A stretch of 64,000 bases of DNA from an uncultured Pelagibacteraceae bacterium (GTDB lineage Bacteria > Pseudomonadota > Alphaproteobacteria > Pelagibacterales > Pelagibacteraceae): NCBI GenBank assembly GCA_902570785.1, contig CACFZK010000002.1, forward strand, positions 1 to 64,000. The letters run 5' to 3'. Shown here one piece after another: positions 1 to 64,000 of this stretch. Under the pieces are notes generated by a model that worked only from the letters and a program-made list of their open reading frames with translations, did not search any database and was not told the DNA's origin. Each line of letters opens with the position of its first letter. Position 1 is the stretch's first letter. The position numbers and the translations under genes were made by a program.

Positions 1-1193
1 TTGGCCAAATAGATGAGGATCATAATGGAATATCTGGAATTGAAAAATCTTTTAACAAACAACTAAAATCAGATCAAAAATCTTTGGTAACAACATTAGA
101 TACAAATATTCAATTTTTAATAAGAGAAGAGCTCATAAACTTTCAAAAAATTTTTAAAAATATAGGAAGTGCTTCTATTTTAATGGATGTAAATAACGGT
201 GATATTCTTTCTTTAATTTCTCTGCCAGATTTTGACATAAATAAAAGGCAAACTATTAATAATTTAAACTTTATTAATAGAGCCACGAAAGGTGTTTACG
301 AGCTTGGGTCAGTTTTTAAAACATTTACATTAGCTGGAGGTTTAAATGAAGGTGTAATAGAAACTAAATCTAAATTTTATAATTTACCAAAAAAAATTAC
401 TTGTGCAGGAAAATCTATTGCAGAGTATGACAATAAAATTCCAGCCAACCTTACGGCTGAAGAAATTTTAATTAGGTCAGGTAACATTGGCTCAGTAAGA
501 ATTGCTCAAAAAATTGGGGAGATAAAAATGAAAAATTTTTTGGATGAAATAGGTTTATTGAAAAAAATTAAATTTGATATAGAGGAAGTGGGCCAGCCTC
601 TACCTGTAAGATGGGGAAAATGCAAACTTGCTACTGCATCTTTTGGACATGGTATAACGACTACCTTGCTTCAACTTGCTAAAGGCTATTCAATTATCTC
701 TAATGGTGGATATAATATTGAACCTAGATTAGTTAAAAGGACTCAATCAAATAGGGATAAAAAAATCAAAATTTTAAACGACGGAATATCAAGTGAAATA
801 AATTCTATTCTCCGTAAAATTGTAACTCAAAAGGAAGGAACAGCAAATTTTGCAAATATTCAGGGTTATGAAGTTGGGGGAAAAACAGGTACCGCGCAAA
901 AAATAGTAAATGGTTATTACTCAAAAAATAAAATCAATACATTTGTAGCTGTATTTCCAACCTCAAAACCAAAATATATTCTATTGGTATTATTGGATGA
1001 GCCAAAGCCAAATAAAGATTATATTTATAATTATAGGGATGGAAGCGGATGGAAACACAAAGGGACACCATATAATACAGCTGGATGGACATCAGTTGAG
1101 GTAGCCGGCAAAATAATAGAAAAAATCGGACCTATTTTAGCCATAAATAAAATTGATCTATACGGCAACCATGTTGTTAAAAAAACTAATTAA
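1..1193 (+). CDS. ftsI: Peptidoglycan transpeptidase FtsI (PBP3), 5' end cut by window edge
   Basis: Class B penicillin-binding protein that cross-links septal peptidoglycan in the periplasm. The frame is open from base 3 to the stop, so the true start and the N-terminal membrane anchor lie outside the window; a TTG at 84 is not the start. The penicillin-binding motifs are present in order: SVFK (SxxK, acylated serine), SGN (SxN) and KTGT. The first visible residues match the pre-transpeptidase linker typical of FtsI (G-IEKSF). It opens the dcw cluster, and its 3' end overlaps the murE-murF start by 23 bases, which suggests translational coupling. A second, distinct class B PBP (mrdA) lies in the rod operon at 44372, so the septal assignment rests on position beside mur genes and ftsW. 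Confidence 0.95.
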   Translation, partial: GQIDEDHNGISGIEKSFNKQLKSDQKSLVTTLDTNIQFLIREELINFQKIFKNIGSASILMDVNNGDILSLISLPDFDINKRQTINNLNFINRATKGVYELGSVFKTFTLAGGLNEGVIETKSKFYNLPKKITCAGKSIAEYDNKIPANLTAEEILIRSGNIGSVRIAQKIGEIKMKNFLDEIGLLKKIKFDIEEVGQPLPVRWGKCKLATASFGHGITTTLLQLAKGYSIISNGGYNIEPRLVKRTQSNRDKKIKILNDGISSEINSILRKIVTQKEGTANFANIQGYEVGGKTGTAQKIVNGYYSKNKINTFVAVFPTSKPKYILLVLLDEPKPNKDYIYNYRDGSGWKHKGTPYNTAGWTSVEVAGKIIEKIGPILAINKIDLYGNHVVKKTN

Positions 1194-4005
1194 AAATTTA
1201 AGTCCAAAAATTGGAAGCCTTGAAATTAGCGGTATTTCAAATGATAGCAGAAAGGTTAAAAAAGGTGATTTATTTGTTGCTATAAAGGGCGAAAAAGAGG
1301 ATGGGAATAAATATATTTCCCAGGCTATTTCAAAAGGAGCTAGAGCTGTAATTTACTCAGGAAAAATTAAAAAAAATAAAAAAACTAAGTTCATAAATTT
1401 TAAAGATACCAGAAGTATTTTAGCCAGATTAAGTGCAAGTTTTTATAAAAATAAACCTAAAAACATAATTGCTGTAACCGGAACGAACGGTAAAACTTCC
1501 ATATCTGATTTTTTTTATCAAATTTTTAAGTTACAAAATATCAAATCTGGTTTTATAGGAACTCTTGGTTTTAGAAAATATAAATTATTAAAAAAAAGAA
1601 ACCTCACAACTTTGGATTCGTTTTCACTTCACAAAGATTTGAATGAAATGAGCAGAGACAATATAAACAATGTTATTATTGAAGCCTCAAGCCATGGTTT
1701 AAAGCAAAAAAGGCTTAATTTTCTGAAAGTCAAAGCAGGTATTTTTACGAACCTAAGTCATGATCATTTAGATTATCATAAAAGCATGAGAGATTATCTA
1801 CAGTCTAAATTACTGCTATTTAATGACTTGTTAAAAAAAGGAGAAACTATAATTACAGATTCAAATATTAAACAATTTAAAGATATAAAAAAAATTCAAG
1901 TAAGAAGAAAATTGAAACTTTTAACAATAGGATCAAACAGCAATATTTTTAAAATTTTAAAGCATAAAATTTTTGAAAATTATCAATTTCTTGAGCTAAA
2001 ATATAAAAACAAAATATATAAACTCAAAATAAATCTCTATGGCACAATACAGATTAAAAATTTATTGATGGCAATTTTAGCAGCAAAAGTTTGCGGTATA
2101 AATATAGAAAAAATTTTAAATAAAATAAACAAAATTAAGAGTGTAGAAGGAAGATTACATCTGGTTAGGACTTTACCGAATAAATCAAAAATATTTTTAG
2201 ACTACGCCCATACACCTGAGGCATTAGAAAAAGCAATAATATCTCTAAAGGAACATTTTCATAAAAAAATTACAATATTATTTGGATGCGGCGGAGAAAG
2301 AGATAAAACAAAAAGAAGATTAATGGGGCAGGTTGCAAAAAAAAATTGTGATAAAATTTATATTACTGATGATAATCCAAGAAAAGAAAATGCAAAAAAA
2401 ATACGAAAAGAAATCATGAAAGGCTTAAAAAAATCTTCAGCGAAAGAAATAGGAAATAGAAAAAAAGCAATTATTCATGCAATGAAAAATTCAGATCCTT
2501 ATGAAATTATTTTAATTGCTGGGAAAGGACATGAAACTTATCAAGATTTTGGCAATAAAAAAATATTTTTTAGTGATAAAAATATAATAAAAAATTTTAA
2601 AAATAAAAAAGTTTCGTCAAATCAAAAAATTAATAATTTGAAACATAATCGCTTGGTTTTAAAAAAGACTCTTAAAACTAATAAAAATTATTTTTTTGAT
2701 AATGTTTCTATAGACTCTAGAACCATTAAGAAAAATAATTTATTTATTGCTCTAAAAGGAAAAAATAAAGATGGTCATAACTTTATAAAACAAGCCCATA
2801 AAAATGGGGCTAGTTATAGTGTTGTTTCTAAAAAAAATAAAAAAAACTCTAAACAAATCAAGGTTAAAAATACTATGAAATTTCTAAATCAATTAGCAAA
2901 AAATAAGCGAGAATTATCTTCTGGTAGATTTATTGCTGTAACAGGTAGTTCAGGAAAAACCACAGTTAAAACCATGCTTGGAAGTATTTTACAAAATTAT
3001 ACTAATACTTATTTTTCTCCCAAGTCATACAATAATTTTTATGGTGTTCCTTTAAGTATTTCAAATTTTAATCCAAATTTTAGTTATGGAGTTTTTGAGG
3101 TAGGTATGAGCAAATTTAATGAAATTAATAAACTCTCACAACTGGTAAAACCTCATATTGGAATAATAACAAATGTTTCAGAGGCACATTTAGAAAATTT
3201 TAGAAATATAAAAGATATTGCTAAAGCGAAAAGTGAAATTATATACAATATACAAAAAGGAGGCGCTGTTATTTTAAATAGAGATGATAAATTTTTTAAA
3301 TATTTTAGAAAAATAGCAAAACAAAATGAAATCAGAGTTACTTCTTTTGGTTTCTCAAAAGCATCAGATATTAGATTTATCTCTTTAAGAAAAAAACAAA
3401 ATTCATTAATACTATCTTTGCTTATTTACAAAAAAAAACTTATTATAAAAATTAATAATGGAAACAAAAATAATATAATGAACATTTTATTATCAATTTC
3501 AGTTATTAATGAGTTAAATTTACCACTAGTTAAAATAAAAAACTTTTTTAAAGATAAAGCACTTCTTAAAGGAAGAGGCAAAATTAATAAAATCAATAAG
3601 TTCAATAAAAAATTTTTTTTAGTCGACGAAAGTTATAATGCAAATCCATTATCAGTCAAATCTGCAATAGAGAATTTTTCAAATATTAAAAAAAAGGGAA
3701 AAAAAAAATATTTTCTTTTCGGGGATATGTTGGAACTTGGAAAGAACTCACATTTTTATCACAAAAAAATCTCTAAATTTATTAATAATAGTGATATTGA
3801 TAAAACTTATGTTTATGGCAGCAAAGCATTTGAAACATTTAGATTAATAAGAAAACAAAAGAGAGGAGAGGTTATTAAGAATCTGAAATCATTCTCGGGT
3901 AAAATTTCTAATATTTTAAATAATGGAGATTATTTAATGATAAAAGGTTCTAACGCCACTGGATTACATAAGGTTTCCAAAGACTTTATTGGGAGACACA
4001 ATTAA
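1171..4005 (+). CDS. murE-murF: Fused MurE-MurF Mur ligase (UDP-MurNAc-tripeptide synthetase / tripeptide:D-Ala-D-Ala ligase)
   Basis: One uninterrupted frame of about 944 residues encodes two consecutive cytoplasmic peptidoglycan ligases. The N-terminal half (about 1-475) has the MurE P-loop GTNGKTS, the carbamylated-lysine region and the DNPR motif that in MurE reads meso-diaminopimelate. The C-terminal half (about 500-944) has the MurF P-loop GSSGKTT and the DESYNANP motif. The two enzymes are normally separate proteins of about 450-500 residues that act in succession. The start is taken as ATG 1171 rather than the upstream in-frame TTG 1153, because homology to the MurE N terminus begins there. 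The stop codon directly abuts the mraY ATG. A lysine-rich stretch near residues 480-505 looks like the linker. Confidence 0.95.
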   Translation: MLLKKLIKNLSPKIGSLEISGISNDSRKVKKGDLFVAIKGEKEDGNKYISQAISKGARAVIYSGKIKKNKKTKFINFKDTRSILARLSASFYKNKPKNIIAVTGTNGKTSISDFFYQIFKLQNIKSGFIGTLGFRKYKLLKKRNLTTLDSFSLHKDLNEMSRDNINNVIIEASSHGLKQKRLNFLKVKAGIFTNLSHDHLDYHKSMRDYLQSKLLLFNDLLKKGETIITDSNIKQFKDIKKIQVRRKLKLLTIGSNSNIFKILKHKIFENYQFLELKYKNKIYKLKINLYGTIQIKNLLMAILAAKVCGINIEKILNKINKIKSVEGRLHLVRTLPNKSKIFLDYAHTPEALEKAIISLKEHFHKKITILFGCGGERDKTKRRLMGQVAKKNCDKIYITDDNPRKENAKKIRKEIMKGLKKSSAKEIGNRKKAIIHAMKNSDPYEIILIAGKGHETYQDFGNKKIFFSDKNIIKNFKNKKVSSNQKINNLKHNRLVLKKTLKTNKNYFFDNVSIDSRTIKKNNLFIALKGKNKDGHNFIKQAHKNGASYSVVSKKNKKNSKQIKVKNTMKFLNQLAKNKRELSSGRFIAVTGSSGKTTVKTMLGSILQNYTNTYFSPKSYNNFYGVPLSISNFNPNFSYGVFEVGMSKFNEINKLSQLVKPHIGIITNVSEAHLENFRNIKDIAKAKSEIIYNIQKGGAVILNRDDKFFKYFRKIAKQNEIRVTSFGFSKASDIRFISLRKKQNSLILSLLIYKKKLIIKINNGNKNNIMNILLSISVINELNLPLVKIKNFFKDKALLKGRGKINKINKFNKKFFLVDESYNANPLSVKSAIENFSNIKKKGKKKYFLFGDMLELGKNSHFYHKKISKFINNSDIDKTYVYGSKAFETFRLIRKQKRGEVIKNLKSFSGKISNILNNGDYLMIKGSNATGLHKVSKDFIGRHN

Positions 4006-5091
4006 ATGCTATACAACCTTTTAACTTCTTTAATTGACACTTTTTCTTTTTTGAATGTATTTAAGTACATTACTTTCAGGATAGGTTTGTCTGTTATTAC
4101 GTCTCTCACTATAATTTTCTTAATCGGAACACCGTTAATCAAATACTTCGCAAGAAAACAAATTACAGGGCCAATAAGACAAGATGGACCTATCGATCAT
4201 ATAGTCAAAAAAAGTGGAACACCAACAATGGGCGGACTTATGATTTTGATTGGTATAATTGTAAGCACAATTTTATGGGCAGATCTTAAAAATCTTTATA
4301 TCTGGATAGTCCTATTTGTTTGTACTAGCCTTGGACTACTTGGGTTTTTAGATGACTATCTAAAAATAAAATTTAAAAATTCTTCGGGAATTAATGCAAA
4401 ACTTAAATTCTTTGGTCAATTAATTATTTCTCTTATAGCTATTTTGGCGCTTGTGTATTTTACCGATCACGAAACTATTTCAAATTTGTATTTTCCTTTT
4501 TTTAAAAATTTTATTTTACATATGGGTTTGTTTTTTATACCTTTTGGTATTTTTGTTATAATTGGTTCTTCTAATGCAGTAAATTTGACTGATGGTTTAG
4601 ATGGATTGGCAACTGTTCCAGTTATGTTAGTTGCTCTATCATTTTCATTGATTTGTTACCTAGTTGGAAATTCAATTTTCGCAAACTATCTACAAATACA
4701 ATACATCCCTAATGTTGGAGAACTTTCAATATTTTGTGGTTCAATTGTCGGATCATGTTTAGGTTTCCTTTGGTATAATGCACCTCCAGCTAAAATATTT
4801 ATGGGAGATACTGGCTCATTATCTTTAGGAGGATCAATCGCGGCAGTGGCAATTATTGTAAAACATGAAATTGTACTCGCAATTATTGGTGGATTGTTTG
4901 TTCTAGAAACAGTCTCTGTAATTATTCAGGTAATATCATTTAAATTGACTGGAAAAAGGGTTTTTATGATGGCTCCAATTCATCACCATTTTGAGAAAAA
5001 AGGCTGGGCAGAGTCAACTGTTGTTATTAGGTTCTGGATAATTGCCATCATATTAGCATTGGTAGGTCTAGCAACATTAAAATTAAGATAA
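4006..5091 (+). CDS. mraY: Phospho-N-acetylmuramoyl-pentapeptide transferase MraY
   Basis: Inner-membrane enzyme that moves phospho-MurNAc-pentapeptide from UDP to undecaprenyl phosphate, making lipid I. The 361-residue length is normal for the family. Visible motifs are the paired aspartates DDYLKI, the cytoplasmic [10 protein letters not shown] loop, [11 protein letters not shown] and the histidine motif HHHFEKKGW near the C terminus. About ten hydrophobic segments are spread along the protein. The ATG begins on the base after the murF stop. In this cluster it takes the murE-murF product and supplies murG. Confidence 0.97.
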
Positions 5092-5094
5092 TTA

Positions 5095-6378
5095 ATGAAT
5101 TTATTAAAAATGAATTCCTCAATAGTGAATTTTTGTATTTATGGTCTTGGCTCTACCGGAAAGTCAGCAGCTAAATTCTTAAAAAGCAAAAATTTTAACA
5201 ATATTATGATTTGGGATGACAAAATGCGGGCGAAAAAAGGAAAAAAAAAATTCTTAAAATACCTGGACTCTTCGGATTATATAATAGTTAGTCCCGGTAT
5301 AAATTTAAAAAAATCAAAATTAAAAAATAAGCTTTATAGAAATAAACATAAAATTATTACAGATCTTGATCTTTTTTATCTTTTTTATCCAAATATAAGA
5401 TCAATTGTTATAACAGGGACAAATGGCAAATCTACAACATGTAAAATTCTAGAACACGTCTTTAAAAAAAATAGAATAGATGTAAAATTAGGAGGGAATA
5501 TAGGTAAACCAATTTTGGATTTAAGACTCAATAATAGACCAGTAGTTATAATAGAAGCATCGTCTTTTCAATTAGCTTATTCAAAATATATTAAACCAAA
5601 CTATGCTGCAATTCTAAATATAACCAAAGATCATTTAGATTGGCACGGTACAATGAAAGAATACATAAATTCTAAATTAAAAATTTTCTCAAATCAAAGT
5701 ACCGATGATTACGCATTTTTAAATAATCAGAATCTCATAAAAAAATTTAAAAAAAATAATTATAAGAGCAAATTGAAATATGTAAGTAAAAAAAAATATA
5801 AAAATTTACAAAAAAAAATCAAAAATAATTATTTAAATTCAAAAGCGAATAATGAGAATATGAATTATATTTATGAAATTTCCAAAATTTTTAATATAAA
5901 AACAAAAAATGTCACTAAGTCATTGACAAACTTCAAAGGCCTTAATCATAGACATGAAATTTTTTATAAAAATCATAATAAAACTTTTATAAATGACTCA
6001 AAAGCAACGAGTTTTAAGTCTAGTAAATTTGCATTAGAAAGTAATAAAAATATTTTTTGGATAACTGGTGGCTTACCCAAATTAGGAGACAAAATCGAAA
6101 TAAATGAAGTAAAAAAAAATATTCTGAAAGCGTACATTATTGGAAAAAATACTAAATATTTTAAAAGATATTTAAATGGAAATATTAATTTTGAAGTTAG
6201 TAACAGCATGAAGAATGCTGTGATTTCAATATTTAAAGACATTAAAAAAATAAAAGATAAAAATTTAAATATTTTACTAAGTCCCGCTAGTGCATCTTAT
6301 GACCAGTATAAGAATTTTGAGGAAAGAGGTAATAAATTTAAAAAACTAATTTTAAAATATGCAAGAAAAAATTTTTAA
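5095..6378 (+). CDS. murD: UDP-N-acetylmuramoyl-L-alanine--D-glutamate ligase MurD
   Basis: Cytoplasmic Mur ligase that adds D-glutamate to UDP-MurNAc-L-Ala. The N-terminal Rossmann-like region (YGLGSTGKSA) precedes the ATP loop GTNGKSTT at about residue 111, then the conserved NITKDHLDWHG segment, and the C-terminal NDSKATS motif that binds substrate. At 427 residues it is slightly shorter than many MurD proteins and unusually rich in lysine and asparagine, like its neighbours. It starts three bases after mraY. An alternative ATG 15 bases downstream cannot be excluded. Its last 20 bases overlap ftsW. Confidence 0.95.
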   Translation: MNLLKMNSSIVNFCIYGLGSTGKSAAKFLKSKNFNNIMIWDDKMRAKKGKKKFLKYLDSSDYIIVSPGINLKKSKLKNKLYRNKHKIITDLDLFYLFYPNIRSIVITGTNGKSTTCKILEHVFKKNRIDVKLGGNIGKPILDLRLNNRPVVIIEASSFQLAYSKYIKPNYAAILNITKDHLDWHGTMKEYINSKLKIFSNQSTDDYAFLNNQNLIKKFKKNNYKSKLKYVSKKKYKNLQKKIKNNYLNSKANNENMNYIYEISKIFNIKTKNVTKSLTNFKGLNHRHEIFYKNHNKTFINDSKATSFKSSKFALESNKNIFWITGGLPKLGDKIEINEVKKNILKAYIIGKNTKYFKRYLNGNINFEVSNSMKNAVISIFKDIKKIKDKNLNILLSPASASYDQYKNFEERGNKFKKLILKYARKNF

Positions 6379-7474
6379 TATTAACAATTACTGGAGAAAT
6401 ATTGATAAACAAATTTTAACAAGTTTTTCAATATTATTTATTCTGGGAGTATTTTTCTCCTTCTCTTCGACATCTTTTTTAGCAGATGAACGTTTAAATA
6501 AAAGTTACTATTTTTTTTTTCAAAAACATCTCGTATATGCTTGTGCCTCATTTTTGATAATGATTATTATTTCAACTTTAAATACTGATTTAATTAATAG
6601 AAGTTTGATACCAATATTTATATTTCTTGTATTGTTATTGTTATTGGTTCCATTTCTAGGTGTAGAAGTTAAAGGTGCAAAAAGATGGCTTAATTTTTAT
6701 ATTTTCCGTTTCCAGCCAATTGAATTTGTAAAACCTTTTTTTATCCTGGTAGTTGCACAAATTATTTCTTCAAGCAAAATTAAAAGTTTAAATTTATCAC
6801 ATATTATTTCTTTTATTTTTTTGTCAATAATAACTTTATTACTTTTAATTCAGCCTGATGTAGGACAAACAATTTTACTTGCTGCATCCTGGTCTTCATT
6901 AATTTTTGTATCTGGTTTCAGTATAATATTTTTAATTTTAATATTTTTTTTTCTTATTGTTTTGTTTTTCCTACTTCTATATTTAGCTCCAGAGAGATTT
7001 AGTTACATCATTTCTAGAATTACGTCTTTTATGGACCCTGAGAAGTCTGGTTGGTCACAATCACAAAAAGCTATAGAGGCAATCAAACAAGGCGGTTTAA
7101 AAGGAAGAGGTATGGGGGAGGGAATTTTAAAAGAAAATGTTCCAGAAGCCCACACAGATTATATTATTGCTGTTGTTAGTGAAGAATTTGGATCAGCAGT
7201 TTCAGTTTTAATAATTATAATATTTTTGTTTGTTGCGTTTAGAATAATTAAAAAAGTTATAAGTTTTTCCAACAACTATTATAAGTTAGCTTTGTGCGGC
7301 TTAATATCTTTAATAATTTTTCAAACATTCATTCATATTGGTGTTAACGCAAATTTATTACCCACAACAGGCATGACGCTTCCATTTTTAAGTTATGGAG
7401 GTTCATCTTTATTATCAACCGGAATACTAGCTGGAATTGTTTTAAATTATACCTCACTAAACGAAAAAAATTGA
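6359..7474 (+). CDS. ftsW: Septal peptidoglycan polymerase FtsW (SEDS family)
   Basis: Polytopic inner-membrane glycosyltransferase of the SEDS family, working with FtsI at the septum. The 371 residues contain about ten membrane segments. The family signatures are KGAKRWL, FQPIEFVKP, QPDVGQT, the loop P-EAHTDYI near position 263 and the C-terminal PFLSYGGSS. It is a paralogue of rodA at 46303 in this same window; assignment as FtsW rests on position between murD and murG. The start overlaps murD by 20 bases and the stop overlaps the murG ATG by one base. Confidence 0.94.
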   Translation: MQEKIFNINNYWRNIDKQILTSFSILFILGVFFSFSSTSFLADERLNKSYYFFFQKHLVYACASFLIMIIISTLNTDLINRSLIPIFIFLVLLLLLVPFLGVEVKGAKRWLNFYIFRFQPIEFVKPFFILVVAQIISSSKIKSLNLSHIISFIFLSIITLLLLIQPDVGQTILLAASWSSLIFVSGFSIIFLILIFFFLIVLFFLLLYLAPERFSYIISRITSFMDPEKSGWSQSQKAIEAIKQGGLKGRGMGEGILKENVPEAHTDYIIAVVSEEFGSAVSVLIIIIFLFVAFRIIKKVISFSNNYYKLALCGLISLIIFQTFIHIGVNANLLPTTGMTLPFLSYGGSSLLSTGILAGIVLNYTSLNEKN

Positions 7475-8565
7475 TGAAAAAAATAAATAAAAATATTTTA
7501 ATAGCTACCGGTGGAACTGGGGGACATATATTTCCATCTTTAAGTTTAGCTAAATTCCTAAGTAAAAATTACAATTTACAGATAGTTTCTGATAATAGAG
7601 GACTGAAATTTTTACAAAATACTGAAAATATGAAAGTAAAAATTATTAATTCAGGCACAATATTTAAAAAAAATTTTCTAAATGTTTTTTTAGAGGCCTT
7701 AAAAATTATAACTGCTTTTACTCACTCCATTTGTTTTTTAATTTATTCAAGACCAAACTTAATAATTGGTATGGGCGGCTATTCTTCATTCCCAATTTGT
7801 ATTGCAGGTTTTTTATTAAGAATTCCAGTAATAATTTATGAAAATAATTTAATTATAGGACGTGCAAATAAATTTTTACTACCAATAGCTAAAAAAATTA
7901 TGTTATCAACAAAAAATACCATAGGTATTGACCCAAAATATAAAGAAAAGTTATTTGTTTGTGGTTATATATTGAAGGAAAATATTTATAATTCAGAATA
8001 TTCTAAAAAAATATCTCATTCACAAAATGAAATTTCCCTATTAATAATGGGAGGAAGCCAGTCTGCTAAAATATTTGGGGAAATATTACCTTTCGAGATT
8101 ATGAAATGTTTTAAAAAAGGAATTAAGTTTAACATCTACCAACAATGTTTAGAAAATCAGATTAATGAGATTAAAAAAATCTATAAAAAATTTAATATAC
8201 AATATGAATTATTTACCTTTTCAAAAGATATGATGAAGTATTATCAAAAAACAGATTTAGCTATCACTAGATCAGGAGCCTCGTCTTTAGCAGAGCTAAC
8301 AAACCTTAGAATTCCATTTATAGCAATTCCACTACCCACATCTGCAGACAATCACCAATTTATGAATGCAAATTATTTCAGGGAAAAAGGATACTGTTTT
8401 TTATTGGAAGAAAAGTTTATTTTTGACAATTTACACAAAATATTAGTCGATTTATCAAAAAATCAGAACAAACTTCAAGATATTAAAGAAAAGATGTCAC
8501 AACATTCTGATAAAAATATATTTCCAAAAATTGAAAAATTAATAAAAGAGAATTTAAATGAATAA
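7474..8565 (+). CDS. murG: UDP-GlcNAc:lipid I N-acetylglucosaminyltransferase MurG
   Basis: Peripheral membrane GT28 glycosyltransferase that converts lipid I to lipid II. The N-terminal glycine-rich loop ATGGTGGHIFPSL and the C-terminal donor-binding region (SGASSLAEL, then PLPTSADNHQ) are the MurG signatures. Length is 363 residues. The start is set at ATG 7474, in a TGATG overlap with the ftsW stop, rather than at TTG 7471. Its end overlaps murC by 8 bases. Confidence 0.96.
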   Translation: MKKINKNILIATGGTGGHIFPSLSLAKFLSKNYNLQIVSDNRGLKFLQNTENMKVKIINSGTIFKKNFLNVFLEALKIITAFTHSICFLIYSRPNLIIGMGGYSSFPICIAGFLLRIPVIIYENNLIIGRANKFLLPIAKKIMLSTKNTIGIDPKYKEKLFVCGYILKENIYNSEYSKKISHSQNEISLLIMGGSQSAKIFGEILPFEIMKCFKKGIKFNIYQQCLENQINEIKKIYKKFNIQYELFTFSKDMMKYYQKTDLAITRSGASSLAELTNLRIPFIAIPLPTSADNHQFMNANYFREKGYCFLLEEKFIFDNLHKILVDLSKNQNKLQDIKEKMSQHSDKNIFPKIEKLIKENLNE

Positions 8566-9949
8566 AATTAAAATTAATTTAAATCAAAAAATCCATTTTG
8601 TTGGAATTGGGGGAATTGGTATGAGCGGATTAGCTCAAATAATGAAAAACATGGGTTTTAAAATTCAAGGAAGTGACATGGTAAATAGTAAAAATGTTGA
8701 GAGATGTAGAAAAATTGGGATCAAAGTTTTTAGATCGCATAAAAAGGAAAACATAAATAATATTTCAATATTAATAAAATCATCAGCTATTAAAAATAAC
8801 AATCCAGAAATTAAAGCAGCAAAAGAAAAAAAAATTATTATTTTAAAAAGAGCAGAAATGCTGGCACATGTTGTTTCATTAAAAACAAACGTAGTAGTAA
8901 CCGGTTCGCATGGAAAAACTACAACAACGTCATTGATTTCAAATGTATTATCCTCTGCAAAATTTGACCCTACAATAATAAATGGTGGAATAATCAATTC
9001 TTTCAATAGCAATGCTAAGTTGGGAAAAGGTAATTGGGCAGTATTAGAGGCAGACGAGTCAGACGGAAGTTTTTTAAATTTCCCAATTAATTATTCTGTT
9101 GTGACAAATATCGATAGGGAACATATGGAATTTTATAAAAATTTTAAAAATTTAAAAAATTCTTTTTTAAATTTTTTGAATAAAACCCCCCTAATTGGAA
9201 AATCTTTTGTATGTATAGATAATGCTGAATTATATAAATTAACAAAAAAAGTAAAAAATAAAAATTTTTACTCTTATGGTTTTTCTAAAAAAGCAAATTT
9301 TCAAGTTTTGAAACCACTCTATAAAAAAGATTACTCAGTATTTGATTTGAAAATTTCTATACCAGGTGAAAAAATTAAAATTATAAAAAAAATTAGACTG
9401 AACCTTATTGGAAGTCATAATATTCTTAATTCAGTTGCTGCAATTTCTCTTTGTTTGCACATTGGTATTAATATCAAAGTAATAAAAAGATCGCTTAAAA
9501 ACTTTTCTGGAATTCAAAGACGTTTAACAAAACTTTTTAATTTTAAAGGTAGAGAATTTTTTGACGACTACGCTCATCATCCTACCGAAATTAAATCAGT
9601 TTTAAAAAGTTTAAGGGTTACTTCATCTGATAGAAAAATTATTTCAGTGTTTCAACCCCACAGATATTCTAGATTAAAATTATTAAATAAGGATTTTTCA
9701 TATTCTTTTAAAGACTCAGATTTAGTCGTTCTATGTCCTGTATATGCTGCAGGTGAAAAAATTGACAAAAAGTATGACCCCATAAATTTTGCAAAATTAA
9801 TTACTCAACGCTCAAATGTTCAGGTTATATTAGTTAATAATCAAAAAGATTTGAATAATTTCTTTAAAAAAAATTTAATTGAAAATGAGATTGTAATTTG
9901 TATGGGAGCTGGATCAATTTCTAGGTGGTTGAGGGAAATGAAATTTTAA
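8558..9949 (+). CDS. murC: UDP-N-acetylmuramate--L-alanine ligase MurC
   Basis: First of the cytoplasmic Mur ligases; adds L-alanine to UDP-MurNAc. Visible motifs are the N-terminal FVGIGGIGMSGLA, the ATP loop GSHGKTTTT at about residue 114, EADESDGSF, NIDREHMEFY and, near the C-terminal domain, DDYAHHPTEI, FQPHRYSR and CMGAGSI. The 463-residue length is normal. It overlaps murG by 8 bases and abuts murB, so it is one transcription unit with the rest of the cluster. Confidence 0.97.
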   Translation: MNKIKINLNQKIHFVGIGGIGMSGLAQIMKNMGFKIQGSDMVNSKNVERCRKIGIKVFRSHKKENINNISILIKSSAIKNNNPEIKAAKEKKIIILKRAEMLAHVVSLKTNVVVTGSHGKTTTTSLISNVLSSAKFDPTIINGGIINSFNSNAKLGKGNWAVLEADESDGSFLNFPINYSVVTNIDREHMEFYKNFKNLKNSFLNFLNKTPLIGKSFVCIDNAELYKLTKKVKNKNFYSYGFSKKANFQVLKPLYKKDYSVFDLKISIPGEKIKIIKKIRLNLIGSHNILNSVAAISLCLHIGINIKVIKRSLKNFSGIQRRLTKLFNFKGREFFDDYAHHPTEIKSVLKSLRVTSSDRKIISVFQPHRYSRLKLLNKDFSYSFKDSDLVVLCPVYAAGEKIDKKYDPINFAKLITQRSNVQVILVNNQKDLNNFFKKNLIENEIVICMGAGSISRWLREMKF

Positions 9950-10822
9950 ATGAAAAATACAATATACAAAAAAGAAAAACTGTCAAAATACAGCTGGTTT
10001 AATCTAGGAGGACCAGCCGAAATATTATTTAAACCGAACTCAATTGATGAACTAAAGAATTTTTTAATTAATAAAGAAATAAATAATAAAAATATTTTTA
10101 TCTTGGGAGCTGGCTCTAACACACTTTTTAGAGACACTGGTTTTAATGGTTTTGTAATTAAATTGGGCAAAGAATTTACTAACATTAAACTACTTGAAGA
10201 TAATAAAATAGAAGTTGGTGCAGCAACTTTGGATAAAAAGTTAGCAGATTTTGCATGTCAAAATTCGATCTCAGGATTAGAATTCTTATCTTGTATTCCA
10301 GGGAGTATTGGTGGTGCAGTTACTATGAACAGTGGGTGCTATCAAAAAGATATCTCTAAAATTTTTTATTCGCTTCAAGCAATAGATTTAAATGGAAACG
10401 TAAAAGTTTTTAAAAAAGATGATATTAAATTTTTTTACAGAGGTAATAATTTAGACAGCAAACTAATTATTCTAAATGTTACATTTCAGGGAAAAAAGGG
10501 AAACAAAAGTCAAATTCAGAATTTACAAGACTCTTTTTTAAAAGAAAAAAAAGAGAGTCAACCAAACAGAATAAAGACATGCGGAAGTACTTTTAAAAAT
10601 CCCAAAAATAAAAAAGCTTGGGAACTGATAAAAAAATCTGACTGTTTAAACCTGACGGTAGGAGGAGCAAGTATATCAGATAAACATTGTAATTTTTTTA
10701 TGAACAACGGAAATGCTACTTCGTCAGATGTTGAAAAACTAATTGAAAAAGTTAGAGAAAAAGTTTTTTTAAAAACTGGTACAAAGTTGGAATTAGAAAT
10801 TAAAATAATAGGAGAAAAATAA
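9950..10822 (+). CDS. murB: UDP-N-acetylenolpyruvoylglucosamine reductase MurB
   Basis: FAD flavoenzyme that reduces the enolpyruvyl group to give UDP-MurNAc. The FAD-binding PP-loop region GAGSNTLFRD, the segment GIPGS-type (here CIPGSIGGAV) and the proton-donor serine motif KTCGSTFKNP are present, with a conserved glutamate near the C terminus. The lack of the extra type I inserts and the 290-residue length fit the shorter MurB class, though typing was not done rigorously. ATG begins directly after the murC stop. Confidence 0.96.
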   Translation: MKNTIYKKEKLSKYSWFNLGGPAEILFKPNSIDELKNFLINKEINNKNIFILGAGSNTLFRDTGFNGFVIKLGKEFTNIKLLEDNKIEVGAATLDKKLADFACQNSISGLEFLSCIPGSIGGAVTMNSGCYQKDISKIFYSLQAIDLNGNVKVFKKDDIKFFYRGNNLDSKLIILNVTFQGKKGNKSQIQNLQDSFLKEKKESQPNRIKTCGSTFKNPKNKKAWELIKKSDCLNLTVGGASISDKHCNFFMNNGNATSSDVEKLIEKVREKVFLKTGTKLELEIKIIGEK

Positions 10823-10824
10823 AC

Positions 10825-11757
10825 TTGAAAAATAAGAAAAAAATTTTAGTAATTTTAGGAGGAAACTCTGAAGAGAGAAATATAAGCTTAGATACTGGCA
10901 AATCATGCGCTATGGCTTTAAATAAAATTGGTTTTAATACAATAAAATTTGATCCAAAAAAAAATTCTCTAATTAAAATTAAAAAAATAAATCCAGATAT
11001 AATATTTAATGCTCTTCATGGCAAAGACGGTGAAGATGGAAATATTCAAAGTTTTTTTGAGTATCTAAGGATACCGTATACTCACTCTGGAGTATTATCC
11101 TCAATGATAGCAATGAATAAAAATTTATCAAAGGAACTTTTTAAAAAAAATAAAATCAAAACACCCAAATATTTCTTTTATTGTAAAAGACATCATTTGA
11201 ATATTGACTTAAGAAAAAAAATTAAAAAAAATAGGTTAAACTTTCCAATAGTTGTTAAACCAAACAATGAGGGCTCAAGTATAGGAGTTAAAATTTGTAA
11301 AAATTTTAAAACATTAATTCGTGAGTTTAAAAAGTTAAATAAGATCTATGAAAATTTATTATTTGAAACGTATATTCCTGGACAAGAAATACAGGTCGCA
11401 CTCATTGGAGGCAAGTCTATTGGCGCTATTGAACTTAGACCTAAGAGAAAATTTTATGATTATAATGCAAAATATAAAAAATCAGCTAATACCACTCATT
11501 TAGTACCTGCTCCAATTAAGAAAAAAAAATACAACGAAGTTCTAAGGATTTCTGAAAAGGCTTATAAATTGCTTAAATGCAAAGGAATTGCAAGATGTGA
11601 TTTTAGATTTTATAAAGATACTTTTTATCTTTTAGAACTAAATACACAACCTGGCATGACGAGTCTGTCCCTCGTACCAGAAATCGCAAAATATTCTAAA
11701 ATTTCTTTTGAAAAACTGGTCAAGTGGATGGTAAACGATTCTGGCCTAAACAGATGA
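10825..11757 (+). CDS. ddl: D-alanine--D-alanine ligase
   Basis: ATP-grasp ligase that makes the D-Ala-D-Ala dipeptide used by MurF. Motifs are the N-terminal GGNSEERNISL, GKDGEDGNIQ, the ATP-binding VVKPNNEGSSIGV and the metal-binding ELNTQPGMTSLSLVP. The 310-residue length is standard. The only start that fits is TTG 10825, two bases after murB. The stop overlaps the ftsQ ATG (ATGA arrangement). Confidence 0.95.
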   Translation: MKNKKKILVILGGNSEERNISLDTGKSCAMALNKIGFNTIKFDPKKNSLIKIKKINPDIIFNALHGKDGEDGNIQSFFEYLRIPYTHSGVLSSMIAMNKNLSKELFKKNKIKTPKYFFYCKRHHLNIDLRKKIKKNRLNFPIVVKPNNEGSSIGVKICKNFKTLIREFKKLNKIYENLLFETYIPGQEIQVALIGGKSIGAIELRPKRKFYDYNAKYKKSANTTHLVPAPIKKKKYNEVLRISEKAYKLLKCKGIARCDFRFYKDTFYLLELNTQPGMTSLSLVPEIAKYSKISFEKLVKWMVNDSGLNR

Positions 11758-12428
11758 AAAAAAAAAAAAATTTATTTATATGGTTATTTATATTTGTCTT
11801 TTTATCTACGTATAGTCTCAATTCAACACAAAAAAAAAAAATTTCAATTTTTTCAATAGAAAATATCAATATTGATGGAATAATAAATGTTAATGAGACC
11901 AATTTTAAAAACAGGATAAACAAATTTTTTGGTGAAAGCCTCTTTTTTTTTAATAGCAAAGAACTAAAAAAAATAGCTAGCGAATTTAATTTTATAAAAG
12001 AAATTAAAATTAAAAAAATTTATCCAGACACTTTAAATATAATTCTTCAAGAAAATGAACCAATAGCTATACTTATTGAAAATAATAAAAAAATACTTCT
12101 GTTAGAAATGGGTAATACTGTTTCAAATTATCATGTAGATATAATAAATAGTTTGCCCACCGTTTCAGGAATGAATGCTAAAAAAAATTTTTACGATTTT
12201 TATAAAACTTTAAAAAAAGTAAATTTTGACACAGAATTAATAGAGGAAATTAAATACTTTGGTATTGATAGATGGGATATCATTTTAAAGAGCGGTAAAA
12301 TTATAAAGTTACCAACAGAAAGATTTGAAAGTTCTATTGAAAAATTCATATCGATCTATGATAAAGATAATTTTACTAATTTTAAAATATTTGATTTCAG
12401 AATTAACGGACAACTTATTTTAAAATAA
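11754..12428 (+). CDS. ftsQ: Cell division protein FtsQ
   Basis: Bitopic inner-membrane divisome protein. After a very lysine-rich start there is one membrane segment (about residues 8-22), then a POTRA-like domain beginning IFSIENINIDG and the FtsQ/DivIB-type region IKKIYPDTLNIILQENEPIA. Length is 225 residues from ATG 11754, which overlaps the ddl stop; a GTG at 11724 would add ten residues of no recognisable character. Identification rests on the POTRA motif, topology and position between ddl and ftsA. Confidence 0.88.
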   Translation: MKKKKNLFIWLFIFVFLSTYSLNSTQKKKISIFSIENINIDGIINVNETNFKNRINKFFGESLFFFNSKELKKIASEFNFIKEIKIKKIYPDTLNIILQENEPIAILIENNKKILLLEMGNTVSNYHVDIINSLPTVSGMNAKKNFYDFYKTLKKVNFDTELIEEIKYFGIDRWDIILKSGKIIKLPTERFESSIEKFISIYDKDNFTNFKIFDFRINGQLILK

Positions 12429-12433
12429 AACCT

Positions 12434-13621
12434 ATGAATAAAGACTATTTGATAGCTGAAATATCCGACAACTACATTCGTTATTTAATCTATAAATTTG
12501 ATGAAAAATCTCAGTATAAAATTTTATCAAAAAAAATTTCTAAAAATAATGGAATAAGGAAAGGCAAAATAGTTGATTTTGAATTCTCATCAAAAAAAAT
12601 TAATGAAGACATAAAGTTTCTTGAAAGGGAGTCAAATCAAACATTTAAAAATATATCCTTAGTAATTAATGAACCAGAAATTTCTTGTATAAATCTATCT
12701 GGATTTAAAAAACTAAAGGGATCTAAAGTAGATAAAAGAGATGTAGAATATATTTTGAATGAGGCACAAATATCAATATCACAAAATAACAAGAAAAATT
12801 CAATTTTGCATATAATTAATTCTTATTTCATTTTAGATAAGATAAAAAAAAACAAGATACCTTTGAATTTACATGGAGATCATCTTAGTCTTAATATGAC
12901 TTTTATTTCTTTACCAAAAAATAATTTGAAAAATATAAAAGCATTATTTGATAATTGTGATTTAAAAATCGAGAGAATCATAACTAAACCTTTGGCATGT
13001 GGTATAAATTTATTAAACAAAAAGAATAAAAACAAAGACTTTTTATTAATAAATTTCGATAAAGAATTTAGCAGCATTTCTTTTTTTGAGGAGTCTTCGT
13101 TAGTTTTTACAAAAATATTCCCATTTGGAACTAATTCAATTATTAACGATATTAGCAAACTTTGTTCTATCAATGAAAATGAAGTTAGATTAATTATAAA
13201 GAAAATAGACTTTGCCAATAAAATTGATGTAAAAGATTATATAGACAAAAATCTATTTCGAGAATCAAAATTTAAAAAATTATCAATTAAGCATGTTAAA
13301 GAAATTATAAATGCTAGAATAATTGAAATGTTAGACTATTTATTTAACAAAAATAAAAATTTGAAACATATTAATGAAAAAATCTTAAGTATTGATATAT
13401 TTTTTGAAGATAACGAAGTATTAGAATATCTAGGTAAGTTATTTCATGAAAATTTGAGAATTAGCAACATGAAAACCCAGATCGAATTATTGCAGTTAGA
13501 CGATTTTTTTGCTCTCTCTGGAGCTGCAGAATTAATATTTAAAGGATGGGAGAAGGAAGCCATCCCTTTAAATAAAGTAAAAAAGTCAGTAATTTCAAGA
13601 TTTTTCGAGCGTTTTTTTTAA
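12434..13621 (+). CDS. ftsA: FtsA-like divisome protein with degenerate actin-fold nucleotide motifs
   Basis: Position after ftsQ, length (395 residues) and the C-terminal amphipathic tail (VISRFFERFF, the usual membrane-targeting helix) identify it as FtsA, the actin-like tether of the Z ring. The actin-family nucleotide motifs are poorly kept. The phosphate-1 loop near residue 8 reads EISDNYIRY instead of a DxGT-type loop. The phosphate-2 region near residue 200 reads LINFDKEFSSI with no DIGGGTT. No GGG adenosine motif is seen. The MreB in this window keeps all three. Either this FtsA does not bind ATP normally or it is very divergent. No ftsZ follows. Confidence 0.8.
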   Translation: MNKDYLIAEISDNYIRYLIYKFDEKSQYKILSKKISKNNGIRKGKIVDFEFSSKKINEDIKFLERESNQTFKNISLVINEPEISCINLSGFKKLKGSKVDKRDVEYILNEAQISISQNNKKNSILHIINSYFILDKIKKNKIPLNLHGDHLSLNMTFISLPKNNLKNIKALFDNCDLKIERIITKPLACGINLLNKKNKNKDFLLINFDKEFSSISFFEESSLVFTKIFPFGTNSIINDISKLCSINENEVRLIIKKIDFANKIDVKDYIDKNLFRESKFKKLSIKHVKEIINARIIEMLDYLFNKNKNLKHINEKILSIDIFFEDNEVLEYLGKLFHENLRISNMKTQIELLQLDDFFALSGAAELIFKGWEKEAIPLNKVKKSVISRFFERFF

Positions 13622-13694
13622 GTAATAACTTGCTGTAGTTTTTTGTAATATTTGTTGTTTTTAAGTAAATTTCAACTTTTTGTATATTTCTCAC

Positions 13695-14624
13695 ATGTTT
13701 GAAAGTAATCAAAAAACTCTAAACAAAACAATAAACTTTTTAGGCACAGGGCTTCATTCGGGCAAAAAAGTATCTATTAACTTGGAACCAGCTGAAGCTG
13801 ACACAGGTATTATTTTTAAGAGAACAGATATTAAAAATAACAATGAGATAAAAGCAAATTATACAAATGTTTCTTCAGCTAAGCTTTGTACAAAAATAGA
13901 AAATGATCATGGAGTTTCAGTTTCGACCATCGAACATTTGATGGCTGCACTTTATATTTGCGGTGTAGATAATTTAGTTGTCAAGATAGATGGTGGAGAA
14001 GTTCCCATAATGGATGGGTCATCAATAGAATTTGTGGAAAAGATTAATGAAACTGGCTTAAAGATATTAGATAAAAATAGAAAATTTATTAAGATTAATA
14101 AAAAAGTTGAATTAAAATTAGACGGTAAGTCGATATCTATAGAACCAGCGGTAGATAGCTTGAAAGTTGCTTTTACTCTAAGTTATGAAAATAATCCTTT
14201 AATAAAATCTCAAACAAACTGTGTAGATTTCAAAAATAAAAATTTAGAGAATATTTACTCTGCAAGAACATTTTGTTTATATGAAGATATTGAAAAAGTT
14301 AAATCCCTAGGTCTAGCTAAGGGCGGTAATTTAGACAATGCAGTAGTGATAAAAGGAGATAAGGTTTTAAATAAGAAAGGTCTTAGATCAAAGAACGAAT
14401 TTGTAAATCACAAAATTCTAGACTTAGCTGGCGACTTTATGTTAGCTGGCATGAGGGTTATAGGATCCGTTTCATGTAAGCATGGTGGTCACCTACTTAC
14501 GAATGATTTCCTCAGAAAAATACTATCTGATAGAGCTAATTTTATAATTGTTGAAAGTCTTAAAGATATCTCAAATCTAAAAAAAATCACTTCTGATCAA
14601 AAAAGAATTGCTGTAAACGCTTAA
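13695..14624 (+). CDS. lpxC: UDP-3-O-acyl-N-acetylglucosamine deacetylase LpxC
   Basis: Zinc deacetylase for the committed step of lipid A synthesis, so the cell has a Gram-negative outer membrane. The family signatures are LGTGLHSG, the zinc-histidine motif STIEHLMAAL, MDGSS, the segment NEFVNHKILDLAGDF carrying two zinc ligands, and the catalytic histidine in KHGGH. Length is 309 residues from ATG 13695; the longer frame from TTG 13680 adds nothing conserved. In many proteobacteria ftsZ separates ftsA from lpxC; here only about 73 noncoding bases do. Confidence 0.95.
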   Translation: MFESNQKTLNKTINFLGTGLHSGKKVSINLEPAEADTGIIFKRTDIKNNNEIKANYTNVSSAKLCTKIENDHGVSVSTIEHLMAALYICGVDNLVVKIDGGEVPIMDGSSIEFVEKINETGLKILDKNRKFIKINKKVELKLDGKSISIEPAVDSLKVAFTLSYENNPLIKSQTNCVDFKNKNLENIYSARTFCLYEDIEKVKSLGLAKGGNLDNAVVIKGDKVLNKKGLRSKNEFVNHKILDLAGDFMLAGMRVIGSVSCKHGGHLLTNDFLRKILSDRANFIIVESLKDISNLKKITSDQKRIAVNA

Positions 14625-14670
14625 TTAAACATAATTTTACGAAAAGTATTTTTTTTGTTATTAATACTTA

Positions 14671-19206
<4,536 letters not shown>

Positions 19207-19207
<1 letters not shown>

Positions 19208-21252
19208 TATTTAATCAATTTTTTTTTTAATCTAGCCCACCCAGGACTTCGGAATTCATCATTATCTTCAAGAAGTCTGTCTTGATTAAAATCAAAATCA
19301 TCCGATACATCTTTTACCTGTTCTTCATTTCTTTCAATTCCTTCATCCGGAAGTTCATTTACAAATCTTGATGGCAAACTATCCATCCATTCACCATGCC
19401 AGACTCTTTGGGTAGCAAAAGATATGTAGGCATATCTTTCAGCTCTTGTAATTCCAACATATGCTAACCTTCTTTCCTCTTCTAATGCTAGATCCCCTTT
19501 TTCTTCTAAAGATTTTTGATGAGGGAATAAACCCTCTTCCCAACCAGGTAAAAACACAGTTTTAAATTCTAATCCTTTTGCTGCATGCATAGTCATTATA
19601 TTAACTTTGTCGTCATTCCACTCTTGGTCAATCGATGTTGCTAGAGCAACATGTTCTAAGAAACCTTGTAAATTATCATAATCATTCATAGCTCTCAAAA
19701 GTTCTTTTAAATTTTCAAGACGGTTTTCATTTTCTAAATCTTTTTTATTCTTTAACATATTTGAATAACCTGACTCATCTAATATAATTTTTAAAAGATC
19801 GTAATGTTTATTTTTCTTTAGATCGGATCTCCATTTGCTTATTAAATTTAAAAGATAAGATAAAACTGTTTTTACTTTAGGCTTAAACTTATTCAATTGA
19901 ATTAGTTTGCGAGCCGCATCCTCCAAACATAATTTATTTTTTGCAGAATATTCATGAAGTTGTTTAATTGTTGAGTCTCCCAATCCTCTTTTAGGTGTGT
20001 TTACTATTCTCTCAAAAGCTAAATCATCATACTTTTGACTTATTATTCTTAAATAACAGATTGCATCTTTTATTTCAGCTCTCTCATAAAACTTTATACC
20101 TCCTATAATCCTATAATTAATTCCAATTTTTAGGAATCTTTCCTCAAATTCGCGTGTTTGATATATTGCCCTTACTAATATTGCGGTTTCATTTAAAGCT
20201 TTTTTATTTTTTACATACTCTTCAAGAGTATCACTAATACCTATTGCTTCTTCTTTTCCATTCTTGTAGCAATTTAATTTAACTAGATCTCCATGTTTAC
20301 CCTCAGACCAAAGTTTTTTTCCTAGTCTATCTTTGTTGTGCGAAATTAAGTGTGAAGCTATATTTAAAATATTTTTTGTAGATCTATAGTTTTGTTCTAA
20401 TCTAAAAATATTACAATTTGGATAAACCTTGTCGAAACCTAAAAAGTTTTTTATCTCCGCACCTCTCCAGCTATAGATAGATTGATCATCGTCTCCTACA
20501 CAACATATATTTTTATTTTTATTAACAATTAAATTTAACCATTTATTTTGAATAAAATTTGTATCCTGATACTCATCAACTAAAATATATTTAAAATTAT
20601 TTGAGTAAATATTTCTTATTTCAATATTTTTTTCAAAAAGTTTAACACAATAAAGTATTAGATCACCAAAATCACACGAGTTAAGATCTTTTATTTTATT
20701 TTGATAAATACTGTAAACTTTTAAAATTTGATTATCAAAAATATCTTTCTTATTTAATCTAACTTCTTCAGGCAAAAAACCTCTATTTTTCCATCTATCT
20801 ATCGTTGAAATTATAAATTGAGGCGATATCTTTTTGGCATCAATATTTTCTCCTTTACAGATGTTTCTTACAAGTTTCTTTTGATCCTCTGTGTCTAAAA
20901 TTGTAAAATTGCTTTTTAGGCCGACAGCTTCAGCATGTCTTCTTAAAAATCTTACGCTTATAGAATGAAAAGTTCCAAGCCAAGGCATAGAATTAAGTTT
21001 GCTTCCTAACATCTTAATAACTCTATCTCTCATTTCTTTGGCGGCTTTATTCGTGAAGGTCACGCACAATATTTGATTGGGCCATGCTTTTTTTTGGTTA
21101 ACTAAATAGGCTAATTTTGTAGTTAATACCTTGGTTTTACCCGAACCGGCTCCAGCCACAATCAATGAGGGACCCTCAACATTCAACACTGCGGCTTTCT
21201 GCTGTTCGTTTAATCCATCAAGAAAGTTTATTTTTTCATTCATAATAAACAT
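19207..21252 (-). CDS. uvrD: UvrD/PcrA-type DNA helicase
   Basis: Superfamily 1 3'-5' helicase for repair and replication-fork maintenance. Motifs: Q-motif GLNEQQKAAV, Walker A AGAGSGKT, motif Ia TFTNKAAKEM, Walker B VDEYQDTN, motif III GDDDQSIYSWRGA, motif IV LEQNYRST, motif V TMHAAKGLEF and motif VI EERRLAYVGITRA. The 681-residue length fits PcrA/UvrD. Two candidate starts three codons apart exist (21252 and 21243). PcrA versus UvrD cannot be separated from motifs alone. It is divergent from the AsmA-like gene with only 36 bases between. Confidence 0.94.
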
Positions 21253-21288
21253 TTTATTTTTACATTAAAATGCTTATAAAACAACAAA

Positions 21289-22734
21289 ATGAAAGTCCCA
21301 CCATTAAATTTAATCAAACAGCTGTTAAAAAAAAAGGTTTTTTTCTACCCACAGAAGTATCTTAGTAAAAAAAAATTTTTTATAGGTTTATTTCTTATTC
21401 TCCTATTAGCATTTTTTACATACTTTTTAAAACCCACATATTATGATTACAATAATAATAAAGATATTATTCAAAATAAAATTAAAGATAAATTTAAATT
21501 ACAAACAATAATAGACGGTGACGTATCTTATTCTGCTTTTCCTAGCCCGGCCTTAATAGTCAACAATGTAAAAATAGATTTTGGAAATATTAATTCGAGT
21601 AAAATAATTATTAAAAAAATGATTATTAAAACTGCATATAATAAAATTTCCAAAATTAATGAATTAGATTTTAAGAAAATTATTTTAATTGATCAAAGTA
21701 TAAAAATAAATCCATCAAACCTAAAACAGGTATTCAATTTTTTGACATTGCATAAAGAAGGGCAAATAACATTAAAAAATACAAAAGTAATTTTTGAAGA
21801 TACTCAAAAGAATAAAATTAATTTTGATAAAGTCAACCTAACTGATAAATTTAAAAATAATAAACATAAAATTACTTCACATTTATATTTTTCAAATAAC
21901 CAAATTAAAATTAAATTCGAAAATTTTATTGGTTCAGAAAAATTATTAAAAATTAATATTCCAAATTTAAATCAAAATTTAGAAGTTAATTTTAATAAAG
22001 AAAGTACATTAAAAAATTTAGTTGGGCAATTAAAACTAAATATTTTTGACAGTATATTATTATTAAATTTCGAAGGAAAAGATAACTTTAATATTTCAAA
22101 ATCTTATTTAAGAAATAAATTTTTAAATTCAAAAATCGATGGACAAATTTCTTTTAAAGATCCTTTTACTTTTAGTATTGATATGGGGGTAAATCAAATC
22201 AATATTAAAAAGTTATTTAAATCTTACCCACTTTTCCAAACTGGAAAAATAAGTAAAAAAATAAATGGGAAATTAAACGTTAATATTAAAACTATAGAAA
22301 CTTTTATTGGAAAAATAAATGATACTAACATGCAACTTAATTTTCAAAATGGAGATTTAAAGATTAATAATATTAAATCACAATTACCTTTTTCAAGTAT
22401 CTTAGACTCAAATATAATTTTACTGCTAAACAATAAAAAACCCAAAATTGAATATGATTTAAAACTTTCATCAAAAAACCCTGAAAAACTTTTAAGAAAA
22501 TTTGGTATATACGATTTTAATCGAAAACAAGCCACTTGGTATATTAAAGGTATTATTGACGTGAAAAGTAAAAAAATTAAATTTACCAAATTATTAATGG
22601 ATCAGACGCAAATTAAAACTAAAAGTGAAATAAAAATTATTGAGGATGCTTTCAATCAAAATGTAATTAATGAGGGAATAAGTGGGATATTCGACCTTTT
22701 TAAATTCAAGAAGTTTTTAAAAGAAGTTTATTAA
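21289..22734 (+). CDS. AsmA-like protein
   Basis: A 481-residue protein with one N-terminal membrane segment (about residues 28-46) and a long, asparagine- and lysine-rich, beta-strand-patterned remainder, as in AsmA-family proteins, which are tied to phospholipid transport or outer-membrane maintenance. The segment SYSAFPSPALIVNNVKIDF is the typical AsmA N-terminal motif. Shorter than E. coli AsmA (about 617). The end faces fumC with four bases between the stops. Family call is moderately sure; the exact role is not known. Confidence 0.7.
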   Translation: MKVPPLNLIKQLLKKKVFFYPQKYLSKKKFFIGLFLILLLAFFTYFLKPTYYDYNNNKDIIQNKIKDKFKLQTIIDGDVSYSAFPSPALIVNNVKIDFGNINSSKIIIKKMIIKTAYNKISKINELDFKKIILIDQSIKINPSNLKQVFNFLTLHKEGQITLKNTKVIFEDTQKNKINFDKVNLTDKFKNNKHKITSHLYFSNNQIKIKFENFIGSEKLLKINIPNLNQNLEVNFNKESTLKNLVGQLKLNIFDSILLLNFEGKDNFNISKSYLRNKFLNSKIDGQISFKDPFTFSIDMGVNQINIKKLFKSYPLFQTGKISKKINGKLNVNIKTIETFIGKINDTNMQLNFQNGDLKINNIKSQLPFSSILDSNIILLLNNKKPKIEYDLKLSSKNPEKLLRKFGIYDFNRKQATWYIKGIIDVKSKKIKFTKLLMDQTQIKTKSEIKIIEDAFNQNVINEGISGIFDLFKFKKFLKEVY

Positions 22735-22738
22735 TATT

Positions 22739-24130
22739 TTATCTGTTTGGTTTTGTCATCTTAAGCGGATTAACAATTTTTAAAAAATCTTTTTCATTAA
22801 TTAATCCAGACTTTAAAGCTTCATGTTTCAAAGTAGTTCCATTTTTATGTGCTAATTTTGCTATTCTTGCAGCATTATCATAACCAATTTTTGGTGTTAA
22901 AGCTGTTACTAACATTAAAGAATTTTCTAATAAAAATTTAATTCTTTTTTTATCAGCTTTAAGACCTTTGACACAATATTTTGCAAAGGCTAAAGAAGAG
23001 TCCGACATGATGTTTATAGATTGTAAAATATTATGAATTATTAACGGCTTGAAAACATTCAATTCAAAATGTCCATGAGAGCCTGCCATTGTAATACCAT
23101 TATGATTCCCAATCACTTTTACACAAACCATAGTTACTGCTTCACATTGAGTAGGATTAACCTTACCCGGCATTATAGATGATCCAGGTTCATTTTCTGG
23201 TAAAATAAGTTCACCATAACCAGCTCTTGGACCTGAGCCAAGAAACCTTATATCATTTGCGATTTTCATCAGACATACAGCTGTAGTATTCATGGTTCCA
23301 GAAAAATTCACAATTGGATCGTGAGATGCTAATGCTGCAAATTTATTTTTAGATGGTTGAAATGGCAGTTTTGTTATTTTTCTTATTTCTCTAACTATTT
23401 TTTTATCAAAACCTCTTTTAGTGTTAAGACCGGTTCCAACAGCAGTTCCTCCTTGTGCTAGATAATAAATTTCATTGAGTGCTCTTTCAATTCTCTCTAT
23501 ACACTTTTTTAATTGAGAGTGATATCCAGAAAACTCTTGACCCAAAGTTAAAGGAGTTGCATCTTGCAAATGTGTTCTACCTAGTTTAACAATTTTTTTA
23601 AATTCATTTGTCTTTTTTCTTAATTCATTTTCTAATATTTTTAGAGAAGGAAGCAATTTTTTTTTAGCTTTCATTGCTATTGAAATATGCATTGCAGTTG
23701 GGAATACATCATTTGTAGATTGTGATTTATTTACATGGTCATTAGGATGAACTGGTTTTTTGGTTCCCATTTTACCACCCATCATTTGTATTGCTCTGTT
23801 GGCAATAACTTCATTTACATTCATGTTTGTTTGGGTACCCGATCCTGTTTGCCAAACTTTTAAGGGAAAGTGGCTATTTAATTTACCCTTTATTATTTCA
23901 TCAGAAGCTTTAATAATGAATCTGCCTACTTTCTTATCTAAATCTCTATTTTTAATATTAATAATTGCAGCAGCCTTTTTTACGATTGCTATTGATTGAA
24001 TAAGTATAGGTCTTACTAAAAAATCTCCAATATCAAAGTACTTATTTGATCTTTGGGTTGATGCGCCCCAATACTTATCACCAGGTACTTTAATTTTACC
24101 AATAGAATCAAATTCAGTTCTATATTTCAT
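22739..24130 (-). CDS. fumC: Class II fumarate hydratase FumC
   Basis: TCA-cycle enzyme converting fumarate to malate without an iron-sulfur cluster. The superfamily signature [15 protein letters not shown] is intact. Upstream are the substrate segments [27 protein letters not shown] and [20 protein letters not shown], which distinguish FumC from aspartase and argininosuccinate lyase relatives. ATG 24130 is preferred over TTG 24142, giving 463 residues, the usual length. Confidence 0.96.
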
Positions 24131-24197
24131 TGATATATCCAAGTTATATTAAACATTAAAAATTGTAAATAATTTATAAACTAACTGTGGGGATTTT

Positions 24198-24569
24198 ATG
24201 ACAAATTTTACTAGTGTAAAAAAATTTATGGAAACTTTTGGACAAGAAGTAAAGTCAAAGCCAGCTTTTCCATCTGAAAAAATATCAAAATTGAGATATG
24301 ATTTGATTAAAGAAGAGTTAGACGAATTTCAAGAAGCTTTGGATGAAAAAAATTTAAAGGAAATTGCCGACTCACTCACCGATATTTTATATGTTACTTA
24401 CGGTGCTGGACATGCATTCGGAATAGATCTTGATAAGTGTTTTGATGAAGTCCAAAGGTCTAATATGAGCAAACTAGGAGCAGATGGAAAACCAATTTAT
24501 AATGAACACGGTAAAGTTATGAAAGGCCCAAATTATTTTGAACCAAATTTAAAAAAATTTATAGATTAG
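24198..24569 (+). CDS. MazG-like nucleotide pyrophosphohydrolase
   Basis: Small (123 residues) all-alpha NTP pyrophosphohydrolase-like protein. The metal-binding EExxE...ExxD pattern is visible as IKEELDEFQEAL followed by EIADSLTDILYV. The C-terminal stretch NMSKLG--DGKPIY--GKVMKGPNYFEP is typical of the group annotated as phosphoribosyl-ATP pyrophosphohydrolase-like or HAD-associated. It probably hydrolyses a nucleoside triphosphate; the substrate cannot be told. It is divergent from fumC with 67 bases between, and its stop overlaps the next convergent gene by four bases. Confidence 0.8.
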   Translation: MTNFTSVKKFMETFGQEVKSKPAFPSEKISKLRYDLIKEELDEFQEALDEKNLKEIADSLTDILYVTYGAGHAFGIDLDKCFDEVQRSNMSKLGADGKPIYNEHGKVMKGPNYFEPNLKKFID

Positions 24570-25927
24570 TTTTCACTAACATGAAAAACACCGATCGATG
24601 AAGAACTTTCTAAAAATAAAAATATTTTATTTGAATTCAAGTCATATGATAAATCTCGAATTCTCTCATTCAATTTTAAAATGTTATGAGACTGAATTTT
24701 AAAATTTTTATCTAAAATAAACCAATGCAAAGATAAATCTCCTTCCTCAATTTTATTTCCCATAGCGGCAACAAAAATTTGTTGATCAGAAATATTATTA
24801 AAATTTTTATTTGTCGAAACTATCTCTGATACAGCTATTGAGGGTGTAAAATATTTTAAAGGTTCTAAAAAGCCATGATCTTGATGAGATTTATGGAGTG
24901 GCCAAATTTTGTATTTTTTATTTTCTCTTTCATTACTTTCATAACCAGTGTGATAAGCAATACCGCCTTCTTTATAATGCTCACCATAAGAGGATATTGG
25001 CCATCCAAAATTTTCAATTTTTATACCTGGGGAAAAATTTATATTAATTTCATCTCCACCAGCTGGACCGTGCTCAGTAGAAAAAACTATATTTTTTTTT
25101 TTATCGAAGAATAAACCCTGCGGATTTCTGTGACCCATGGATATAATATTTGTTTTTTTATTTGATAAATTTATGGATAGGATTTTTCCGAAAATGTTTT
25201 TTTTATTTTGCGCGTGATCTCTAAATCTATATTCTCCAATTGTGAATAAAATGTTATCTCCAATGTATGGTACCATTCTCCCTCCTGATTGATGGGGACT
25301 ATACTCTTCGTTTGAAGATTTAATACATTCTTTCGGTTCAAAAAACTTTTTAAAAGATAATTTTTTCGTACTTACATCGGATACTAATATCGAGGTATTA
25401 TAACAATCTTGCTTAAATTCATTTGTATACGAAATGTAAAATTTATTTTCGTGTATGAGTAAATCTTTTATTCCATAAGCTGAACGGGCATAAAATTTTG
25501 GATTTTTAATAATATCTCTTATATTTGATTGAATAATATTTAATTTGGCATTTTCTAAAAAAAACTGTTCAAGTTCTATAAAACTAAAAATTCCATTTGC
25601 TGAAGCTACAAATAGCTTTCCTTCATTATTTTGAATATAACTATTACCAATACTTCCTGGGTGTTTAGATGTTGTCAAATCTGATACTTTTTTCTTTTTC
25701 AAAGTATAATTAATATTTTTTACTGTAAATTTCTGATATACAAAATCTGATAAAGCTAAGCTTTCTTGAGAAATTGGTATAGAGTCGACTTCACTTTGAA
25801 GTTTAATAATTTCCTCCTCTAGAATTTTCACACGGTTTTTTTTACTAATCACGTAGTTATAAGTAAAAAAAGCAACCAATGATAAAAAAATAATATTTAT
25901 AAACCCAACTATCAGTATTTTTTTCAT
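24566..25927 (-). CDS. PQQ-type soluble aldose dehydrogenase-like beta-propeller protein, membrane anchored
   Basis: An N-terminal membrane segment (about residues 5-25) is followed by a short coiled coil (KILEEEIIKLQSEVDSI) and a six-bladed propeller of the glucose/sorbosone dehydrogenase family. The family core is visible as GHRNPQGLFFD, STEHGPAGGDEIN and ENFGWPISSYGEHY. Such proteins in the periplasm oxidise sugars with PQQ, but many lack the cofactor and act otherwise. No PQQ synthesis gene is visible here. Length 453 residues. Function beyond the fold is uncertain. Confidence 0.72.
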   Translation of the reverse strand: MKKILIVGFINIIFLSLVAFFTYNYVISKKNRVKILEEEIIKLQSEVDSIPISQESLALSDFVYQKFTVKNINYTLKKKKVSDLTTSKHPGSIGNSYIQNNEGKLFVASANGIFSFIELEQFFLENAKLNIIQSNIRDIIKNPKFYARSAYGIKDLLIHENKFYISYTNEFKQDCYNTSILVSDVSTKKLSFKKFFEPKECIKSSNEEYSPHQSGGRMVPYIGDNILFTIGEYRFRDHAQNKKNIFGKILSINLSNKKTNIISMGHRNPQGLFFDKKKNIVFSTEHGPAGGDEININFSPGIKIENFGWPISSYGEHYKEGGIAYHTGYESNERENKKYKIWPLHKSHQDHGFLEPLKYFTPSIAVSEIVSTNKNFNNISDQQIFVAAMGNKIEEGDLSLHWFILDKNFKIQSHNILKLNERIRDLSYDLNSNKIFLFLESSSSIGVFHVSEN

Positions 25928-25978
25928 TTTATTAAACTTTTTTATTATTAATTTACAATTACTTTTTATATTTAAATA

Positions 25979-26872
25979 TCACAATAACTTAGAACAATTT
26001 CTATGTAACATTGAATGTAATTCTACAAGTTTATTGAAGTCTTTATTATATCCGCCCCCAAGAACACCACACAGAGGTATTTTATTTGAAAAGAAATTTT
26101 CAACAACTGCCTTATCTCTTTGGTTTATACCATCATCTGTCAATTTTAATTTTCCAAGCTTATCTTGATGATGAACGTCAACTCCAGCTATATAAAAAAC
26201 AAAATCAAAGTTCATTTTATTAAGTATAAACAGGTTATTTTTTAATATTTCAAGATAATCTTTATCCTCTAGCTTTTCTTCAAGTTCTACATCCAGATCA
26301 CTCTTTGATTTTTTTGCTGGATAATTAGTTTTGCAATGCATACTAAATGTAAATATATTTCTATCATTTTTAAAAATCTCAGAGTTTCCATTCCCTTGGT
26401 GAACGTCGAGGTCTAAAATTAAAATATTTTTAATTTTCTTCCGATACTTTAAGTAATTTGCAGCCACTGCCACATCATTAAAAACACAGTAACCCGCTCC
26501 GTAATTATAGGAAGCATGATGACTACCGCCTGCAGTATTACATGCAAGTTTAAAATCTAATGCTAACTTACTCGCTAAAACAGTGCCCCCAGTTGCTAAA
26601 AAAGATCTTTTTATTACACTATCATTTATTGGAAAACCAATTTTAATTTCAGACTTTTTATCTAGAGTTTTATTTTTAATATCATTAATATATTTAGTTG
26701 AATGTGATTTACTTAAAGTCTCAATAGAGCACTCTTTTGGAATAAAGAATTTATTTACTACTTTTTTTTCTAAAAGATAATTTGCTAAAGCAGTAAATTT
26801 TTTTATTGGAAAAATACTATTTTCTTTTATTTTTGCAACATATTCAGGGTGATTGACAATTGGTAATTCCAT
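25979..26872 (-). CDS. Histone-deacetylase-fold amidohydrolase (AcuC / acetylpolyamine amidohydrolase-like)
   Basis: Zinc-dependent deacetylase fold, 297 residues. Visible: the tandem active-site histidines GGSHHASYNYGAGYCVFND, the zinc motif LDLDVHQGNG (Asp-x-His) and the third zinc ligand in AGVDVHHQDKLG. The C-terminal GGGYN glycine-rich loop is present. Bacterial members deacetylate small amides such as acetylpolyamines or protein lysines; the sequence does not decide which. A 50-base gap separates it from the propeller gene downstream. Confidence 0.88.
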   Translation of the reverse strand: MELPIVNHPEYVAKIKENSIFPIKKFTALANYLLEKKVVNKFFIPKECSIETLSKSHSTKYINDIKNKTLDKKSEIKIGFPINDSVIKRSFLATGGTVLASKLALDFKLACNTAGGSHHASYNYGAGYCVFNDVAVAANYLKYRKKIKNILILDLDVHQGNGNSEIFKNDRNIFTFSMHCKTNYPAKKSKSDLDVELEEKLEDKDYLEILKNNLFILNKMNFDFVFYIAGVDVHHQDKLGKLKLTDDGINQRDKAVVENFFSNKIPLCGVLGGGYNKDFNKLVELHSMLHRNCSKLL

Positions 26873-26935
26873 ATTAAAAAAATAATTAGCTTCATCTTGA
26901 TTTTTTTATCAGTTTAACCACTTAGTTTACGCAAC

Positions 26936-27883
26936 CTATTTCCATTTAAAAATACTTCTTAATGTCCATGAATTTTCTTTTTGTAAAACAAAATTATCGA
27001 TATTCTCCTCTTTATTCTTTTCTTCTCTGATAAAAGTGAGAAATTTTAAGAATATACTTGGTAGAAAAATTTTTATTAAGCTTTTAATTTTTTGTTTAAA
27101 GTTAATATTATCTTTTTTCCAATTAGAGAAGCTATTTTTACTTTGTTTCGAATATTTATATGCTTTATCAATAGAATATGATGCATAACTTAGATTAATT
27201 ATATTAAAATTAAAGATATTTGAGATTTTTTCTACACTTTTTTTTGTAAAAAAAATAAGTCTAGGCGAATCATAAGGTCTGTTAAAAAATTTTTTATCAA
27301 AATTATTGTTAGGCACATCTATAAAAACATAAGTATCTTTATGTGAAATCTTCTTCAAGCTATTGAATATATTTAGGTCTGATAGCTGTTGCAGAGTAAG
27401 GGACGAAATAATCAAATCAAATTTTTCTGATATACTATTAAAATCATCATAAACTTTGTATTTTCTACTATTTAATATCCTCTTGCAATTTTGATCTAAT
27501 TCTAACGAACTTAAACTGATATTTTGAAATTTTGATTTAATCAAAAACCCTAGATCTCCAACTCCTGAACCAAAATCGAAAATATTTTTTATATTGTCTA
27601 AATTTATAAATGTACTTAAGTAATTTAAGTAGCTCAAATTTCTAAAATAATAAATATCAGAATTATAATTACTCTTAATTTCATCTGGTCTTCCTTTTGC
27701 TCTATAAATATGTTTGTAAAAATAATTTAATTTGTCCGTATTTGGCATAGGGGAAGCGTATCCAAGATCACATTTTCTGCAATAATTGATTTTTAAATTT
27801 CCAAAAAACTCTACATCACTTTCAACATTAAACTTGTATTCGTCAAATACCGAGTCAGTCTCATTACACAATATACAATTCAT
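26936..27883 (-). CDS. SAM-dependent methyltransferase with N-terminal zinc-binding motif
   Basis: Begins with a four-cysteine motif (CILC near residue 3 and CRKC near residue 36) like the putative zinc-binding domain in front of many sugar and C-methyltransferases, then a class I methyltransferase core with SAM motif I IFDFGSGVGDLGF. The PMP segment after the second CxxC and the late tail rich in aromatic and lysine residues fit enzymes of surface-glycan modification. Substrate unknown. It lies directly outside the outermost tmRNA-end repeat at 27903, so it could belong to the same variable region. Confidence 0.75.
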   Translation of the reverse strand: MNCILCNETDSVFDEYKFNVESDVEFFGNLKINYCRKCDLGYASPMPNTDKLNYFYKHIYRAKGRPDEIKSNYNSDIYYFRNLSYLNYLSTFINLDNIKNIFDFGSGVGDLGFLIKSKFQNISLSSLELDQNCKRILNSRKYKVYDDFNSISEKFDLIISSLTLQQLSDLNIFNSLKKISHKDTYVFIDVPNNNFDKKFFNRPYDSPRLIFFTKKSVEKISNIFNFNIINLSYASYSIDKAYKYSKQSKNSFSNWKKDNINFKQKIKSLIKIFLPSIFLKFLTFIREEKNKEENIDNFVLQKENSWTLRSIFKWK

Positions 27884-27902
27884 AAATTATCAAATTTAAT
27901 AA

Positions 27903-27916
27903 GGGGCGTTCTGTTG
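27903..27916. repeat. Distal att-like core: partial copy of tmRNA 3' end
   Basis: GGGGCGTTCTGTTG is identical to the first 14 bases of the cores at 29154 and 30610; beyond it the sequence diverges (TCCGTCCC). The diverged part still pairs back on the GGGGCG arm (GGGGCG with CGTCCC, one G-U pair), so a hairpin is kept. It would be the original downstream end of the tmRNA gene left behind by integration. Confidence 0.7.
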
Positions 27917-27961
27917 TCCGTCCCAATTCAACTTATAACAGAATATAACACTTTTTGAATA

Positions 27962-27982
27962 GGTACATAATAGGGTACATAA
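27962..27982 (+). repeat. Left arm-like repeats of island 1 (GGTACATAA, two copies)
   Basis: GGTACATAA occurs at 27962 and 27974, a 12-base period, on the same strand. The same GTACATA motif recurs at the opposite end of this island (29085-29106) and was not noticed in island 2. Period and placement suggest integrase arm-type binding sites on one helix face. Confidence 0.55.
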
Positions 27983-28067
27983 ACTTTTGGTCATTTCTTT
28001 GTAATGATTTGAAAATTGATGTAAATAGTTATTAATATAAATTTAAAAATTAATATTTAAAGGAATT

Positions 28068-29084
28068 GTGATTGATAATAATTACTTTTTTATTGAAAAC
28101 CTAAATTCAGTAGTATTTCTTGGTCAAAGTAATGTTTTTTCTGAGCTAATTAAAGTAAATAATTCACTTAAATTAGACACTTTAATAATTACCAGTTCTC
28201 ACCAATCAAAACTAATAGATAAAAAAATTGACTACAAAATATTTGATACGTTAGATGATAAATTTAAAAAATTTATTAATAAAAATATCAAGGTTAAAAA
28301 TACAATTTTTGTTAGTATTGGCGCTAGATATATTTTTAAAAAAGATACAATTCAAAATTTTTTTTCAAATAACTTAGTAAATTTTCATGGAGCAAGATTA
28401 CCTTTAGACTCTGGGGGCGGAGGTTATTCATGGAAAATTATGAGAGAAGATAGAATAGACAATCAACTTGTACATTTAGTAAATGAAGGAATAGATGCTG
28501 GTCCTATTATTGATAATAATTTATCTTTATTTCCAAAATATTGTCAAATTCCAATTGACTTTGAAAAATACAGACTAGAAAAATTTATAGATTTTTACAC
28601 AAAATTTTTAAAAAAAATTATAAATGGAAAAAAATTTGATTTAAAACCTCAAATTAATTATCTAGGCAGGTATAATCCAAGATTAAACACCGAAACCGAC
28701 GGTTTAATAAACTGGGATATGGATTCTTATGATTTGTATAATTTTATTAATGCATTTGATGAACCTTATAAAGGCGCTTCTACTTTCTTAAATAATGGAA
28801 ATTTTGGAAAATTGTATTTAAAAAAAGTTCATCTTCATGGAGGAGATAGTTCAAATCACCCATATATGTCAGGAATAGTTTCCAGACATGATAAAAATTG
28901 GATAGTTGTATCTACAAAATCTAAGCATATGATTTTAATTGAAGAAGTATTAGATAAAAAAGGTAATAATATAATCTCAAAAATAAAAGTAGGTGATAGA
29001 TTTTACACACCTTATGGAGAACTCGAAAAATCAAAAAAAATTAAAACAACTTTTAATTCTAAAGGATTAAAAGAACCATCTTAA
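28068..29084 (+). CDS. Formyltransferase-family protein (island 1 cargo)
   Basis: A 338-residue protein with a Rossmann-like N terminus and the formyltransferase catalytic triad pattern: Asn in VNFHGARLP, His in LVHLV and Asp in EGIDAGPII. This is the fold of methionyl-tRNA, GAR and sugar-nucleotide N-formyltransferases. The GGGGYSW segment and a C-terminal part unlike the Fmt tRNA-binding domain point to a sugar or small-molecule formyltransferase acting on a surface glycan precursor; that is inference. Start is GTG 28068 behind AAAGGA. The stop codon is immediately followed by the right arm-like repeats, so the gene fills the island. Confidence 0.75.
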   Translation: MIDNNYFFIENLNSVVFLGQSNVFSELIKVNNSLKLDTLIITSSHQSKLIDKKIDYKIFDTLDDKFKKFINKNIKVKNTIFVSIGARYIFKKDTIQNFFSNNLVNFHGARLPLDSGGGGYSWKIMREDRIDNQLVHLVNEGIDAGPIIDNNLSLFPKYCQIPIDFEKYRLEKFIDFYTKFLKKIINGKKFDLKPQINYLGRYNPRLNTETDGLINWDMDSYDLYNFINAFDEPYKGASTFLNNGNFGKLYLKKVHLHGGDSSNHPYMSGIVSRHDKNWIVVSTKSKHMILIEEVLDKKGNNIISKIKVGDRFYTPYGELEKSKKIKTTFNSKGLKEPS

Positions 29085-29106
29085 AGTACATAGTAGGTAC
29101 ATAGTA
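29085..29106 (+). repeat. Right arm-like repeats of island 1 (GTACATAGTA, two copies)
   Basis: Two tandem 11-base units, AGTACATAGTA (29085-29095) and GGTACATAGTA (29096-29106), start on the base after the formyltransferase stop. They share GTACATA with the left arm-like repeats, in the same orientation, and lie 47 bases from the core at 29154. Confidence 0.55.
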
Positions 29107-29153
29107 AATAACTTTCAGATTTTTGTTGGAAATAAAAAGTTATCTAATTTTTA

Positions 29154-29183
29154 GGGGCGTTCTGTTGCCAGGTGCCCCGGACC
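29154..29183. repeat. Middle att-like core: 30-base copy of tmRNA 3' end
   Basis: Identical over 30 bases to 30610-30639, starting GGGGCGTTCTGTTGCC and ending CCCCGGACC; resemblance then fades after a few more bases. It includes the GGGGC/GCCCC hairpin that ends the tmRNA gene. It serves as the right boundary of island 1 and the left boundary of island 2. Confidence 0.8.
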
Positions 29184-29249
29184 TCATTTCGTTAATCCTT
29201 GTTATATAATAATTATTTTACAACCTAAAGCCCAAAACTGGTTCTTCAC

Positions 29250-29279
29250 TGCGTCGGTATTGCGTCAGAAATTGCGTCA
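29250..29279 (+). repeat. Left arm-like repeats of island 2 (TGCGTC, three copies)
   Basis: TGCGTC starts at 29250, 29261 and 29273, giving spacings of 11 and 12 bases, all on the same strand; the last two extend to TGCGTCAG. The repeats end just before the first gene of the island operon and may also overlap its promoter. Confidence 0.55.
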
Positions 29280-29294
29280 GGGTAGAATGAGATC

Positions 29295-29615
29295 ATGAGT
29301 CAAGAAATTGAACAGTTCATTCCACTAATAATTGTTGTAGCTGGTATTTGGCTAATTCTGAGATATTACAGAAACAAAAAGGGGATCACTGGTAAAGATG
29401 ATGGTTCTGATGAAATTAAAAAAGCTGCTTTCAAAACAGGTAAAGTCGTTAACAAAAGTTTTTTAGCCAACAAAAAATTAATAAAAATCGGCGCAGGAAT
29501 AATTTTAATTATCATAGTTTATCAATATTTTTCACCGTATCAGGATTGCAAAAGAGCTTTAAAAAAAGATGGTAGAAGTGCACTTTTTATAGAGAGGACT
29601 TGTAAAGGTAAATGA
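29295..29615 (+). CDS. Small two-helix membrane protein, unknown function (island 2)
   Basis: 106 residues; not recognised. A membrane segment at about 9-24 is followed by a charged loop (RYYRNKKG to ANKKLIK) and a second membrane segment at about 66-82, then a short tail with two cysteines (QDC and ERTC). The loop is strongly basic, so both termini may face the periplasm. It is the first gene of a four-gene operon, with ATG 29295 some 15 bases after the arm-like repeats. It overlaps the next gene by four bases (ATGA). Confidence 0.6.
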   Translation: MSQEIEQFIPLIIVVAGIWLILRYYRNKKGITGKDDGSDEIKKAAFKTGKVVNKSFLANKKLIKIGAGIILIIIVYQYFSPYQDCKRALKKDGRSALFIERTCKGK

Positions 29616-29869
29616 CGTACGGTATTTCTCCATTTTTCATCCTAATCTTAGGTTTAATATTTTCGACCATCGCTGGGGTTCTTAACGAAGACCAAAATTT
29701 GTTTTTTATCTTAATGGGTTTATTTGGTTTTTTTGCATTTATGGGTTTTATAGAACAAAAAAAAGAATTAGAAGATGAAAATAAAAGTTTAAGGGATCAA
29801 TTAGATAATCGACCATTTTTTATGCCATCAACAAAAAGAAGGAAGAGAAAAAGAAGAAAGAAAAAATGA
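29612..29869 (+). CDS. Small two-helix membrane protein with polybasic tail, unknown function (island 2)
   Basis: 85 residues; not recognised. Two closely spaced hydrophobic stretches (about 5-22 and 28-46) form a hairpin, followed by a short helical charged segment (EQKKELEDENKSLRDQ, coiled-coil-like) and a C terminus made almost only of lysine and arginine (from about residue 74). The tail would sit at the cytoplasmic membrane face or bind nucleic acid. It overlaps both neighbours by four bases, so it is translated with them. Confidence 0.58.
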   Translation: MTYGISPFFILILGLIFSTIAGVLNEDQNLFFILMGLFGFFAFMGFIEQKKELEDENKSLRDQLDNRPFFMPSTKRRKRKRRKKK

Positions 29870-30171
29870 AAAAACTTTTAGCGATCGTGGTTCTGGGTTT
29901 GTTGTGGAGCGGCAACGCTAAAGCTGATCACTATAAAACTGGAATTATGTTCGGAGATCCATACGTTATAGGTTGTATCTATGATTTATTAGATGCGAGT
30001 TTTGGTTCAAAATGTGCTCAAAGATCTATTAAATTTTATTTTAATGAGAGAAAACACAGGGGAAGTTATGATCGTGCCTATAATAATTGTTATTCGTATT
30101 TGAGAGAACTTGGTTACCGAAAATATAACAATTTTAATAACGAAACTTATCAAATTAGCTGCAGTGATTAA
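29866..30171 (+). CDS. Small exported cysteine-containing protein, unknown function (island 2)
   Basis: 101 residues with a clear Sec signal peptide (MKKLLAIVVLGLLWSGNAKA, cleavage near residue 20-21). The mature part is about 80 residues with four cysteines (in GCIYD, KCAQR, NCYSY and ISCSD), enough for two disulfides, and is rich in tyrosine and arginine. Not recognised. It overlaps the preceding gene by four bases and the following gene by eight. Confidence 0.6.
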   Translation: MKKLLAIVVLGLLWSGNAKADHYKTGIMFGDPYVIGCIYDLLDASFGSKCAQRSIKFYFNERKHRGSYDRAYNNCYSYLRELGYRKYNNFNNETYQISCSD

Positions 30172-30535
30172 AAATTTTTTTCTAATAACGATTTTCAGCC
30201 TATTAAGTTTTAACGTTAGCTTTGCTGATTGCACAGATGATATAAATTTTGTTTGGAGATATGGAGACAAAACAAAATCATATATATTAATAGATTATGC
30301 GAGCAAAAATGATAAACCAATTATAATAACCAAAGCATATGTTTATACAAAAGATAAAAAAATTGTTAAACAAATCAGCAAAGATTATTTATTAGAACCA
30401 TTTAGAAAATCTAACAGAAATCTCGCAGAATTAGCTAATGAAGGTAATCCAAAAGAGTCAGTCACATTTATTAATTTGAGAGGTTATAATACAGAAGTGA
30501 TCGCATCCGTTGGCTATGCGTGTAGATACAAATAA
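30164..30535 (+). CDS. Small exported protein, unknown function (island 2)
   Basis: About 123 residues from GTG 30164; an upstream ATG at 30110 in the same frame would bury the signal peptide. With the GTG start there is a good signal peptide (IKNFFLITIFSLLSFNVSFA) and then a mature protein that begins DCTDDINFVW and ends in a second cysteine (GYACRYK), suggesting one disulfide between the ends. The body has alternating strands typical of a small beta domain. Last gene before the right arm-like repeats. Function unknown. Confidence 0.58.
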   Translation: MIKNFFLITIFSLLSFNVSFADCTDDINFVWRYGDKTKSYILIDYASKNDKPIIITKAYVYTKDKKIVKQISKDYLLEPFRKSNRNLAELANEGNPKESVTFINLRGYNTEVIASVGYACRYK

Positions 30536-30546
30536 TTTTTAATCAC

Positions 30547-30564
30547 TGCGTCCATAGTGCGTCA
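30547..30564 (+). repeat. Right arm-like repeats of island 2 (TGCGTC, two copies)
   Basis: TGCGTC at 30547 and 30558, 11 bases apart, same strand as the copies at 29250-29279. They lie 12 bases after the last gene of the island and 45 bases from the core at 30610, nearly the same core distance as the island 1 arms. Confidence 0.55.
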
Positions 30565-30609
30565 CAAAATTTTTAATTGTTGGTATTAAAGAAGAATCAG
30601 AGATTTAAA

Positions 30610-30639
30610 GGGGCGTTCTGTTGCCAGGTGCCCCGGACC
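30610..30639. repeat. Proximal att-like core inside the tmRNA 3' end
   Basis: The intact tmRNA 3' end: GGGGC and GCCCC form a hairpin, followed on the minus strand by TTTAAAT. The 30 bases are repeated exactly at 29154-29183 and the first 14 at 27903-27916. Integration here keeps the gene whole because each island supplies a copy of the gene end. Confidence 0.82.
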
Positions 30640-30664
30640 CCGTTTACTTAATTAACAAGTTAAT

Positions 30665-30694
30665 TAAGCAGCAAGTGCAAATTTATTATTTGCA
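30665..30694 (-). other. tmRNA tag reading frame (ANNKFALAA-stop)
   Basis: Nine codons GCA AAT AAT AAA TTT GCA, then CTT GCT GCT and TAA, read from the minus strand inside the tmRNA coding piece. The tag ends in the LAA typical of ssrA tags recognised by ClpXP. The resume codon is inferred to be GCA by alignment to the usual A-start of tags. The stop codon lies in the right arm of the 9-bp hairpin that follows. Confidence 0.88.
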
Positions 30695-30912
30695 TTTATA
30701 ATTAGCCCGTTACGTCGGAACCATCTCGAACGAAAGAATAGCTTTTAGACACTCGTCGATTCTGATTCACCCCCATAAGTTGTAAATGGTGGAGGTGGTG
30801 GGTACTGCCCCCACGTCCGCAATGTTTATTACGAAACTCGTTTATCGTCATAGTTGGAAAACCAACAGATATAATATAAAATCAAAAAAAAAAGATTCAA
30901 TAAATATTTCAA

Positions 30913-31860
30913 ATGAAGCTCACAAAAGAACAAAAAAAAGAAATTTTAGACCAACAATCTCAAAAAAACGTTACCAAAAGAGTCACGTCTCCAGAATTGG
31001 AAAAAATTCTTTATGAGGCAATGCCAGTTTTAGACCATGGTTTTGTAAGAGTAGTAGATTATATGGGGGATGATACTTCTATAGTTCAGTCTGCAAGAGT
31101 TTCATATGGCAAAGGTACTAAAAAAGTTTCGACAGATAATGGTTTGATAAAATATTTAATGAGACATCGACACAGCACTCCTTTTGAGATGTGTGAAATT
31201 AAATATCATATTAAACTTCCAATTTTTATCGCAAGACAATGGATTAGACATAGAACTGCAAATGTGAACGAATATTCTGCAAGATATTCTATTATGGATA
31301 AAGAATTTTACGTTCCCTCAAAAGAAAATCTAGCTGCTCAATCTACAAATAATAGGCAAGGTAGAGGTGATTTAATAAACGGAACACAAGCAGATAGTAT
31401 TTTAAAAATATTAAAGGAAGATGCTGAAAGAAATTATAAACATTATGAAGAAATGCTTAATGAAAAATATGATGGAAGTATTATTGATGATAATAAAAAA
31501 GGTTTAGCAAGAGAATTGGCAAGAATGAATTTGACTTTAAATTCTTATACACAATGGTATTGGAAAACTGATTTATTAAATTTACTTAATTTTTTAGCTT
31601 TACGTGCAGATAGTCACGCACAATATGAAATTAGAGAATACGCAAACGTTATGATGAAGTCTGTTAAAAAGTGGGTACCTATAACTTATGACGCTTTTAT
31701 TGATTATAGAGTTGGGGGTATGGAAATTTCAGCAAAAGGAAAAGTGGTAATTCAAAAAATGATCAAGGGTGAAAAATGTGACATTACTAGTTCAGGTTTA
31801 TCTAAAAGAGAATGGAATGAATTAATGCAATCCTTTGGTTTTACTCAACATCTTGCATGA
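30913..31860 (+). CDS. thyX: Flavin-dependent thymidylate synthase ThyX
   Basis: Makes dTMP from dUMP using methylene-tetrahydrofolate and FAD. The ThyX motif [15 protein letters not shown] (about residues 111-125) is intact, as is the upstream RHRHSTPFE. At 315 residues it is of the longer alphaproteobacterial size. No thyA is seen in the window. It is transcribed away from the tmRNA gene; a TATAAT at 30870 lies 38 bases before the ATG but has no convincing -35. The end overlaps the convergent mrp gene by 20 bases. Confidence 0.96.
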
Positions 31861-32665
31861 TCTTTTTTCCTATATCTAAAAATATTTTGGATATTTGATG
31901 GTCTGGTTCCTTATAAGTAAGTGGTAAACCAAGATCAGCAGACACTCTTAGTTCTGTGCTTATAGGTATTTGACCAAGAAATTTTTTGTTGAATTGTTTT
32001 GCAGTTTTTTCAACCCCTCCTTCTCCAAATATATTGTATTTTTTTCCATCATCACCTTTAAAAAAACTCATATTATCAACTAAACCAAGAATTTTTATTT
32101 TAGTTTTATCGAACATTTGAATGCCCCTTTGTACATCCATTAAAGCTAGTTCCTGTGGAGTGGAAACTATTATTGAACCATCTACTTTAATATCTTGTGC
32201 GAAAGTAAGTTGAGTATCTCCAGTTCCTGGAGGCATATCAATAATTAAAAAATCTAAATCTTTCCAAGCTACTTTTTCAGTTAAAGTCTTGATTGCACTA
32301 ATAACCATAGGACCCCTCCATATCATTGGAGTTTTCTCGTCAACTAAAAAACCTAAAGACATAAATTGTGCTCCATATTTTTCCAGTGGGAATAACAACT
32401 TTCCATCACTCTTTGGTTTTTCATTAAGACCTATAACCTTTGGAAGAGATGGGCCATAAATGTCAGCATCTAGTAAGCCAACTTTTTTACCTAATTTTTT
32501 AAGTGCAAAAGTTAAATTTATTGCAAAAGTTGATTTACCAACTCCTCCTTTGGCACTGGAGACCATTATTGTAAAATTGGTGCCTTTTATTGGATTTTTT
32601 TTGAATTCTTTCGGAGCAGGTTTTTCTTTGGGTTTTTTGCTACTTTCTGCTTTGTTCTTAGACAT
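31841..32665 (-). CDS. mrp: Mrp/NBP35-type P-loop ATPase (Fe-S carrier family), short form
   Basis: P-loop ATPase of the Mrp/ApbC family, implicated in Fe-S cluster delivery. The deviant Walker [10 protein letters not shown] is at about residue 40, with [10 protein letters not shown] and [11 protein letters not shown] as family marks. Two things are absent: the N-terminal DUF59 domain (replaced by a short lysine/proline-rich lead) and the C-terminal CxxC that usually bridges a cluster, as the segment reads [17 protein letters not shown]. Many alphaproteobacterial Mrp proteins also lack this CxxC, so the gene need not be broken. 274 residues. Confidence 0.88.
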
Positions 32666-32719
32666 TATATCGCTTCATCATAACTTGTTTTTATTCAAAA
32701 AGTCACTATATAAAGTGTC

Positions 32720-33832
32720 ATGTCTAAAAAAGACGATAATATATTTAAAAATGATTCACCATGGGGATCATCTGGCGGTGGTGGACAAGGCAGAGGTGAT
32801 GGAAACGGATCAGGACAAAGACGACAACCTCCAAACATTGATGATTTAATTAGAAAAGCACAAGGTTCAGTTGGCAGAATTTTTCCAGGTGGAAAAGGAG
32901 GCAATAAACCAATTTATTTAGGAATTATAGTTTTATTAGTACTATGGGCTCTGAGCGGTCTTTATCGAGTATTGCCAGACGAGCAAGGCGTAGTTTTAAG
33001 ATTTGGAAAATTTGTAACAACAACTCAACCTGGTTTAAATTATCATATACCGTATCCTATTGAGAGAGTTCTCACTCCAAAAGTAACAAAAGTAAATCGT
33101 ATAGACGTAGGTTTTAGATCAGAAAGTGATAGCGGAAGATCATCTGGCGTTGGAGATGTTTCAGAAGAAAGTTTAATGTTAACAGGTGATGAAAATATTG
33201 TAGACATAGACTATTCAGTTTTTTGGGTTATAAAAGATGCAGGAAAATTTCTCTTTAATATTCAAAGTCCATTAGAGACTGTAAAAGCAGCTTCAGAAAC
33301 AGCTATGAGAGAAGTTATTGCAAAAAGCCAAATTCAATCAATTTTAACTGAAGGAAGATCAAAAATAGAAACTGAGGTACAAGAAATTACACAAGGAATT
33401 TTAGATGAATATGGTTCAGGAATTCAAGTTACACAAGTACAAACACAAAAAGCAGATCCACCTGATCAAGTAATTGATGCTTTTAGAGATGTTCAAGCAG
33501 CAAGAGCTGACAGGGAAAGATCAAAGAATGAGGCAGAAGCGTATGCTAACGACGTTATACCTAGAGCTCGAGGGGAAGCTGAAAAAGTTCTGCAACAAGC
33601 GGAAGCTTACAAAAAAGAAGTTGTAGCAAAAGCAGAGGGTGAGGCCAGTAGGTTTTTAGCGATATATAATGAGTATAAAGATGCGAAACAAGTAACCCAA
33701 GAAAGAATGTATTTAGAAACAATGGAAAAAGTTTTAGCTGATATTGATAAAGTAATAATTGATAAAAACTCAGGTTCAGGTGTAGTTCCTTATTTACCAC
33801 TTCCTGAAATTAAAAAGAAAGCACAACAATGA
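32720..33832 (+). CDS. hflK: HflK, FtsH-protease modulator (SPFH/band 7)
   Basis: With HflC forms the membrane cage around the FtsH protease. A glycine-rich N terminus (about residues 14-60) is followed by one membrane segment (IYLGIIVLLVLWALSGLY) and the SPFH domain starting at residue 85 or so, then a long alanine/glutamate helix (ARADRERSKNEAEAYAND). 370 residues. TTGTTT at 32685 and TATAAA at 32709, 18 bases apart, resemble a promoter but would place the transcript start almost at the ATG. It overlaps hflC by four bases. Confidence 0.94.
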   Translation: MSKKDDNIFKNDSPWGSSGGGGQGRGDGNGSGQRRQPPNIDDLIRKAQGSVGRIFPGGKGGNKPIYLGIIVLLVLWALSGLYRVLPDEQGVVLRFGKFVTTTQPGLNYHIPYPIERVLTPKVTKVNRIDVGFRSESDSGRSSGVGDVSEESLMLTGDENIVDIDYSVFWVIKDAGKFLFNIQSPLETVKAASETAMREVIAKSQIQSILTEGRSKIETEVQEITQGILDEYGSGIQVTQVQTQKADPPDQVIDAFRDVQAARADRERSKNEAEAYANDVIPRARGEAEKVLQQAEAYKKEVVAKAEGEASRFLAIYNEYKDAKQVTQERMYLETMEKVLADIDKVIIDKNSGSGVVPYLPLPEIKKKAQQ

Positions 33833-34701
33833 AAAAAATTTTAATAGGTGCATTAGTTGTTTTAGGCGTTGTTGCTTATCAAGCTTTATTTGTGGTTCAA
33901 GAAATTAACCAAGCAATTGTTTTACAATTTGGTGACCCAAAAAAGATAATTACAAAACCAGGATTAAATTATAAAATCCCTTTCATACAAAACGTAGTAT
34001 ATTTAGATCGTAGAGTATTAAACTTAGACAATCCACCGGAAGAAGTAATTGCAGCAGACCAAAAAAGATTAATTGTTGATGCCTTTGCTAGATTTAAAAT
34101 TGTTGACCCGTTAAAATTCTATATATCGGTTGGAAACGAGAGAGTAGCAAGATCAAGATTGGCAACAATTATAAATTCAAGAATTAGAAGTGTGTTAGGT
34201 ACCCAAGAACTAGCAACACTTTTATCAACTGATAGAGCAGTCCACATGGGAACAATTCAAAACGATGTAAATACAGAAGCACAAAATTTCGGAATTACTA
34301 TTGTTGATGTAAGAATAAAGAGGGCTGATTTACCACCTGCTAACAGTGAAGCAATTTACGCACGAATGCAGACAGAAAGACAAAGAGAGGCAAAAGAATT
34401 CAGAGCTCAAGGAGCAGAGATGGCCGCAAAAATAACTTCAACCGCCGACAAAGAAGTAACCGTAATTCTGGCAAATGCTAACAAACAGTCAGAGATCATG
34501 AAAGGTGAAGGAGATGGTAAAAGAAATAGAATTTTTGCGCAGGCTTTTGGAAAAGACCCAGAGTTTTTTGGATTTTACCGAGCTATGCAATCATACGAAA
34601 AAGCGCTAATCGGTGGTGACACATCTCTAATTTTATCACCAGATAGTGATTTCTTTAAATTTTTTGGAAATACTGGAGTTATAAAAAGCAAAAAACAGTA
34701 G
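33829..34701 (+). CDS. hflC: HflC, FtsH-protease modulator (SPFH/band 7)
   Basis: Partner of HflK. N-terminal membrane segment (about 4-20), then the SPFH domain (EINQAIVLQFGDPKKI), the helical stretch ARMQTERQREAKEFRAQG and the typical HflC end region with FYRAMQSYEKAL and LSPDSDFFKFF. 290 residues, normal length. Translationally coupled to hflK by an ATGA overlap. Confidence 0.95.
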   Translation: MKKILIGALVVLGVVAYQALFVVQEINQAIVLQFGDPKKIITKPGLNYKIPFIQNVVYLDRRVLNLDNPPEEVIAADQKRLIVDAFARFKIVDPLKFYISVGNERVARSRLATIINSRIRSVLGTQELATLLSTDRAVHMGTIQNDVNTEAQNFGITIVDVRIKRADLPPANSEAIYARMQTERQREAKEFRAQGAEMAAKITSTADKEVTVILANANKQSEIMKGEGDGKRNRIFAQAFGKDPEFFGFYRAMQSYEKALIGGDTSLILSPDSDFFKFFGNTGVIKSKKQ

Positions 34702-34708
34702 CCAAGGC

Positions 34709-34894
34709 ATGAAAGAATTTATTATTGCTTTTGGCTTAGTTTTGCTAATTGAAGGTATTTTATGCGCAGTTTTCCCAAACAAAATCATTAATATGTCCAA
34801 ATTAATACAGAATATATCGCCAGATACTTTAAGAAAATTTGGTTTTATATTTGCAATAATTGGTTTTATTATAATTTGGTATATAAAAAAATAA
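34709..34894 (+). CDS. DUF2065 small membrane protein
   Basis: 61 residues with two membrane segments (about 3-20 and 43-58) and the DUF2065 pattern LVLLIEGILCAVFP and LRKFG. Genes of this family commonly sit between hflC and a degP-type protease, as here; its role is unknown but the context suggests membrane protein quality control. The stop overlaps the degP start by one base. Confidence 0.8.
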   Translation: MKEFIIAFGLVLLIEGILCAVFPNKIINMSKLIQNISPDTLRKFGFIFAIIGFIIIWYIKK

Positions 34895-35985
34895 TGAAGT
34901 TAAATTATAAAAAATTCTCTGCATTGTTTGTATTTTTCTTTTTAATTTTAAATATTGAAGGACATGCAAAAAATCCTCCTTCGTCATTTGCAGATTTAGC
35001 TGATGAACTAATGCCATCAGTAGTTAATATTTCAACAACCCAAACAATAAAAACTCAAGCAAATCCATTTCCATTTCAATTTCCTCCAGGTTCACCATTT
35101 GGCGAAATGTTTAAAGAATTCGATAAACCAACAGAAAGAAAAGCCACTTCTCTTGGATCAGGATTTATAATTAAAAAAAATGGTACTGTGATTACTAATA
35201 ACCACGTCATTGCAAACGCAGAAGATATTATAGTGAGAGTTAATAATAAAGAATATCAAGCAAAGGTAATAGGGTCTGATCCTTATTCTGATATAGCAGT
35301 TTTAAAAATCGATACATCAGATGTTTTTAAAACTGTTGAGTTTGGAAATTCAGACAAATCAAGAGTTGGTGATTGGGTAGTTGCTATTGGAAATCCTTTC
35401 GGACTAGGTGGAACAGTAACTTCTGGAATAATATCTGCACGAAACAGAGATATAAATTTAACAAGATATGATGATTTTATTCAAACTGATGCATCAATCA
35501 ACCAAGGTAATTCTGGAGGACCTTTATTTAATCTAGACGGAGATGTAATTGGAATAAATACTGCAATCATAAGTCCCTCTGGAGCAAGCAGTGGAATTGG
35601 TTTTGCTATACCCGCGAACTATGCATCAACGATTATTGACCAATTAATAAAATTTGGTGAAACTAAAAGAGGTTGGTTGGGAGTAAGAATTCAAGAGGTT
35701 ACAAAAGAAATTGCCTCAGTAGCAAATCTTGGTGAACCTCGAGGTGCTTTTATTGGAGGAGTCTCAGAAGGAAGTCCCGCTGAAAAGGGAGGAATGAAAA
35801 GTGGAGATATAGTTCTTGAATTTGACGGCCAAAAGATAAAAACAATGCGTAACTTACCAAAGGTAGTAGCAAATACTCCACCAAACAAACGAGTTGCACT
35901 TAAAGTTTGGAGAGAAAAAAAAACAATCACTTTAAAATTGACTTTAGGTAGAATGGAGTCAGCAAAAGAATTTAAAAAACAATAG
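34894..35985 (+). CDS. degP: Periplasmic Do-like serine protease with one PDZ domain
   Basis: Protease and chaperone for misfolded envelope proteins. A signal peptide (residues 1-25, ending GHA) is followed by a trypsin-like domain with the triad His 104 (TNNHVI), Asp 133 (YSDIAV) and Ser 207 (GNSGGP). Only one PDZ domain follows (from about residue 265), whereas DegP has two, so this is a short Do/HtrA form. Start is ATG 34894, overlapping the preceding stop; the longer frame from 34876 spoils the signal peptide. Confidence 0.92.
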   Translation: MKLNYKKFSALFVFFFLILNIEGHAKNPPSSFADLADELMPSVVNISTTQTIKTQANPFPFQFPPGSPFGEMFKEFDKPTERKATSLGSGFIIKKNGTVITNNHVIANAEDIIVRVNNKEYQAKVIGSDPYSDIAVLKIDTSDVFKTVEFGNSDKSRVGDWVVAIGNPFGLGGTVTSGIISARNRDINLTRYDDFIQTDASINQGNSGGPLFNLDGDVIGINTAIISPSGASSGIGFAIPANYASTIIDQLIKFGETKRGWLGVRIQEVTKEIASVANLGEPRGAFIGGVSEGSPAEKGGMKSGDIVLEFDGQKIKTMRNLPKVVANTPPNKRVALKVWREKKTITLKLTLGRMESAKEFKKQ

Positions 35986-35986
35986 T

Positions 35987-36898
35987 TTGAATAAAAAAAT
36001 CATACTATTATTTGGTCCTACTGCATCTGGAAAATCTAAACTTGCTATTGATATAGCCAATAAACATAACGGTGAAATTTTAAATGCAGATAGCATGCAG
36101 GTATATAAAGAAATTAAAATTCTTTCCTCAAGACCAGATAAAAATAAAATTAAACATCATTTTTATGGTTTCATATCAGCCAAGAAAAATTTTTCTGTAG
36201 GTGAGTGGTATAAATTAGCATCTAAAGAAATAAAAAAAATTCAAAAAAGAAAAAAAGTTCCAATTATTGTCGGTGGTACTGGCCTTTACTTTAGGGCTTT
36301 GACAGAAGGTCTGGTTCAAATACCAAAAGTAAAAAAATTAGATTTTTCTCATTTAATTCCTAGTGAAAGATATTTGATGGTAAATCAATATCACAAAAAA
36401 AATCCAAAAATTTTTGAAGGTATAAACAGAAATGATATTCAACGTGTTTCTAGGGCTATTTCAGTTTACGAGGGTACAGGCTTAACTCTTAAAGAATGGC
36501 AAAATAAAGAAAATAAAAAATATTTTAAGTCTAAGGATTTTATAAAGCTATGTCTTTCACCTCCAAAAAAAGACTTAGAAAATAAAATTAAAAAGAGATT
36601 TAATCAAATGTTAAAAAAAGGTGCCTTACAGGAAGTTCGTAAATATAAAAAAATTTTTTTAGAACATGCATCTCACATTTCAGCAAACTCCATCATCGGT
36701 ATTTATGAAATTGGTTTATATCAAAAAAAATCCATTAATATTAAAGAGCTTAAAGAAAGAGTGCTTATCAAAACTAGGCAATATGCTAAAAGGCAATATA
36801 CCTGGCAAAGAGGCCAGATGAAGGATTGGAACGTATTTGGTGATATCAATTATCTTGATTTAAGAAAAAAAATTCTAAGTTATTTATCTAAAACTTGA
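35987..36898 (+). CDS. miaA: tRNA dimethylallyltransferase MiaA
   Basis: Prenylates adenosine 37 of tRNAs that read codons starting with U. P-loop GPTASGKSKLA at the N terminus, then DSMQVYKE, the motif GGTGLYFRAL and the C-terminal KTRQYAKRQYTWQRGQ. Length 303 residues. Start is TTG 35987, one base after the degP stop; no in-frame ATG precedes the P-loop. Confidence 0.95.
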   Translation: MNKKIILLFGPTASGKSKLAIDIANKHNGEILNADSMQVYKEIKILSSRPDKNKIKHHFYGFISAKKNFSVGEWYKLASKEIKKIQKRKKVPIIVGGTGLYFRALTEGLVQIPKVKKLDFSHLIPSERYLMVNQYHKKNPKIFEGINRNDIQRVSRAISVYEGTGLTLKEWQNKENKKYFKSKDFIKLCLSPPKKDLENKIKKRFNQMLKKGALQEVRKYKKIFLEHASHISANSIIGIYEIGLYQKKSINIKELKERVLIKTRQYAKRQYTWQRGQMKDWNVFGDINYLDLRKKILSYLSKT

Positions 36899-36928
36899 CC
36901 CAAAATTTACCTAAGATAGATTACATTT

Positions 36929-38701
36929 ATGGGTAAATTATTTTCAGGTGCAGAGATTGTTTTTAAAGTTTTAGAACATCATAAAGTCGAACATATATTT
37001 GGCTACCCTGGTGGTGCGGTACTTCCTATTTATGACGAGCTTAAAAACCACAAAACAATAAAACATATTTTAGCTCGGCACGAACAAGGTGCAGGACATG
37101 CAGCAGAAGGATACGCACGTTCATCTGGAAAGCCAGGAGTTTTATTAGTCACTTCTGGACCCGGAGCAACAAACGCCGTAACTGCTCTTACAGATGCTTA
37201 TATGGATTCAGTCCCATTAGTTTGCATAAGTGGTCAAGTCCCAACTCATTTAATTGGAACAGATGCATTTCAAGAATGTGACACGACTGGAATTACTAGA
37301 CCGTGCACAAAACATAATTGGTTGGTTAAAGATGTAAATGATTTGGCAAAAATAATGGATTTAGCATTTGAAGTTGCAACAACCGGTAGGCCTGGACCAG
37401 TTCTAGTAGACATACCAAAAGATATTCAATTTAAAAAAACAAATTTTGTTTTAAAAAGTTCAAATAAGAAAAAATTAAATGGAAAATCTAGTTCGAATGG
37501 AAAAATAAGCTCAAGTGATTTAGACAACGTTATTAATTTAATGAAAAAATCTTCAAAACCAATTTTTTATACTGGGGGTGGAGTAATTAATTCAGGTCCA
37601 GATGCAAGCAAATCATTAAGGGAACTTGTTTCATTAACTGGTTTTCCAATAACATCTACTTTGCAAGGTCTTGGGGCTTACCCAGGTGACGATCCTTTGT
37701 TCTTAGGAATGCTTGGAATGCACGGAACATATGAGGCAAACAATTCTATGTATAGTTGTGATCTAATGATAAATATTGGAGCGAGGTTCGATGACAGAAT
37801 AACTGGAAAAGTAGATGAGTTTTCACCAAAATCAAAAAAAATTCATGTAGATATTGATCCATCATCGATTGGGAAAAATATTAAAGTAGATCTAGCGGTT
37901 GTAAGTGATGTTGGAAGCTTTTTAAAAGCTTTAAACAAAAGAATAAAAGAAAAGCACAAAGACTTTTTAAACTCTAATAAACAAAATATTTCAAAATGGT
38001 GGAAAGATATAGATAAATGGAGACAAAAAAAATCTTTAAGCTTTAAAAATAGTAAAGAAGTTATCAAACCACAATATGCAGTACAGAGACTTTACGAGTT
38101 ATCTAAAAATCAAGATACTTACATCACAACTGAAGTAGGTCAGCACCAAATGTGGGCTGCTCAGCATTATAAATTTAATAAACCAAATAGATGGATGACC
38201 TCAGGTGGACTTGGCACAATGGGATACGGTTTGCCAGCCGCTGTAGGTGTTCAGATTGCTCACCCAGATAAACTGGTTATTGACATTGCTGGGGAAGCAT
38301 CTGTTTTGATGACTATGCAAGAAATGTCTACAGCTGTGCAATATAAACTACCAATTAAAATATTTATTTTAAATAATCAGTACATGGGGATGGTTAGACA
38401 GTGGCAGGAACTTCTACATGAAAAAAATTATTCTGAAAGTTATACTGCGGCTTTACCAGATTTTGTTAAATTAGCACAGGCATATGGTTGTGTAGGAATT
38501 CAAGCAACAAAGCCAGATGAGTTAGATGAAAAAATAAATGAGATGATCAATACAAAAGAACCAGTTATATTTGACTGTAGAGTAGATCCAGCTGAGAATT
38601 GTTTTCCAATGATACCTTCTGGAAAACCACATAATCAAATGTTACTTGGTCCTGAAGACGAAAAAGAAGAAGTATCAGATGAAGGTAAGACTTTAGTATA
38701 A
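36929..38701 (+). CDS. ilvB: Acetolactate synthase large subunit
   Basis: Thiamine-diphosphate enzyme for the first common step of valine, leucine and isoleucine synthesis. N-terminal domain with GYPGGAVLPIYDEL and the activating glutamate in RHEQGAGHAAEGYAR; FAD-binding middle domain; C-terminal ThDP site with IAGEASVLM and LNNQYMGMVRQWQ. GEA stands where many proteins have GDG or GDA, a conservative change. 590 residues. The stop overlaps ilvH by one base. Confidence 0.96.
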   Translation: MGKLFSGAEIVFKVLEHHKVEHIFGYPGGAVLPIYDELKNHKTIKHILARHEQGAGHAAEGYARSSGKPGVLLVTSGPGATNAVTALTDAYMDSVPLVCISGQVPTHLIGTDAFQECDTTGITRPCTKHNWLVKDVNDLAKIMDLAFEVATTGRPGPVLVDIPKDIQFKKTNFVLKSSNKKKLNGKSSSNGKISSSDLDNVINLMKKSSKPIFYTGGGVINSGPDASKSLRELVSLTGFPITSTLQGLGAYPGDDPLFLGMLGMHGTYEANNSMYSCDLMINIGARFDDRITGKVDEFSPKSKKIHVDIDPSSIGKNIKVDLAVVSDVGSFLKALNKRIKEKHKDFLNSNKQNISKWWKDIDKWRQKKSLSFKNSKEVIKPQYAVQRLYELSKNQDTYITTEVGQHQMWAAQHYKFNKPNRWMTSGGLGTMGYGLPAAVGVQIAHPDKLVIDIAGEASVLMTMQEMSTAVQYKLPIKIFILNNQYMGMVRQWQELLHEKNYSESYTAALPDFVKLAQAYGCVGIQATKPDELDEKINEMINTKEPVIFDCRVDPAENCFPMIPSGKPHNQMLLGPEDEKEEVSDEGKTLV

Positions 38702-39249
38702 TGTCTAAATCAAAATCAGCTTACAGCGAACCTGGTAAACTTGGAAAATCTGAACATCATATAATTGTTGTTTGGGTTGATAATGAAGCAGGTGTTTTAG
38801 CAAGAGTAGCCGGATTATTTTCAGGCAGAGGTTACAATATCGAGTCACTTGCAGTAGCTGAAGTTGATAAGAAAAAACACATCTCAAGAATTACTATCGT
38901 AACATCAGGAACTCCTTCTGTAATAGAACAAATTAAACTTCAATTAAAAAAACTTATACCGGTTCATAAAGTTGCAGATTTTAAAAGGAATGATCCAAAT
39001 ATTTTGTTTAAAGAATTAGCATTATTTAAAATTGTTTCATCCAAAAAAAATAGAGAAAAAGCCCAAAAAGCTTGTAAAAAATACAACTCTTTTGTATTAG
39101 ACAAATCAAAAAACTCTTTTGTTATTCAAGTAACTGCTTTAAGAAGGGAGATTGATAAACTAATCGAGACACTAAGCCCGCTTGGATTAGTAAGTACCTC
39201 GAGAACAGGTGCTGTTGCAATGACAAGAGGTGCTGAAATATTTAAATAA
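38701..39249 (+). CDS. ilvH: Acetolactate synthase regulatory subunit
   Basis: Small regulatory subunit that confers valine feedback inhibition. The N-terminal ACT domain is clear (VDNEAGVLARVAGLFSGRGYNIESL), followed by the C-terminal ACT-like domain. 182 residues. It starts on the last base of the ilvB stop (TAATG) and is followed by ilvC after 15 bases containing AGAGGGA, a good ribosome binding site for ilvC. Confidence 0.95.
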   Translation: MSKSKSAYSEPGKLGKSEHHIIVVWVDNEAGVLARVAGLFSGRGYNIESLAVAEVDKKKHISRITIVTSGTPSVIEQIKLQLKKLIPVHKVADFKRNDPNILFKELALFKIVSSKKNREKAQKACKKYNSFVLDKSKNSFVIQVTALRREIDKLIETLSPLGLVSTSRTGAVAMTRGAEIFK

Positions 39250-39252
39250 TAG

Positions 39253-40284
<1,032 letters not shown>

Positions 40285-40376
40285 CCCAATCTGGCCAAAA
40301 TTTCCAAATTTTTTAATAAATATTTTGCAAATTAACGTTTTAATTGTATTATATTTATCATCAAAAAATAGACAAA

Positions 40377-42981
<2,605 letters not shown>

Positions 42982-42999
42982 TTTATTGATATTTAAGCA

Positions 43000-43863
43000 A
43001 TGGCAACAAGCAGAGATGATTTTGGAATAGCTATTCGCTCTGCCTTGCTGCAGAGAGGAGCAAAGCAAAAATTTTCTCTTTTCGCACTTATTTTAGCATC
43101 TATTTTAATTTTTACTCTAGATAATTTAGAACTTAAACCTGTTAAAGTCTTACGAGGAGTTATAAATGATGGGGTATATCGTTTATCTGCCATATCTTCC
43201 TCACCAATATCATTTGCATCTGCCTCAAAAAATTTTTTATCAACGCATTTAAATATTTATAAAGAAAATGAGGAATTAAAAAAAAAAATTGAGGTACTCG
43301 AAAAAGATAGATTTGATACTCTTTATCTTCAAACAGAAAATAATAAGCTACAAGAGGTTTTAGAATTAGACAAAACAACTGCCTATTCAACAGTTGGTGC
43401 GAAGATAATGTTAGATAAAAATAGTCCGTACTTAAACTCCGTTATAATAAACAAAGGATCAAATGTTGGAATAAAACTTGGAATGCCAGTATTGAGCAAA
43501 GGAAATTTGGTTGGAAGAACAGTAGAAGTTAATTACATTTCATCAAGAATTTTATTATTAAATGATCTGAATAGTAAAATTCCTGCAGTAATTTCTCCAT
43601 CAGGAGAACAGGCCATTCTATCTGGCATTGGCCAAAAAAACCCTACATTAGAATATCTTCCTGACGGTTTCCAAAACATAGATGATCTTACAGTTTATAC
43701 GTCTGGCAAAGATGGTGTTTTATTTCCAGGAATTTCAATTGGAAAAGTCATAAATAACGAAGTTGATGAAAGCAGGGTTAAAGTAAAACTTTTTAGCGAC
43801 CCTAACCAGATTCTTTACGTGAATGTTATTTTAGATAAATCAAATGATGAAGAGGCTAAGTAA
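43000..43863 (+). CDS. mreC: Rod-shape protein MreC
   Basis: Bitopic periplasmic scaffold of the elongasome. One membrane segment (about residues 26-44), a coiled coil (NEELKKKIEVLEKDRFDTLYLQ and on) and the beta domain with the MreC signature NKGSNVGIKLGMPVL and SGIGQKNPTLEYLP. 287 residues. The stop abuts mreD. Confidence 0.93.
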   Translation: MATSRDDFGIAIRSALLQRGAKQKFSLFALILASILIFTLDNLELKPVKVLRGVINDGVYRLSAISSSPISFASASKNFLSTHLNIYKENEELKKKIEVLEKDRFDTLYLQTENNKLQEVLELDKTTAYSTVGAKIMLDKNSPYLNSVIINKGSNVGIKLGMPVLSKGNLVGRTVEVNYISSRILLLNDLNSKIPAVISPSGEQAILSGIGQKNPTLEYLPDGFQNIDDLTVYTSGKDGVLFPGISIGKVINNEVDESRVKVKLFSDPNQILYVNVILDKSNDEEAK

Positions 43864-44379
43864 ATGGCTATAAATGTAAAAGGCTTCAAGGATAGTTTAT
43901 TAAGATCATTACCATTAATTATATTGATTTATGTAAGTATTTCAGAGTTTCAAACCCAGTTTTATTACTGGAAAATATTCTCTTTTAATCTTCAATTTAT
44001 AATAATTTATTATTGGGTATTAAGAGACCCATCTATACTTGGATATGGGTTTATATTTTTATGTGGACTTGTGAATGATGTGGTGTTGAGCCTAAATCTT
44101 GGAATAAGTCCACTTTCCTACTTATTTGTATCTCTTGTAGCTGCCTATATAAGAGCAGCAACTGTTAGGAGTACTCTAATATCTGATTGGTTTACATTTG
44201 TAATTGCAATTATGGGAGGTAATTTCATTACATTTATTTTAATTAAAAATTTCTCAGATGTTGGTGTAAATTATACTGATTTTTTCTATAACTCTTTATT
44301 TACATTCATATTATATCCAGCCTTTTGGTCTATTTTTGAATTATATAAAAGAGGTATTTCATTGAGGGTTTATGATTAA
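43864..44379 (+). CDS. mreD: Rod-shape protein MreD
   Basis: Polytopic membrane protein, 171 residues, with about five membrane segments and the MreD-type motif YGFIFLCGLVNDVVLSLNLGISPLSYL-like (positions 57-83; key residues the G-x-x-x-D and the LG--PL). Identification rests on topology and position between mreC and the PBP2 gene. The stop overlaps mrdA by eight bases. Confidence 0.85.
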   Translation: MAINVKGFKDSLLRSLPLIILIYVSISEFQTQFYYWKIFSFNLQFIIIYYWVLRDPSILGYGFIFLCGLVNDVVLSLNLGISPLSYLFVSLVAAYIRAATVRSTLISDWFTFVIAIMGGNFITFILIKNFSDVGVNYTDFFYNSLFTFILYPAFWSIFELYKRGISLRVYD

Positions 44380-46303
44380 TTCAACCGGCGAAAGTAAATC
44401 AAAATTAATAGGTAGAAGAATGTTTATAATTTCTGCAGCAAAGGCTGTTGTTGTATTTGGTATTCTTGGAAGACTCATATCACTACAAATTAATGAGAGC
44501 AAAAAATACAAAACTTTATCTGATAAAAATAGATTTAGAGAGTGGAAATTTTCACCACCTAGAGGAACAATAAATGATTATTATGGAAGACAGATAGCTT
44601 CGAATAAACAAGTTTATCAATTACATATTATCCCTGAAAATTCAGAAAATATAGAAACTTTACTTTTTAGATTGAAGAATATTTTGAATTTGACAGACAA
44701 AAAAATATTTAAAATTCGAAGAAAAATAACATCGCAGAAACCCTGGGATCCTGTAATAATATCTGATAACTTAACATGGTCAGAATTTTCAAGGATAAAT
44801 TTATTTTTACACGAATTACAAGGCGCAGAACCAATCGTATCAGTTGCAAGACTTTATACCGAACCTTCTTCGGCTCATGTTATTGGTTATGTTTCTAAAG
44901 CAAGCAAAAAAGATTTACAAAATAAAGAATATTTAAAAGATAAAATTACCACAAGTACAAGAGTTGGAAAAACCGGACTTGAAAGTAAATTAGATAATCA
45001 AGTTTTAGGTGATGTTGGTTATAAAAGGTACGAAGTTAATGCTTACGGAAAAAGAATAAAAGAAATTTCAATAGACCCTGGAAAAGCTGGAAAGAATTTT
45101 AAAACAACTTTAGATCAAGAGGTTCAAGATCTAGCATCTAATTTACTTAAAGATAAATCTGGTTCGGTTTGTGTAATGGATATTTACAAAGGTGACATCG
45201 TTGCTATGGTTTCATCTCCTGTTTTTGATCCAAACCAATTTGTTCATGGAATAAATAATGAAAATTGGAACAAACTAATTAAACACAGAGACAAACCACT
45301 CATCAATAAATCTATAGCCGGTCTTTATCCACCTGGTTCCACAATAAAAAGTTTAGCTGTTATAAGCGCGTTAGAAAATGATGTTTTTAATCCAAAAACT
45401 GTAATTCAATGCAATGGTTCAATAGAACTTTATGGCGAAAAATTTCACTGTTGGAAAAAAAAAGGACACGGTTTTATGGATATGAGGGAAGGCCTTAAAC
45501 AATCATGTGACGTATATTTTTATGAAGTAGCAAGAAAACTAGGAATAGACAGATTATCAGAAACTGCAAAAAAATTTGGCTTAGGTGAAAAAGTTTTAGA
45601 TGGCTTCATAGAAGAGAGAACTGGAGTTGTACCAAATACATCTTGGAAGAAAAAGTTCATTGGGAAAAATTGGTATCTAGGAGAAACACTGCATGCTGGT
45701 ATTGGACAAGGATATTGGCAATCTTCACCAATGCAATTATGTTTGATGACCGCTCAAATTGCAAATGGAGGATATAAAATAAAACCAAGAATTATTTTGA
45801 ATGATGAAGAAAGTAAAAAATTTAGCGATCTAAATCAATTTATTGAGGATAGAAAATTATTTGCTGATGATGTTGTAAGTCTTTATGATTTTATCTCAAA
45901 ATTTAAGTATAAAAGTTTATTTAGAAATCCTGAAAATATTAAATTTGTTATTGATGCTTTGTATGGTGCAACTAATGAACCTGGGGGGACCTCATATGGA
46001 TCAAGAATAACAAAAAAAGGTTTTATATTTGCTGGAAAAACTGGAACATCACAGGTAAAAAGATTTACCGCGAGACAAAGAGAACTTGAAATCAAAAATG
46101 AGGATTTGCCTTACGAAGATAGAGATCATGCTTTGTTTGTTGCGTTCGCCCCTTACAAAGACCCAAGGTATGCAATAAGTGTTGTAATCGAGCATGGTGG
46201 TTCTGGTAGCAAAAGTGCAGCTCCAATTGCTAAAAAAATTATTAAAAAAGTTTTAGATAGACATCCTTTGCGGGAGTCACAGGCTAATGGAGAGATAACT
46301 TAA
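44372..46303 (+). CDS. mrdA: Peptidoglycan transpeptidase MrdA (PBP2)
   Basis: Class B penicillin-binding protein of the elongasome. A membrane anchor near residue 20-35 precedes the pedestal domain (SARLYTEPSSAHVIGYVSK region) and the transpeptidase domain with STIK (SxxK, in PPGSTIKS), SCD (SxN position, in KQSCDVYF) and KTGTS. The aspartate at the SxN position is usual for PBP2. 643 residues. Coupled to rodA by a TAATG overlap; paralogous to ftsI at the window start. Confidence 0.95.
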   Translation: MINSTGESKSKLIGRRMFIISAAKAVVVFGILGRLISLQINESKKYKTLSDKNRFREWKFSPPRGTINDYYGRQIASNKQVYQLHIIPENSENIETLLFRLKNILNLTDKKIFKIRRKITSQKPWDPVIISDNLTWSEFSRINLFLHELQGAEPIVSVARLYTEPSSAHVIGYVSKASKKDLQNKEYLKDKITTSTRVGKTGLESKLDNQVLGDVGYKRYEVNAYGKRIKEISIDPGKAGKNFKTTLDQEVQDLASNLLKDKSGSVCVMDIYKGDIVAMVSSPVFDPNQFVHGINNENWNKLIKHRDKPLINKSIAGLYPPGSTIKSLAVISALENDVFNPKTVIQCNGSIELYGEKFHCWKKKGHGFMDMREGLKQSCDVYFYEVARKLGIDRLSETAKKFGLGEKVLDGFIEERTGVVPNTSWKKKFIGKNWYLGETLHAGIGQGYWQSSPMQLCLMTAQIANGGYKIKPRIILNDEESKKFSDLNQFIEDRKLFADDVVSLYDFISKFKYKSLFRNPENIKFVIDALYGATNEPGGTSYGSRITKKGFIFAGKTGTSQVKRFTARQRELEIKNEDLPYEDRDHALFVAFAPYKDPRYAISVVIEHGGSGSKSAAPIAKKIIKKVLDRHPLRESQANGEIT

Positions 46304-47427
46304 TGTTTAAGCAGGGCAGTATTCAGTCACACTTAAGTGTCAGAGATAAATTGTTTGCAATGGACTTCGTTTTGCTGAGTTGTATTATATTTTTGGGTTT
46401 AATTAGTTTTTTTGCAATGTACTCTACCGACGGCGGTGAATTTGCTTATCACACCAAAAGTCATATTGTTAGGTTTTTTGTATTTTTCTTGTTATTTTTT
46501 GTAGTTTCATTTTTTAAAATAAGTTTTTGGTATTCCACTAGCATTCCCATATATATTGGAATTCTAATTCTATTGATATTAGTAAAATATTTTGGCTTAA
46601 CATCATCAGGCTCTCAAAGATGGTTAGATTTGTATTTTTTAAACTTACAGCCCTCAGAATTAATGAAAATTGGTTTGATACTATTTTTAGCTAATTATTA
46701 TCACAGAATTTCATCGGGAGATGTAAATAGAATTGGATTTCTATTTAAGCCTCTTGTCGCTTTAATAATACCTTTTATACTAGTCGTAACCCAACCTGAT
46801 CTTGGAACTGCTTTTCTGATTGGAGTTGGTGGCTTCATTGTCATTTGGTTAGCAGGTGTTAAAATGAAATATTTTACTTACTTTGGTTTAATTTTGGTTT
46901 CATTAACTCCAATAGCAATTTCTTTTCTAAAACCTTATCAAAAATCAAGAATTTTAACTTTTTTAGATCCGAGCAGGGATCCATTAGGTGCTGGCTATCA
47001 AATTACACAATCTAAGATTGCAATAGGATCTGGAGGTTTTTTTGGTAAAGGTTTTCTAAACGGGTCTCAAAGTTATCTCGATTACTTACCTGAGAAACAT
47101 ACTGATTTTATATTCACCCTATTTTCTGAAGAGTTTGGTTTTTTTGGTTCTTCAATAGTTTTAGCACTATATGTAGTAATGACCATGAGGATCGTTTCAA
47201 TTGGAAATATGGTTAGAGACACTTTTTCTAAACTTTATTGCTACAGTTTCGCTACAGCCTTTTTCATTTATGTGGCCGTAAATATGTGCATGGTTCTAGG
47301 CTTAATACCCATTGTGGGCGCACCTTTGCCTATATTATCTTATGGAGGGTCTTCAATGATGGCTATGATGCTGGGTTTAGGGATAGCCATGAGTTGTAAA
47401 ATCCATAAAGATCAATCAATTAATTAG
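46303..47427 (+). CDS. rodA: Peptidoglycan polymerase RodA (SEDS family)
   Basis: Membrane glycosyltransferase paired with PBP2 for lateral wall growth. 374 residues, about ten membrane segments, with the SEDS signatures GSQRWLDL, LQPSELMKIG, TQPDLGTA, the loop PEKHTDFIFT and C-terminal LPILSYGGSSM. Overlaps the mrdA stop. Paralogue of ftsW at 6359; RodA by operon context. Confidence 0.95.
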   Translation: MFKQGSIQSHLSVRDKLFAMDFVLLSCIIFLGLISFFAMYSTDGGEFAYHTKSHIVRFFVFFLLFFVVSFFKISFWYSTSIPIYIGILILLILVKYFGLTSSGSQRWLDLYFLNLQPSELMKIGLILFLANYYHRISSGDVNRIGFLFKPLVALIIPFILVVTQPDLGTAFLIGVGGFIVIWLAGVKMKYFTYFGLILVSLTPIAISFLKPYQKSRILTFLDPSRDPLGAGYQITQSKIAIGSGGFFGKGFLNGSQSYLDYLPEKHTDFIFTLFSEEFGFFGSSIVLALYVVMTMRIVSIGNMVRDTFSKLYCYSFATAFFIYVAVNMCMVLGLIPIVGAPLPILSYGGSSMMAMMLGLGIAMSCKIHKDQSIN

Positions 47428-47471
47428 TTGCTTTTTAAATAATAATTTGCTGAAATTAGTAAAATTATAAA

Positions 47472-47942
47472 ATGTTTGGATCAAAGAAAAAAGATACACC
47501 AAGACCGCTAAATGATAGTGGCAGATCGCAAGTGAGCGAAGCATTCTCTTTGGAGGGCACTCTAAGAACTTCAGGAGCGATAGATATTGCTGGATTAATT
47601 AAAGGGCCAGTTTTTGCAAATGATTTAATTATAAAAGAGACGGGTTCAATAATTGGACCAGTTGAAGCAGATAAAGTTGAAATTTACGGACATCTTGAAG
47701 GAAAAATTTTAGCTAAATCAATAGTGATTGGTAGTTCAGGAGTTGTCAAAGGAGATATTTTGTTTAGTGAGACTTTGAGAACCGAAGAGGGCGCAGATAT
47801 AAATGGATATTTGAAGAAAACTGAAAGCACAAGCATGGAAGCTGCTCAAAATGAATTCAAACTAGATACGATTGAGACAAGCGGTTCAAAAGAAAAAGAA
47901 AAATCTAAAAAAGGTCGTCCTAAAATAGTTGCTAGCAACTAA
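47472..47942 (+). CDS. Bactofilin
   Basis: Polymer-forming cytoskeletal protein of the DUF583 family, 156 residues. The core (about residues 20-120) has the bactofilin pattern of regular short beta-helix turns: FSLEGTLRTSGAIDIAGLIKG, then GPVEADKVEIYGHLEGKI and GVVKGDILFSETLRTE. A lysine-rich disordered tail follows (SGSKEKEKSKKGRPK). It lies 44 bases after rodA in the same direction, so it may act with the elongasome or position wall enzymes. Confidence 0.88.
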   Translation: MFGSKKKDTPRPLNDSGRSQVSEAFSLEGTLRTSGAIDIAGLIKGPVFANDLIIKETGSIIGPVEADKVEIYGHLEGKILAKSIVIGSSGVVKGDILFSETLRTEEGADINGYLKKTESTSMEAAQNEFKLDTIETSGSKEKEKSKKGRPKIVASN

Positions 47943-48001
47943 ATAAAAGCAGTACAATCTATCACAGTTAAATCACTAAGCTTTTGATTTAAAATAGATT
48001 T

Positions 48002-49249
48002 ATGTCAGATAAAACATGTTCATCAGTGGGAATTGTTGGAGCTGGTATCCAAGGAGTTTGTACAGGTCTTCAATTGCTTAAAAAAAATATTCCTACCACA
48101 ATATTTGATCAAAACGATCCAGGTTCTATGGCCTCATATGGGAATGCGGGTCACTTTTCGCCATATGCTGTTGTGCAATTGAATAGACCAGATATTTTAT
48201 ATGATGTTCCTAAAATGCTTCTCACTTCCTCAGGACCTTTGGCACTCAAATGGAATTATATTCCAAAAATGCTTCCATGGATTTTTCAGTATTTGAAAAA
48301 TTGTAATCAAAAATCCATGTTGCATACCGCAAAGTACATGAACCAAATTTTATGTCTTTCAATGGATGCTTATCAAGAAATTTTTCAAGAAATAGATATA
48401 ACAAATTTAGTCGAACAGAAGGGTATTATTTATGTTTGGACAAATAAAAATCTTAAAAGCAGGGAGATGGAGATTAAAATAAGAAAGGATTTAGGCGTAG
48501 AACAAAAAATATTAACTGTAAAAGAAATTCTAGATTTGGAACCTAACTTAAAACCGGTTTTTTCAGGCGGATGCTTTTATGATTATGCATACCACGCGAA
48601 AGACCCCGGGGGTATAACAAAAAAAATATTTGAACTTTTTTTAAAGCGTGGAGGAAAATTTATTAAACAAGATGTTAAATCTGTTAACCAAACAGGAACA
48701 AATAAAACAATTATTAAAACCGATGAAAAAGATTATGAGTTTGAAAAATCAGTTATTGCCTGCGGTGCATTCTCAAAAAAATTCACAGATCAATTAGGAG
48801 AAAAAATTCCACTTGATACAGAAAGGGGTTATCATGTTCATTTTAAAGGTATGGAAAATTTATTGAGTAGACCTGTTATTTTTTTAGATAGAGGTTTCGG
48901 TTTAACACCTATGAACCAAGGCCTCCGAGCTGTTGGCACAGTAGAGTTAGGTGGACTAAAAAATCCATTATCAAAAAAACGAATTCAATATATTGTTAAT
49001 TGTGCCAAAGAACTTCTGCCACAACTAGGACATCACAATGATGAATGGTTAGGGTTCAGACCAACTCTACCAGATTTTTTACCAGTGATTGGTCCTTCAA
49101 AAAATAACCAAAATATTATTTATGCTTTTGGCCATCATCATCTTGGCTGGACTCTTGGAGCAATAACAGGAAAAATTGTTTCTGGGATTTTAGCAAATGA
49201 AAAAACTAATCTAGATTTATCTCCTTATAATTCTTTAAGGTTCAGTTAA
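48002..49249 (+). CDS. FAD-dependent D-amino-acid dehydrogenase-like oxidoreductase (DadA family)
   Basis: DAO-fold flavoenzyme of 415 residues. The N-terminal FAD motif GIVGAGIQGVCTGLQL, then SMASYGNAGHFSP and, near the C terminus, the second FAD segment with WLGFRPTLPDFLPVIGPS and FGHHHLGWTLG, all typical of DadA-like proteins. The substrate may be a D-amino acid, hydroxyproline or another cyclic imino acid; not decidable. The next gene begins on the stop codon, so the two likely work on one pathway. Confidence 0.85.
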   Translation: MSDKTCSSVGIVGAGIQGVCTGLQLLKKNIPTTIFDQNDPGSMASYGNAGHFSPYAVVQLNRPDILYDVPKMLLTSSGPLALKWNYIPKMLPWIFQYLKNCNQKSMLHTAKYMNQILCLSMDAYQEIFQEIDITNLVEQKGIIYVWTNKNLKSREMEIKIRKDLGVEQKILTVKEILDLEPNLKPVFSGGCFYDYAYHAKDPGGITKKIFELFLKRGGKFIKQDVKSVNQTGTNKTIIKTDEKDYEFEKSVIACGAFSKKFTDQLGEKIPLDTERGYHVHFKGMENLLSRPVIFLDRGFGLTPMNQGLRAVGTVELGGLKNPLSKKRIQYIVNCAKELLPQLGHHNDEWLGFRPTLPDFLPVIGPSKNNQNIIYAFGHHHLGWTLGAITGKIVSGILANEKTNLDLSPYNSLRFS

Positions 49250-50196
49250 TGATAAACGTCGCTGTATTAGATGATTATCAGAATGTTTTTAAAGAATTTG
49301 TTGATATAGAGAAACACAAAAAAAAATATTCTTTTAAAATCTTTACAAATCCTTTCCAAAATGAAGATGAAGCAATTCTAGAATTAGAAAATTTTGATGC
49401 AATATTTGCCATGAGAGAAAGAACAAAAATATCTAAATCATTAATATCTGGCTTGAAAAACTTAAAATATATAATGACAAGTGGTATGAGAAATAAAGCT
49501 ATAGATTTGGAAGAGGCCAAGAAAAGAAATATTATTGTTTGTGGAACCGAAATTAATTCTAATCCGACTGCTGAAATAACTTGGGCTTTAATTCTTGGTT
49601 TAATGAGAAACATGAAACAGGAAGTAGACAATATGTTTCAAGGATATTGGCAGACTACTATTGGTCTTGAGCTTAAAGGAAAAATCTTAGGAATAATTGG
49701 ATTGGGAAAAATAGGATCTCAAGTAGCAAAAATTGGCAAAGCTTTTGGAATGCAAGTTGTTGCTTGGAGTGAAAATCTTGATCTTTCTAACGCTAATAAA
49801 CTTGGAGTACTGCCAATAAGTAAAGACGAATTATTCAAACAATCAGACATCATTTCATTACATGTAGTCTTAGGAGATAGATACAAAAATTTAATTTCAG
49901 AGAAAGAATTTAAACAGATGAAAAAGTCCTCATTCTTAATTAATACATCTAGAGGTCCAATAATTAACGAAAAAGATTTGGTTAAAGCCCTAGAAGACGA
50001 TGTTATTGCCGGAGCAGGACTGGACGTTTACGATATCGAACCACTGCCTCAAGATCATAAACTTAGATTTTTACCCAATGCATTGTTACTACCCCACCTT
50101 GGTTATGTAACTGAGGAAAACTATTCTATTTTTTTTGGTCAAATGATTGAAAACCTTGATGCTTGTCTTACAGGAAAGCCAAAAAGACGGTTATAA
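49249..50196 (+). CDS. D-2-hydroxyacid dehydrogenase, NAD(P)-binding
   Basis: 315 residues of the D-isomer-specific 2-hydroxyacid dehydrogenase family. The NAD loop GLGKIGSQVAKIG is at about residue 150; the catalytic Arg, Glu and His are visible in NTSRGPII, DVYDIEPLP and LLPHLGYV. Closest families are phosphoglycerate/glyoxylate reductase types, but the substrate is open. Its start overlaps the DadA-like gene by one base; together they could convert a D-amino acid to a 2-oxoacid and then a 2-hydroxyacid, or run the reverse second step. Confidence 0.86.
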   Translation: MINVAVLDDYQNVFKEFVDIEKHKKKYSFKIFTNPFQNEDEAILELENFDAIFAMRERTKISKSLISGLKNLKYIMTSGMRNKAIDLEEAKKRNIIVCGTEINSNPTAEITWALILGLMRNMKQEVDNMFQGYWQTTIGLELKGKILGIIGLGKIGSQVAKIGKAFGMQVVAWSENLDLSNANKLGVLPISKDELFKQSDIISLHVVLGDRYKNLISEKEFKQMKKSSFLINTSRGPIINEKDLVKALEDDVIAGAGLDVYDIEPLPQDHKLRFLPNALLLPHLGYVTEENYSIFFGQMIENLDACLTGKPKRRL

Positions 50197-50283
50197 TTAA
50201 GGTAACTATAAGTTGTATTTTTGATCGTAATTTAAGTATATTTATCCACAGTTTTGTGTTTGATTCGTTTTTGAGAGGAAGAG

Positions 50284-50616
50284 ATGAAAAGAATACTTGT
50301 TTTATTTTTTTTTGGTTTATTTTTAACTGGTTGTTACTCCAGCTCATTAAATATGGTTGGTCCTGCAACAGGAGTAGCTTCTGGAAAAGTTACTGAGTCT
50401 GCTTTAAGCAGTTCATTTAATTATGCGGTAAAAAAACAAACAGGTAAAACGGCAACTGAACACATCCTGAGCGATAGTCATAATAGAAAAATTGCACAAA
50501 CTAAAGCTAAGATTAATCCTTGTAAAACAAACGAGTCTCTATGTGCAATGCTAAAAACCAGAGTTAATCAGATGCAAAAAAAACTTAACGGGAAAAATCT
50601 ACAAGCTAAAAACTAA
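50284..50616 (+). CDS. Small lipoprotein, unknown function (paralogue A)
   Basis: 110 residues with a lipoprotein signal (lipobox LTGC, cysteine at about residue 17) behind a strong ribosome binding site (GAGAGGAAGAG). After the cysteine comes YSSSLNMVGPATGVASGKV and KQTGKTATEHIL, shared in pattern with the next gene. The C-terminal third has two further cysteines and a helical basic stretch. Family not recognised. Confidence 0.72.
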   Translation: MKRILVLFFFGLFLTGCYSSSLNMVGPATGVASGKVTESALSSSFNYAVKKQTGKTATEHILSDSHNRKIAQTKAKINPCKTNESLCAMLKTRVNQMQKKLNGKNLQAKN

Positions 50617-50716
50617 AATTTAAATTCAACCCCAGGTTTTCCTTTACCCAAACATTTTATTCACAGCATCAAAGATAAACTTTTAAAAAACTAAACATGT
50701 GCTAAGTCAACTACAC

Positions 50717-51118
50717 ATGAAACGTATAGCTTTTTTGATTCTATCAACATTTCTTCTTATGGGTTGCTACCAGACTTCCCTTTCTCACATGTTAGGACCT
50801 GCGGCAGGTGTGTCCCAAGGTAGAATAGCTCAATCAGCTATATCAAGTGGAATAAGTTATGGTGTAAAAAATCAAACTGGAAAATACCCAATTGAACACA
50901 TATTTAAACGTGAAAAAAATAAGATAGCAAAAAAAATTGATCTAATTGAGAAAGAGGTAGTAGAAAAATCAATTTATGTAAAAAATACACTAGTTGACAA
51001 AAAAGACGCTACTAAAACAAAATGGGTATTGCATCTAAAAGAGATTAAAAATGTAAAAAATCAAGAAGCATTTCCTGCAAACAAACCTAGATATTCATAC
51101 TGGTCTAAGGCAAAATAG
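50717..51118 (+). CDS. Small lipoprotein, unknown function (paralogue B)
   Basis: 134 residues from ATG 50717; the frame opens at GTG 50699 but the signal peptide starts at 50717. Lipobox LMGC, then YQTSLSHMLGPAAGVSQGR and NQTGKYPIEHIF, matching the upstream gene at the same spacing, so the pair arose by duplication. The tail differs: a lysine-rich helix and a tryptophan/tyrosine-rich end (RYSYWSKAK). Function unknown. Confidence 0.7.
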   Translation: MKRIAFLILSTFLLMGCYQTSLSHMLGPAAGVSQGRIAQSAISSGISYGVKNQTGKYPIEHIFKREKNKIAKKIDLIEKEVVEKSIYVKNTLVDKKDATKTKWVLHLKEIKNVKNQEAFPANKPRYSYWSKAK

Positions 51119-51166
51119 TCTATTTTAATCGTTTAAATATCTTTATAGTTATCATATTCTTTAAAA

Positions 51167-53599
51167 ATGAAATCAAAAGCCAAAGTTGTTGTAGTAGGTG
51201 GAGGCGCAGTAGGGGTTAGCACACTTTACCATTTAGCTAAAAAAGGTTGGTCCGATGTTGTTTTAGTTGAAAGAAAAGAACTTACTTCTGGATCAACTTG
51301 GCATGCTGCTGGTCTTTTACCTCTTTTTAATATGAGTTATTCAGTAGGACAACTTCATAGATATGCGGTTCAATTATATAAATCTTTAGAAAAAGAAACA
51401 GGGAAGAAAGTTGGTTTTAGTGTCGTATCAAATATTCGGTTGGCACAAACAAATGATAGAATGGATGAGTATCACCAGTATGCTGGTGTTGCGAAAACAA
51501 TTGGCGTAAAAGTAAAATTTTTAAAACCAGAGCAGGTAAAAGAAATTTGGCCTTTGTGTAATATCGAAGGCTTAGTTGGAGCAATACAACATCCAGAAGA
51601 TGGATATATTCAGCCAGCGGATCTTACTCAAGCATTAGCTACAGGCGCAAGAAATCATGGAGCAGAAATTTATAGAAACACAACAGTTACAGGAATTAAA
51701 CAAACAAAAGATGGCTGGACTGTAGAAACAGATAAAGGAGCGATTTCTTGTGAACATGTTGTCTCTTGTAGTGGAAACTTTGCAAGACAAACAGGACAAA
51801 TGGTTGGTATTGAAATCCCGGCAATACCTGTTGAGCACCAATACATTGTTACAGAACCTCACCCAGAAGTTCAAAAAAGACAAAAAGAAAAAAAACCAGA
51901 GATGGGGGTTTTAAGAGATAGTGACAATTCATGGTACATGAGAGAAGAAGCGGGCGGATTTATTCTAGGTCCTTATGAAAAAGGCGCACCTTGTTGTTAT
52001 GTAGACGGCCCATCAAAAGATAGTGAATATGAATTATTTCAAGAAGATTTAGATAGATTAGCACCACACATTGAAGGTGCAATAAAAAGAGTTCCTGCAT
52101 TTGGTGAGGTTGGAGTTAAAAAAGTTTATAACGGTGCAATTTGTTATACACCCGACGGAAGTCCATTAGTTGGACCTGCGTGGGGACTTAAAAACTTTTG
52201 GATTAACGACGGACATAGTTTTGGAATTACAGCAGCAGGCGGAGCGGGTTGGCAATTAGCCGAGTGGATAATAGACGGTGAGCCAACAATTGATATGCTT
52301 GGTGTTGATCCACGAAGATTTGGATCTTATGTAACTAAATCTTATTTAATGGAAAAAAACGAAGAAGCCTATGCAAATGTTTTTACAGTTCACTATCCAG
52401 ACGAAGAAAGAGAAGCTGGAAGACCATTAAGGCAAGCGCCTTGTTATGATCGATTAAAAAAACTCGGTGCTGTATTTGGCCAAAAGTTTGGATGGGAAAG
52501 GGCAAACTTTTTTGCAACTGATGGAGAGAAACAAGAGGATGATTGGTCATTTAGAAGATCAAATTGGTTTAAAAGTGTCGAGAAAGAATGCAAGAACGTA
52601 AAAGAAAATGTAGGACTATTAGACATGTCTGCATTTGGCAAGTGCAGAATAAAAGGGCCGGGAGCTGAAGAATTTTTAGACAAACTAGTAGCAAACAAAC
52701 TTCCTAAAAAAATTGGCAGAATTAATTTATGTCACGCACTTAATACAAAAGGCGGGGTGCATTCTGAATTTACAATAATGAGAGAGGCTGTAGATAGTTT
52801 TTATCTTGTTTCGGCTGGTGCTTACCAAAGATTAGATCATGATTGGATCCATAAATGGATGCCTAAAGACGGAACGGTACAATATGAAAACTTAACTAAC
52901 AGTATGGGAGTGCTTGTTGTATCAGGTCCAAAAGCAAGACAACTAATGCAAAAAGTATCTAAAACAGATTTTTCAAATGAAAAATTTAAATGGCTGAGTG
53001 CACAAAATATTAACATTGGTTTAGCACCTTGTAATGCTATGAGGGTAAATTTTGTTGGCGAACTTGGTTGGGAATTACATCATCCAATTGAATACCAAAA
53101 TCATATTTTTGATAAACTTATGGAAGCTGGAAAAGAATTTAATCTTAAACCATATGGTATCAGAGCAATGAATAGTCTAAGAGTTGAAAAATCCTACAAA
53201 CTTGTTGGAACAGAACTTTCAATTGAATATGCTCCATACGAGTCAGGTTTAGATAGATTTATTCATCCTAATAAAGGAGATTTTATTGGACGTGCGGCAC
53301 TGGATCAATGGAGAGCAAAAGGTTTTTCAAATAAATTGGTAACTATGGAAATTCACGGAGTTTCAGATGCCGATGTACTTGGGAACAATCCAATTTACGA
53401 AAATGGATCCGTAATAGGAAGAGCAACAGGCGGAGATTATGGTTTCAGATTAAAAAAATCGATCGCTTTAGGAATGGTCAAACCTGAATATGCAAAAGTT
53501 GGGCAAAAACTTAAAATAGATATTCTAGGTAAAATGCATGAAGTTTCTATTATTGAAGACTCTCCCTACGATTCTGAAAATAAATTACTAAGAGCATAA
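51167..53599 (+). CDS. Dimethylglycine/sarcosine dehydrogenase-like flavoenzyme with GcvT domain
   Basis: 810 residues in two parts. Residues 1 to about 380 form a DAO-fold FAD domain (VVVGGGAVGVSTLYHLAKKG; STWHAAGLLPLF, whose histidine is the usual covalent FAD site). Residues about 420-810 are a GcvT-type folate-binding domain (GVLDM-like VGLLDMSAFGK, VNFVGELGWELHHP). Such enzymes demethylate dimethylglycine or sarcosine, pass the methyl to tetrahydrofolate and the electrons to ETF. The etfB, etfA and ETF-QO genes follow, which supports this. Exact substrate not decidable. Confidence 0.88.
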   Translation: MKSKAKVVVVGGGAVGVSTLYHLAKKGWSDVVLVERKELTSGSTWHAAGLLPLFNMSYSVGQLHRYAVQLYKSLEKETGKKVGFSVVSNIRLAQTNDRMDEYHQYAGVAKTIGVKVKFLKPEQVKEIWPLCNIEGLVGAIQHPEDGYIQPADLTQALATGARNHGAEIYRNTTVTGIKQTKDGWTVETDKGAISCEHVVSCSGNFARQTGQMVGIEIPAIPVEHQYIVTEPHPEVQKRQKEKKPEMGVLRDSDNSWYMREEAGGFILGPYEKGAPCCYVDGPSKDSEYELFQEDLDRLAPHIEGAIKRVPAFGEVGVKKVYNGAICYTPDGSPLVGPAWGLKNFWINDGHSFGITAAGGAGWQLAEWIIDGEPTIDMLGVDPRRFGSYVTKSYLMEKNEEAYANVFTVHYPDEEREAGRPLRQAPCYDRLKKLGAVFGQKFGWERANFFATDGEKQEDDWSFRRSNWFKSVEKECKNVKENVGLLDMSAFGKCRIKGPGAEEFLDKLVANKLPKKIGRINLCHALNTKGGVHSEFTIMREAVDSFYLVSAGAYQRLDHDWIHKWMPKDGTVQYENLTNSMGVLVVSGPKARQLMQKVSKTDFSNEKFKWLSAQNINIGLAPCNAMRVNFVGELGWELHHPIEYQNHIFDKLMEAGKEFNLKPYGIRAMNSLRVEKSYKLVGTELSIEYAPYESGLDRFIHPNKGDFIGRAALDQWRAKGFSNKLVTMEIHGVSDADVLGNNPIYENGSVIGRATGGDYGFRLKKSIALGMVKPEYAKVGQKLKIDILGKMHEVSIIEDSPYDSENKLLRA

Positions 53600-54189
53600 T
53601 GAAAAAGTTAATATTAATCTGCCTAATATTGGCTTTACCAAAAATATCTTTTGCAAACGAAAGATCTATTCCATTAGAATTATTTACTGCAAAGGAAAGA
53701 CAACACAGCGGTAAACTCAAAGTCACTGGCCCTATGGATTGGAAAAATAAAAGAACTGGTGAAGTATACCAAGTTTACGAGAGAAAAAGAGGTTCAAAGA
53801 TCCAATTATTTACAAAAACAAATAACGGTCAGTGTTTAGGAAGAGTAATGGATAGTAGATATGAAAAAAGAGGATTAGTTTATATAAAAAATGGCTGTAA
53901 ATTTCCTTTAGGAAATTGGAAAGAGGGTGAGAAAAGAGAATTTATATCTACTTATTTTTATAATAATAAAAGCAGAGATTATAAGAAGACTATCACAATA
54001 AAAAAAATCGGTAATGAAAAAAAATGCTTAACATTTAGATGGTCAAAAGCTAAATTAGATGGGAAAATGATTGATGATAATAGCTATACATATTGCCCAA
54101 AAAAAGGTTTTACAAAGATAGTATCGCATAAATCTGGAAAAATGAGCATGACAATATCAGGAAACATAAAATCTACAGGCACCAAATGA
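53599..54189 (+). CDS. Exported protein of unknown function in the amine dehydrogenase-ETF operon
   Basis: 196 residues with a signal peptide (about 1-19, ending SFA). The mature protein is basic and strand-rich, with three cysteines (GQCLG, NGCKF and KKCLTF, plus YCPKK as a fourth) that could form two disulfides. Not recognised. It overlaps the stop of the dehydrogenase gene (TAATGA) and the etfB start by four bases, so it is locked inside the operon even though its neighbours are cytoplasmic. Confidence 0.72.
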
Positions 54190-54935
54190 AAATATTAGTC
54201 GCTGTTAAAAGAGTTATTGATTACAACGTTCAGATAAGAGTCAAAGAGGACGGCTCTGGAGTTCATACAGACAATGTAAAAATGTCAACTAATCCACCAG
54301 ATGATAATGCAACTGAAGAGTCAGTTAAATTAAAAGAGTCTGGAAAAGTAAAAGAGATTGTAGCAATAACAATTGGTGAAGAAAAAGCACAAGAAACAGT
54401 TCGTAAAGCTTTAGCAGTGGGTGCTGATAGAGGAATTCACGTTAAAGCAGATAGTTATATTGAACCACTAGGTATAGCGAAAATCTTAAAAAAAGTAGTT
54501 GAGAAAGAAAAACCAGATATGGTTTTTTTAGGTAAGCAAGCAATCGATGATGATTGTAATCAAACAGGCCAAATGCTTGCAGCGATGTTGAATTGGCCTC
54601 AAGCAACTTTTAGTTCAAAAGTAACTTTAAAAGATAAAAGCATGGAAATTGTAAGAGAAATTGACGAAGGTTTAGAAACAGTTGAGGTAAATCTACCAGC
54701 AGTGGTTACTTGCGATCTAAGACTTAATGAACCTCGATATGCCTCTTTACCAAATATTATGAAAGCTAAAAAAAAACCAATTGAACAAATAGCTGCTAAA
54801 GATTTAGGCGTAGATATTGCAAATAGAGTTCAGCAATTAAAAGTAGAGGAACCACCAAAAAGAAAAGCAGGAATTAAAGTTGCAAATGTAGCAGAATTAG
54901 TAAGTAAACTTAAAAATGAGGCGAAGGTAATTTAA
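54186..54935 (+). CDS. etfB: Electron transfer flavoprotein beta subunit
   Basis: Half of the soluble ETF that collects electrons from flavin dehydrogenases. Family motifs: N-terminal [29 protein letters not shown] and the signature [20 protein letters not shown] with the later [22 protein letters not shown] (key residues N-P-RY--LP). 249 residues. One-base overlap with etfA. Confidence 0.96.
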
Positions 54936-55888
54936 TGTCAGTATTATTAATAGCAGAGCATAATAATAAAAATCTCAAACCATTTACTTTAAATGCATTA
55001 AGTGCTGCATCAAAAATCGATGCCGAGGTACATGTATTGGTTGCTGGCAGCGGATGTGAAAGTGTTGCAAAAGAAGTTGCTGCAGTTCCTTTAGTTAAAA
55101 AAGTTTTACTCTGTGATTCACCTAATTATCAAAACTATTTACCAGAAAATTTAGCACCTTTGGTAACTAAGAATGCCGATAAATATGATCATATTGTTGC
55201 ATCAGCGAATACATTTGGAAAAAACTTTATGCCAAGAGTTGCTGCTGTATTAGACACTTCTCAAGTAAGTGATGTAATAAAAGTTAATTCGCCTGATACA
55301 TTTGTAAGACCAATTTATGCAGGTAACGCTTTTGCGACTGTAAAAAGTAATGACAAAAAAAGATGTGTAACAATTAGACCAACTTCTTTTGAACCTGCAC
55401 CTAAAACAGGAGGTTCTGCACAAGTTGAAAAAGTAGAGGCAGCTGATGTTCCTAATTTTTCAAAGTTTGTCAAAAGAGAAGAAACAAAATCAGAAAGACC
55501 TGAACTTGGAACTGCTAGAATAGTAGTGTCTGGTGGACGAGGGCTAGAAAGTGGAGAAAATTTTAAACTCATAACTGATATTGCTGATAAATTAAACGCA
55601 GCAGTTGGTGCATCACGTGCAGCTGTTGATGCAGGTTACATAAGCAATGATCATCAAGTTGGTCAAACAGGAAAAGTTGTTGTGCCAGATTTATATATTG
55701 CAGTTGGAATTTCAGGAGCGATTCAACACCTGGCTGGAATGAAAGAGAGCAAAATAATTGTCGCAATTAACAAAGATGGTGAAGCTCCAATATTCAGTAT
55801 CGCTGATTATGGTTTAGAAGCAGACTTATTCAAAGCCCTTCCCGAGTTCCTTTCCGAGTTAAACAAACTCAATACTATCCAAAAATAA
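54935..55888 (+). CDS. etfA: Electron transfer flavoprotein alpha subunit
   Basis: FAD-binding subunit of ETF. The C-terminal FAD domain is complete: VSGGRGLESGENF, ASRAAVDAGY, QVGQTGKVV, YIAVGISGAIQHLAGM and AINKDGEAPIFSIADYGLEAD. 317 residues, standard. Begins on the last base of etfB. Confidence 0.97.
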   Translation: MSVLLIAEHNNKNLKPFTLNALSAASKIDAEVHVLVAGSGCESVAKEVAAVPLVKKVLLCDSPNYQNYLPENLAPLVTKNADKYDHIVASANTFGKNFMPRVAAVLDTSQVSDVIKVNSPDTFVRPIYAGNAFATVKSNDKKRCVTIRPTSFEPAPKTGGSAQVEKVEAADVPNFSKFVKREETKSERPELGTARIVVSGGRGLESGENFKLITDIADKLNAAVGASRAAVDAGYISNDHQVGQTGKVVVPDLYIAVGISGAIQHLAGMKESKIIVAINKDGEAPIFSIADYGLEADLFKALPEFLSELNKLNTIQK

Positions 55889-55909
55889 TTAGTTTGATAT
55901 AGTCTCGTC

Positions 55910-57517
55910 ATGGCGCGAGAAGCAACAGAATATGATGTAGTAATAGTAGGAGCTGGTCCAGCGGGTTTATCTACGGCAATTAAATTAAAACAATTAGATC
56001 CCAAACTAAATGTATGTATTTTAGAAAAAGGATCTGAAGTAGGTGCTCATATTTTAAGTGGAAATGTTTTAGAAACAAGAGCTCTCGATGAATTATTGCC
56101 AAAATGGAGAGAGCAAGGAGCACCAATTAAAACGAAAGTCTCAAAAGAAAAGTTTTTATTTTTAGGAAAAAATTCCTCATTAAGTTGGCCAACTTGGCTT
56201 TTACCAGCAGTTCAAAAAAATCATAATAATTATATTGTAAGTCTTGCAAATTTATGTCGTTGGTTGGCAGAGCAGGCTGAAAAATTGGGAGTTGAAATTT
56301 TCCCTGGATTTCCAGCAAGCGAAGTACTTTATAACGAAGATGGATCTATAAAAGGAGTAGCAACTCTAGATATGGGTTTAGATAAAGATGGAAATAAAAA
56401 AGATGGTTATCAAGAGGGAATGGAATTGCATGCTAAGGTTACTATTTTTTCTGAAGGTTGTAGAGGGCATTTAGGAAAAGAATTAATTAAAAAATTTAAT
56501 CTTGATGAGGGAAAAAATCCTCAACAATACGGAATTGGTTTAAAAGAAATATGGGAAGTAAGCGATGAACAGCATCAGGAAGGTTTGGTTATGCATACAG
56601 CTGGCTGGCCTTTAGATAGCAAAACATATGGTGGAAGTTTTATTTATCACGCTGAAAAAAAACAAATTTATATTGGTTACGTGATTGGTCTTGATTACCA
56701 AAACCCACACCTATCACCTTTTGATGAGTTTCAAAGATTTAAAACCCATAAGGCAATTAGAAAAATGCTAGAAGGTGGAAAAAGAATTTCATTCGGAGCT
56801 AGAGCCTTAATTGAAGGTGGTCTTCAAAGTTTACCTAAAATGCACATGCCTGGTGCTTTATTGGTTGGGTGCGATGCAGGAACTTTAAATATGCCTAAGA
56901 TTAAAGGAACACATACCGCAATGAAGAGCGGAATGATTGCAGCAGAAACTATTATTGAGCATTTTAAAAATAAAAGAACATTATCTTATTATGAAGAATT
57001 ATTTAAAAAAAGTTGGGTTTACCAAGAGTTACATGCAGCAAGAAATGTTAAACCAAGTTTTAGTTGGGGTTTATTATTAGGGATTATTTTTACAGGTATC
57101 GACCAAATATTATTCAGGGGTAAATTACCATTTACTCTTAAACACAAGCATGCTGATCATGAGGCGTTAAAACCTTCAGCTCAAATGCCTAAAATAGATT
57201 ATCCAAAACCTGACGGAAAACTTACTTTTGATAAAACAAGTTCAGTTTATTTGACAGGTACTAATCACACAGATAATCAACCTGTACACCTTAAATTAAA
57301 AGATCCTAATTTGCCGGTGAGTTATACTTTAAGTAAGTACGATGAACCTGCTCAAAGATACTGCCCAGTGGGCGTTTATGAAATTCAACAAGAAAAATTT
57401 GTAATAAATTCACAAAACTGTATTCACTGTAAAACTTGCGATATTAAAGAACCTTCTCAGAATATTACCTGGGTCGCCCCTGAAGGCGGCGGCGGACCTA
57501 AGTACGGTAATATGTAA
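55910..57517 (+). CDS. Electron transfer flavoprotein-ubiquinone oxidoreductase
   Basis: Inner-membrane enzyme that passes electrons from ETF to ubiquinone. N-terminal FAD loop VVIVGAGPAGLSTAI, the family segment EKGSEVGAHILSGNVLE, and the C-terminal 4Fe-4S domain with RYCPVGVYE and NCIHCKTCDIK. 535 residues, complete. Placed 21 bases after etfA, it completes a route from methyl-amine oxidation to the respiratory chain. Confidence 0.97.
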   Translation: MAREATEYDVVIVGAGPAGLSTAIKLKQLDPKLNVCILEKGSEVGAHILSGNVLETRALDELLPKWREQGAPIKTKVSKEKFLFLGKNSSLSWPTWLLPAVQKNHNNYIVSLANLCRWLAEQAEKLGVEIFPGFPASEVLYNEDGSIKGVATLDMGLDKDGNKKDGYQEGMELHAKVTIFSEGCRGHLGKELIKKFNLDEGKNPQQYGIGLKEIWEVSDEQHQEGLVMHTAGWPLDSKTYGGSFIYHAEKKQIYIGYVIGLDYQNPHLSPFDEFQRFKTHKAIRKMLEGGKRISFGARALIEGGLQSLPKMHMPGALLVGCDAGTLNMPKIKGTHTAMKSGMIAAETIIEHFKNKRTLSYYEELFKKSWVYQELHAARNVKPSFSWGLLLGIIFTGIDQILFRGKLPFTLKHKHADHEALKPSAQMPKIDYPKPDGKLTFDKTSSVYLTGTNHTDNQPVHLKLKDPNLPVSYTLSKYDEPAQRYCPVGVYEIQQEKFVINSQNCIHCKTCDIKEPSQNITWVAPEGGGGPKYGNM

Positions 57518-58410
57518 TGTCAAAAAATAAAATTAGCTCAGCTATGTTTTTTGTTTTATTAGCTGGGTTAATCTGGTCTTTCGGTCCATTAGTGATAAGA
57601 AATATGGACAATGCTGAACTTGTTCCATGGCAGTATTCTTTAATAAGAGGGTTAGCAATTTTTTTAATTTTAAATCTTTATTTATTTTTAGTCGAAGGCA
57701 CAAACTTTATTAATAATTATAATAAAATAGGCACATCAGGATTAATTGGAGGAATAAGTCTTGGTGTTGCTAATATAACTTTTATTCTCTCATTAACAAC
57801 AACCTCAGCCGCAGTTACTCTTTTGATGTTAGGTGCATTACCTTTTATAGCGGCAATAGTTGCTTATATTGTTTTAAACGAAAAAATATCTAAAACCACT
57901 TTGATAGCCATAACAATTGCAGCAGCTGGAATAATATTTATGTGTTTTGATAGTATTCAAACTGGGACACTGTTTGGTCTTGTTAATGGATTAATATCTT
58001 CTTTAGGGTTTGCAATATTTACAGTTACTCTAAGATATAAAAAAAATACTCCAAAACTAACAACTGTATCTATAGCAGGATTATTTGCAGCCGGTGTTTC
58101 TTTGTTAGTTTTGATTTTTAATGACAGTAATATTTTTATGACTTTAAAAAACACTTCACTCTCGTCACTACATGGATTTATAGTTTGTTCAGCACTTATT
58201 TTATATTCAGCAAAATCAAAATATCTACCAGCTGCTGATCTAACTCTTCTATCGCTCACAGAAATTTTGGGTGGAATTTTTTGGGTTTGGCTTCCTTTAT
58301 TAGGGATTAATGAGGTTCCAAGTAATAATACAATTATTGGAGGAGTTATAATTAGCTTGGCAATTATCTTTTACGGTTTAAATACAAGACGTTATATTTT
58401 TAGATATTAA
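57517..58410 (+). CDS. EamA/DMT-family transporter
   Basis: 297 residues with about ten membrane segments and two EamA repeats (first about 9-140, second about 150-290). The first segment LLAGLIWSFGPLVIR and YIVLNEKISKTTLIAI (PALWNEK-like end of repeat one) are typical of the drug/metabolite superfamily. Substrate unknown. It starts on the last base of the ETF-QO stop, so it may move a metabolite of the amine pathway. Its end overlaps the next, convergent gene by four bases. Confidence 0.85.
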   Translation: MSKNKISSAMFFVLLAGLIWSFGPLVIRNMDNAELVPWQYSLIRGLAIFLILNLYLFLVEGTNFINNYNKIGTSGLIGGISLGVANITFILSLTTTSAAVTLLMLGALPFIAAIVAYIVLNEKISKTTLIAITIAAAGIIFMCFDSIQTGTLFGLVNGLISSLGFAIFTVTLRYKKNTPKLTTVSIAGLFAAGVSLLVLIFNDSNIFMTLKNTSLSSLHGFIVCSALILYSAKSKYLPAADLTLLSLTEILGGIFWVWLPLLGINEVPSNNTIIGGVIISLAIIFYGLNTRRYIFRY

Positions 58411-59066
58411 TTAGATTTAGCTATTCCCTCAAGCTCATCTGACTCGAAGACTATTTTTTCCGAAACATTTTTTGAGATGTACAACATTGCTTTAACGACA
58501 TTATGAATCTTTATAGGTTTATATTTTTTTAAACTTCCAAAAGCAAATAGAGTTAAAGTATTCATAACAGGTGTAAAGATTACCTCACCTAATCTAAATG
58601 ACTTTCTATTACCAATTAATAAGGATGGTCTGATGATAGCAAGCTTTGAAAAGTTTAAATTTTTCAATTGCTCTTCCACTTGGCCTTTATTTTTTAAATA
58701 ATTACTTGATGCATTTGGATTAGCACCAATAGATGAGACGTAATAAAAAGATTTCACTGAGTTTGTTTTTGCTATTTTCGCAACATCAACTGGAATATTA
58801 TATTCAACTCTTCTGTATTCATCCTTATTAGGTGTATCTTTTTTAGTGGTGCCAATACAAAAAAAACAATCATCTCCAATTATTTTATCTTTATATTGTT
58901 CTAGATTGGAAAAATCAGTCTTAATAATTTCTACTTTTGGATTATTGACTTCAGGTATAGAGCGAACAAAAACTTTAATCTTATCGTAAGAATTATTTAA
59001 AAGAATAGTTTTAAATAACTCGTTTCCAATTAAACCTGATGAACCAAATATTAATGCAGTTTTCAT
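58407..59066 (-). CDS. NAD(P)-binding Rossmann protein (atypical SDR, HTATIP2-like)
   Basis: 219 residues. N-terminal dinucleotide motif ALIFGSSGLIGNELF, then DDCFFCIGTTKKDT and the YYVSSIGANPNASSNYLKNKGQVEEQL segment (residues about 107-134; Tyr-x-x-x-Lys spacing near SNYLKNK), which matches atypical SDRs related to TIP30/HTATIP2 and YbjT-like proteins. Possible role in quinone or redox metabolism; unknown. Lies 25 bases downstream of the Anbu-type protease in the same direction. Confidence 0.8.
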   Translation of the reverse strand: MKTALIFGSSGLIGNELFKTILLNNSYDKIKVFVRSIPEVNNPKVEIIKTDFSNLEQYKDKIIGDDCFFCIGTTKKDTPNKDEYRRVEYNIPVDVAKIAKTNSVKSFYYVSSIGANPNASSNYLKNKGQVEEQLKNLNFSKLAIIRPSLLIGNRKSFRLGEVIFTPVMNTLTLFAFGSLKKYKPIKIHNVVKAMLYISKNVSEKIVFESDELEGIAKSN

Positions 59067-59091
59067 AAATTAAATTTGGAGAGTAGGGCTA

Positions 59092-59814
59092 TTATATTTC
59101 CCAATCAAATCTTGGAAATGTATCGAATAGTTTAACAACTTTATCAGACCATTGATTACAGACTTTGGCGTAGTCTTCGTCTGTAGTATTTAAACATTTT
59201 AAGGAGGTAACTTTGTTTGTATCTTTTTTGTAAATAGCAAAATCTATCGGAGGTCCCACAGTCAAATCACTTTTTAAAGTGGAGTCCATTGAAATTAAAG
59301 CACATCTTGAAGCATCACCTATTTTCACACTCGGCGTTATTACTCTGTCAAGAATTGGTTTTCCATATTTAACCTCGCCAATTACTAAATATGGTTTGCT
59401 ATCAGCTGGTCTAATAAAATTTCCCTGCGGATAAACTAGATAAATTTCTTGAGGTTGACCTTTAATTTGACCGCCAACAATAAACGTTGCTCCAAGAGTA
59501 AGAATGTCTGTGTTAACCCCATCTGGCGATGAATGTTTAATGTTTAATTTACCCAAATAAGTCGCGATCTGCTCGAAATCTTTACATGTATTAAGATTCG
59601 GACCATTTTTGCTTTTTAAATCTTTTTCTATAGATTTATAGACCGCTTGAGATGTACCTAAATTCCCTGAAGTTACTATGAATATCGTTCTATCATCTAC
59701 ATCATGAGTGAACATCTTAGAATAGATATTCACATTATCCATACCAGCATTTGTTCTTGAGTCGGAGGCAAATACTAAACCCTCTTTAGTTTTTATTCCG
59801 ATACAATATGTCAT
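59092..59814 (-). CDS. Anbu-type proteasome-like protease (Ntn hydrolase)
   Basis: 240 residues starting MTYCIGIKTKEGLVFASDSRTNAG, the N terminus of the bacterial ancestral beta-subunit (Anbu) group of proteasome-related peptidases; Thr 2 would be the nucleophile after methionine removal. Further family marks are the GNLGTSQAV and LISMDSTLKSDLTVGPPIDF segments. In many proteobacteria Anbu is encoded with an alpha-E protein, a transglutaminase and a circularly permuted ATP-grasp protein; here only the ATP-grasp gene is adjacent, divergent with 112 bases between. Proposed roles include peptide turnover or tagging; unproven. Confidence 0.88.
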   Translation of the reverse strand: MTYCIGIKTKEGLVFASDSRTNAGMDNVNIYSKMFTHDVDDRTIFIVTSGNLGTSQAVYKSIEKDLKSKNGPNLNTCKDFEQIATYLGKLNIKHSSPDGVNTDILTLGATFIVGGQIKGQPQEIYLVYPQGNFIRPADSKPYLVIGEVKYGKPILDRVITPSVKIGDASRCALISMDSTLKSDLTVGPPIDFAIYKKDTNKVTSLKCLNTTDEDYAKVCNQWSDKVVKLFDTFPRFDWEI

Positions 59815-59926
59815 GATAGAATACTTAATTAAAAAATGTTAAACATTCAAATTAATTATTACATGTCAGCTATCTAATTAATGCAATTGCTTGTAACGTT
59901 AAATTGTAAACAATGAAGGAATGTTA

Positions 59927-61369
59927 ATGGCGTCACTATGGGATAAATATGATTCTGACACCACCTATGATGAATATCTAGGTGAAGATAATAAGCTTAG
60001 AAAACAAGCTAAGGTAATCTCGAATATACTCGAAAGAATAGGTAGTAAAAAACTTCAAGAGATTGAGAGAAATTGTGCAAGCACAATAAGTGCGAGGGGA
60101 ATTAATTTTCGTGTTTATTCTTCTGGACAAAAGGCTCAAGAAAAAAAGTGGCCGCTCGATATAATCCCAAGAATTATTCCAAAAAAAGATTGGTCTAAAG
60201 TATCAAAAGGGTTATTACAAAGAGTCAAGGCTCTTAATCTTTTCATTGACGATGTCTATAATGATAAAAAGATATTTAAAGATAACGTTATTCCAAGAGA
60301 ACTAGTTTTTAACTCTCCTTATTATTTAAAAGAGTGTGATGGTTTTTCACCAAAACATAAAGCGTGGTCAAATATTTCTGGTATAGATTTAATTAGAAAT
60401 ATCAAAGGAGACTTTTTGGTCTTAGAGGACAATTTAAGAGTTCCTTCAGGGATTTCATATATGCTTGAAAATAGAATGGTTATGCGTGATGTATTCCCTG
60501 AATTATTTACTAGATATAAAGTTTCAGATATTCATCAATACCCAAACAAACTTTACAACTGCATGCTTGAGTGTATTCCAAAAAAAACTAAAGATCCTCA
60601 CATGTGTGTTTTAACTCCAGGAAGAGCCAACTCTGCATATTTTGAACACAGATTTTTATCGGAACAAATGGGTATAGCTCTCGTAGAAGGTAAAGATTTA
60701 TTTGTTGAGAAAGATGTTGTTTACATGAAAACTGTTAGAGGAAAATTAAAAGTTGATTGTATCTACAGAAGACTTGATGACACATTTTTAGACCCTAAGG
60801 CCTTTTACAAAGGATCTTTAATTGGAGTTCCAGGATTATTTAAAGCTTGGAGAAAAGGTAACGTAGGAATTTTAAATGCACCAGGAACAGGAATAGCCGA
60901 TGATAAAGCAATTTATTCTTACGTTGATAAAATGATAGTTTATTATTTAGGTGAGCAACCGAAAATACAACAAGTTGAAACTTTACTTTGTAGTGAAAAA
61001 ATCCATAGAGAACATGTAATAGAAAATATTTCTAAGTTTGTTGTAAAACCAACAAATGGTTCCGGTGGCAATGGTATTTTAATTGGACCACATGCTTCAA
61101 AAAAAAACAGAGAGGCAATGAAAAAAAATATTTTAAAAAACCCTAGAAATTATATAGCACAACCTCTAGAAATTCTTTCAACAACACCAACAATCACAGA
61201 AAATAGTATTGAACCGAGACATTTGGATTTAAGACCATTTATTTTAAGCGGAAAATCAACTTGGGTTACTACAGGTGGATTAACAAGGGTGGCATTAAAA
61301 AAAGGAAGTACGATTGTAAATAGTTCACAAGGTGGCGGATCTAAAGATACAATGATAATCGATATGTAG
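59927..61369 (+). CDS. Circularly permuted ATP-grasp type 2 protein
   Basis: About 480 residues of the COG2308-like family. Landmarks: the N-terminal YDEYLGEDNKLRK region, RGINFRVYSSGQKAQEKKWPLDIIPR, LEDNLRVPSGISYMLENR, the Arg-x-x-D segment YRRLDD, and the ATP-grasp-like FVVKPTNGSGGNGI with PRHLDLRPFIL near the end. Predicted to be an amidoligase that joins amino acids or peptides. ATG 59927 is preferred over ATG 59921, because AAGGA at 59916-59920 is at a proper distance only from it. Divergent partner of the Anbu gene. Confidence 0.9.
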   Translation: MASLWDKYDSDTTYDEYLGEDNKLRKQAKVISNILERIGSKKLQEIERNCASTISARGINFRVYSSGQKAQEKKWPLDIIPRIIPKKDWSKVSKGLLQRVKALNLFIDDVYNDKKIFKDNVIPRELVFNSPYYLKECDGFSPKHKAWSNISGIDLIRNIKGDFLVLEDNLRVPSGISYMLENRMVMRDVFPELFTRYKVSDIHQYPNKLYNCMLECIPKKTKDPHMCVLTPGRANSAYFEHRFLSEQMGIALVEGKDLFVEKDVVYMKTVRGKLKVDCIYRRLDDTFLDPKAFYKGSLIGVPGLFKAWRKGNVGILNAPGTGIADDKAIYSYVDKMIVYYLGEQPKIQQVETLLCSEKIHREHVIENISKFVVKPTNGSGGNGILIGPHASKKNREAMKKNILKNPRNYIAQPLEILSTTPTITENSIEPRHLDLRPFILSGKSTWVTTGGLTRVALKKGSTIVNSSQGGGSKDTMIIDM

Positions 61370-61371
61370 AT

Positions 61372-61743
61372 CTAAGAAAGATCTGCAGCAAATTCTTTTA
61401 ACTTTTCAATTGGAACCAACTCTAAAGTTTTTTCATGAGTTGCTTTTAAATATATTGGACAACCTTTTCCTGCTTCAAGCGCTCTTGCGTACCAGCTAGC
61501 ACAAACACACCACTTATCTCCATCTTTAAGTCCAGGAAAACCAAATTCAGGATGAGGAGTAATCAAATCATTGCCCGCTTGCTTACACCATTTCAAAAAT
61601 TCATCATTAACCTTTACACAAACAGTATGAAGTCCACGGTCATTTTTGTCTGTATTACAACAACCATCCCTAAACCATCCTGTCATAGGATCTGTAGAAC
61701 AGCTTTCTAAAGTTTCTCCTAATACGTTTTTTTGTTTGCTCAT
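61372..61743 (-). CDS. DUF2237 family protein
   Basis: 123 residues. The family pattern is clear: NVLGETLESCSTDPMTGWFRDGCC near the N terminus (positions 6-29), CVKVNDEFL, FGFPGLKDGDKWCVCASWYARAL and P--L-ATHEKTLE. Conserved cysteines (in ESCS, GCC, CVK and WCVC) could bind metal. Function unknown. It follows soxG with no gap, so in this genome it may serve sarcosine oxidation. Three bases separate its stop from that of the convergent ATP-grasp gene. Confidence 0.85.
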   Translation of the reverse strand: MSKQKNVLGETLESCSTDPMTGWFRDGCCNTDKNDRGLHTVCVKVNDEFLKWCKQAGNDLITPHPEFGFPGLKDGDKWCVCASWYARALEAGKGCPIYLKATHEKTLELVPIEKLKEFAADLS

Positions 61744-62264
61744 TATAAGTCTATTGTGTCCTGTAATCTTTTTTTGAAATAATCCTCATAAGATTTATTA
61801 CATGTAATTAAATATTTATCCTCAAGATTGTAAATTGTGCAGTCAATTCTTGCTATTAATGTCTGTGCGATTGTAAGAGGAGGAAATTTTTTTGAACGAA
61901 AATCAAAATGTGTTAGCTTATTTAAATAATCTTTCATTTTATCGCCACTAAATTCAAAATAAACCTGCCCGTAAGAACAATCAGAAGCCAATAGTTCATC
62001 ATTGGAATTCATAGTATTTATAATTTTTGACAATTCTTCGTCATCTTTATTTTTTAGGCAAATTAAACTCCACTGATCAAAAGACTGTTTTGCAAAAAGA
62101 AAATTCTCATTACTTATCATTCTGAGATTGTCTTTAGGCGGCAAGAGAGATATTTCTCCGTTCACAGTTTCTGCAAATCGACCGTCACCTTTTCCTCTTA
62201 AAAGAATTTGTTGAAAGTCTCTTTGGGCAATATAAATTCCATCTCCAGAAAAAGTTCTTGTCAT
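61743..62264 (-). CDS. soxG: Sarcosine oxidase gamma subunit
   Basis: 173 residues, weakly conserved as usual for SoxG. Recognised by the GcvT-like half-domain pattern GDGRFAETVNG, QSFDQWSLI, FDFRSKKFPPLTIAQTLIARIDCTIYNL (positions about 122-149, key TLIARID) and by position directly behind soxA with a four-base overlap. Part of the heterotetrameric enzyme that oxidises sarcosine to glycine and passes the methyl to tetrahydrofolate. Confidence 0.82.
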   Translation of the reverse strand: MTRTFSGDGIYIAQRDFQQILLRGKGDGRFAETVNGEISLLPPKDNLRMISNENFLFAKQSFDQWSLICLKNKDDEELSKIINTMNSNDELLASDCSYGQVYFEFSGDKMKDYLNKLTHFDFRSKKFPPLTIAQTLIARIDCTIYNLEDKYLITCNKSYEDYFKKRLQDTIDL

Positions 62265-64000
62265 GATAGTAGCCTTTTGTTCTCAGGATCTAAAAAATTA
62301 GGCTTCACTACTTCAACAGGTATAACATTCATATTTGAAGTTGAAACGTATATTTGACTACCAATTTTTCTGTTACCACCTTTTATTAGTGCCATTGCGA
62401 TTGAATGATTTAAAGTTGGACTAAAATAACTCGAAGTAACATGTCCCAACATTTTAATTGGTTTATCTATTTGTGATGGAATATTTTTATCCTCTATAAC
62501 GTGCTGTCCTTCTTCAATGCCGTATGATTTATCTAATGGGATCAGACCAACTAATTGCTTCCTATCACCTTTAATAATATCTGACCTTGTTAAAGATCTT
62601 TTACCGATAAAATCCTTTTTTTTCTTACCAATCATCCAATTTAAATTTAAATCTAAGGGAGTAACTGTTCCATCTGTTTCCTGACCAACAATTATATATC
62701 CCTTTTCAGCTCTTAATAGATGCATAGTTTCTGTTCCATACGGAACCAAATCAACATCTCTGCTGTAATAAAAAATTCTTTCCCAAAGAGTTAAAGCATA
62801 TTTTGGAGGGACATAAATTTCATAACCCTTTTCACCCGTGAAACTGGCTCTTAGAATTCTTACTTTATAATTTAGATAATCAAAAGTATTAAAAGTCATA
62901 TAAGGAAATTTATGATTGCTAAAATCAATATTATTAAAAACTCTGCTTAATATAATCCTTGATTTAGGACCGCTAATATTAAAAGTAGCAAATTGTTCGG
63001 TAATTGAATTTAAATAAACATTTAAATTTGGCCATTCTGTCTGCGCGAATTCTTCCATGTGAGATAAAACATTTGCAGCTCCGCCTGATGTAGTCGTAGT
63101 AATAAAATGATTGTCATTTATTTTGCAGACAATACCATCATCTTTAACCATACCATCTTCGCCAAGCATTAATGCGTATTTTGCACTCATTGGACTCATT
63201 TTTGTAAAACTATTTGTGTACATCATGTTTACAAATTCTAATGCATCTTTACCTTTAATTTCAATTTTACCAAGTGTACTTCCATCCAAAATTCCAGCTG
63301 ACTCTCTCACTTGTTTCGACTCCCTTTGTACAGCTTCATTCATGGTTTCATTTTCAAATTTTTTGTAATACCAGGGTCTTTTCCACTGACCCACATCCTC
63401 AAAAACTGCATTATGTTTTAAATGCCAAGGGTGAATTGGAGTTTTTCTTTCAGGGTCATAAAACTCATAAGTGCTTCTTCCCGCGATTGCTGAAAAACTT
63501 ACAGGGTTATATGGCGGTCTATAAGTTGTTGTTCCAACTTCGGAAACACTTTTCTTTAATAATTTTGAAACTATACCTAATGCATTTATGCTACTAATTT
63601 TTCCTTGGTCAGTTCCCATGCTGTTTGTAGTAAAACGTTTTAAGTGCTCAATACGATCAAAACCTTCCTTAATCGCTTGCGTTAAATCTTTTGTTGTCAC
63701 ATCATTTTGCAAATCAATAAAAGATTTAGACCACAATGATTTTTTGTTGTTTTTCGTTTCCCATATTTCTTTAATGTTAAATTCCTCAGAGCCATTGACC
63801 TCTATTTTGAGATCAAGGTCATTTGCACCATCAATAAAATTTAGCTTTTGACTAACTTCATCAATAATTTTTTTAAAAATAAAATTTCCACTCACTGAGC
63901 CTAACGTAATTGTCTTTTGAAAAGATTTTTCTGGCTTGAAGGTTAAGATTTTTTCGTCCCATTTTACCAATCCTTTTGATTGTGTAAAAAGATGTATATC
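62261..64000 (-). CDS. soxA: Sarcosine oxidase alpha subunit, N-terminal part beyond the window
   Basis: The frame is open to the right edge; the TTG at 63970 is internal, so this is the C-terminal part (about 580 residues) of a protein near 1000. The visible region begins with the linker before the folate domain (FIDLQNDVTTKDLTQAIKEGFDRIEHLKRFTT at about 95-127 from the TTG, and MGTDQGKISSINALG), then TTTYRPPYNPVSFSAIAGR, and a GcvT-type aminomethyltransferase domain (GILDGSTLGKIEIKGKDALEF, FTGEKGYEIYVP, LLRAEKGYIIVGQETDG). The FAD/NAD N-terminal domain and soxB/soxD should lie upstream, outside the window. Confidence 0.93.
   Translation of the reverse strand, partial: DIHLFTQSKGLVKWDEKILTFKPEKSFQKTITLGSVSGNFIFKKIIDEVSQKLNFIDGANDLDLKIEVNGSEEFNIKEIWETKNNKKSLWSKSFIDLQNDVTTKDLTQAIKEGFDRIEHLKRFTTNSMGTDQGKISSINALGIVSKLLKKSVSEVGTTTYRPPYNPVSFSAIAGRSTYEFYDPERKTPIHPWHLKHNAVFEDVGQWKRPWYYKKFENETMNEAVQRESKQVRESAGILDGSTLGKIEIKGKDALEFVNMMYTNSFTKMSPMSAKYALMLGEDGMVKDDGIVCKINDNHFITTTTSGGAANVLSHMEEFAQTEWPNLNVYLNSITEQFATFNISGPKSRIILSRVFNNIDFSNHKFPYMTFNTFDYLNYKVRILRASFTGEKGYEIYVPPKYALTLWERIFYYSRDVDLVPYGTETMHLLRAEKGYIIVGQETDGTVTPLDLNLNWMIGKKKKDFIGKRSLTRSDIIKGDRKQLVGLIPLDKSYGIEEGQHVIEDKNIPSQIDKPIKMLGHVTSSYFSPTLNHSIAMALIKGGNRKIGSQIYVSTSNMNVIPVEVVKPNFLDPENKRLLS

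Follow-up and report, generated by a model that had tools for sequence, protein, structure and literature searches.

Four small genes that lie beside the tmRNA gene of an uncultured Pelagibacteraceae bacterium raise the question of what kind of element they form, how it came to its position and what its genes do. The DNA analysed, referred to here as the window, is a stretch of 64 000 nucleotides (nt) (GenBank assembly GCA_902570785.1, contig CACFZK010000002.1, positions 1 to 64 000, forward strand). In a sequence-only reading of the window, the four genes (29295-30535) were described as the sole cargo of a mobile cassette, island 2, devoted to the cell envelope.

Attachment site and genes of island 2

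Island 2 is 1.46 kb long. At each of its boundaries is a perfect 30 nt copy of the 3' end of ssrA, the tmRNA gene, which is permuted and in two pieces. This gene (30607-30904, minus strand, proteolysis tag ANNKFALAA) was found with ARAGORN and with Rfam (alpha_tmRNA, RF01849, 30904-30607 minus, E 5.9e-63, 221.9 bits). The copy proximal to ssrA (30610-30639) is the 3' end of the ssrA coding piece, as defined by the repeat and the Rfam match, and the distal copy (29154-29183, GGGGCGTTCTGTTGCCAGGTGCCCCGGACC) is an exact 30 nt repeat of it; no perfect repeat of this kind is expected by chance (0 expected). As the right copy is inside ssrA, this gene is the attachment site (att) and integration target, and the left copy is a displaced fragment of its 3' end.

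Within the att repeats are direct repeats of the motif TGCGTC, namely three left arms (29250, 29261 and 29273, together 29250-29278, with spacings of 11 and 12 nt) and two right arms (30547-30563, spacing 11 nt). Again, 0 occurrences of the pairs at 29250-29266 and 30547-30563 are expected by chance. A core, direct arm repeats on both sides and helical spacing are the features of an attP site for a lambda-type tyrosine integrase, and all of them are present here. The distal att copy and the left arms are separated by a conserved left-end sequence (CTCATTTCGTTAATCCTTGTTATATAATAATTATTTTACAACCTAAA..., 29184-29249) that cassettes of type F1 (see below) have in common and that was found in 15 cassettes. 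A putative promoter, TTGCGT-17 nt-TAGAAT (29260-29288), which was read from the sequence and was not listed by a generic sigma-70 scan, overlaps the left arms and ends 6 nt before the ATG of the first gene.

The four genes are all on the plus strand and occupy the whole interior between the arm repeats, as had been claimed, and the start-stop overlaps of 4, 4 and 8 nt that were taken to join them were also confirmed. In 500 shuffles, ORFs of 85 aa or more on the same strand numbered 0.04 on average and never more than 2, against the four observed. ORF1 (29295-29615, 106 aa) and ORF2 (29612-29869, 85 aa) are predicted two-helix membrane proteins, each with two membrane-like hydropathy windows (starting from residues 8 and 62 in ORF1 and from residues 8 and 31 in ORF2), and ORF2 has a polybasic C-terminal end. 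ORF3 (29866-30171, 101 aa) and ORF4 (30164-30535, 123 aa) are predicted to be exported, as each has a single N-terminal, signal-like hydrophobic window, and they contain four and two cysteines, respectively. The start of ORF4 is most likely the GTG at 30164, which gives the 8 nt overlap and a typical signal peptide. These features agree with the original description of two membrane proteins, one with a polybasic tail, and two small secreted proteins with cysteines.

Cassette arrays at ssrA in the SAR11 family

Beside ssrA is a tandem array of cassettes, to which island 2 belongs. The neighbouring cassette, island 1 (27903-29153, plus strand), begins with a partial att (27903-27916), carries arm repeats of a different motif, GTACATA (left, 27963 and 27975; right, 29086 and 29097), and contains a formyltransferase-like gene (28068-29084). 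The next segment (26877-27902, minus strand) is probably an older cassette with the layout of the armless cassettes described below. It contains a methyltransferase-like gene (26936-27883) whose ATG and the att at 27903 are some 20 nt apart, and the segment is missing in three other loci (L061, L066 and L071), where the gene equivalent to 25979-26872 directly adjoins the att.

A 15 nt core of the att was found in 230 of 297 SAR11-family genomes and in at least two copies in 106 of them, where the 297 are species representatives only and include incomplete as well as single-cell genomes. A reversed-pattern control returned 0 among the matches listed. Sixty loci, most with several core copies, were retrieved and, together with the window locus, these 61 loci yielded 149 cassettes with a median length of 883 bp and mostly one to four genes. 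With variable cassettes in tandem, bounded by the repeated 3' end of an RNA gene, the loci correspond to additive flexible genomic islands. A clean empty ssrA site was not found; the genomes with a single core copy are cut by contig ends, have the end of another cassette or have a different neighbourhood. Two cassettes stand out for their size. An F1-type cassette of 6.4 kb (L100:2529-8534) carries a type I restriction-modification system, and 13.7 kb with surface-polysaccharide type genes lie between the att copies of an unusually large one (L063, oriented position 1672).

The left ends of the cassettes fall into types, island 2 belonging to type F1, and cassettes of one type have strongly conserved ends; the types are regular-expression bins, for which some mis-assignment is likely. 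Thirteen contigs contain a 28 nt part of the F1 left end, and every one of them has Pelagibacteraceae in its title. These contigs have single-cell style isolate names, which makes assembly chimerism unlikely, and one title says MAG. Only a single genome was seen to contain island 2 itself. The promoter layout of island 2, overlapping the left arms, is present in 37 of 57 F1 and F2 cassettes, compared with 4.5 in mononucleotide shuffles.

Many cassettes have lambda-like arm repeats that share one sequence at both ends but differ between cassettes. For 87 cassettes of types F1 to F3, the match between left and right arm motifs scored 2.86 within the same cassette, compared with 1.35 (sd 0.16) when the pairing was shuffled and 1.79 (sd 0.16) when it was shuffled within types, and 2.86 was reached by none of 1000 shuffles. 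Arms at both ends are not universal. F4 cassettes have left repeats only, and many short antiparallel cassettes have no arm repeats. In 37 of these armless antiparallel cassettes the start codon is a median of 21 nt from the ssrA-nearest att, a distance that suggests reliance on transcription of ssrA.

Comparison of four genome pairs indicates that cassettes are common to distant relatives. Cassettes were 99.7, 94.5, 92.5 and 99.7 % identical where the ssrA-side flanks were 85, 77-84, 75 and 81 % identical, respectively, and in three of the four pairs near-identical cassettes cross genera. An armless cassette has also spread between genera (L058/L079).

How the cassettes may move

No tyrosine integrase ORF was detected in the 61 loci with a profile derived from 52 tyrosine recombinases of SAR11, most of them of the resident type, a profile that divergent integrases could escape. 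A serine recombinase was likewise absent from the window cassette and is not among the 25 Pfam families listed for the cassette proteins. As none of the cassettes examined has an integrase of its own, they probably borrow one. We consider it likely, from sequence comparisons, that the cassettes are cis-mobilizable mini-islands that are moved by integrases supplied in trans, for which the near-identical cassettes of diverged genomes are indirect support. With the att repeats in ssrA and the arm repeats at both ends in support of the mobile-cassette reading, island 2 is probably a minimal site-specific cassette, a tyrosine-integrase attachment site within which a four-gene envelope operon takes the place of the integrase gene. 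An integrase whose arm specificity matches, brought in by a co-infecting phage or other element, would excise the cassette as a circle, and the circle would insert at the 3' end of ssrA. Insertion would restore that 3' end, so that cassettes can stack up, and the putative promoter within the left arms would allow immediate expression of the cargo.

Integrases with arms of this kind exist in SAR11, as shown by those located beside tRNA genes (L244, L274 and L275), where two short repeats 11-12 nt apart directly precede int; in one case the repeat is GCGTC. Of the extra integrases in a few genomes, several are at tRNA genes, and none of those checked was near an ssrA core. An integrase or phage with both the core and the arms of island 2 was not found, and a phage collection gave no useful match to the ssrA region. 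In IMG/VR, the core pattern matched only complete viral tmRNA genes or unrelated sequences, a shorter core pattern matched, among the matches listed, mostly unrelated contigs, the left-end and right-end patterns had no match, and the left end of island 2, as a 29-mer, was absent. A viral origin is therefore unsupported by IMG/VR. Eight IMG/VR contigs (L118, L120-L122, L124-L126 and L128) contain a complete permuted tmRNA gene that is SAR11-like.

An alternative without an integrase is that homologous recombination, acting on the repeated cores and the conserved ends of about 100 bp, spreads the cassettes. The strong conservation of ends within a type and the spread of armless cassettes (L058/L079) are consistent with this explanation. 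However, it leaves unexplained both the match between the arm motifs at the two ends of a cassette and the fixed helical spacing of the arms, and we regard it as unlikely.

Less probable still is that the cassettes are decayed, immobile remnants of integrase-bearing phages or islands that have accreted passively, which is how cis-mobilizable elements (CIMEs) arise in other bacteria (PMC5704250). The missing integrase genes would then be accounted for. However, near-identical cassettes are found in diverged genomes, the paired arms are intact, the cassettes are compact with no visible phage debris, and no integrase-bearing intermediate was seen.

Equally improbable is an integron-like arrangement in which the ssrA core is served in trans by the one tyrosine recombinase resident in SAR11. 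Most SAR11-family genomes encode exactly one PF00589 protein (309-325 aa), so that no other resident enzyme is visible, and the existence of armless cassettes would suit an enzyme of this kind. However, the resident recombinase has no obvious arm-binding domain, its gene is away from the array, and the arms would go unexplained. It also scored below the XerC, XerD and integron-integrase cut-offs, in the last case by a wide margin (33 versus 265 bits). Most SAR11-family genomes also have no XerC/XerD pair at E up to 1e-10, and their single PF00589 protein (G000:C1:29264-29803, L261, and relatives) is possibly a single-recombinase Xer system.

The reading in which integrases are supplied in trans can be set beside several known systems. 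The SAR11 arrays resemble integron cassette arrays in consisting of small cassettes with accessory genes, some of them promoterless. They differ in that no intI adjoins the array, no integrase ORF having been found in the 61 loci. The site, too, seems to be of another kind than attC, as it lies at the 3' end of an RNA gene and has arms of the lambda type. Tycheposons and phage satellites (PICI, P4-like) likewise occupy tRNA or tmRNA genes and carry defence or niche genes. Phage satellites carry their own recombinase or packaging functions, while island 2 has no integrase, regulators or packaging genes of its own. Tycheposons, in the passages of PMC10872708 that concern them, carry their own recombinase, xerD. 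SAR11 hypervariable regions had been reported in 2007 to be without an integron signature (PMC2217521).

The Dehalococcoides ssrA islands are tandem, bounded by direct repeats of the ssrA 3' end and located in a streamlined genome, and 15 of 31 are without an integration module, for which cis-mobilization has been proposed (PMC3146451, PMC2764846). The SAR11 cassettes share the tandem arrangement, the ssrA 3' repeats and the streamlined genome. However, the Dehalococcoides modules encode a serine recombinase (DsiB) and the vcr islands are about 12 kb, whereas the SAR11 cassettes are about 0.9 kb, have a core and arms of the tyrosine type and, in all those examined, lack a tyrosine integrase. 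In 'Ca. Methylopumilus', additive flexible genomic islands of 330 bp to 42 kb are bounded by tRNA-Lys repeats, with 79-80 % of unknown function, according to passages of PMC10872708; in SAR11 the target is tmRNA rather than tRNA-Lys. The same passages make no mention of two-armed ends, matching arm motifs or an arm-embedded promoter.

CIMEs keep their att sites, have lost integrase and transfer genes, and accrete in tandem (PMC5704250), and the SAR11 cassettes have att sites, lack integrase and transfer genes and are arranged in tandem. Island 2 is flanked by attL and attR in the target gene and contains only its four small genes, with no integration or transfer gene and no member of a known family. 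However, CIMEs are described as decay products (PMC5704250), whereas SAR11 cassettes seem normally to exist without an integrase. The literature searched, from which many subscription papers are absent, contained no account of such arrays at ssrA in SAR11.

Cargo of the cassettes and its significance for SAR11

Using a crude rule, signal-peptide-like N-termini were found in 45 % of cassette ORFs and 16 % of flanking ORFs (47 and 20 %, respectively, for ORFs below 200 aa). The proposal of an envelope-devoted cassette stands to the extent that island 2 fits this wider cargo pattern; what its proteins do is a prediction. Pfam and PADLOC searches of 133 cassette proteins returned, among others, type I restriction systems, DNA methyltransferases, NERD-UvrD, Mrr/MrcB nucleases and PD-Lambda-1. 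By eye, one cassette protein (L104:7294-9744) also has a caspase-like peptidase region.

The four proteins of island 2 had been said to match no known family, and the searches bear this out: none had a useful match in Pfam, PHROGs, NCBIfam or PADLOC, where all matches were weak and none was close to the cut-off. For known superinfection-exclusion or defence families, PADLOC gave no match with an E value of 1 or below, and the PHROG matches were weak. The set of four has no relatives in 31 genomes of the genus or in the 297 of the family, and no convincing full-length relatives of three of the genes were found among the latter. The signal peptide of ORF3 resembles that of many SAR11 cassette proteins, but these matches were rejected as true relatives because the similarity is confined to the signal peptide, and mature ORF3 had no match outside the window genome among the loci examined. 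ORF4 belongs to a family of small exported SAR11 proteins, with relatives that are 26-28 % identical and share its cysteines. These relatives were found at ssrA, in cassettes of L080 and L084, and also in L113, where small exported proteins are encoded in a run. As they have other partners there, the four genes are not a fixed set, and the suggestion that they might always occur together did not hold. The run (L113:551-4709) is away from ssrA and comprises some twelve small genes in a row, many of them encoding signal peptides and cysteines, and it includes relatives of ssrA cassette proteins. Structure models of ORF3 and ORF4 (pLDDT near 50) were too poor for a fold search.

The two membrane proteins and the two exported cysteine-containing proteins may act together at the envelope, a role read from their predicted features. 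An envelope-level exclusion role is plausible, and action against phage entry is the most likely single function, though one that we put forward tentatively; otherwise they may act against a competitor or have some other envelope role. Surface-receptor modification, superinfection exclusion and toxin-immunity, the roles first proposed, are candidate functions for the four genes. A toxin-immunity or small-protein competition set would suit two exported cysteine-containing proteins paired with two membrane proteins, as well as the occurrence of the ORF4 family in clusters of small exported proteins. However, no toxin or immunity family was matched by any of the four in the profile libraries, and we think such a set doubtful. 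A conserved housekeeping operon adjoining ssrA by chance is rejected, since the set has no relatives in the libraries or in the 31 genus and 297 family genomes, and neither a core operon at a fixed non-island locus nor a housekeeping family emerged from the latter.

SAR11 bacteria are among the most abundant in the ocean and have genomes that are among the most streamlined, yet little is understood of how they acquire accessory and defence genes. With a cassette site that is both common and recognisable, and whose cargo includes defence and envelope genes, this question becomes testable, including which phage or element is the source of the integrase and whether arm dialects predict which cassettes move together. 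Cassettes with a borrowed integrase could be a hidden route by which SAR11 swaps defence and surface genes. It is possible, and we suggest it with some reserve, that SAR11 has a dedicated integrase-free exchange of standardised cassettes with several arm 'dialects', an arm-embedded promoter and one RNA-gene site, served by phage or satellite integrases. If so, a streamlined lineage would be able to trade surface and defence genes much as integrons allow, with no recombinase of its own to maintain for the purpose.
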